From assembly GCA_947627915.1 (NCBI GenBank), contig CANQXT010000008.1, positions 1 through 36,949 on the forward strand: a stretch of DNA of 36,949 bases, in the 5' to 3' direction. The translations under genes were made by a program, and so were the position numbers. Below are positions 1-36,949 of this stretch, in pieces. This stretch comes from an uncultured Bacilli bacterium. Its GTDB lineage: Bacteria; Bacillota_I; Bacilli_A; RF39; UBA660. Numbering within the stretch: the stretch's first letter is position 1; each line of letters opens with the position of its first letter. Under the pieces are notes generated by a model. The model was not told the DNA's origin, searched no databases, and saw nothing but the letters and a program-made list of their open reading frames with translations.

Positions 1-2
1 AA

Positions 3-137
3 AATAAAAGTCTGGCTAAAATACAATTTAGATTAGGAGTAAATTTTGAAAATGAAATTCCGAAGTTTATTAATTATCTAAATACTGACAAAATTAAAAA
101 AGAACTTGCTTCTAGAACAAATTCTTCGATTTTATGA
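3..137 (+). CDS. C-terminal fragment of a truncated CDS (44 aa visible), function unknown
   Basis: Open frame from the window edge to TGA at 135-137: NKSLAKIQFRLGVNFENEIPKFINYLNTDKIKKELASRTNSSIL. Confidence 0.55.
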   Translation, partial: NKSLAKIQFRLGVNFENEIPKFINYLNTDKIKKELASRTNSSIL

Positions 138-172
138 TTTTATCCTGATATATTAATAATAAGGTGATTATA

Positions 173-718
173 TTGAATTTAAAGAAAATGGTAATTGTAA
201 ATAGTATTTTAACTTTTCTTTTATGTTTTTTAACCCATTTTGGTTATGACATATTTCCTAATTATGTAACAGCAATCTTCTTTCCTGTTAATGAATCAAT
301 TTGGGAACATATGAAAATGCTTTATACAACAATTTTATTAGAAAGTTTAATTGCTTATTTTATTATTAAAAAATATAAACTTAAATATCAAAATTTTTGG
401 ATCTCATCATTTACTAAAGCTTTAATGAGTATACCAATATATCTAATTATGTTTTTACCTTTTTACTATACCTTTGGAGAAAATATGCCCGTTACATTTA
501 TAATTCTTTTTATAACTATATTATTAGTAAATATTTTAGATTATTTTATTTTAACAATGAATCCAATATTATATGAAAAAGAGATAAGTATTATTTTTAT
601 TATCTTAGTTTATATCTTTATGGCCTTTCTAACATTTAAAACCCCAAGAAAAGATTTATTCTTTGATACAGAAAAAGAAAAATACGGCATAAATGATTAT
701 TTAATTACAAAAAATTAA
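173..718 (+). CDS. Multi-pass membrane protein, DUF6512-like
   Basis: ORF track; several TM segments and FPVNESIWEHMKM motif; likely TTG start at 173 preceded by AAGGTG. Confidence 0.75.
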   Translation: MNLKKMVIVNSILTFLLCFLTHFGYDIFPNYVTAIFFPVNESIWEHMKMLYTTILLESLIAYFIIKKYKLKYQNFWISSFTKALMSIPIYLIMFLPFYYTFGENMPVTFIILFITILLVNILDYFILTMNPILYEKEISIIFIILVYIFMAFLTFKTPRKDLFFDTEKEKYGINDYLITKN

Positions 719-741
719 CTAAATGAATAGTTAATTTTTTT
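709..741. terminator. Bidirectional intrinsic terminator between convergent genes
   Basis: AAAAATTAACTA-AATGAA-TAGTTAATTTTTT inverted repeat with A/T tracts on both sides. Confidence 0.75.
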
Positions 742-1696
742 CACCCTCTTCTAACATTTTAGTAATAAACAAACCATAACCAGTTAAAGGATTATCAACA
801 ATAACGTGAGTAACAACTCCAACTATTTTATTATCTTGGACAATAGGTGATCCACTCATTCCTTGGACAACACCACCTGTTTTATTAATTAATTTTTGAT
901 CATCTATTTCAAAAGTTAAATTCTTAGTATTACTTGTTTCATTAATATTGGTAATATTAATTGTAAATTCTTCTACTTTAGAACCATTTAGAACCGTAAA
1001 TAAAGATGCTTTACCTATTTTAATATCACTACTATTACCTACTTTTATAAGTTCTAAATTATCTATATTAGCATTATATATTCCAAAGATACCATGATTA
1101 GTATTTTTGGTTATAGTACCATATACAGTATCATAAAAATATTTAGCATTTTTACTACCAGCTTTACCACTTACCGATTTATCAATTGAAGTAATTAAAT
1201 TTTTAAAAATAATACCTTCTTTAATTTCCACTATACTTTTACTATTACTTTCTACTATTTCGTGTCCTAAAGCACCATATATATTAGTAGAAGGATCAAT
1301 ATAAGTAAGAGTTCCAATACCTGTTATACTATCTTTAACATATAATCCAGTTTTATATATACCATTTTCTTTAATTAATTTTAAATTAGTTGTATATTCT
1401 TTATTATTTCTTTTATAGGTTATATTAACATTTTCCACATTAGTATATTTTTCAATTTCTTTAGTTAATTCTTTTAGAGAATTAACTTTTACTCCATTTA
1501 CTTCTTTTATATAATCTCCAATTCGAAGTTCTCCTTTATTATATTTACCTTCAATAGGATAGAATCCTACTACTAAAATACCATCAGCATTTATCTCAAT
1601 ACCTAAAGTATTACCTCCCCTATAAATATAATCAGAATAAGCCATAACTTTTAAAGGCATTAAGAACATTAATAATAAAATCATATATTTTTTCAT
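731..1696 (-). CDS. spoIVB: SpoIVB-type S55 serine peptidase with PDZ domain
   Basis: Signal peptide, PDZ region, and C-terminal GMSGSPIVQDNKIVGVVTHV serine peptidase motif. Confidence 0.9.
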   Translation of the reverse strand: MKKYMILLLMFLMPLKVMAYSDYIYRGGNTLGIEINADGILVVGFYPIEGKYNKGELRIGDYIKEVNGVKVNSLKELTKEIEKYTNVENVNITYKRNNKEYTTNLKLIKENGIYKTGLYVKDSITGIGTLTYIDPSTNIYGALGHEIVESNSKSIVEIKEGIIFKNLITSIDKSVSGKAGSKNAKYFYDTVYGTITKNTNHGIFGIYNANIDNLELIKVGNSSDIKIGKASLFTVLNGSKVEEFTINITNINETSNTKNLTFEIDDQKLINKTGGVVQGMSGSPIVQDNKIVGVVTHVIVDNPLTGYGLFITKMLEEGEKN

Positions 1697-1713
1697 AATA
1701 TCACCATCAATAT

Positions 1714-1742
1714 TATTATGGAAGATATCTATTCTTTTATAT
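1714..1742 (-). promoter_or_regulatory. Candidate sigma-G-type promoter of spoIVB
   Basis: Coding strand ATATA-N17-CATAATA; the -10 fits the CATNHTA sigma-G consensus. Confidence 0.35.
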
Positions 1743-1764
1743 AACCAATATTTACTAAGTATAT

Positions 1765-1793
1765 TAATAAAATTTATTTAATAAATTTTATTA
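1765..1793. promoter_or_regulatory. 13-bp perfect hairpin directly upstream of the DUF368 Shine-Dalgarno
   Basis: TAATAAAATTTAT-TTA-ATAAATTTTATTA followed by GGAG and ATG at 1803. Confidence 0.6.
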
Positions 1794-1802
1794 GGAGTCA
1801 AG

Positions 1803-2585
1803 ATGATAAATTTTATTTATGGATTATGTATTGGTTTAGGTTTTATTATACCTGGAGTATCTGGGGGAGTTATTGCTACTATCTTAGGAATTTATGAAAG
1901 AATAATTAATAGTATACTTAATTTTAAAGATAATATGAAAGAAAATAGTCTTTTTTTATTACCAATATTTGGTGGTATATTATTAAGCATATTTTTATTT
2001 AGTAATATTCTTCTCTATTTAATAAATAATAAATATTTTTATATATCATATGTATTTATGGGATTAATACTTGGTACAATACCATATTTATTAAAAGAAA
2101 TAAAAAGAAAAGAAGATAAAAATATTCAATTTCTTCCTTTCTTTATTACGCTTATAATAGGTCTTCTTTTATATATTATAGATATAAATAATTATTCTAA
2201 TCATTCTACTTTAAATATTTGGACAATTATTTTAGCCGGATTTTTCTATGCCTTTGGTAAAATAGTACCTGGTATTAGTAGTAGTGCTCTTTTAATGCTT
2301 TTAGGTCTTTATGAATATTTTTTAAATATTATTGCTAATCCTTTACATATATCCATTTCTACTTTTATCTATATTATAATCTTTATTATCTCTTTTATTA
2401 TAAGTGCTATTATTATATTAAAAGTTATATCTTATTTATTAAAATATCATTATCGTTCTACTTATAGTGCTATTATTGGTTTTGTTATAACTTCTATTCT
2501 CTTTCTTTATCCTGGTACATTTAATTATTTAAGTATTATTATTTTAATTTTAGCTTTTAATATATCTTATTTATTATCTAATTAA
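1803..2585 (+). CDS. DUF368 family polytopic membrane protein
   Basis: GLGFIIPGVSGGVIATILGIYE and GKIVPGISSSALLMLLGLYE repeated family motifs. Confidence 0.88.
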   Translation: MINFIYGLCIGLGFIIPGVSGGVIATILGIYERIINSILNFKDNMKENSLFLLPIFGGILLSIFLFSNILLYLINNKYFYISYVFMGLILGTIPYLLKEIKRKEDKNIQFLPFFITLIIGLLLYIIDINNYSNHSTLNIWTIILAGFFYAFGKIVPGISSSALLMLLGLYEYFLNIIANPLHISISTFIYIIIFIISFIISAIIILKVISYLLKYHYRSTYSAIIGFVITSILFLYPGTFNYLSIIILILAFNISYLLSN

Positions 2586-5500
2586 ATTTTATTTCTTCTA
2601 AATCATTATTAATAATACTATATAAATATACTTTTATATTTTGAATATTAAAATTATTTTTAATATATTCATAATATATTTTTAATTGTTTTTGATATTC
2701 TAAAGAAGTAATATTTTTTAATTTATAATCAATTATTTTAACAAGATCATCTTGAATTAAAATTAAATCTATAATACCATGATATATTTCTTCTTTTTCA
2801 TAAATAAATTCATATTCTTTATATATAATAGTATCTTTTGTAATATTTAATTTATTTACTAAATTATTTATTATTTCATAATAAGGATTATCTTTAGGTA
2901 TATTAAGAAAATTAGTCATTTCTAAAACTTGGTGTATTTTTGTACCATATTCTAAAGTTTTTTGTTCTTCTAAAGTAATTACTTGATTTATTTTTTTCGA
3001 AATATTTCCTTTTTTAAGAATATTATTTGGAATATTTATTTCTTTATAGATAATTTTATCTTTTATATTATTTTCTAAATTATTTAATTCTTTTTTAGTT
3101 ATTAAATAATCTTTGGTTATAGAATATTCTTCTAAGTTAATATCTTTAATATAATCTTGAAGAATATTTTTAATAGATAATAAAAAACTTAAAAAAGAAT
3201 TATATTTTTCTCTTATATCATTACTAACTAAAGGATTATTATTATTTATTAATTCTTCTTTTAGAGAAGAAACAATAATTATCTTTTCTTTAGCTCTAGT
3301 TAATGCTACATAAAATAATCTTATTCTTTCACTTATATCATTTAAAATATATTCTTTTTTAAATAAAGTAGACAATATTGTATTATTTAATCCATCTTTA
3401 TAATAGGGAATAATCATTTTATATTTACTTGAATAAGTAAAAGAATCTTTAATATCTTCATTATTGAATTTTTTATATAAACCACTAAAATAACAAAGAG
3501 GAAACTCTAATCCTTTAGATTTATGAATATTCATTATTTTAACAGCATTATCATTAGTGTCATTAACACTATACTTTATTTCATTTTTACTTTTAATTAT
3601 TTCTTGTAAATAAGTATTAAAGTCTTCTAAAGTATAACCTATATTACTTAAATTATTAGCTATATTAAATAAATTATCTAATCTTATTAAAATATCTTCT
3701 ACATTAGATATCGTAATTATTTTATTATAATAATCTATTTTAGTTATAATTAATTTTAATGTTTCATAAACATCTAAATTAGGTATTTCTTTAATTATAT
3801 CTGAACAAATAGTATAAATATTAGTAGTATAATAAGTATTATCTTTTATAATATTAAAAATGGTATTATCATCATAATTAAATAAGAAAGAACGAGCTAT
3901 ACTTACAAAATAATATTTAAATTCTTCATCATATTTTTTTTCTTTTATTTTTAATATTAAAGATATCAAGTTAGCTAAGACTAAAATATCTTTTTCATTA
4001 GTTAAAGTACGATCCATATATAAATTTAATGGTATCTTTAAATATTCAAAGACTTTTTTATATGTTTTAAAAGAAGAACCTCTATCCATAATAATACAAA
4101 AATCATTATAATTTACTGGACGTAATAATTTAGTTTTTTTATCTATTACTTCATAATGATTATTAATCTTATTTAAAATATCTTTTCCAATAATAAAACT
4201 TTCTATTTCTTCATTAGTAAATGAAGTATTATTATTATCATAATTTAATATTTCTAATTTATAATCATCTTGTTTATTTCTTAAATCATACATATGATTA
4301 CCATAATTCATTTGATGTTCTTTTTTATAATTACAACCACCTAGATAATCATCCATAATATGAGAAAATATTAAATTAATTGCTTCAATTACTTCTTTTC
4401 GAGAACGAAAATTTTTTAATAAATCAATTTTTATACCCCCTTTATTTAAACTATAATTATCATATTTCATTTTAAAGAGAGATGGATTAGCATTACGAAA
4501 ACCATAAATAGATTGTTTAATATCTCCAACCATATAAATATTATTATTTTCAATTAATTTAACAAATTCTTCTTGCATATTATTAGTATCTTGATATTCA
4601 TCAATCATAATTTCTTGATAATAATTTTTAAGTTCTAACTGAATATCTTGATTATCTTTTAATAATTTAATAGCCATCTTAGCAATATCACTAAATTCAT
4701 ATAAATCGTGATTAAATTTATATTCATCAATTAAAAGATAATATTGTTTAAATATATTAAGAAAAACTTTTAGATAATCTTTGATAATATTAAAAGATTC
4801 TTTTATTTCTTCTATAGTAGAATAATTTAAATAACTTTTTAATTCTTTAACTAAGTTATCAATATTTTCTTTTATATCTTTAATTTCATCACTACCCTTA
4901 GGTCTTCTTGGAACATTTAAAGACATTGTATAGTTATAGATATCATCATAGTTTTTAGCATATATTAAATTATTAAAAGTATTAACTAATTCTTCATAAT
5001 AAGTAGGATAAGATGAATTAGCTAATAAATAAATATTATTTTCAATATTATTAATAATTGTATATATTAAATTTAAATATTCGGTAATATAATTATTAAT
5101 TAAATCATCATTTAAATAGGTAGTAATATAATTATTTAAAAAATTATCCCGATCTAATTCATTATCAATATGTTTAATAAAATTAAATAAAGTATCTCTA
5201 ATTAAATTATCATTCTTTAAGCAAAAATCTTTAATTAACTTTTGAAATAAAGGATCATTAGTTAAATACATATCATCAATTACTTTATTTAATATTTCTT
5301 GTTTTTTAATAGTTAATATACTATCATCAGCAATACTTAAATCTTTAGAAACATTAAGTAAATAATTATATTTCTTAACTAAAGATAAAGTATAAGAATC
5401 AAATGTTGTAATATAAGATATTTCTAATAAATCATTATTATCTTTTAGACTAGGATATTTATTTATTTCTTCTCTTATTCGATCTTGCATTTCTTTAGCA

Positions 5501-5676
5501 GCAGCATTAGTAAATGTTAAAATTAATAATTCATTAATTTTAACACCTTCTTTTAATTTAGTAATTACTCTTTCTGTTAAAACAGCAGTTTTACCAGAAC
5601 CTGCTCCAGCGGAAACAATTATATTACTCCCCTTTTTAGTAATGGCATCTTTTTGTTCTTTAGTCCAATCCGGCAT
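2578..5676 (-). CDS. addA: ATP-dependent helicase/nuclease subunit A
   Basis: UvrD-like motifs (SAGAGSGKTAVLTERV, MIDEYQDTN, NIHKSKGLEFPLCYF) and C-terminal nuclease motif (GIIDLI...KIIDYKLKN). Confidence 0.95.
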   Translation of the reverse strand: MPDWTKEQKDAITKKGSNIIVSAGAGSGKTAVLTERVITKLKEGVKINELLILTFTNAAAKEMQDRIREEINKYPSLKDNNDLLEISYITTFDSYTLSLVKKYNYLLNVSKDLSIADDSILTIKKQEILNKVIDDMYLTNDPLFQKLIKDFCLKNDNLIRDTLFNFIKHIDNELDRDNFLNNYITTYLNDDLINNYITEYLNLIYTIINNIENNIYLLANSSYPTYYEELVNTFNNLIYAKNYDDIYNYTMSLNVPRRPKGSDEIKDIKENIDNLVKELKSYLNYSTIEEIKESFNIIKDYLKVFLNIFKQYYLLIDEYKFNHDLYEFSDIAKMAIKLLKDNQDIQLELKNYYQEIMIDEYQDTNNMQEEFVKLIENNNIYMVGDIKQSIYGFRNANPSLFKMKYDNYSLNKGGIKIDLLKNFRSRKEVIEAINLIFSHIMDDYLGGCNYKKEHQMNYGNHMYDLRNKQDDYKLEILNYDNNNTSFTNEEIESFIIGKDILNKINNHYEVIDKKTKLLRPVNYNDFCIIMDRGSSFKTYKKVFEYLKIPLNLYMDRTLTNEKDILVLANLISLILKIKEKKYDEEFKYYFVSIARSFLFNYDDNTIFNIIKDNTYYTTNIYTICSDIIKEIPNLDVYETLKLIITKIDYYNKIITISNVEDILIRLDNLFNIANNLSNIGYTLEDFNTYLQEIIKSKNEIKYSVNDTNDNAVKIMNIHKSKGLEFPLCYFSGLYKKFNNEDIKDSFTYSSKYKMIIPYYKDGLNNTILSTLFKKEYILNDISERIRLFYVALTRAKEKIIIVSSLKEELINNNNPLVSNDIREKYNSFLSFLLSIKNILQDYIKDINLEEYSITKDYLITKKELNNLENNIKDKIIYKEINIPNNILKKGNISKKINQVITLEEQKTLEYGTKIHQVLEMTNFLNIPKDNPYYEIINNLVNKLNITKDTIIYKEYEFIYEKEEIYHGIIDLILIQDDLVKIIDYKLKNITSLEYQKQLKIYYEYIKNNFNIQNIKVYLYSIINNDLEEIKFN

Positions 5677-7978
5677 AATTATCTTCCTCTACTTCTTTTA
5701 ATAAAACATAATCACTTTCTTTTTTATAACAAATATCAATATAAGGACAATATTTACATCCTATATCTTTTTGATAACCTATTCTTTTAGGATTTATTTC
5801 AAAAGAAGCATTTATTATTTTATTTATATCTTCATCAATAAAATTATTTATTAAAGTAATTAAAGAATCTATTTCTTCATTACTTAATACTTTACTACTT
5901 TTATAAAATTCACCATTATTTTTACATTTTAATCCTTTAATTAAATTACTATTTTGATAATTATTATCTAATAACTCGATAACACTTGGATCATTATTGG
6001 AATATCCTTCTAATTTTAAATTATCTTCTTCTCTTTTATTTAATAAAAATTGAAGATAAAAACCAGCAAAAATAGGATTTTTAAATAACTTACTTTCTTT
6101 TATTAAATAAAGATAAAATGGTAATTGTAAATTAAAACCATAATCTTTATATTTTAAATCAATTTCTTCTTTACCTGTTTTATAATCTATTAAAGCAATA
6201 ACTGTTTTATTATTAAATTCTTTATATAAAATTTTATCTATAAAACCAACAAAATTTATTTCCCAATCTTTATTTTTATTTATTTTAAGATATTGTTCTT
6301 TTAATATTTGATCTAATTTTATATTTTGTTGTTGTTCTTTTATTATATTAAGAGATTTACTAATATCTTCTTTAATAATATTTAAAAAGAATTCTTCTTT
6401 TTTAGATAAATCTCGATTACTTGTTTTTAAGTATTCTAAAGTTTCTTCTTCTATCTCTTTAGAAGTATCTATACATTTAGATAAAACATAATGATATAAA
6501 GAACCAATAAATGTTTCAAATAAATCTTCTTTCTTATTTAATTTTAAAATATTATTTAAATAATAACGAAAAGCACATTTATGATAATTATTTAAATTAC
6601 TATAAGATAAATATAATTTATTATTTAAATATTCTTTTAAACTATTTTTATCTATTCCTTTAAAATCATTTAAATAACTATTATAATTTAAATCAGGAAT
6701 ATTACGCATATATAAATAATAATTATGATCTATAATACCATATGTTTCATAATTATAATGCATTTTAGCTAAAGATAATTTATCCATAGTATAAGAATAA
6801 TGAATTAAAGAATTATTTTGATATTCTTCTTTAGTTAAATTTAAAGTATTTACTAATATAGAGGGATAATTAACCATTTTATTATCTTTTAATTTATAAC
6901 TTATATATAAATTTTTAATACTTCCTATTTTATTTATAGTATATTCTTTAATATATTTATTAATTATATTTGTTTTATCTAAATCTAATTCTTCTTTAAT
7001 ATTGTCAGTAAAATAATCTTCATCTTTTTGAAAATTAGGAATACTATTAGTAGTAAAATTCATTAAGAAAACATAATCATCATCACTTATAAAATCTTCT
7101 AAGTTAATAATATCAATATAGTTTTGATAATAATTATTATTTATTTTGGTCTTTTTAAATTCATTTATTAATATTTCTCTTAAAATAGATATATCATCAA
7201 GAAAAAGATATTTATTATATATATTGATAATCATATTAACTATTTCAAGATTATCTTCTTTTTGTAATTCTTTAAGAGCATAATCTTTACTTAGAATAAT
7301 ATTTTTTAAAAAATTTTTAGTTATATTATGGGAATATAAATTATTATTGCTAGGTATTTTAATAGGGAGATGATACATAGAACTTATTTGCCATAAAGCA
7401 TTATAATATTCACTAGTTACATTCATTAACTTAATATTATTAATAGAGATATTATTATTAAGTAAATTAATTATTTGTTCACATACAAAAGTTATCTCTT
7501 CTTCTATTTTCGAGAAAACATATACTTTATTATGTTTATAAATATTCTTATCATTAATTATTTGGGCTTTAATATTAGTAAAAAGATTTCTTTCTAAGTT
7601 ATTTAAATAAGAATATCCTAAAACATATATTTGATAATCTTTTATATAATCTAAAAAATAAGGATTAGTTATAATTAAGTTATTAGTTATTAATTCTTGT
7701 TTTAAATCTTTTAAAAATTGTAATTTCTTATTATGATAATCTTTATCTTCTATATAATATAATTTATCTAAATAATTTTCTAAGATATTTATTTTTAAAT
7801 GATATTTATTTATTAAGTAAGGAATAGTTTTTTCACTATAACGAAAGAAATATTCTTCTTTAAAAGTTTTTAAATTATAAAATTTTAAATCAATAAATAT
7901 TTTATTTTTAGTTACATATTTTAAAATTTGTTGTTTACAATTATCATTAGTAATTATTATTATTTTCTTATTATACAT
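5660..7978 (-). CDS. addB: ATP-dependent helicase/nuclease subunit B, short form
   Basis: Upstream of and overlapping addA; nuclease domain ALIDYKTGKE and Fe-S cysteines (YHKCAFRYYL, CKYCPYIDICY). Confidence 0.85.
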   Translation of the reverse strand: MYNKKIIIITNDNCKQQILKYVTKNKIFIDLKFYNLKTFKEEYFFRYSEKTIPYLINKYHLKINILENYLDKLYYIEDKDYHNKKLQFLKDLKQELITNNLIITNPYFLDYIKDYQIYVLGYSYLNNLERNLFTNIKAQIINDKNIYKHNKVYVFSKIEEEITFVCEQIINLLNNNISINNIKLMNVTSEYYNALWQISSMYHLPIKIPSNNNLYSHNITKNFLKNIILSKDYALKELQKEDNLEIVNMIINIYNKYLFLDDISILREILINEFKKTKINNNYYQNYIDIINLEDFISDDDYVFLMNFTTNSIPNFQKDEDYFTDNIKEELDLDKTNIINKYIKEYTINKIGSIKNLYISYKLKDNKMVNYPSILVNTLNLTKEEYQNNSLIHYSYTMDKLSLAKMHYNYETYGIIDHNYYLYMRNIPDLNYNSYLNDFKGIDKNSLKEYLNNKLYLSYSNLNNYHKCAFRYYLNNILKLNKKEDLFETFIGSLYHYVLSKCIDTSKEIEEETLEYLKTSNRDLSKKEEFFLNIIKEDISKSLNIIKEQQQNIKLDQILKEQYLKINKNKDWEINFVGFIDKILYKEFNNKTVIALIDYKTGKEEIDLKYKDYGFNLQLPFYLYLIKESKLFKNPIFAGFYLQFLLNKREEDNLKLEGYSNNDPSVIELLDNNYQNSNLIKGLKCKNNGEFYKSSKVLSNEEIDSLITLINNFIDEDINKIINASFEINPKRIGYQKDIGCKYCPYIDICYKKESDYVLLKEVEEDNYAGLD

Positions 7979-7980
7979 AA

Positions 7981-8961
7981 TTACTCCATTATTTCTTTAG
8001 TATAGTCATTAATAATCTTTAATAATTCTTCTTTATTACTTGCAAAACATATTTGATTTTTTATTTTCTTAGTATTAGGAAGGCCTTTAAAGAAATACAT
8101 TAAATGTGTTCTAAGTTCTAAAAGACCTACCTTTTCTCCTTTATCTTTAATAAGTTCTTCAATTATATATTTCATCATTTCTATTTTTTCATTTATTGAG
8201 ACTTCTTTTGGCATTAGATTGTTATCTAAGTATTCCACACATTCTTTAATTAACCAAGGATTACCTAAGAAACCACGACCAATCATTACAGCCGTACATC
8301 CAGTATAATCTAGCATTTTTTTAGCATCATAACAAGTTTTAATATCGCCATTACCAATAACAGGGATAGATACACTTTGAACAACATCTTTAATAACATC
8401 TAAAGAAGATGAACCACTATAACCATCACTACGAGTTCTTCCGTGCACAAAAATAGCACTAGCCCCAGCTTCTTCACAAATTTTAGCAATTTTAGGAGCG
8501 TTAATACTATTATGATCCCAACCTGCTCTTATTTTAACAGTAACAGGAACAGAAACACTTTGAACAACAGAAGATACTATTTGACGTACTTTTTCTTCAT
8601 CTTTTAAAAGACTACTACCAGCATTATTTTTAATAGCTACTTTGGGAACCGGACAACCCATATTTATATCTATAATATCTGGATGCATAACATCTTCAAT
8701 TATTTTAGCAGCTTTTCCCATCGTTTCAGGATCACTACCAAATATTTGTTGGGAAAGAGGTCTTTCAGCATCATCCATTTCTAATAAAGCAAATGTTTTT
8801 TGGGATTCATAAATTAATGCTTTATCTGAAACCATTTCTCCGACCACTAAACCTGCTCCCATATCTTTAGCTAGTTTTCGAAAAGTTTTATTTGTTACTC
8901 CCGCCATTGGAGCCAAAACAACTTGATTTTTAATTGTGACGTTGCCGATTTTCCACTCCAT
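7981..8961 (-). CDS. dus: tRNA-dihydrouridine synthase
   Basis: APMAGVTNKTFRKL, DINMGCPVPKV, VHGRTRSDGYSG, GNGDI, MIGRGFLGNPW. Confidence 0.96.
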   Translation of the reverse strand: MEWKIGNVTIKNQVVLAPMAGVTNKTFRKLAKDMGAGLVVGEMVSDKALIYESQKTFALLEMDDAERPLSQQIFGSDPETMGKAAKIIEDVMHPDIIDINMGCPVPKVAIKNNAGSSLLKDEEKVRQIVSSVVQSVSVPVTVKIRAGWDHNSINAPKIAKICEEAGASAIFVHGRTRSDGYSGSSSLDVIKDVVQSVSIPVIGNGDIKTCYDAKKMLDYTGCTAVMIGRGFLGNPWLIKECVEYLDNNLMPKEVSINEKIEMMKYIIEELIKDKGEKVGLLELRTHLMYFFKGLPNTKKIKNQICFASNKEELLKIINDYTKEIME

Positions 8962-9025
8962 TTGTAATTCACCTTTTTTCTGAAATAATTATACTAATTT
9001 TTATATTTGAAAACAAGTAAATTAT

Positions 9026-9601
9026 TTATTCAACAATCATTGTAACTTTGGTATTATCTTCAAGTAAAAAGGCATTCGCATCATCAGTATCAAGATGTAA
9101 CTCAAAATAACCATTATCACTGATTTTAACTTCAGCATCAATTAGACCACTTTTATCACCATCTATTTTAATTTTTACTTTTTGTTTATCAGTAACACCA
9201 TATTTTTCTTTGTCTTTGGTATTAATATGAACATGTCTATTAGCAATAATTAATCCTTGGACTTCCAAACTATTTTTTTCTGTTTCTAAAGTAATCTTTA
9301 AACTATCTTTTAAGTCCCCACTTCTTCTAACGGGAGGATTAAGATTTAGAGTTCTAGCATCTCTTTTAGATATTTCAATTTGATTATACTTACGAAATGG
9401 TCCAAGGACGCGAACATTATTAATTACTTTATCGCCATTTCTGATTGTAAGTGTTTCATTTGAAGCAAATTCACCAATTTGATTTAAATCATTTCTCTTA
9501 CTTATTTCCTCATCAAATAATAATTCATATGTTTCTTTTGTTAAATGAACATGTCTATTACTAATTCTTGCATTTACTTTATATTCCATTTTATTCACCA
9601 T
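9026..9601 (-). CDS. pduL: Phosphate propanoyltransferase
   Basis: Two metal-binding RHVHLT / NRHVHIN motifs, PduL fold size. Confidence 0.92.
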   Translation of the reverse strand: MVNKMEYKVNARISNRHVHLTKETYELLFDEEISKRNDLNQIGEFASNETLTIRNGDKVINNVRVLGPFRKYNQIEISKRDARTLNLNPPVRRSGDLKDSLKITLETEKNSLEVQGLIIANRHVHINTKDKEKYGVTDKQKVKIKIDGDKSGLIDAEVKISDNGYFELHLDTDDANAFLLEDNTKVTMIVE

Positions 9602-9665
9602 TAATATTATAAACCATTTAAATGTATAATTACAAATTATTTTGCCATAATATTAATGGTGAATA

Positions 9666-9881
9666 ATGATGAAAAAACCTGGATGTAGTAAATGTAATGA
9701 AGCTCAAATTCAAGGAAGATGTTATATTGATAAAGAAAGTGGTTTATTATGTGTAACATTACAAGATAAAATTGATTTACCTAAAGGTAAAAAAATTCTT
9801 GTTCCACAAATATGTACTGTATGTGGTACCACAGAATGGATTACCATTGATACAGATGAAAAAACTTCTAAAAATGCTTAG
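9666..9881 (+). CDS. Small CxxC/CxxC putative zinc-ribbon protein, 71 aa
   Basis: ORF with CSKC and CTVC pairs. Confidence 0.6.
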   Translation: MMKKPGCSKCNEAQIQGRCYIDKESGLLCVTLQDKIDLPKGKKILVPQICTVCGTTEWITIDTDEKTSKNA

Positions 9882-9891
9882 AAGTTTTTTC
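9863..9891 (+). terminator. Intrinsic terminator overlapping the stop codon of the 71-aa gene
   Basis: AAAACTTCTAA-AAATGC-TTAGAAGTTTTTT. Confidence 0.7.
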
Positions 9892-9901
9892 ACAAAAAAT
9901 G

Positions 9902-9930
9902 TTGTACTAACAACATTTTTGAGATATACT
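9902..9930 (+). promoter_or_regulatory. Plus-strand promoter of the antisense RNA (cassette 2)
   Basis: TTGTAC-N17-TATACT; position, spacing and -10 conserved with 12154-12182. Confidence 0.5.
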
Positions 9931-9936
9931 AAAGTA

Positions 9937-10017
9937 GGAAGTGTGAATTTCACGCCGCCTATTAACGTTAAACGACGCTATCCGAATATTAATTCAAATA
10001 TTTGGACGGCATCTTTT
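9937..10017 (+). ncRNA. Predicted ~80-nt antisense RNA, orphan copy
   Basis: Promoter at 9902-9930; 5' GAAGTGTGAATTTCACGCCGCC identical to the 12.2-kb copy; terminator TCCGAATATT-AATTCA-AATATTTGGA...TTTT. Confidence 0.5.
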
Positions 10018-10022
10018 ATATT
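9978..10022 (-). pseudogene. Truncated toxin-like peptide remnant (IKDAVQIFELIFG*, start lost)
   Basis: Same C-terminal codons as the 12229-12336 sORF; ~193-bp segment with start codon and promoter missing. Confidence 0.6.
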
Positions 10023-10042
10023 TGTCTTATTTTGACGAACTT

Positions 10043-10092
10043 AAACTTAACTTAAAAAGAAAGAGAATTATTCTCTTTCAGGGTTAAGTTTT
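10043..10092 (-). terminator. Long hairpin terminator downstream of the variable protein gene
   Basis: AACTTAAC...GAAAGAGAA-TTA-TTCTCTTTC...GTTAAGTT; homologous hairpin at 12489-12540. Confidence 0.65.
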
Positions 10093-10103
10093 ACTCTATT
10101 TTA

Positions 10104-10119
10104 ACGTCTTCGTTGACGT
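10104..10119 (-). promoter_or_regulatory. Short hairpin 1 nt past the stop codon (candidate DGR-type hairpin or 3'UTR element)
   Basis: ACGTC-AACGAA-GACGT on the coding strand. Confidence 0.4.
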
Positions 10120-10120
10120 G

Positions 10121-11581
10121 TTAATTAGTTGGAGAAAGGACGAGGCGAAACCCAAAGTAACTGTTAGCATCACCGGTGTCCCTACTGAAGTTGAACTGAC
10201 CCGCCAAGACACCATTGTCGCAACCGCCTCCTCGAACGAACCACGGGTTAGAAGAGTCAACGAAGTGCGAAGTGTCAGCGTACCAAGCGTTATGATAACG
10301 TTTATCAATACCATCTTTATCCCAATAGTAATAGAATGGTCCCATTTCTCCAGTTGCATCTCCTAAGATTCTTTTATTATATGATGTTACACTACTATCA
10401 CTTGGATATTTATCTATATAACCATCGCTTACCTCTTTTGCTAATTCTGAATCATTTGTAAAACCACTATCTTTAGGATTTCCGTCCATATAAGAAGCCA
10501 TATATTCGTGTGCTCCACCAGACATATCATATACACCACTTATATTTCCAGTTGTACTTGCTAAATATCCGGTTGGGGTATTATATGGTTGAGTTTTATC
10601 TGTTTCACTACTCTTACCAACTTCTCCTGTATAACTACTTTGATCTGTATTTGCTGCAGCGCTATATCCTGTTTTATATTCTGAATTATTATTTATTCTT
10701 ACTTCTGTTCCTATTCCATATTTCGAATGGGATAAATATGCTATTGCTCCCCATTCTGTATTCTTCATCATATGACTATCTAATGTTTGATTATATTTTT
10801 TTCCTGCTTCAAAGAATGTTTTTACATTTGCACCTCGCCATGATGTTTCATTTGGTTTTACTAATACATTATTTGCATTTCCTCCAGTTTCAAACTTTCC
10901 TACCCATATTCCACTTAGTTCTGTTTTTCCTAATGTAAATGCTGGATGAGTTAACCAATCTCCGTCTTTAGTTACACTAGTACTTTTTTGTGTATCTTTA
11001 CTTTCAAACACGATATTGATTAATCTTGCTTGTCCTAATGCTTGTGTTGTTGAATTACTATAATTTGTATTTGTTAAGGTAGTTCCATCTTTTGCTCCAT
11101 CTTCACTTGTTGCATGCCATACTTGATATTTATATCTTGGTATCCAGACAAAATATCCATTTATATCATTTTCATTTATTTTTTGTCCTACAGAATATGT
11201 CTCTTTTTTTCCTTCATTTAATATTACAGCATTAGCCCATCTTTTTTCACTATAGTTATACCATTCACTATGTTTATTTGCATAATACACATCTCCATTT
11301 GGTTTTATTTCAACTGGGATTAAATCTCCGGTTATTACTGGATCATTTCCGTTTAAATCTTCTTCTTTCCATTCATCTTTATGTAACCCACTTCTTTCAT
11401 ATAATTCATCTATGGCTTCTTGTACATTAGTTACTGTTTCGTGAGTTGCTTCATTATCATATGTTACTTCTTCACTATCTATCATTGTACTTTCGGCATA
11501 TACGATACTTACTGATATTATTACTATTCCTATTATTATTCCTATTAATATTTTATAATTATTTTTTATTATTTTCTTCAT
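10121..11581 (-). CDS. Exported/anchored protein with FGE-sulfatase-like (C-type lectin fold) domain and DGR-type variable C-terminus
   Basis: N-terminal TM; FVWIPRYKYQV, TEWGAIAYLSHSKYG, GVYDMSGGAHEYMASYM; C-terminal WFVRGGGCDNGVLAGQFNFSRDTGDANSYFGFRLVLS. Confidence 0.85.
   Translation of the reverse strand: MKKIIKNNYKILIGIIIGIVIISVSIVYAESTMIDSEEVTYDNEATHETVTNVQEAIDELYERSGLHKDEWKEEDLNGNDPVITGDLIPVEIKPNGDVYYANKHSEWYNYSEKRWANAVILNEGKKETYSVGQKINENDINGYFVWIPRYKYQVWHATSEDGAKDGTTLTNTNYSNSTTQALGQARLINIVFESKDTQKSTSVTKDGDWLTHPAFTLGKTELSGIWVGKFETGGNANNVLVKPNETSWRGANVKTFFEAGKKYNQTLDSHMMKNTEWGAIAYLSHSKYGIGTEVRINNNSEYKTGYSAAANTDQSSYTGEVGKSSETDKTQPYNTPTGYLASTTGNISGVYDMSGGAHEYMASYMDGNPKDSGFTNDSELAKEVSDGYIDKYPSDSSVTSYNKRILGDATGEMGPFYYYWDKDGIDKRYHNAWYADTSHFVDSSNPWFVRGGGCDNGVLAGQFNFSRDTGDANSYFGFRLVLSPTN
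10124..10300 (-). other. Candidate DGR variable region (VR)
   Basis: Abrupt rise in GC and switch to AAC/GAC/TAC/TTC/GTC codons within an AT-rich gene, over the lectin-fold C-terminus; IMH-like GC-rich end GGGTTTCGCCTCGTCC. Confidence 0.65.
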
Positions 11582-11602
11582 ATCTTAACTCTTCTTTCTT
11601 TT

Positions 11603-12043
11603 TTAAAAATTTGCTTTATATAATTCATCTATAGCACATTGGATATCTGTACAATTTGTTCTATTATTTGAATTATCATATATTAATATACTGGCCATCA
11701 ACTTTTCAAAATACAATATACAATATGTTGTTTCAGTATTACTTAATGTTATTGTTCCGTGATTATAAGTTATATCTGGATCTTCTAGTTTATCTCCTTT
11801 TTCATTCATACATTCTGTTTTAGATAAATCTAATGTGTATCCTCTATTTGGCCAAGTAGTTCCATTATATTCTGTATATATTCCATTTCCATTTTCATCC
11901 CAGTATACTGCAAAGACATCTTTATTTATTTTATTATTTTTTATATTTACTTCATTTAAAGATTTACTATTATTTATTTGATACATCATATACAAAGAAA
12001 ATATTTCTATTATTACTAGTACTCCTATAATTATCTTCTTCAT
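11603..12043 (-). CDS. Membrane-anchored surface-type protein, 146 aa
   Basis: N-terminal ~90 aa paralogous to the 444-aa protein; C-terminal IQCAIDELY motif shared with VQEAIDELY of the downstream 486-aa protein. Confidence 0.8.
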   Translation of the reverse strand: MKKIIIGVLVIIEIFSLYMMYQINNSKSLNEVNIKNNKINKDVFAVYWDENGNGIYTEYNGTTWPNRGYTLDLSKTECMNEKGDKLEDPDITYNHGTITLSNTETTYCILYFEKLMASILIYDNSNNRTNCTDIQCAIDELYKANF

Positions 12044-12108
12044 CTCTTAACCCTTTCTTTTATGTTGATAACTTTTATCTATTTTATTTCTCTCTATTTT
12101 ATAAGATA

Positions 12109-12135
12109 ATTATATAATACCCCCCCCGGTGTCAA
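12109..12135 (-). promoter_or_regulatory. Sigma-A-type promoter with G8 tract in the spacer (146-aa/486-aa operon)
   Basis: Coding strand TTGACA-CC-GGGGGGGG-TATTA-TATAAT; spacer 15 bp. Confidence 0.8.
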
Positions 12136-12144
12136 GTTTTCATT

Positions 12145-12173
12145 AAAAAAATGTTGTATAATCAACATTTTTT
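12145..12173 (-). terminator. Intrinsic terminator of the toxin-like mRNA
   Basis: AAAAAATGTTG-ATTATA-CAACATTTTTT + T. Confidence 0.65.
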
Positions 12174-12182
12174 AGATATACT
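12154..12182 (+). promoter_or_regulatory. Promoter of the antisense RNA
   Basis: TTGTAT-N17-TATACT, conserved in the second copy. Confidence 0.55.
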
Positions 12183-12188
12183 AAAGTA

Positions 12189-12268
12189 GGAAGTGTGAAT
12201 TTCACGCCGCCTATAAATTTGGACGACGCTATCCGAATATTAATTCAAATATTTGGACGGCGTCTTTT
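12189..12268 (+). ncRNA. Predicted ~80-nt antisense (antitoxin-like) RNA
   Basis: Promoter 12154-12182; terminator GACGC-TCCGAATATT/AATATTTGGA-GCGTC followed by TTTT; complementary to the 3' part of the toxin-like mRNA. Confidence 0.6.
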
Positions 12269-12336
12269 ATTACGTTTGAAATTAACAATAATAAAATAAT
12301 TATTAACAAAAACTTATTTAAAGTTGTTGCTTTCAT
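12229..12336 (-). CDS. 35-aa hydrophobic peptide, type I toxin-like (unannotated sORF)
   Basis: ATG at 12336, SD AGGTG 7 nt upstream; MKATTLNKFLLIIILLLLISNVIKDAVQIFELIFG; own promoter and terminator. Confidence 0.65.
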   Translation of the reverse strand: MKATTLNKFLLIIILLLLISNVIKDAVQIFELIFG

Positions 12337-12418
12337 CTTACTTCACCTACCTTCCTCAAAAGGAAACCCCCTGAGAAAAAATTGATTCGGCGGCGCCAGT
12401 TCAACACTTCAAGTTACT

Positions 12419-12447
12419 ATTAAATTACAATTTCCAATATTTGTAAA
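12419..12447 (-). promoter_or_regulatory. Promoter of the toxin-like mRNA
   Basis: TTTACA-N17-TTTAAT on the minus strand, ~TSS 12412. Confidence 0.6.
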
Positions 12448-12488
12448 GGGGATAATTTTGACATATTTTGTCTTATTTTGACGAACTT

Positions 12489-12540
12489 AAACTTAACTAA
12501 AAAAAGAAAGAGATTTTTATTCTCTTTCAGGGTTAAGTTT
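12489..12540 (-). terminator. Hairpin terminator downstream of the Gly-rich protein gene
   Basis: AAACTTAAC...GAAAGAG/CTCTTTC...GTTAAGTTT; homolog of 10043-10092. Confidence 0.65.
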
Positions 12541-12567
12541 CTATTTTATACGTCTTCGTTGACGAAT

Positions 12568-13902
12568 TTAATTAACAAAAGTAATTTTAGCATAACCATT
12601 TCCTTCATTACCTGTCATATTACCATCACCACTATGAGTTGGCATTTGTGAGTTTCCTGCAATCATTTGTGTATCGGTAAAATATTTTCCACTATAATGG
12701 TATGAGCAATTTATATCTTTTGTTCCATCTGTACATCCAGCTTTTGGTTGAACATTTTCTTCAGTTGATTCTTTTTTTATGGCTACACAACCTTCGTGAC
12801 CTGAAATATATGATGAGCCTCCTGCACCAGAACTTACTCCATCGTCAATATAAGAACCTCCTCCGCCACCATAGTAACCTGAACCTCCGCCACCTCCATG
12901 ACCATTTTGAGAATCTCCTCCTTGACCGAATTTACCATCTGTTGGATCAGTTTCGGCATTATAATACGCACCTCTAATACCTCCAGAAATTTGGGTACCT
13001 CCAGTGGCTAATTGATGTTCTACGCTATTTTCATTTAAAATACCACTTCCTCCAATTAAACTTCCACCATAACCTCCTGTTACAGCATTATGAAAATTAG
13101 ATGTACCTCCTCCACCTGCTGCAACCATTATTCTGGATTTTAAACTTTCAAAATCATTCCAATTACCACTACTAGAAATATCTAATCTCACGTCTGTTGC
13201 TCCGCCACCACCGGCGGCTATTTGATAAGCATAACCTCCATAACCTCCACCATTATATCCACCGGCTGGACGAATTAAATATGTAACTGAAGAATAATCT
13301 TTTCCCATTTCACCAACGTAAATATATAATTTTTCATTTTTACTTAATTTTATTTTTCCACTTGTATACGCACCATTTCCACCTTTTATATATTCACCTA
13401 CTCTTTCATAGCCAGCTTCAGAAACTAAAGAATTACCATAATCATAATAAGCTCCTCCACCACTAGCTCCCCATAATTTTATTTTATAATTACCTTCTTT
13501 AGGTGCTTTAAATATTTGATAATTTCCTGTATATTCATATTCTCTATTTTCGGGTAAATAAAAATATAATGTACAATATGCTGTATTTTTACTGGTTAAA
13601 GTTAAACTATTATTACTTGAATTATATTTTATTATATTATTATCTAATTCACTTCCTTTTTCACTCATACATTTTGTATTACTTAGATCTAATACATAGC
13701 CATCACTAGGCCAACCATCTTCTTCATATTCAGTATATTCTCCGGTACTATTTTCATCCCAATATATAGCAAAAGTATTTTTATTTATTTTATTATCTTT
13801 TATATTTACTTCATTTAAGTTTTTATTTTCATTACTTTGATACATCATATATAAAGAAAATATTTCTATTATTACTAATACTCCTATAATTATCTTTTTC
13901 AT
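12568..13902 (-). CDS. Membrane-anchored Gly-rich protein, ALK/LTK glycine-rich-domain-like
   Basis: N-domain paralogous to the 146-aa protein; FKAPKEGNYKIKLWGASGGG, IAAGGGGATDVR, IMVAAGGGG, GGGGGSGYYGGGGG, GYAKITFVN end. Confidence 0.85.
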   Translation of the reverse strand: MKKIIIGVLVIIEIFSLYMMYQSNENKNLNEVNIKDNKINKNTFAIYWDENSTGEYTEYEEDGWPSDGYVLDLSNTKCMSEKGSELDNNIIKYNSSNNSLTLTSKNTAYCTLYFYLPENREYEYTGNYQIFKAPKEGNYKIKLWGASGGGAYYDYGNSLVSEAGYERVGEYIKGGNGAYTSGKIKLSKNEKLYIYVGEMGKDYSSVTYLIRPAGGYNGGGYGGYAYQIAAGGGGATDVRLDISSSGNWNDFESLKSRIMVAAGGGGTSNFHNAVTGGYGGSLIGGSGILNENSVEHQLATGGTQISGGIRGAYYNAETDPTDGKFGQGGDSQNGHGGGGGSGYYGGGGGSYIDDGVSSGAGGSSYISGHEGCVAIKKESTEENVQPKAGCTDGTKDINCSYHYSGKYFTDTQMIAGNSQMPTHSGDGNMTGNEGNGYAKITFVN

Positions 13903-13966
13903 TCTTAAACCTTTCTTTTATGTTGATAACTTTTATCTATTTTGTTTATCTCTATTTTATAAGATA

Positions 13967-13993
13967 ATTATATAATACCCCCCCCGGTGTCAA
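13967..13993 (-). promoter_or_regulatory. Sigma-A-type promoter with G8 tract in the spacer (444-aa gene)
   Basis: TTGACA-CC-GGGGGGGG-TATTA-TATAAT; spacer 15 bp; same design as 12109-12135. Confidence 0.8.
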
Positions 13994-14236
13994 GTTTTGC
14001 CGTTTAAAATGTTGGTAATTTTTGCAAAATAATTATAAACTTGTAAAATAAATTAACTTAAAAAAGACTATCAAATTTAGATAGTCTCTTAAAACAAAAT
14101 AAGTAATTTGAGTTTTTAATAAAAGTTAAAGAATACAAACTAATGGAAAAAATTATAGGAGGTATGAAGTGAATTTTATTAAATAATAACAAAGTGTAAA
14201 TAAAAATCATAATAATATAAAATATATAATAAAAAT

Positions 14237-14281
14237 CCCCTTCACTAATAAGATATGCGAAATCTTACAAAATGAAAGGGC
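14237..14281 (-). terminator. Intrinsic terminator of the rhomboid gene
   Basis: CCCTTTCA...AAGAT/ATCTT...TGAAGGGGATTTTTATT on the minus strand. Confidence 0.65.
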
Positions 14282-14287
14282 ATTAAC

Positions 14288-15442
14288 CTAGACTAGTTTA
14301 AATATGACATAACATAAGAAGATAACTAAAAGTGTATAAACAATACCACCATTAATTTGTTCACTTTTACTACTTTTATATTTTACTCCCACTAACATAG
14401 TAGCTAAATAACCCCCAATTAAACCACCAATATGAGCAGCATTATCAATACCACTTATTGTAAAACCAAGAATTAAGTTTATAACAATAATTGGAATAAT
14501 TTGACTAGTTAGGGCATTGGATAAATATAAACGATAGTGATAACCAAAATATAATAATGAACCCATTAAACCAAAGATAGCACCACTAGCTCCTAAAGAT
14601 AAAGAATCTTTTAGAAAGACAACACTAAATAAACTTCCCATTAAAGCACTTAACAAATATATTATAGTAAACTTTGTTTTACCAATATAAGTTTCTACTT
14701 GATTACCAATAATCCATAAAGAATACATATTTACAAGTAAATGGAATATACCACCATGTAAGAAAGTATTAGTTAGAAGACGATATATTTCTAAATTTAA
14801 GAAACCTTGTTTACTATTACAAAATAAATATAAATATTCTGGTTTAAAAATAGTTATTAAATAACATATAACACATAATAAAATAATTATTTTAGTTACA
14901 ATTATTTTTTTGGGTTTAAATACTTCTTCATATTTATCATTTTCTTTTTCTGTTTTTTTATTTATATCTTCTGTCGCACTTATTATTTTCATAATATCAT
15001 TAGTTCTTTTTAAATGATCGGTTTTAATATTAGGAAAAGTTTCGGCTAAAATTTTATTCTTTTTTAAAGCACTTAAACTACTAATATTAATTGTTTCAAT
15101 ATTTTTATTATTATTATTTTGTAAATCAATTGAATCATTCATATCTAGACAAATATTTAAGACATTCATCTTTAAAGATAATGTTTTTCTTTTTATTTGT
15201 CTAACAACAAAACCTAATTTATACATATCCATATCTAATTGTTCATTATTATGAATATATTTAGAATTAATTCTAATTATTTTATAGGGAGCATTTAAAT
15301 TCTCAAGCCATATTTCATTTTTAGCTCCTCTAACATTGATTGGAGTATAATTTTCTTCAGTAACAAAGTAATGAACTAAACTCATTATTAATTCATCTTT
15401 AACATTTATTATACTACTATCCATAAAATTTTCTCCTTTCAT
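14288..15442 (-). CDS. Rhomboid family intramembrane serine protease with N-terminal cytosolic domain
   Basis: HLLVNMYSLWIIG, LGASGAIFGLMGSL (catalytic GxSG), AHIGGLIGGYLATM. Confidence 0.92.
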   Translation of the reverse strand: MKGENFMDSSIINVKDELIMSLVHYFVTEENYTPINVRGAKNEIWLENLNAPYKIIRINSKYIHNNEQLDMDMYKLGFVVRQIKRKTLSLKMNVLNICLDMNDSIDLQNNNNKNIETINISSLSALKKNKILAETFPNIKTDHLKRTNDIMKIISATEDINKKTEKENDKYEEVFKPKKIIVTKIIILLCVICYLITIFKPEYLYLFCNSKQGFLNLEIYRLLTNTFLHGGIFHLLVNMYSLWIIGNQVETYIGKTKFTIIYLLSALMGSLFSVVFLKDSLSLGASGAIFGLMGSLLYFGYHYRLYLSNALTSQIIPIIVINLILGFTISGIDNAAHIGGLIGGYLATMLVGVKYKSSKSEQINGGIVYTLLVIFLCYVIFKLV

Positions 15443-15484
15443 AATATTTTACCCTTTTTCATAATATTAGTAAAGGGTGAAATT

Positions 15485-15805
15485 ATGTATTTATATTTTC
15501 TTATTTATATTGCAGTAATATTATATATTGTTTATCCAATATGTAAAATAGTTTGGTATAACTTACTTGATAGAGATTTGACATTTTTATTAAGTGTTAA
15601 CTATATTTTATTATTTTTATTATCTATAATATTTGATTATCAACACAACTTATTATTTAGTATTTTAATAAGTTTAACATTAGTAATATCTTCTTTCTTC
15701 TTAATAAGAAAAATTAAGAAAATATTTGGTTGTTATCAATTATTAAGTATACCTTATTTTTGTTTTTGTGTCTTTACCTTTAGTAATATTTTAGTTTTGA
15801 TCTAA
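15485..15805 (+). CDS. Small hydrophobic membrane protein, 106 aa
   Basis: ORF with SD AAAGGGTG and several TM segments. Confidence 0.6.
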   Translation: MYLYFLIYIAVILYIVYPICKIVWYNLLDRDLTFLLSVNYILLFLLSIIFDYQHNLLFSILISLTLVISSFFLIRKIKKIFGCYQLLSIPYFCFCVFTFSNILVLI

Positions 15806-16678
15806 TTTATCAAGAAAATCTTGAAATTCTTTCGGTAAAGGACTTTCAAACTCCAATACTTTTTTAGTTATAGGATGAGTAAATCTTATAACTTTTGAAT
15901 GTAAAAATTGTCCAAATTCTGTAGTTTTCTTATTTTGATATACTGGATCATTATAGATTGGATAACCAAGATGCGCCATATGAACTCTTATTTGATGGGT
16001 TCTACCAGTTTCTAAAACTAAACTAACTAAAGTATATCCTTTATATCTTTTTAGAACTTTTAAATTAGTTATAGCTTTTTTACCATCACTTCTTACTTCC
16101 ATTTTATTAAAATTTGTTTTACTACGCCCAATGGGAGCATCAATATAAGCTGTATTGGCAGGAAAATTACCAATTAAAAGAGCATAATATTCCCGATAAA
16201 CTCTTTTATATTTAAAATCTTCTGCTAAAATTTCGTGAGCTTTATTACTTTTACATACTAGCATTAAACCAGAAGTATCTTTATCAAGACGATGAACTAT
16301 TCCTACTCTTTCATTACCACCAAGATCACTTAAATTTAAAGTATAATATAAAAGACCATTAACTAAAGTATTATTATAATTACCATTACCAGGGTGAACA
16401 ACTAAACCACTGGGTTTATCTATAACCATTAGATCATCATCTTCATAAACAATATTTAAGTGCATTTCCACTGGATTAATATCTTCTTTTATTTGATAAC
16501 TTTCATCAATTAATACTTCATCATTAATTTTTGTTTTATAACTTGGTTTAACTATTTTTTGATTAACTTTAATATAACCATCTTTTAACATTTTAGTAAT
16601 TAATTCGCGACTATAATCTAAATTATCACTTAAATATTTATCTATTCTAATATCATCTTTATCTACTATTAAATTCAT
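15791..16678 (-). CDS. rluD: RluD-family 23S rRNA pseudouridine synthase
   Basis: S4-like N-terminus; VHRLDKDTSGLMLVCKS, ETGRTHQIRVHMAHLGYPI; start set at MNLIV with SD AAAGGA. Confidence 0.93.
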   Translation of the reverse strand: MNLIVDKDDIRIDKYLSDNLDYSRELITKMLKDGYIKVNQKIVKPSYKTKINDEVLIDESYQIKEDINPVEMHLNIVYEDDDLMVIDKPSGLVVHPGNGNYNNTLVNGLLYYTLNLSDLGGNERVGIVHRLDKDTSGLMLVCKSNKAHEILAEDFKYKRVYREYYALLIGNFPANTAYIDAPIGRSKTNFNKMEVRSDGKKAITNLKVLKRYKGYTLVSLVLETGRTHQIRVHMAHLGYPIYNDPVYQNKKTTEFGQFLHSKVIRFTHPITKKVLEFESPLPKEFQDFLDKLDQN

Positions 16679-17129
16679 TTTCATCATCCTTTTTATATAT
16701 TGAATAAAGAAGTAATAATACTCCCAGTACAATAAATATATCAGCTAAATTAAAGACTGGAAAATTATAATGACCTAGTTTAATATCGATAAAATCGATA
16801 ACATAACCATATATAATTCGATTAAGTAAATTACCTATAATACCACCATAAATCATACTAAAAGATATAATATTACGTTTATTTATTTTAAATCTTTTTT
16901 GATATATTAGTAAAAATAATAGAAAGATAATCGTAATAATAATTAAAATAATTGTATTACCAGATAATATATTCCAACTAGCACCATCATTATATATTTT
17001 CGTAATGAAAAGAAATTTATTAATAATTGTTTTTGATTCCATAACCACAAAAAAACGATCTATCAAATATTTTGATAAAATATCTAAAAATAAACAAATT
17101 ATAGATCCCAATAAAATTTTTCTTTTCAT
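16659..17129 (-). CDS. lspA: Lipoprotein signal peptidase II
   Basis: Four TM segments, GGIIGNLLNRI and VIDFIDI...FNLADIFI catalytic Asp motifs. Confidence 0.92.
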   Translation of the reverse strand: MKRKILLGSIICLFLDILSKYLIDRFFVVMESKTIINKFLFITKIYNDGASWNILSGNTIILIIITIIFLLFLLIYQKRFKINKRNIISFSMIYGGIIGNLLNRIIYGYVIDFIDIKLGHYNFPVFNLADIFIVLGVLLLLYSIYKKDDENEFNSR

Positions 17130-17195
17130 AATAAAATTGTACTAAATTTCTAAGAAAAAGTCTATGATATGAATTAAAAAAATAACTTAGATATT

Positions 17196-17417
17196 TTAAA
17201 GATCTACTAAAATAACATCTTCGCCAATCTTTTTTATTTTTTCAAAAGTAAAAGATGATTCTCCTCCTCGAGTCATCTTTTTTAACATTTTTCTTTCTTC
17301 TGAAACAAAATAGATTATTTTTCCCGTTGTATCTATTTTAGCATCAATAATTCTTCCTAAGTTATTACCATCTTTAATATTTATAATATCTTTTGTTTGT
17401 AAATCACTTAAAAGCAT
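17196..17417 (-). CDS. ylmC: YlmC/YmxH family PRC-barrel sporulation protein
   Basis: MLLSDLQTKDIINIKDGNNLGRIIDAKID; position next to sigG. Confidence 0.85.
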   Translation of the reverse strand: MLLSDLQTKDIINIKDGNNLGRIIDAKIDTTGKIIYFVSEERKMLKKMTRGGESSFTFEKIKKIGEDVILVDL

Positions 17418-17447
17418 ATAAATCCACCTTAATAAATTATATGTTTT

Positions 17448-18221
17448 TTAAATTAATTTACGAATATTTTCAATGGCATTCTTTTCAATTCTTGATACTT
17501 GAGCTTGACTTATTCCCAAAGTATCAGCAATTTCCATTTGAGTTTTCCCAATAATAAAACGCGATATTAAGATTTCTTTTTCCCGATCCTTTATTTTTTG
17601 TAAAGCTTTTCTTAACGAAATTAACATATCTCTATCAGTATTGATATCTTTTGTATCAGCAATTTGATCTGCTAAATAAATAGTATCACCGCCATCATTA
17701 TAAATAGGTTCAAAAATACTCATTGGATCTTTTAAACTATCTAAAGCGTATGTAATTTCATATTCTGAAATATTTAGAAAATTAGCCACATCTTTATTAG
17801 TGGGCATAACACCATATACACTCATATATTCATCTTGATATTTAATAATTTTATAAGCTAAATCTTTAATACTACGACTAACTCTAATGGAAGTATTATC
17901 TCTTATATATCTTTTTACTTCCCCAATTATTAAAGGGACAGCATAAGTTGATAAACGTAATCCTAGAGTTATATCAAAATTATCAATTGCTTTAATTAAC
18001 CCAATTACCCCAACTTGAAATAAATCATCCATATTATAACGACTATTATTAAATCTTTTTAAAATAGATAAGACTAATTTTAAATTACCATTAATAAGTT
18101 CTTCTTTAGCACTTTCATCACCATTTTTTAATTTTATAAATAATTCATTTGTTTCTTTATTAGATAATACTTTTAAATTATTAGTATTTATTCCTGTTAT
18201 ATCAACTTTATATTTAGCCAT
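17448..18221 (-). CDS. sigG: RNA polymerase forespore sigma factor G
   Basis: KVDITGINTNNLKVLSNKE, STYAVPLIIGEVKRYIRDN..IRVSRSIKDLAYK, MSIFEPIYNDGGDTIYLADQI. Confidence 0.94.
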   Translation of the reverse strand: MAKYKVDITGINTNNLKVLSNKETNELFIKLKNGDESAKEELINGNLKLVLSILKRFNNSRYNMDDLFQVGVIGLIKAIDNFDITLGLRLSTYAVPLIIGEVKRYIRDNTSIRVSRSIKDLAYKIIKYQDEYMSVYGVMPTNKDVANFLNISEYEITYALDSLKDPMSIFEPIYNDGGDTIYLADQIADTKDINTDRDMLISLRKALQKIKDREKEILISRFIIGKTQMEIADTLGISQAQVSRIEKNAIENIRKLI

Positions 18222-18239
18222 AAGAATCCTTTCATATCT

Positions 18240-18269
18240 TATTGTGTGCTAAAGGATATGTTTTTATAC
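18240..18269 (-). promoter_or_regulatory. Candidate sigma-F/sigma-G promoter of sigG
   Basis: GTATA-N15-GCACACAATA on the coding strand, compared with GYWTA...GGNRANAHTR. Confidence 0.5.
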
Positions 18270-18312
18270 AGAATTTAAAAAAGAATAGATTTCTCTACTC
18301 TTTTAACAATTA

Positions 18313-19017
18313 TTAAATTTTCATAATATTTTGTAATCTTTTAACAACTTTTTTCTCTATTCTCGAAATATAAGATTGACTTATACCTAACATTTCAGCA
18401 ACTTCTTTTTGCGTATATTCTTTAGTATTATTAAGACCATATCTTAAAGTCATAATTTCTTTTTCTCTTTCTTCTAAAGTATCTATTTCCTTTTTTAAGA
18501 TTTCTTTATCCATACAATTTTCTAATTCTTTAGGTACAACATCATTATCTGTTCCTAAAATATCTTCTAAATGTAATTCATTACCTTCGGCATCAAAATT
18601 AAGTGTTTCTTCTAAACTTATTTCAATTTTCTTACGTTTATTTTTTCTTAAAAACATTAATATTTCATTAGCAATACATCGAGAAGCATAAGTAGCTAGT
18701 TTAATATTCTTATCTATCTTATAAGTATTAATTCCTTTAATTAACCCAATAGATCCAATAGATACTAAATCTTCAATATCAAAACCTGTATTTTCATATT
18801 TTTTAGCTAAAAAGACGACTAATCTTAAATTATGCTCAATTAAAATATTACGAGCTTCAATATCCCCACTTTTAGCTTTAATTAATAATTCTAATTCTTT
18901 ATCTTTAGGAAGTGGTGGTGGTAATTTATCAGTAGCCCCAACAAAAAAGCAATCATTGTATTTGTTTTTTAAAAAAGCAATTATTTTTTGAAATATATTT
19001 ATATTTATCCCTCCCAT
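18313..19017 (-). CDS. sigE: RNA polymerase mother-cell sigma factor E (pro-sigma-E form)
   Basis: N-terminal pro-sequence followed by FVGATDKLPPPLPKDKE; LATYASRCIANEILMFLRKNKR. Confidence 0.94.
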   Translation of the reverse strand: MGGININIFQKIIAFLKNKYNDCFFVGATDKLPPPLPKDKELELLIKAKSGDIEARNILIEHNLRLVVFLAKKYENTGFDIEDLVSIGSIGLIKGINTYKIDKNIKLATYASRCIANEILMFLRKNKRKKIEISLEETLNFDAEGNELHLEDILGTDNDVVPKELENCMDKEILKKEIDTLEEREKEIMTLRYGLNNTKEYTQKEVAEMLGISQSYISRIEKKVVKRLQNIMKI

Positions 19018-19754
19018 AAACTATAATTTAATAAACAATTAATATTATCAAATTCTTGAAATTCATCAGAAATACCTATTAAATAATTATGATATATTTT
19101 ATTATCAACAATTATATTTTTAATACTTATACACGGAAGTAAACTATGTTTGTTAATAGTATTAATAGGTACATAAATTGGACTTCTTATATTATATATG
19201 CCCTTTAAGACTTTTTTATTAACTAAAATAATATATTTATTAGTTAAAGGATCTTGTAATTTATTACCTGTATCTAAAAAACCATTTAATTCTAAAGTTT
19301 GATTATTTTTAAAAGTTATAATTACTTTTTTATAATAATTAACTACTTTTTTTAAATTCTTTTGTTCTTTAAGATAAAGATATAATATTAAAGGAGCAAT
19401 AGATAAACTAAGAGGATAAGCTAAATTATTAAATTCAATTTTTAAAAAATAAAGAAAACCTGCTAAAATAACTGATGTCATATAGAGATATAAAATATTA
19501 GTCATTAAATATTTTATATTATGATAAGAAAAAGTTATTAATAACATAATAAGACCTAAAAATAATTTTAATATTAATAAAAGATATTTATTAATCCTTA
19601 AAAATATTATTAAAGTAGTTAAAGAACCAAATAAACTACCTAATAATATTCTTTTAAAAGATATATTTCTTTTTAAAGTAATATTAACTGTTATTAAAAT
19701 TAACATATCATAAATAAAATTAAGTATTATTAATAAATCAATATATATGATCAA
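19005..19754 (-). CDS. spoIIGA: Pro-sigma-E processing aspartic protease SpoIIGA
   Basis: Five N-terminal TM segments, LNGFLDTGNKLQDPLT aspartic protease motif, upstream of sigE. Confidence 0.92.
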   Translation of the reverse strand: MIIYIDLLIILNFIYDMLILITVNITLKRNISFKRILLGSLFGSLTTLIIFLRINKYLLLILKLFLGLIMLLITFSYHNIKYLMTNILYLYMTSVILAGFLYFLKIEFNNLAYPLSLSIAPLILYLYLKEQKNLKKVVNYYKKVIITFKNNQTLELNGFLDTGNKLQDPLTNKYIILVNKKVLKGIYNIRSPIYVPINTINKHSLLPCISIKNIIVDNKIYHNYLIGISDEFQEFDNINCLLNYSLWEG

Positions 19755-19782
19755 AATTAATCACCAATTTTATTATATAAAA

Positions 19783-19810
19783 AAAGAACAACATATTTTG
19801 TCGTTCTTTG
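19783..19810 (-). terminator. Intrinsic terminator after ftsZ
   Basis: AAGAACGACA-AAATA-TGTTGTTCTTTTTTT. Confidence 0.75.
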
Positions 19811-19818
19811 ACATTTAC

Positions 19819-20874
19819 TTAAAACAAATCATTATTTCTAAAGAATGGTGGTATTTCTAAATCATCATCAGTTGGAACAGTTCTTCTTTTTGGAATATCT
19901 TCATCAGGATATAACTCTTCTGCTTCTCCTTCATCAAAACCAGTGGCAATAACAGTAACAATAACTTCATCAGTTAAATTTTCATTTTTAATAGCTCCGA
20001 AAATAATATTGATATCACTTTTAGCAGCTTCTCTTACTGTTTCAATAGCATCTTCAATTTCAAATAAAGTTAAGTTAGCTCCACCAGTTACATTAACTAT
20101 TGCATTAGTAGCTCCATCAATTGTAGCTTCAAGTAAACTATTAGCTACAGCTTGTCTAGCAGCTTCAATAGCTCTATTTTCTCCAGCATTGCAACCAATA
20201 CCTATAATAGCAGTTCCGCTCTTTTCCATAACAGCTTTAACATCGGCAAAGTCTAGGTTAATTACTCCGGTTACTGCAATTAAATCGGAAATAGATTGAA
20301 CACCTCTATGTAAAACATTATCTACTTCTTTAAAGGCATCATCAAATCCAGTTGTTTTATCAATAATATCTCTTAATTTATCATTAGGAATAACAATTAA
20401 AGTATCAACGTGTTTTTTTAATTCTTCAATTCCAAGTAAAGCATTTTCACTTCTTTTTTTACCTTCAAAACGGAAAGGTTTTGTAACTATACCAACAGTT
20501 AAAGCTCCTAGTTCTTGAGCAATTTCAGCAATAATTGGAGCAGCACCAGTTCCAGTACCTCCACCCATACCGCAAGCAACGAAAACCATATCAGCACCTT
20601 TTAAAGCATCTTCAATTTCGCCTTTACTCTCTAAAGCAGCAGCTCGACCTATTTCGGGATTAGCACCAGCACCTCTTCCCCCAGTTATACTTTTACCAAT
20701 TTGAATTTTATTTGTGGCTTTTGAGGCATTTAAAACTTGTAAGTCAGTGTTAACAACGTAAAATTCAACACTTTTTACTCCTTCTTCAATCATTCGGTTA
20801 ACCGCGTTGCATCCACCACCACCAACACCGATAACTTTAATTTTGGCTATTTGATCCATTTGTAATTCATTCAT
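19819..20874 (-). CDS. ftsZ: Cell division protein FtsZ
   Basis: [32 protein letters not shown]-terminal tail [13 protein letters not shown]. Confidence 0.98.
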
Positions 20875-20885
20875 CTTTACTCTCC

Positions 20886-22127
20886 TTAATTATCAAAAAA
20901 GTATCCAAACAATTTTCCTAATAATGAATTATCAGAAACATTGTCCTTTTTATCACTACCACATAACTCCTCTTGTTCTTCTACATTAAATATAGAAAAG
21001 TCTACTCCTCTTAATTTTAATCGACTATTATAATATTTTATCATTCCAATAGATGTACTATATTTATTATTCCGTGCTCCTATTTCTTCAACTCTTCCTG
21101 TATGAGCTATATTTCCTAGTAATTCATCTACTAAAAGTTCAAAATCTTCACTTTCGGTTACTCCTCCTGTAAGTATTATATAACTAATTTCCTTTTTTGT
21201 TAAGAGATTTATTTGTTTTTTTGCTAAATTAATAATCTCGGTAAGACGCATCATAACTATTTCAGAGGCATCATATTGATTTATTTTAACATTTTCATTA
21301 TGTTTATCAATTAAAGAAATAGATTCATTAGGTTGAGCTAAACGGGTATGGGATAGAGCTAAATGTTCTTTTACATATTTCGCATCTTCACTATTTATCT
21401 TATATACATAAGATAAATCATTACTTATATTAGCACCACCAATATCAATAACTTCTAAATTAGTTAATATACCTTTATTAAAAATAGAAACGGTTGTTGT
21501 ATCTTCCCCAATATTAACAACTGCTCCAATACTATTATTTAATTCTTTATTTTTATATTCATAATAATCTCCTAAAGGAGAAATTAAGATATCAACTACT
21601 TCAACCCCAATATTTTTAAGACAATTAGTAATATTTTCAACATTTTTCTTAGGAACGGTAATAGCAATTGATTTTAAAGTTAATTTTTCTGAAACCATAT
21701 TAAGTGGATTATAAACTACTTCATCATTAACTTTATAACTAATTGGCATTATAGTTACTAATTCTTTATTATTTGTAATTTTATTATAAACACTTTTTTG
21801 CATTGCTTTAACAATATCAGCATTTTTAATAACTTTATCTTCACTAGATATAGCAATTGTACTACTACTTAAAAAACATTCTGCATAGGTACTAGGAACA
21901 CTAGCAATTACTTTTTTAACAGGTATTCCTAAAACATTTTCACATTTTTTAAATACTTCAATAAAAGCTTCTGTAGCACTTTCACTATTTATTACATACC
22001 CATTTTTTATTCCTCTGGCTGGAGTATCAACACACGCTAAAATATTTACTTTATTTCGAACAACTTCACCTACTACTAATTTAATAAGAGATGAACCAAT
22101 ATCTAAACTTGCAATAAATTTACGCAC
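20886..22127 (-). CDS. ftsA: Cell division protein FtsA
   Basis: [16 protein letters not shown], ActIn-like motifs, directly upstream of ftsZ. Confidence 0.95.
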
Positions 22128-22236
22128 AATATCACTCCTACTATCACATACTAATTATATCGAAAAATAAATCTATTAGCAATATTTTTATAGTTATTTT
22201 CTCTAAATGAATGCATAAATTATAGTAGGTGAGATT

Positions 22237-22536
22237 ATGTTTGGACCAAGAGTTATTCCCGGAGTTATCCCAGGCTTATCATTATCTAAAATTATTGGTG
22301 GTATTTCTAAAACTTTAGGCGTAATGAATCAAATTATTCCCCTTTATAAAGAAGCTAAACCAATCTTTAATAATGCCAGAAATGCTATTAACATTATAAA
22401 AGAAATTTCTAATACTACTACTAACAGAGTAATTACCAAAAAAGAAGAAAACTTACAAGAAGTAAAACAAACAATTAATAAAATAACTACTAATCTAAAT
22501 AAGAGCAATGAAAAAGGTCCTACTTTTTTTCAATAA
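22237..22536 (+). CDS. YqfQ/VrrA-like small protein
   Basis: N-terminal GPRVIPGVIPGLSLSKIIGGISKTLGVMNQ; located next to trmK-rpoD. Confidence 0.6.
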   Translation: MFGPRVIPGVIPGLSLSKIIGGISKTLGVMNQIIPLYKEAKPIFNNARNAINIIKEISNTTTNRVITKKEENLQEVKQTINKITTNLNKSNEKGPTFFQ

Positions 22537-23140
22537 GACCTGTTAATATTTCATTTTGATAAATTAATTCTTTCTTTTTTTCTTCAGGAACAACATTTAT
22601 TAATTCCTTATTTTTAGCTAATAAATATTTATAGTAAGCAAGATTATTACTAATACCAAAAAGAATTTCTGTTTCCGTTAATTGTTGTTTTCCTTTTAAA
22701 ACTAACATAATAACATAATAATGATTTTTTTCTAAAACAACTTTTTCTTGAACTATTTTAAAACCTAATTTATTTAAATTTAATCTTAATTTAGGTAATT
22801 CATTATGACTATCAATTATTAATTTCGAAGGACATTTATCACTTTTTATAATATTTAAAATAGTTGAAGTACCCATACCTGCAATAACCGAAGTATTATA
22901 ATAACTATCTATATTATTAAAACCATCACTTAAATAACATTTAATATCTAAATTTCTTTTTTGAAAATTATTTTGAGCGCTCATTAGAGCATTTTTATTT
23001 ATATCACTTGCTAAAACATCTTGGCATAGATTATTTTCTTTTAAATAAATACATAAATAACCATGATCAGTGCCAATATCTAAGACAACATCATCTTTTT
23101 CAACAAAGCTAGCTAAAGTTTTTATTCTTGTACTAATCAT
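22520..23140 (-). CDS. trmK: tRNA (adenine(22)-N(1))-methyltransferase
   Basis: SAM motif [16 protein letters not shown]; adjacent to rpoD. Confidence 0.92.
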
Positions 23141-24255
23141 TGATTATCTAAAAAATCCTTTAATTGTTTAGCTCTTGATGGATGACGTAATTTTCTTAAA
23201 GCTTTTGCTTCTATTTGTCTAATTCTTTCTCTGGTAACATTAAATCTTTTACCAACATCTTCTAAGGTATGACAAATACCATCAACTAAACCAAAACGTA
23301 GTTCTAAAACTTGTTGTTCTCGAGGTTGTAAAGTTTGTAATACTTCTTTTATTTTTTCTTTTAATATTTCATTTTCAGCATATTCTTCTGGTGATAAACT
23401 AGATTCATCTTTTAGAAAATCTCCTAAATGAGAATCATCTTCTTCCCCAATTGGAGTTTCCAAAGATACTGGTTCTTGACTTATTTTAATAACTTCTCTT
23501 ACTTTATCAACAGATATACCCATTTTCTTAGCTATTTCTTCTTCACTTGGTTCACGATTTAATTCCAAAGTCATTTGTCTTTGGACACGAACCATTTTAT
23601 TAATTGTTTCAACCATATGAACTGGTACTCTAATAGTTCTTGCTTGATCTGCTAAAGCTCTTGTAATTGCTTGTCTTATCCACCATGTAGCATAAGTTGA
23701 AAATTTATATCCTTTATCATAATCAAATTTTTCAACAGCTTTCATTAATCCTAAATTACCTTCTTGGATTAAATCAAGAAATAATAAACCACGGCCAACA
23801 TATCTTTTAGCAATACTGACAACTAATCTTAAATTACTTTCTGCAAGTATTTTTTCAGCTTCTTTATCCCCTGCTGCTATACGCATTGAAATATTCATTT
23901 CATCTTCACTAGATAATAAGCTAATTCGACCAATTTCTTTTAAATACATTCTTACAGGATCATTTATATTAACATCTTTTGTAATTTCAGCATCATCTAA
24001 TAATATTGGTTCTTCTTCATCTAATTTAAGATTAAGTGCTCCACCTTCAGCTTCATCAGCATCTTCTTCATTAATAACACTAATCTCAGACTCTAAAAAT
24101 AAATTATATAAATCGTCTAAATCATTGGCATCTAACTCTAATCCTTTTAAAGCTTCAGCTAATTCTTCAAATGTTATATACCCTTTCTCTTTACCCTTTT
24201 TTAATAATTCTTCTTTTCTTTCCTCTAATGTTTTAATTTCAACCATTTTTTCCAT
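23137..24255 (-). CDS. rpoD: Primary sigma factor RpoD/SigA
   Basis: [73 protein letters not shown]. Confidence 0.98.
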
Positions 24256-24258
24256 TAT

Positions 24259-26007
24259 CTACACTTCCTTTATATTTATAATCTTTTTCTTAATTTCAAT
24301 TTGTTTCTTTAAATTATTAAATTGTTCCTCTTCATTAGTAGTATGAACTATTTTCGCTCTAACTTCTTGCATATTATCATTTTTTAATATATTATCAATA
24401 ACTTTAAGATAATTTAAAAAATCATTTTCATCTAAAGTATCAATATTAACTCTTCCACATATATTATTAACAAACTCTCTTAAATTATCATATTCTTCTA
24501 TATATGTTAGAAAGTCTGCTAAATTTATTTTATGATGCTTTTCAATATAATACTCTATTTCTGTAACTAATTCTCTTTCTATACTATTTTTTAAAAATCC
24601 TAATTGTTTATTAAATATCTTCATATATTTACTATCACTCATCATATAATATAGAATTACTTCTACACATTCATCATATTTATTTTGAGGTTTCTTTATT
24701 TTGAATATTTCTTTAGGTATTTCCTTTTTTTCTTCTTTAAATTGAACTTCTTTTTTTAATGTTTCATAATCTATATCATACTCATTACTTAATTTTTTTA
24801 AAGTAATTTCTTTAGTTAGATTATCTTCTTTATCTAACAACTTTAAAACTGATTTAATATAATTAACTAATTCTTCCGTATTATTAAGATTCTTATTTTC
24901 TTTTAAATACTGTAATTTAAAATCAAAATAATTAATACTATTATTAATAGTGTCTTTAAATTTATCAACACCATATTTTAAAATATATTCATCTGGATCT
25001 TTAGCACCCGTTAAACGTACAACTTTAACCACAACATTTTCTTTTTCTAATTCATTACCAACATTCATTGTGGCCAGTGCTCCAGCATTATCATTATCAA
25101 GCATCAAGATAACTGGCACTCTTAAATTTTTTAAAATGCTTATTTGTTCTTTCGTAATACTTGTACCCATTAATGCTAAAACATTATTTATACCACTTGA
25201 AGACACACGTATCGCATCCATATTACCTTCAACTAAAATAACACTCTTTTCACTTTTAATATAATTTTTAGCATTATAATAATTAAAAATAATATTTCCT
25301 TTTTTATATATCTTAGTTTCTTTTGTATTTATATATTTAGCACTATCTTCATTATTAAATATTCTTCCCGTATAACCAACTATATGACCATCTAAATCAG
25401 TTATGGGTATCATTATTCGATTTTGAAATTTATCATAACCACTTAAACCATCTTTAGTTATTAAGCCAAGTTCATCTAATAAATTTACATCATAATTCTT
25501 TTTAGTTAATACTTCATATAAATAATTATTATTCTTAATAGCTAAACCAATTTTAAAATCTTTAATTATTTTTTCAGTAATACCTCTTTTTTCTAAATAC
25601 TCTTTAGCTTTTATACCTTCTTTACTACTTAAATTATTTTGGAATATTTTTGTAGCATATTCCATTATCTCATATTCTAATTTAAATTTAGTATTTTCTT
25701 TTTTTAGACCTTCAATTTGAAGAGGTATCCCAATTCGATCAGCAACTTTTTTGACTGCTTCTATATAACTTATGTTTTCATAATCTTTAACGAACGTAAA
25801 AACATTTCCACCTTTATTACATACAAAGCATTTGAATAGTTGCCTTTCTTTAGAAACGGACATACTTGGTGTATGGTCATCATGAAAAGGACAAATTCCA
25901 AAATAATTACGACCTTGCATTTTAAGTGGAATATAATCTGAAATAATACTTACTATATCAGCAGAATTTCTTATCTCATTTATTTTGTCTTCACTAATTA
26001 CTCGCAT
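24259..26007 (-). CDS. dnaG: DNA primase
   Basis: Zinc motif CPFHDDHTPSMSVSKERQLFKCFVC; TOPRIM VILVEGNMDAIRV. Confidence 0.97.
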   Translation of the reverse strand: MRVISEDKINEIRNSADIVSIISDYIPLKMQGRNYFGICPFHDDHTPSMSVSKERQLFKCFVCNKGGNVFTFVKDYENISYIEAVKKVADRIGIPLQIEGLKKENTKFKLEYEIMEYATKIFQNNLSSKEGIKAKEYLEKRGITEKIIKDFKIGLAIKNNNYLYEVLTKKNYDVNLLDELGLITKDGLSGYDKFQNRIMIPITDLDGHIVGYTGRIFNNEDSAKYINTKETKIYKKGNIIFNYYNAKNYIKSEKSVILVEGNMDAIRVSSSGINNVLALMGTSITKEQISILKNLRVPVILMLDNDNAGALATMNVGNELEKENVVVKVVRLTGAKDPDEYILKYGVDKFKDTINNSINYFDFKLQYLKENKNLNNTEELVNYIKSVLKLLDKEDNLTKEITLKKLSNEYDIDYETLKKEVQFKEEKKEIPKEIFKIKKPQNKYDECVEVILYYMMSDSKYMKIFNKQLGFLKNSIERELVTEIEYYIEKHHKINLADFLTYIEEYDNLREFVNNICGRVNIDTLDENDFLNYLKVIDNILKNDNMQEVRAKIVHTTNEEEQFNNLKKQIEIKKKIINIKEV

Positions 26008-26040
26008 TTTTCCCCTCTATTTATATATATTGTCTTTAGC

Positions 26041-26079
26041 ATATCAATTTCCTTTTTTTACATTCAAAAAAATTGATAT
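26041..26079 (-). promoter_or_regulatory. 10-bp perfect inverted repeat in the dnaG 5'UTR
   Basis: ATATCAATTT...AAATTGATAT separated by 19 nt. Confidence 0.5.
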
Positions 26080-26135
26080 TTGACATTTTTTTACACTTTT
26101 CTTCAATAAAAATCCCATTTCTAAGATATTAAAAT

Positions 26136-26163
26136 AGTATAGCAAATATTTTGAAATTGTCAA
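26136..26163 (-). promoter_or_regulatory. Sigma-A promoter for dnaG-rpoD
   Basis: TTGACA-N16-TATACT with extended -10 TGC. Confidence 0.7.
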
Positions 26164-26177
26164 ATATTTTAGATAGT

Positions 26178-26214
26178 AAAAAAAGAAAACTCCATCATAT
26201 TGACGAAGCTTTTC
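26178..26214 (-). terminator. Intrinsic terminator downstream of the tandem pseudoknot element
   Basis: GAAAAGCTTC...GGAGTTTTC followed by T7. Confidence 0.65.
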
Positions 26215-26224
26215 TTCATTTTCA

Positions 26225-26322
26225 ACCGGGATTACTTATTACTCGCTAGCCACCCGGAAGCGAGAAACATTGTCGACCGGGATTACTTATTACTCGCTAG
26301 CCACCCGGAAGCGAGAAACATT
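26225..26322. repeat. Perfect 47-bp direct repeat, two units, period 51
   Basis: ACCGGGATTACTTATTACTCGCTAGCCACCCGGAAGCGAGAAACATT at 26225-26271 and 26276-26322. Confidence 0.97.
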
Positions 26323-26348
26323 TCCACACTTTTCTGTGCAATTTAAAT

Positions 26349-26378
26349 ATACTACATTTTGATAGAAATAGCAATCAA
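26349..26378 (-). promoter_or_regulatory. Candidate promoter of the pseudoknot RNA
   Basis: TTGATT-N18-TAGTAT. Confidence 0.4.
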
Positions 26379-26387
26379 AAATTTTAT

Positions 26388-28112
26388 TTAATTCATTGCT
26401 CTTTTAAACATTTTTTCTAAATCATAAATACTAAATTTAATTATTGTAGGTCTTCCGTGAGGACAATTATATGGATTATCACATTTAACTAAGTTTTTAA
26501 GTAATCCTTCTATTTCCAACATTGATATATGTTCATTAGCTTTTATAGCCATCTTACATGCTAAAGTAATGGCAACATTTTCTCGAAATTTTATAACATC
26601 AAAATCACCATTTAAATTAATAATTAAATCAATTATCTTTCTGATACTTTCTTCTTCATAACCAGTTTTTAACCAAGTTGGATGACTTAATATTTTAATA
26701 GTGTTAATACCAAAGTTTTCCCATTTAAAACCCATATTATTAAATACCTCTTGATGATTACAAAAATCTTGATATTCACTAGCTTTAAATTCAATAGTAA
26801 TAGGTATTAACATATCTATAATATTTATTTCTTCTTTTTTTAAATTATTTAAATAATTCTCATAATTTACTCTTTCTTGCGCAGCATGTTGATCAAGTAA
26901 ATAAATACCTTCATCATTTTCACAAACAATATAAGTACCTAAACATAATCCCACAGGATATAGAATTAAACTTTTAAATTCTTCATTTTTAACTGGGGTT
27001 TCTAAATCTTGAAAATCAAAAGTAGTTTGTTTAATAATTTCAGAATTATTAACAACATTTATATTATCTTTTTTATTTTCATAATTATAATAAGTATCTT
27101 CTTTATCTTTAATAGCATCCGGTATTAATAAATTATTATATAAAACATCTTTAATAGTATTATATATTAAATCATATAAAGAATCCATTTTACTTATTTT
27201 AACATCTTGTTTAGTAGGGTGAATATTAACATCTACTAAAGTAGGATCTACTTCTATATTAAGAACTACTATAGGATATTTACCATCAGGTTTATAAGTA
27301 TAATAAGCATCATTAATTGCTCGATTAATATCATTATTTCTAACTACGCGACCATTAATAAAAGTAATTAAACTATTACGATTAGATTTTAATATTTCTG
27401 GTTTACATACATAACCATTAATAGCAAAATCATCATTTATTTTCTTTATTTCTAACATTTTTTTAGATATATTTAAACCAAATATTTCATGAATAGTTTT
27501 AAGTAAATTATTACTACCACTTGTTTTAAAAATAACATTATTATTATTAGTTAAAGAAAAAGATATATTTGGTTTAGCTAAAGCTAACTTCTCTAAAAAA
27601 CTAGTTATATTAGCTAATTCTGTTTGTTCACTTTTTAAATATTTAAGTCTTGCTGGAGTATTATAAAATAAATTAGTTACAGTTATTTTCGTTCCTTTTC
27701 GCTCATTACTAAAACCTTGTTCAATAATACTACCACCTTTAATATGAATAAGAGTTCCAACATTATCTTTACAGGTTTCTAAAAAAACTTCAGAAACACT
27801 AGCAATAGATGGTAATGCTTCACCTCTAAAACCTAAAGTATTAATAAAAAATAAATCATCATCTTTATATATTTTACTAGTGGCATGTCTTTGAAATGCT
27901 AGAATAGCATCACTACTATCCATTCCAATACCATCATCTATAACACAAACTTCTTTAATACCACCATCTAATAAATTAACTTTTATATTTGAAGATTTAG
28001 CATCAATACTATTTTCAACTAATTCTTTAACAATCGAAGCACATTTCTCAATTACTTCTCCTGCCGCAATTTTATTTGCTAAATTTTCACTCATTACTTT
28101 AATAACACTCAT
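26388..28112 (-). CDS. mutL: DNA mismatch repair protein MutL
   Basis: IAAGEVIEKCASIVKELVENSIDA, GFRGEALPSIASV, DQHAAQERVNYE endonuclease motif, CPHGRPTI. Confidence 0.96.
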   Translation of the reverse strand: MSVIKVMSENLANKIAAGEVIEKCASIVKELVENSIDAKSSNIKVNLLDGGIKEVCVIDDGIGMDSSDAILAFQRHATSKIYKDDDLFFINTLGFRGEALPSIASVSEVFLETCKDNVGTLIHIKGGSIIEQGFSNERKGTKITVTNLFYNTPARLKYLKSEQTELANITSFLEKLALAKPNISFSLTNNNNVIFKTSGSNNLLKTIHEIFGLNISKKMLEIKKINDDFAINGYVCKPEILKSNRNSLITFINGRVVRNNDINRAINDAYYTYKPDGKYPIVVLNIEVDPTLVDVNIHPTKQDVKISKMDSLYDLIYNTIKDVLYNNLLIPDAIKDKEDTYYNYENKKDNINVVNNSEIIKQTTFDFQDLETPVKNEEFKSLILYPVGLCLGTYIVCENDEGIYLLDQHAAQERVNYENYLNNLKKEEINIIDMLIPITIEFKASEYQDFCNHQEVFNNMGFKWENFGINTIKILSHPTWLKTGYEEESIRKIIDLIINLNGDFDVIKFRENVAITLACKMAIKANEHISMLEIEGLLKNLVKCDNPYNCPHGRPTIIKFSIYDLEKMFKRAMN

Positions 28113-28121
28113 ACTAACACC

Positions 28122-28991
28122 TTATTTTATAATTGAATTTCTTATTTTTAATTCTTGATTACTTTTAATTATACCTTTTTTAACATATATAAAACCATTA
28201 TTTAATAATATATCTTGATTATTAAGTTCATAACTATAATTTAATTTAAGATTTTCTTTTTTACTAGTTATATTACCATCAATAAAAATAGTTATATTAC
28301 CAAGACCACTTATTTTTAAATTATCAATACTATATATAAAATTATTATTTAATTTTTTAGCATAAACATTTATTTTATTATTTAATATTTTTTTACTATT
28401 TATAATTAATCCTGGACTATCATATATATAACCATTATTATATTTAATTTTAATAAAATCTAAAGTAGTATTATTATATTTACTAGTAGTTAAAATACTA
28501 TTACTTATTTTATTAATTAAAGTTGATTTACCAGAACTAGTTTCACCACATATAATAATATTTTGATATTTATTAATTATATTAGTAATAATATTTAAAT
28601 TAAAATTATCTTTAGCACTTATAAATATTATATCTTCTTCTATATGATATATCTTTTTAAGATTATCTTGTAAATGATTTAATATTAAATTACTTGGTAT
28701 TAAATCACTTTTATTAATAACTAATATTTTTTGATTATTTATTTCTTTATATATATCTATAAGTTCTTGATTTAAACTTAATAAATCAGTTATAAAAATA
28801 GTATAATAATTTAATTTATTTATCTTCTTAATAATATCTATATTATTTAAATTATCTACTTTAATATTTTCATTATAGTGAATTGTTTTAAAACAACGAG
28901 CACAATATTTATTATTTAAATCATTTATATATCCTTTTAATTCTTTATTAGTATTTTGTAGTTTAACCCCACAACCAATACATTTACTCAT
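28122..28991 (-). CDS. yqeH: YqeH-like circularly permuted GTPase
   Basis: Zn motif CIGCG...CARC; NKSDL before GETSSGKSTLIN. Confidence 0.88.
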   Translation of the reverse strand: MSKCIGCGVKLQNTNKELKGYINDLNNKYCARCFKTIHYNENIKVDNLNNIDIIKKINKLNYYTIFITDLLSLNQELIDIYKEINNQKILVINKSDLIPSNLILNHLQDNLKKIYHIEEDIIFISAKDNFNLNIITNIINKYQNIIICGETSSGKSTLINKISNSILTTSKYNNTTLDFIKIKYNNGYIYDSPGLIINSKKILNNKINVYAKKLNNNFIYSIDNLKISGLGNITIFIDGNITSKKENLKLNYSYELNNQDILLNNGFIYVKKGIIKSNQELKIRNSIIK

Positions 28992-29502
28992 AATATTTTC
29001 CTTTAACTACTAATTCTTTTTTATTTAAATATTTAAGAACATATTTTTCAAAGATATGAAGTATTCTTGTACTAAAAGGTTCTCTTTCACTAATAGAATT
29101 TACTAAAATAGTTGTAAAATTCATTTTATTTCCCCCATAGATATCAGTTACTAAAATATCACCAATCATAGCTATTTCTGTATCTTTAAAATTATATAAG
29201 TTCATTATTTTTTTTAATTTTCTTTTAAATGGTTTAAAAGTATGAAAAGATGCATCAATATTTAGTTTTTCTTTAAATGGTCTTATTCTATCTTTACCAC
29301 TATTAGAGACAATAATTACTTTAAAATTTTTCTCTAATTCAAAAATAAGTTCCCGAAGTTCATCAGTGGGATAGTCTTCATCATAACTAGTTAAAGTATT
29401 ATTTAAATCAAATAATAGACATTTTATGCCTCTTTTTTTTAATTTCTTATAATTAATCGTATATATACTTTGTTGATACATATCAGGTACAAAATTATCC
29501 AT
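28984..29502 (-). CDS. yqeG: YqeG family HAD-IIIA phosphatase
   Basis: LLFDLNNTLTSYDE, VSNSGKDRI, AMIGDILVTDIYGG; adjacent to yqeH. Confidence 0.92.
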   Translation of the reverse strand: MDNFVPDMYQQSIYTINYKKLKKRGIKCLLFDLNNTLTSYDEDYPTDELRELIFELEKNFKVIIVSNSGKDRIRPFKEKLNIDASFHTFKPFKRKLKKIMNLYNFKDTEIAMIGDILVTDIYGGNKMNFTTILVNSISEREPFSTRILHIFEKYVLKYLNKKELVVKGKYYE

Positions 29503-29548
29503 AACTATCTCTCTTTCTAAACTATATAATATAATTTTAATCTAATTA

Positions 29549-29580
29549 AAAAATTAATTCAATAAAAATAATTAATTTTT
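29549..29580. terminator. Hairpin terminator between ylbE-like and yqeG
   Basis: AAAAATTAATT...AATTAATTTTT. Confidence 0.55.
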
Positions 29581-29586
29581 AGATAG

Positions 29587-29820
29587 CTATTTAAATGTAT
29601 CAATTAAAGAAGATACAATATCAATTGTATTAACCATATCACTTAGTTTATCACTAGTTCTTTCTTTATATAATTCTTTCATTTCTTTCATAAATATTTT
29701 ATAATTTTCAGGATTACGATTTAAATATTTAATATAATTACTATTTTCATCTAAATATTTTTTAAACTTTTTATCTTCTACTAATTTTTGCTGTAAAAAA
29801 TATTCCATCTTAGTCCTCAA
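29587..29820 (-). CDS. YlbE-like protein
   Basis: YIKYLNRNPENYKIFMKEMKELY motif; adjacent to YlbD-like. Confidence 0.65.
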   Translation of the reverse strand: MRTKMEYFLQQKLVEDKKFKKYLDENSNYIKYLNRNPENYKIFMKEMKELYKERTSDKLSDMVNTIDIVSSLIDTFK

Positions 29821-30166
29821 AAAATTTGTTTAATGGTCGAGGGGATAATGGTCCTTTAACAGGACTATTTATTTTACTAGTTCCTTTACTAGTTAAATCT
29901 TCTACTACTCCTAAAGCTTTTTGAGCAGTATTAATATGTTTTTGAATTTCATCTAAATTAATATTTTTCATAATATCTCCTATTTTAGGAAGATTATTAC
30001 CTCTTAAATCTTTTTCTTTTTCATAAGGACGCCATGCTTCTTCCGAATTACCATAAACATCATATATTTCATAAAATGATTGCATAGTCATTTCTTTATT
30101 TTTAATATACTCTACTAACTCTGGTTTAGATCTTAAAAATTCTTTAAATTCTTCTTTTTTATTCAT
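29810..30166 (-). CDS. YlbD-like spore coat protein
   Basis: EFKEFLRSKPELVEYIKNKEMTMQSFYEIYDVYGNSEEAWRPY. Confidence 0.7.
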   Translation of the reverse strand: MNKKEEFKEFLRSKPELVEYIKNKEMTMQSFYEIYDVYGNSEEAWRPYEKEKDLRGNNLPKIGDIMKNINLDEIQKHINTAQKALGVVEDLTSKGTSKINSPVKGPLSPRPLNKFFED

Positions 30167-30167
30167 T

Positions 30168-30208
30168 AAAAATCACCTAGTATATCTTATGATATCCTAA
30201 GTGATTTT
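30168..30208 (-). terminator. parC terminator hairpin whose 3' arm contains the ylbD-like SD
   Basis: AAAATCAC-TAG-ATATC / GATAT-CTA-GTGATTTT, two 1x1 mismatches, TTTTT then AATG. Confidence 0.65.
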
Positions 30209-30209
30209 A

Positions 30210-32672
30210 TTATATTCTAAAGTCTTTGGTAAAATCTTCTAAAGACATTTGTTTATTATCTTCTTTACTATTTTCATTTATTATTTTTACAGATTCATAT
30301 TTAAGATCAAATTTATCAATATGATTTTTAGATATATTACTACCATTACTGTTTAAATCCATAATAGGAATTTCACTAGTTTTTAATTCTGTTATTTCAC
30401 TATCTTTTTTAATAATAAAGGTATCTTTACTATTAGTAATAAAAGCACTAATTACTTTATATTCAACAGTTTTATTTTTCTTAATTAACATATTACCTTT
30501 TTTAGCTCTTGTTAATTCTTTTAAATCAGTTAATTTTATTCTTTTAACGGTATTTTTATTAGTAAATATGGTTATATATTCATCATTAATATTATAATCA
30601 TGACCATATATAACATAATCATTATCTAATTTTATTCCTTTTACCCCACTAGCTTTAGGACCAACAACAGGTATTTCTTTAGAACTATATCTTAAATAAT
30701 AACAATTATTAGTAACAATTATTGTATCAGTATCACTATAAGAGACACTGACAAGTTCATCATCATCTTTTAATTTAATTGCTGTCATTGTTTTATTAGT
30801 TCTTGTCACAATTAAATCATCCATCAATAATTTTTTAACCATTCCTTTTTTAGTAAATAAAGTTAATATTTTATTATTTTCTAAGATAAAGGAATTAATT
30901 ATTCTTTCACTTTCTTGTAAAGGAATAATATTACTAATATGTTTACCTAGTTCTTTCCATTTAGCTTCATATAATTTATATACAGGTATAAATAAGTAAT
31001 TACCAAGATTTGTAAATAATATTAGATTATCTAAACTAGTTGTTTCAAATATATTTGTTACATAATCACCTGGTTTTAATAAAGTATCACCATCACTTTG
31101 ACTATATGATTTACTAGATACTTTTTTAATATAACCTTCATTAGTAACAATAACACATACATTTTCTTTTGGAATCATACTTTGCATATCTAATTTTATT
31201 TCAGTTATTTCATCAACTATTTGGGTTTTTCTTTCTGTAGCATATTCTTTTTTAACCATCTTTAATTCTTTTTTCATAACATATTTTAATGCTTCTTCAT
31301 CACTTAATATTGCTTTTAAGCCTTCGATTAATCTTTTTAAATTAGCCATTTCTTCTTCTAAAGCAACGACATCAGTATTAGTTAAACGATATAATTGTAA
31401 TTCCACAATTGCTTTCGCTTGTTCTTCAGAAAAAGCAAATTCTTTAACTAAATTAAGAACAGCATCACTCTTATTTTTACTTGCTCTTATTACTTTAATT
31501 ACTTCATCTAAGATACTTAAACATTTAATTAAACCTTCAACTATATGTAATCTTTTTTCTTTTATTTTTAAATCAAATTGGGTTCTTCTTGTTATTACTT
31601 CTTTTTGATGATTAATATAAGCATCTAATATTTCTAAAATACCTAATGTTTTAGGTGCTCTATTTACAATTGTAACCATATTATAACTATAAGATATTTG
31701 TAAATCAGTATTTTTAAGTAAATAATTAATAATTAAATCACTACTAGCCCCATTTTTTAAATCAATAACAATTCTTAATCCTTCTCGATCTGATTCATCT
31801 CTTACTTCTTGAATACCCTCTATTTTTTTATCTATTCTAATACCTTCTATTTTACTAACTAATAATTGTTTAATAACATCATAAGGTATTTCCGTAATAA
31901 CTATTTTTTCTTTACCTTTTTCTTTAATTATTTCATATTTAGAACGAACTATTACTTTACCTTTACCTGTTTTAAAGGCTTCTTTAATACCATCTTTACC
32001 ACAAACTATACCCCCGGTTGGAAAGTCTGGTCCTTTAACAATTTCTAGAATAGAATCTAAATGACAATTAGGAGATTCAATTCTTTTTATTGTCGCATCA
32101 ATTATTTCTCCTAAATTATGAGGCGGAATATTAGTGGCATAACCAGCACTTATTCCCATTGCACCATTAACGAGTAAGTTAGGAAATTTAGCCGGTAAAA
32201 CAGTAGGTTCAAGTAAACGATCATCAAAGTTTGGTGCCCATTCAATTGTTTCTTTATCTAAATCACATAAAAGTTCATTACTGATTTTAGAAAGTCTTGC
32301 TTCGGTATAACGATAAGCCGCAGCGGGATCACCATCCATTGAACCATTATTACCTTTCATATCGACTAAAATAGCATTTTGTTTCCACCATTGACTCATT
32401 CTAACCATGGCATCATATACTGATGAATCACCGTGAGGATGATATTTACCTAAAACATCTCCAACAGTAGCAGCACTCTTTAAATACTTTTTATCATAAG
32501 TATTACCGGCTTTGTACATGGCATAAAGAATTCTTCTTTGAACAGGTTTAAGACCATCTCTAACATCAGGAATAGCTCTATCTTGGATAATTTCTTTAGC
32601 ATAAGCAGCAAATCTTTCCCCCATTATTTCTTCTAAAGCATAATCTTCAATTCTTTTTATTACATTTTGCAT
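30210..32672 (-). CDS. parC: DNA topoisomerase IV subunit A
   Basis: [26 protein letters not shown] (active-site Tyr), directly downstream of parE. Confidence 0.93.
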
Positions 32673-32675
32673 AAA

Positions 32676-34586
32676 TTATCCCTCAACTCTATAACTATCT
32701 TCCATTGTAAAGACAATATTTTCTTCAATCCATTCTTTACGTGGTTCAACTTTATCCCCCATTAAGATATTGACTCTTTTTTCGGCTAAAGCAACATCAT
32801 TAATATTAACTCTGATTAAACTACGAGTATCGGGATTCATTGTTGTATCCCAAAGTTCATCAGGATTCATTTCTCCTAAACCTTTATTTCTAGAAATATC
32901 TGGTTTACCAGTATTTTCAGCAATTATTTTAAATCTTTCTTCATCACTATAAGCATAAAAATGTTTCTTACCATAATCAAGTTTATATAATGGTGGTTTG
33001 GCAATATAAAGTTTACCTGCTTCAATTAAAGGACGCATAAAACGATAAAAGAAAGTTATTAATAATATTTGAATATGGGAACCATCAACATCAGCATCTG
33101 TCATTATAATAACTTTATCATAATTAGAATCTTCAACAATAAAATCACTACCAATACCAGCACCAATCGTATGAATAATAGTGTTTATTTCTTCATTTTT
33201 TAACATATCACTAATACTTGTTTTTTCGGCATTTAATACTTTACCTCTAAGTGGTAAAATAGCTTGAAATTTACGATCTCTGCCACTTTTAGCTGAACCG
33301 CCAGCTGAATCTCCTTCCACTAAGAAAAGTTCATTTATTTTTGGATTTTTACCTGAGGCTGGAGCTAACTTTTGGGATAAGTTTCTTTCAATTTTATTTT
33401 TTCCCTTACCATTACGAGCATCTTCCCTAGCTTTTCTAGCCGCCTCTCTGGCTACTTTACTCTTACTTGCTTTTTCCACAATATTAAGAGCTATTTCTTT
33501 ATTTTCTTCTAAATAAAATTTTATTTTTTCATAAGTTATATTTTCGGTAATACTTCTTGCTTCCGGTGTTCCTAGTTTTCCTTTAGTTTGTCCTTCAAAT
33601 TGTAAACTTGCTTCCGGTATTCTTAAGTTAATGACAGCACTTAAACCTTCTCTAACATCAGATCCATCAAATGTACTATCTTTACCCTTTATTAAGTTAT
33701 TAGCTTTAACATAATCATTAAATGCTTTGGTAATTCCTGTTTTAAAACCGACTTCGTGGGTTCCGCCATCAATTGTTTTAACATTATTAACAAAAGAAAT
33801 AATATTTTCATTATAAGTATCAGTATATTGAAAAGCAATATTTACTTCAATACCATTTTTATTACCACTAAAATTAACTACTTTATGAAGAGGTGTTTTA
33901 TCTTCATTAATAAATTCAATAAAATTAGTTAATCCTTCTTCATAATGATATTTATTTGTTTTATTACTATCTTCATCAATTACTTCAATGGTCACATTAG
34001 GAATTAAAAAAGCACTTTCTTGCATCCTTTCACATATTGTTGTATAAGAAAAATTACAATTTTTAAAGATTGTATAATCAGGCATAAATGTAACCGTTGT
34101 TCCTGTTTTATTTGTTTTACCTATTGTTTTAAGTGGCGATTCTACTTTACCACCAGAGGTAAATCTAATATTAGATATTAATCCATCTCGATATATAACA
34201 ACATCCATTTTACTACTTAGGGCATTAACAACTGAAGCCCCAACACCATGAAGTCCACCACTTACTTTATAGTTGCCTTCTTCAAATTTACCTCCCGCAT
34301 GTAATATAGTATATATTACCTCCGGAGTAGACATTCCACTTTCATGCATTCCAATTGGAACACCACGACCATTATCACTAATTGTTATACTACCATCTTT
34401 ATGTAAAACAATTTTTATGGAATCACCATAACCATTAATTATTTCATCTATACTATTATCAACAATTTCCCATATTAAATGATGAAGTCCTCTTTTGTCA
34501 GTACTCCCAATATACATACCTGGTCTTTTTCTAACTGCTTCAAGTCCTTCAAGTATTTTAATCGATGATTCATCATATTTTGCCAT
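32676..34586 (-). CDS. parE: DNA topoisomerase IV subunit B
   Basis: RPGMYIGSTDKRGLHHLIWEIVDNSIDE, LVEGDSAGGSAKSGRDRKFQAILPLRGKVLN. Confidence 0.95.
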   Translation of the reverse strand: MAKYDESSIKILEGLEAVRKRPGMYIGSTDKRGLHHLIWEIVDNSIDEIINGYGDSIKIVLHKDGSITISDNGRGVPIGMHESGMSTPEVIYTILHAGGKFEEGNYKVSGGLHGVGASVVNALSSKMDVVIYRDGLISNIRFTSGGKVESPLKTIGKTNKTGTTVTFMPDYTIFKNCNFSYTTICERMQESAFLIPNVTIEVIDEDSNKTNKYHYEEGLTNFIEFINEDKTPLHKVVNFSGNKNGIEVNIAFQYTDTYNENIISFVNNVKTIDGGTHEVGFKTGITKAFNDYVKANNLIKGKDSTFDGSDVREGLSAVINLRIPEASLQFEGQTKGKLGTPEARSITENITYEKIKFYLEENKEIALNIVEKASKSKVAREAARKAREDARNGKGKNKIERNLSQKLAPASGKNPKINELFLVEGDSAGGSAKSGRDRKFQAILPLRGKVLNAEKTSISDMLKNEEINTIIHTIGAGIGSDFIVEDSNYDKVIIMTDADVDGSHIQILLITFFYRFMRPLIEAGKLYIAKPPLYKLDYGKKHFYAYSDEERFKIIAENTGKPDISRNKGLGEMNPDELWDTTMNPDTRSLIRVNINDVALAEKRVNILMGDKVEPRKEWIEENIVFTMEDSYRVEG

Positions 34587-34682
34587 ATCTATTCACCATA
34601 TTCATTTTATCATAACAATTTAAAGGGTTCAACTAAGCATAGACATTTTTTTGACAAAAAGAAAAGAATAGTCTTAAACTAT

Positions 34683-35522
34683 TCAATTTCTATTATTTAT
34701 ATCATAAGATTCCCCAAAAATATCATTGATATTATAATCTTTTATTTTAGGAATAACTAAATCTTCTTCCTTATCTTCTTGAACATCTTTTTTCAAAGTT
34801 GGTAAATCAAAGTCATCTTCAGTTGGATCTTCTACTACTACTTCTTTTTCTTTAACTTCTTCTTGTACTTCTTCTTTTGTTTCTGTTTCTTCTTCTTTAT
34901 TTTCTGAAGACATTATTTCATCTTTTAAATCATTTATAATACTATCTAAATTAAATTCTGGAACTTCCATTTCTGAAGACATTATATCTTCATCAATTAA
35001 TGGTTCTAAATCATTATTAGGTTGTTTTACTTCCTCTTTAATTGGTGCTGCTACATTAACAACTGGTTCTGAAATAACTGGTGATGCTGGTATACTTAAG
35101 TTTATTGGTTGCTCTTCTTCTAAAGTTAAGATAGGTTTAATTTCTTCTTGTACTTCATTTATAACTGGTGCTTCTTTAACAGGCTCTTCAACATTATTTA
35201 TAGTTGGTGCTTCTAACATTTCGATATTTTGTTCTATTGGTTGCTCAGTTACCGCTATAGTTGGGGCAAGTTCTTCTTTATTTTCACTTGGAACATTAAC
35301 TTCTAATTCTTGAGGTTTAGTTTCTTCTTTAAAGGTATTTTCAACATTTAATTGTTGTAATCTATTTGTCTCTTCTATTTCTCTTTTCTTTTTATCTTTT
35401 TTACCTAAAAATAATACTACTACAAATAATATAATTAAAACAATTATTGATATCATTAACCAAAGGCCAAAATATTCATAACTATATAATTTATTTAAAA
35501 TTTTTTCCACTTTAAAAAGCAC
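34683..35522 (-). CDS. Single-TM protein with long acidic low-complexity cytoplasmic tail
   Basis: N-terminal TM (LWLMISIIVLIILFVVVLFLG), KKDKKKRE, then E/P-rich region and conserved-looking C-terminal end. Confidence 0.7.
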   Translation of the reverse strand: MLFKVEKILNKLYSYEYFGLWLMISIIVLIILFVVVLFLGKKDKKKREIEETNRLQQLNVENTFKEETKPQELEVNVPSENKEELAPTIAVTEQPIEQNIEMLEAPTINNVEEPVKEAPVINEVQEEIKPILTLEEEQPINLSIPASPVISEPVVNVAAPIKEEVKQPNNDLEPLIDEDIMSSEMEVPEFNLDSIINDLKDEIMSSENKEEETETKEEVQEEVKEKEVVVEDPTEDDFDLPTLKKDVQEDKEEDLVIPKIKDYNINDIFGESYDINNRN

Positions 35523-35574
35523 CTCTTTATCCTATAATTGATATTATCATAAATTAAATAATTATGCAAGTTTA

Positions 35575-35814
35575 TTAAAACATTTTATCAATATTTTTTG
35601 GTACATTCCCATCAATTACTTTCGATATTATTTTATCACTTTGCTCTTTGGAAATATTTTTTCCCGTCATTTTACTTAAAGTATCTATTACCTCTCTTAA
35701 AGTTTTTTCATCTTTCATATTTCCATTTTGTAATTTCTCAGCTAAACCAATAATCGTTTCTTTATCTACTTTGGTTTTCTTTTCTACTTTATTAAAAAAA
35801 GAATCACTTAACAT
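35575..35814 (-). CDS. spoVIF: Stage VI sporulation protein F-like
   Basis: FFNKVEKKTKVDKETIIGLAEKLQNGNMKDEKTLREVIDTLSKMTGKNISKEQSDKI. Confidence 0.75.
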   Translation of the reverse strand: MLSDSFFNKVEKKTKVDKETIIGLAEKLQNGNMKDEKTLREVIDTLSKMTGKNISKEQSDKIISKVIDGNVPKNIDKMF

Positions 35815-35861
35815 ATAACACCTCTATATTATATATATGCCTAAGTAATTCTTATTGTTAC

Positions 35862-36893
35862 TTACTCTATTGTTAAATTACCACTAGTTGGATAAACTTG
35901 AATAAATGTATTACCATCAGATACATCTATTTCAGTTCCATCCATATAAGTATATACTGTTTTAGAACTTCGACTAGTTTTACTCCATTTAATTGGAACA
36001 CTATAACCATTAGTTATATAAACACCTTCACCAGAACCGATATTTTGTAAATCTTTTAATTTTTGGTCTGTACCATATTGATTATAAGGTACAGAATAAG
36101 CAATAATGTTTTTAAAATGATATTGTTCTTTTGTAACAAGATCAACATGTTTATTACCATTAATATAACGATAATATACACCTTCATCACTATTATATTC
36201 ATAACTTGAAGTACGATAACTTGAGTATTTAATATCTATTTTATTTGCTACTTGGCTATTTTCTTTTTGAGATAAATCAACTGGATCGGTAGAATAATTT
36301 AGTAAATATCCTTTATCTGTTGTTGTTCTAATTTTTAACTTTTCGATAGCTTCTTTTATTAAATCAGAACTTGAGAATCTTGTATGTTCTAAAGATCTTT
36401 TTAAACTACTATCTGTAGTAAAATATTTACTACCATAAGTTATACCATCAATATGATCTATATTTAATTTTTCTATATCTTCATAAGCAACATAAGATCC
36501 ACCCCAGTGAACATATATAGCATCATTTTCCATAGCATAATCTAAATAATTATGTCTTGAACTTCTGATTGAACCAATTTTAGAAACATTAAAGTCTTGA
36601 TTAAATAATGCCATCATTCTGGTAATACCACCTTCAACCATTAATTCATATACGATATAAGCATCTTGTAATCCTGATTGAGGTAATGCTTCATTATGAG
36701 TATTTATCATAACAGCAATTGGTCTTTTATTACTATTTAAATCAACTATGTTTACTTTTGATTTAACTTCTTCTTTTTCTCCATCATAATTATTTGTTTT
36801 ATCTTTATCTTTAAATAAAGTACTTATTCCAAATCCTCCTAATGCAATAACTGCAATTATTACTATAATTATTAATAAACTTTTCTTTTTCAT
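35862..36893 (-). CDS. DUF3048 (YerB-like) exported protein
   Basis: N-terminal TM/signal; RPIAVMINTHNEALPQSGLQDAYIVYELMVEGGITRMMALF, IGSIRSSRHNYLDYA. Confidence 0.9.
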   Translation of the reverse strand: MKKKSLLIIIVIIAVIALGGFGISTLFKDKDKTNNYDGEKEEVKSKVNIVDLNSNKRPIAVMINTHNEALPQSGLQDAYIVYELMVEGGITRMMALFNQDFNVSKIGSIRSSRHNYLDYAMENDAIYVHWGGSYVAYEDIEKLNIDHIDGITYGSKYFTTDSSLKRSLEHTRFSSSDLIKEAIEKLKIRTTTDKGYLLNYSTDPVDLSQKENSQVANKIDIKYSSYRTSSYEYNSDEGVYYRYINGNKHVDLVTKEQYHFKNIIAYSVPYNQYGTDQKLKDLQNIGSGEGVYITNGYSVPIKWSKTSRSSKTVYTYMDGTEIDVSDGNTFIQVYPTSGNLTIE

Positions 36894-36949
36894 TCTATAC
36901 TCCTTAAATATATTATATATTATTATTTAATTAAAAAAAAGAATAATTT

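Follow-up and report, generated by a model that had tools for sequence, protein, structure and literature searches.

The locus examined here raises the question whether eight consecutive guanines lying between two perfect promoter hexamers act as a switch for the operon behind them. It belongs to a stretch of 36,949 nucleotides (hereafter the window, meaning the whole stretch analysed), and the elements under discussion are collected in Table 1. The first-pass annotation had described perfect -35 and -10 hexamers, a G8 tract and a spacer of 15 bp, all of which proves exact on the minus strand. According to the mechanism proposed, replication slippage would add or remove guanines and so shift the two hexamers relative to each other; with G8 the 15-bp spacer would leave the promoter off or weak, and with G9 or G10 a spacer of 16–17 bp would turn it on. 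Both states are inferred, as is the weakness of the window promoter in the form sequenced. No read, strain or expression data are at hand, and we regard a slipped-strand phase-variation switch in the promoter spacer as the probable nature of the G8 tract.

Table 1. Elements of the window and of the retroelement cassette carried by the same assembly (G000)
Feature	Coordinates	Strand	Remarks
Poly-G promoter, TTGACA-CC-G8-TATTA-TATAAT	12109..12135	-	Spacer 15 bp; full letters TTGACACCGGGGGGGGTATTATATAAT
G8 tract on the non-template strand, proposed slippage site	12120..12127	-	
Hairpin AATGTTG-attata-CAACATT with T-run	12144..12169	-	Just upstream of -35; -7.3 kcal/mol
First operon gene, 146 aa	11603..12043	-	Leader MKKIIIGVLVIIEIFSLYMMYQ, common to the paralog family
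Second operon gene (P0001), 486 aa	10121..11581	-	Membrane-leader protein, target of the diversity-generating retroelement (DGR)
Variable repeat (VR) of P0001, 148 bp	10135..10282	-	Compared with the template repeat on contig C18
Second poly-G promoter of the window	13967..13993	-	Identical core; G8 at 13978-13985
444-aa protein behind the second promoter	12568..13902	-	Leader MKKIIIGVLVIIEIFSLYMMYQ
Complete DGR cassette (L212)	C18:16482-20830		
Reverse transcriptase (RT), RVT_1, 351 aa	C18:16482-17537		
Template repeat (TR)	C18:18481-18630		Written 18630-18481

The promoter is followed by the 146-aa gene and then by P0001. The hairpin preceding it is terminator-like and, judging from its sequence, may serve as an insulator of the intrinsic-terminator kind. 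The protein behind the second promoter matches the ALK/LTK glycine-rich domain (PF12810, E=4.8e-51), and the two G8 tracts of the window compare with 0.06 expected from shuffles. A gene for a rhomboid intramembrane protease (14288-15442, minus strand) is located directly upstream of this second locus; rhomboids are able to cut single-span membrane proteins, so that shedding of the neighbouring proteins is conceivable.

Both promoters of the window are members of a large class. The genome to which the window belongs (1.29 Mb in 90 contigs) contains 40 distinct tracts of at least eight guanines (46 overlapping matches), as against about 0.4 expected from the base composition of the window, and 39 of the 40 lie in promoters of the same type. 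The earlier remark that G runs are rare in this genome therefore holds outside these promoters only, the class itself amounting to about 40 copies. Searching with the pattern TTGAC-Gn-TATAAT recovered 38 sites, 37 with at least G8 and one with G7, whereas the reversed-pattern control gave none in the same genome; since the counts come from patterns that need the hexamers, diverged copies may escape. On contig C49 the contig end cuts the promoter after TTGACACC-G8, and on C78 the hexamers are weaker (TTGATT and TATAAA). The tract found inside a gene is a G9 on contig C33, at codons 17–19 of an EpsC/WcaB-like hexapeptide (polysaccharide) acetyltransferase-like gene (L055:1963-2514). Being part of the coding sequence, this tract would cause a frameshift on gain or loss of a single G, and its sequence makes it a likely site of translational phase variation in the classic contingency-gene arrangement. 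Each long G-run is thus placed where a change in length would be expected to alter expression. Moreover, terminator-like hairpins of -6 kcal/mol or better stand just upstream of 14 of the 38 copies, the window copy included, which suggests that the genes concerned are insulated.

Spacer lengths were calibrated on the TTGACA-N-TATAAT sites of the same genome that lack a G-run. In these ordinary promoters (n=42) the spacer measures 17 bp in 17 cases, 18 bp in 10 and 15 bp in a single one, whereas the poly-G promoters (n=38) have 15 bp in 30 cases, 16 bp in six, and 17 bp and 14 bp in one each; tract lengths of G7 to G10 correspond to spacers of 14–17 bp, that is, from non-optimal values up to the peak of the ordinary promoters. 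The same peak of 17 bp is found for the ordinary promoters of four relatives from other genera, among the matches listed. When the relatives are pooled with the window's genome, 17-bp spacers occur in 11 of 271 poly-G promoters vs. 75 of 163 ordinary ones (p ~1e-26), again among the matches listed, which for the relatives come mostly from the window's genus. Within these listed matches the relatives' poly-G spacers flank 17 bp, with 15–16 bp in the window's genus and 18–20 bp in several others. We infer from this pattern a population that is mostly off or low, one or two slippage steps from the optimum. The optimum of 17 bp is borrowed from other promoters, and a stiff G-tract may not obey it.

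Tract length varies between copies of the promoter whose flanks are unchanged. The sister species G009 has 25 copies with identical CC and TATTA flanks, positions that the search pattern had left free, and these divide into 12 with G8 and 13 with G9; the tracts of genome G014 comprise 14 of G8, 11 of G9 and one of G7 (both counts among the matches listed). On a tree of the 25 G009 loci the G8/G9 state takes 9 changes, where shuffled labels take 8.6; 5 length changes are already required by the well-supported branches taken by themselves. As the observed number is not below the shuffled one, tract length is not inherited in blocks. The longest tracts and the widest spread among the relatives' matches listed belong to G190 (contigs C4, C25, C35, C88 and C113), in which G11–G16 tracts abut TATAAT and the spacer reaches 18–23 bp. 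A genome scan for strains of the window's species returned genus-mates, uncultured Bacilli from rabbit-gut metagenomes, that do not belong to that species. Slippage in the living population is an inference, and so is the effect of tract length on transcription. The indirect tests nevertheless agree with the phase-variation reading put forward in the first-pass annotation, namely the ordinary peak at 17 bp vs. 15 bp here, the variation of length among paralogs with unchanged flanks, its scatter over the tree and the recurrence of the tract before surface genes. Loss of mismatch repair was considered as a cause of slippage and rejected, MutS being present in the genome; its presence counts against the slippage-switch reading.

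In the window's genome the poly-G promoters precede single-span or secreted, paralogous proteins with a membrane leader. The leader has a mean identity of 96% across residues 1–24, whereas the median identity of the same paralogs past residue 100 is 0.10. The domains found behind these promoters are of the ALK/LTK glycine-rich, laminin-G/ConA-like lectin and GLUG types, and in other genera poly-G promoters precede BspA-type LRR, lectin, SipW/TasA-like, camelysin/TasA-like, pilin-like and WXG100 genes. Surface or host-interaction genes are inferred from the leaders and domains, and exposure at the surface is itself inferred. With about 40 such promoters before paralogous, putatively surface-located membrane-leader proteins, a population would display many combinations.

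Poly-G promoters were found in 26 of the 38 genomes of the window's genus and, at the level of the family, in 65 of 291 genomes, distributed over 51 of the 150 genera; among the 341 genomes of a class-wide sample that fall outside the family, 4 have them. The family pattern asks for only five Gs, and some single matches are due to chance. Depending on the genus, the tract lies 0–7 bp from the -35 and 0–11 bp from the -10 hexamer and has different flanks (among the matches listed), which argues against one conserved operator. An inverted repeat of the window's species, TATAA-ttatc-TTATA, was considered as a fixed operator and dropped, as it is not conserved in sister species. Poly-C of at least seven residues at the promoter-spacer position was found in none of the 291 family genomes. 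If spacer length were all that counted, poly-C should serve as well; the identity of the base or common descent must therefore also play a part. It is undecided whether this G-only rule reflects common descent or a role of the non-template-strand Gs; the exclusive use of G, as opposed to C, on the coding strand could indicate that the tract does more than fix the length of the spacer.

The strand asymmetry (poly-C in none and poly-G in 65 of the 291 genomes) also speaks for a static element, namely a promoter type of a short-spacer regulon in which a trans-acting factor activates transcription by binding to the G-tract or twisting the DNA, and selection keeps the copies uniform. MerR-type factors are known to twist DNA at long-spacer promoters. 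The systematic departure of the spacers from 17 bp fits such an element, as does the fact that 28 of 33 same-flank copies in the window's genome are exactly G8, a uniformity that would not necessarily follow from a very fast switch but that assembler consensus and selection for the off state could produce. What a static element accommodates poorly is the variation between genera in the flanks and in the distance of the tract from both hexamers among the matches listed, the lack of conservation up- and downstream between sister species, and the split between eight and nine Gs within a species; we consider it unlikely. Alternatively, misassembly of a repeat whose flanks are identical might account for the length differences, the tract itself being a neutral relic of gene duplication. 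Many contigs do break off at this repeat (C15, C49, C29, C31, C56 and others), so that a short-read consensus over it is insecure and an error at any single locus cannot be excluded. A neutral G8 should, however, decay, and 40 persist where about 0.4 are expected; this explanation also has to face unrelated flanks in 51 of 150 genera, a position that is nearly always in a promoter spacer and a total length that avoids 17 bp, and we find it scarcely credible.

It can further be asked whether the tract only marks a shared segment, recombination between identical 5' regions being the process that moves ectodomains behind an active promoter. The combination of one leader with many ectodomains, together with the frequent occurrence of the copies in tandem pairs in the window's genome, would suit such exchange. 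Yet every copy has a complete promoter of its own and 14 of 38 have a hairpin upstream, so that no single expression site is apparent, and the avoidance of one spacer length is left unexplained; recombination as the main mechanism appears quite improbable to us. Slipped-strand switching remains the preferred reading.

The second operon gene of the window involves a further layer of variation. A complete cassette on contig C18 has, in this order, a poly-G promoter, the 146-aa gene, a P0001-like gene with VR, the TR, a MutS-domain-I protein, Avd and the RT. Its promoter, with G10 and a spacer of 17 bp, is the only poly-G promoter of that spacer length in the genome and provides the one instance of the prediction that ten Gs would yield 17 bp. 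Avd is recognized by NF033474 (E=1.2e-19, just below the curated cut-off) and by PF22296 (E=1e-15, above the cut-off). Comparison with the TR reveals differences at 13 of 148 positions of the window VR, 11 of them at a template A, and in the five closest VRs 63 of 68 differences fall on template adenines (p ~1e-34). Apart from two short matches, one being the TR and the other a gene start at a contig end, the genome contains 15 further P0001 copies or fragments, and the single TR and RT have 16 genes or fragments as targets genome-wide. The C18 cassette and its targets almost certainly constitute a DGR, whose active homing is inferred. The 5' end is intact in eight target operons (C2, C3, C8, C16, C18, C21, C38 and C63), each of which has a poly-G promoter about 525 bp ahead of the target gene; the remaining copies are second in a tandem or cut by contig ends. 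By copying one TR, the RT would rewrite adenines in the 3' VR of a switched gene in trans, and in these eight operons, the window's included, the gene under poly-G control is also a DGR target. As the cassette itself stands behind a poly-G promoter, mutagenesis would be phase-variable too.

With regard to a C-type-lectin fold, the criterion for a DGR target, P0001 gave no Pfam match and a profile match to PDB 5vf4 (E=1.6e-7) restricted to residues 211–361, and the AlphaFold model of the 486-aa protein is uninformative (pLDDT 30). Two more RVT_1 genes are present in the genome (C82:1496-2077 and C51:5851-6426), the one on C82 being 37% identical to the DGR RT across part of its length. In the family as a whole, no association was seen between DGR-type RTs and poly-G promoters (18 genomes with both vs. 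14.5 expected, p=0.24), and as they are independent at that level the coupling is claimed for the window's genome only. Titles and abstracts retrieved for DGR, phase variation and promoter, a partial coverage of the literature, contain no such coupling, and a search joining RF39 with phase variation found nothing. We lean only slightly towards a two-layer machine in which about 40 poly-G promoters select the protein and some 16 such proteins have their variable end altered by the DGR, both acting together in the living population.

Of the systems compared, vlp, maa2 and vmm of mycoplasmas are the nearest in lineage; the tract of vlp is poly-A and its gene family is small, in contrast to the poly-G and the dozens of paralogs with diverse ectodomains found here. 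In Mycoplasma hyorhinis vlp, M. arthritidis maa2 and M. mycoides vmm, indels in the -35/-10 spacer switch surface-protein genes, whereas for Mycoplasma vpma a T-tract located upstream of the promoter has been shown to have no switching effect (PMC2268961), so that a tract alone proves nothing. Neisseria meningitidis porA and Treponema pallidum tp0126 have poly-G between the hexamers and are transcribed best at 17 nt (PMC7864442). They resemble the present case in the spacer poly-G and in encoding surface proteins but concern one or a few genes of a Gram-negative bacterium or a spirochaete, compared with about 40 near-identical promoters in an uncultured gut lineage of Bacilli; nor is a DGR link described for them (PMC7864442), as found in the window's genome. 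At the T. pallidum tprE/G/J promoters poly-G length varies in vivo and affects transcription (PMC7864442), which is permitted at eight or fewer Gs, whereas the window G8 is predicted to be weak; at tprL the transcription start lies just after the tract, whereas the window tract sits between the hexamers. DGRs with remote targets are known, e.g. in Treponema denticola (PMC4891356), and share with the present one the TR, the adenine-biased VR differences, Avd, the RT and targets far from the core locus; promoters are unmentioned in that paper, whereas here the intact-5' target operons are all behind a poly-G promoter. A MutS-domain accessory protein (MSL, PF01624) has been reported for DGRs (PMC10053308), as in the C18 cassette. 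Thus, the present case differs from the known spacer switches in its base-and-strand rule, copy number, lineage and DGR link.

Until now, phase variation by promoter spacers has been known from only a few genes of pathogens; in the present case it would be genome-wide and in uncultured gut bacteria, with poly-G promoters in about one third of the sampled genera of one bacterial family. If slippage and the DGR are indeed joined, one engine would pick the active gene and the other the sequence of that gene. A large share of a tiny genome would then be devoted to surface variability, which would bear on the way commensals deal with phages, IgA and their neighbours.

Follow-up and report, generated by a model that had tools for sequence, protein, structure and literature searches.

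The window, the whole 36,949-nucleotide stretch of an uncultured Bacilli bacterium that was analysed, carries on its minus strand the order mutL, a short repeat array, dnaG and rpoD (Table 1). The array is a tandem repeat of period 51 in two copies, placed at 26217-26267 and 26268-26318 by a repeat scan of the window, and 47 bp are identical between the copies (26225-26271 and 26276-26322). The two identical units at this spacing described in an earlier note are real, with none in shuffles (the 39-mer of the repeat had 0 matches in dinucleotide-shuffled sequence), and that note's choice of the minus strand as the structured one is supported. Read on this strand the unit is AAUGUUU-CUCGCU-U-CCGGG-UGGCU-AGCGAG-UAAUAAGUAAU-CCCGG, and unit 2 differs from unit 1 only in its 3′ tail, UUGAA.

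The proposal that the array is a self-contained unit running from promoter to terminator also holds. The promoter is not the TTGATT-N18-TAGTAT first suggested; alignment with homologous loci replaces it with the putative TTGCTA-N17-TATATT, which lines up with the TTGACA-N17-TATATT ahead of complete cptIN loci and has a weaker -35 box than these. The predicted intrinsic terminator is present as a hairpin (26212-26186) followed by a U tract, and in loci L004-L006 its homologs stand between the arrays and cptN. The separate strong dnaG promoter is present as well, and is stronger than that of the array.

Table 1. Positions of features in the window and of CptI-like arrays and cptIN systems on phage contigs and contigs classed viral.
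Feature	Sequence	Position	Strand	Basis or context
mutL	window	26388-28112	-	gene call, Pfam
Array promoter TTGCTA-N17-TATATT (putative)	window	26346-26374	-	consensus scan and alignment with homologous loci
CptI-type pseudoknot unit 1 (AAUGUUUCUCGCUUCCGGGUGGCUAGCGAGUAAUAAGUAAUCCCGGUCGAC)	window	26272-26322	-	cmsearch 26274-26318, 63.6 bits
CptI-type pseudoknot unit 2	window	26221-26271	-	cmsearch 26223-26267, 63.3 bits
Rho-independent terminator, directly after array	window	26178-26217	-	fold z=-4.2; homologous to L004-L006 terminators
dnaG promoter TTGACA-16-TATACT, outside the element	window	26136-26163	-	consensus scan
dnaG	window	24259-26007	-	gene call, Pfam; occupies position expected for cptN
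rpoD	window	23137-24255	-	gene call, Pfam
CptI-like array without CptN	L185	2713-2794	-	60.9 kb phage contig; portal, terminase, 14 tRNAs
CptI-like array without CptN	L229	about 780-900	+	71 kb phage contig
CptI-like array without CptN	L255	about 8904-8945	-	9 kb phage fragment
Complete SHORT system	L110	4829-5480		contig classed viral
cptIN, distant CptN ORF	L276	8961-9581		contig classed viral
cptIN, distant CptN ORF	L284	11710-12290	-	contig classed viral
cptIN system	L232	3633-3719		contig classed viral

Fold and identity of the repeat units

The proposed fold, an H-type pseudoknot with a 1-nt L1 and a long A-rich loop, is supported, and the covariance check in homologs revealed compensatory changes with both stems kept. 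Over the ten stem pairs of 37 distinct units, 91% of cells are standard pairs (84% in shuffles). Stem 2 is 94% paired and has two-sided changes in all five of its pairs; stem 1 has them in two of five, or in three of five once the phage units and CptI_Er of Eubacterium rectale are added. The covariation signal is lost when the partner is slid by 1-3 columns. The kink in L2 is nearly invariant among distinct units (A29 in 87/88, U30 in 82/88), and the window units have both bases. In CptI_Er, where L1 is a single base and L2 is long and rich in A, mutation of A29/U30 abolishes antitoxicity (PMC4627078). Since the A-minor twist in the crystal structure of CptI resembles that of SAM-II (PMC4627078), the likeness to SAM-II topology drawn earlier is apt.

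The source genome holds two related loci on another contig, C37. One of these (L002) has two units and a similar terminator followed by a 167-aa ORF, which in a comparison with solved structures matched only CptN of the E. rectale CptIN complex (4RMO, E=2.4e-21); Pfam and PADLOC gave no match for this sister toxin. The arrays nearest to that of the window in related genomes have the same kind of ORF downstream, and G036 (L004), from a related species, has a 102-nt two-unit block identical to that of the window at every letter, with a terminator and an intact cptN behind it. Relative to the nearest complete array, the units in the window are unchanged and the promoter and terminator differ by 14-15%. 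Contigs with the window's unit belong to uncultured Bacilli or Bacillales MAGs, most of them from the sample series 'Lapin'.

The defining order of a type III system is promoter, repeats, terminator, toxin (PMC5086642). The window element shares with E. rectale CptIN (4RMO; PMC4627078) the two tandem H-type pseudoknot repeats with their 1-nt L1, long A-rich L2 and A29-U30 kink, the 5′ AA(U)GUUU and 3′ UUGA tails, a Rho-independent terminator immediately 3′ of the array and, after its sister arrays, CptN homologs. It differs from that system in period (51 versus 45 nt), in the sequences of its stems, in its 6-bp stem 1 and UGGCU inter-stem segment, and in having no cptN. The SSR motif of E. rectale CptN reads SSK in the CptN homologs found here, and the residue at the position of Tyr104 is His. 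Assignment to ToxIN was rejected, given a period of 51 against ToxIN repeats of 34-36 nt and a sister toxin that matches CptN, not ToxN.

Where homologous arrays have cptN downstream of the terminator, the window has none, and neither a toxin ORF nor a remnant was found between its terminator and dnaG; the sole CptN match in the source genome as assembled is the one on C37. The arrays fall into two classes, LONG (CTAGCGAG, including the window) and SHORT. In a tree of 51 toxin sequences, a single clade (support 96/92) holds the toxins of 24 of 25 LONG arrays, and the clustering of class labels on the tree far exceeds that in shuffles. The classes are not strict, since at L063 a LONG array lies beside a SHORT-clade toxin. 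High specificity for their toxin has been reported for CptI antitoxins (PMC5086642). The resident L002 toxin belongs to the SHORT clade, so the window array, whose class fits a toxin clade with no member in the genome as assembled, probably does not serve it, and a role as backup for the resident toxin is less likely; by its class the array fits toxins like that of G036.

The units, which the earlier note did not recognise as a known class, are thus CptI antitoxin repeats. Homology to arrays that precede cptN, the kept pseudoknot and terminator, and the absence of a toxin at the locus can all be read directly from the sequence. With array and terminator remaining, the toxin absent and the toxin of its own clade lacking, we interpret the element as a toxin-less CptI antitoxin array, that is, an orphan cptI locus (probability about 0.9). 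The CptI class itself is already known.

Toxin-less arrays in the family and on phages

In a survey of 386 genomes of the family, strong unit matches were grouped into at least 94 arrays. Among the matches listed, 54 of these have an intact cptN, 9 a broken one, and 3 run off the contig; none was found at 28, a few of these being close to a contig end. After deduplication, a set of arrays whose flanks are known comprises 53 complete ones, 26 toxin-less ones and 5 with a toxin fragment. The 14 multi-unit toxin-less arrays of this set keep both stems and the terminator, with 28 of 30 units fully paired, a figure biased upward because a similarity search favours intact units; broken pairing is commoner in single-unit toxin-less arrays. 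A different, unknown toxin downstream of these arrays was considered and rejected, as the genes that follow are mutually unrelated apart from the recurrences described below.

Several of these loci have features of their own. A second orphan in the source genome (L003, 1501-1640) consists of one unit, a terminator and the region of the toxin ribosome-binding site, after which toxin homology ends. At L009, L010, L019, L023 and L034 a complete array-toxin locus is closely preceded by an extra array with its own terminator, an arrangement that looks like toxin loss from an older system or stacking of arrays. At L036 a NUDIX-like gene, which looks like a replacement of the toxin, starts at the latter's apparent ribosome-binding site and start codon. 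At L007 (456-1430, minus strand), L008 and L177 the gene immediately after a toxin-less array encodes a choloylglycine hydrolase (bile salt hydrolase family), and at L007 a cptIN-like terminator also follows the hydrolase gene. This pairing occurs in three genera (G004, G044 and G103); across 30 loci only G044 and G103 had it besides G004.

Strict search patterns of the window's class found nothing in viral sequences, and looser patterns gave the phage arrays of Table 1. In all three tailed-phage contigs (L185, L229 and L255) the array adjoins an exonuclease gene (phrog_284) near the terminase genes, and the stems are swapped yet paired; among relatives of this phage gene, such arrays accompany 3 of 11. 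The first unit of L229 shares 36 of 41 positions with CptI_Er; of the five that differ, four make up two compensated base-pair swaps. The presence of toxin-less CptI arrays on three phage contigs suggests that they are candidate decoy antitoxins, their lack of a toxin not being proof of its absence as the contigs may be incomplete. Annotated phages yielded no CptN relative, and plasmids three distant ones. The contigs classed viral (L110, L276, L284 and L232) carry complete cptIN systems. That of L110 looks like a conjugative element, given its HerA/VirB4-like ATPase, and one stop codon lies in or next to each of the toxin matches at L232 and L284.

Antitoxin function or relic

If the array functions, we envisage the following course. 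It would be transcribed into an RNA of about 165 nt, whose two units would each fold as a CptI pseudoknot. Should a CptN of the matching clade enter the cell, on a mobile element or from a neighbour genome, it would cut this RNA into monomers, which would in turn bind and neutralise it, amounting to anti-addiction or anti-defence immunity. From the sequence comparisons, we consider it about an even chance that the array has been kept for such a neutralising function rather than as a relic.

A functionless relic, in which a cptIN locus was inserted or brought in, the toxin was deleted and the array remains for lack of time, has only slightly poorer odds. The family contains a graded series of intact, broken and partly deleted toxins, and some orphans keep toxin fragments; there are chimeric remnants (for example L044, L055 and L003), decay at L019 and at L025-L027, the latter being single-unit orphans, and the one-unit remnant at L003 lies in the source genome itself. 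Against this, stems and terminator are intact in multi-unit orphans, and divergence of units relative to promoters is not raised in orphans (0.90, versus 1.24 in complete loci), a comparison that is suggestive and cannot separate constraint before toxin loss from constraint after it. The units of the window array are likewise unchanged beside flanks 14-15% removed from the nearest complete array, a divergence that may predate toxin loss.

More tentatively, and at somewhat less than even odds, toxin-less CptI arrays may be widespread, selected stand-alone RNA antitoxins, serving gut Bacilli as anti-addiction elements and tailed phages as decoys against defence by CptIN. The chromosomal part of this joint claim, put forward with the same reserve, would be immunity against CptN on mobile elements. 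If functional, toxin-less arrays would amount to RNA-only immunity against a toxin; interest would be higher if chromosomal and phage orphans both act in this way, and is moderate for the window array alone. The L229 unit is close enough to the crystallised and assayed CptI that silencing of CptN should be assayable in existing E. coli set-ups.

Discussion of orphan antitoxins has mainly concerned protein antitoxins. In the open-access literature, which leaves out most subscription papers, we found no report of chromosomal orphan type III RNA antitoxins. Type II orphan or anti-addiction antitoxins (PMC7354431) have no adjacent toxin and are proposed to protect against incoming systems; they are proteins, whereas the window element would be a structured RNA. 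The phage PhiTE pseudo-ToxI is a further parallel, a set of toxin-less repeats whose expanded form, once expressed, can neutralise a type III toxin (PMC3475682). Like the window array it consists of RNA repeats of antitoxin type with no toxin gene, and L185, L229 and L255 parallel it. It is of the ToxIN family, however, with 36-nt repeats, phage-borne and with only 1.5 repeats in the wild type, which do not make up a complete unit (PMC3475682), whereas the window array is chromosomal and has two complete CptI-type units.

Other readings of the locus

An assembly artefact, in which short reads were misjoined at a repeat common to several genomes of one metagenome, is improbable. The source assembly is a 1.29-Mb draft in 90 contigs (92% complete), the 102-nt block recurs unchanged in another MAG, other arrays have the same repeat, and among the relatives examined only the source genome has mutL and dnaG adjacent, other genes following mutL elsewhere. 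Against a misjoin, the 3′ side, where the terminator runs directly into the dnaG promoter, is unique in sequence. Only a join within the repeats themselves would call the missing toxin on that side into question. Toxin-less arrays also recur on other, longer contigs, such as the 75.6-kb contig of L008. The mutL-dnaG adjacency itself (26007-26388) could stem from a rearrangement, or from misjoining at the array.

The earlier suggestion of a riboswitch or attenuator acting on dnaG-rpoD, or of a new kind of stand-alone sRNA, has very little left in its favour beyond the position of a structured RNA, with its own terminator, directly upstream of dnaG. Its dnaG part fails because the region upstream of dnaG lacks the array in all 11 other members of the genus whose genomes could be read there, and the closest relatives have a TTGAC...TATACT-like dnaG promoter without it; moreover, the unit family is cptI and toxin-less arrays precede many unrelated genes. 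Rfam had no match at the gathering score in the window and nothing relevant to E=10 in the region, and a SAM-II or preQ1-I riboswitch was rejected for want of an Rfam family match and because the downstream genes vary between loci. That the array is a plain minisatellite without RNA function, its sequence being a tandem repeat, we count as refuted by the compensatory changes in homologs, and the promoter-terminator frame and homology to cptI also speak against it.

The leader of dnaG itself (26008-26059, minus strand; AAAAAAAGGAAATTG...GACAATATATATAAATAGAGGGG) is strongly conserved in relatives and is possibly a conserved 5′ UTR element.
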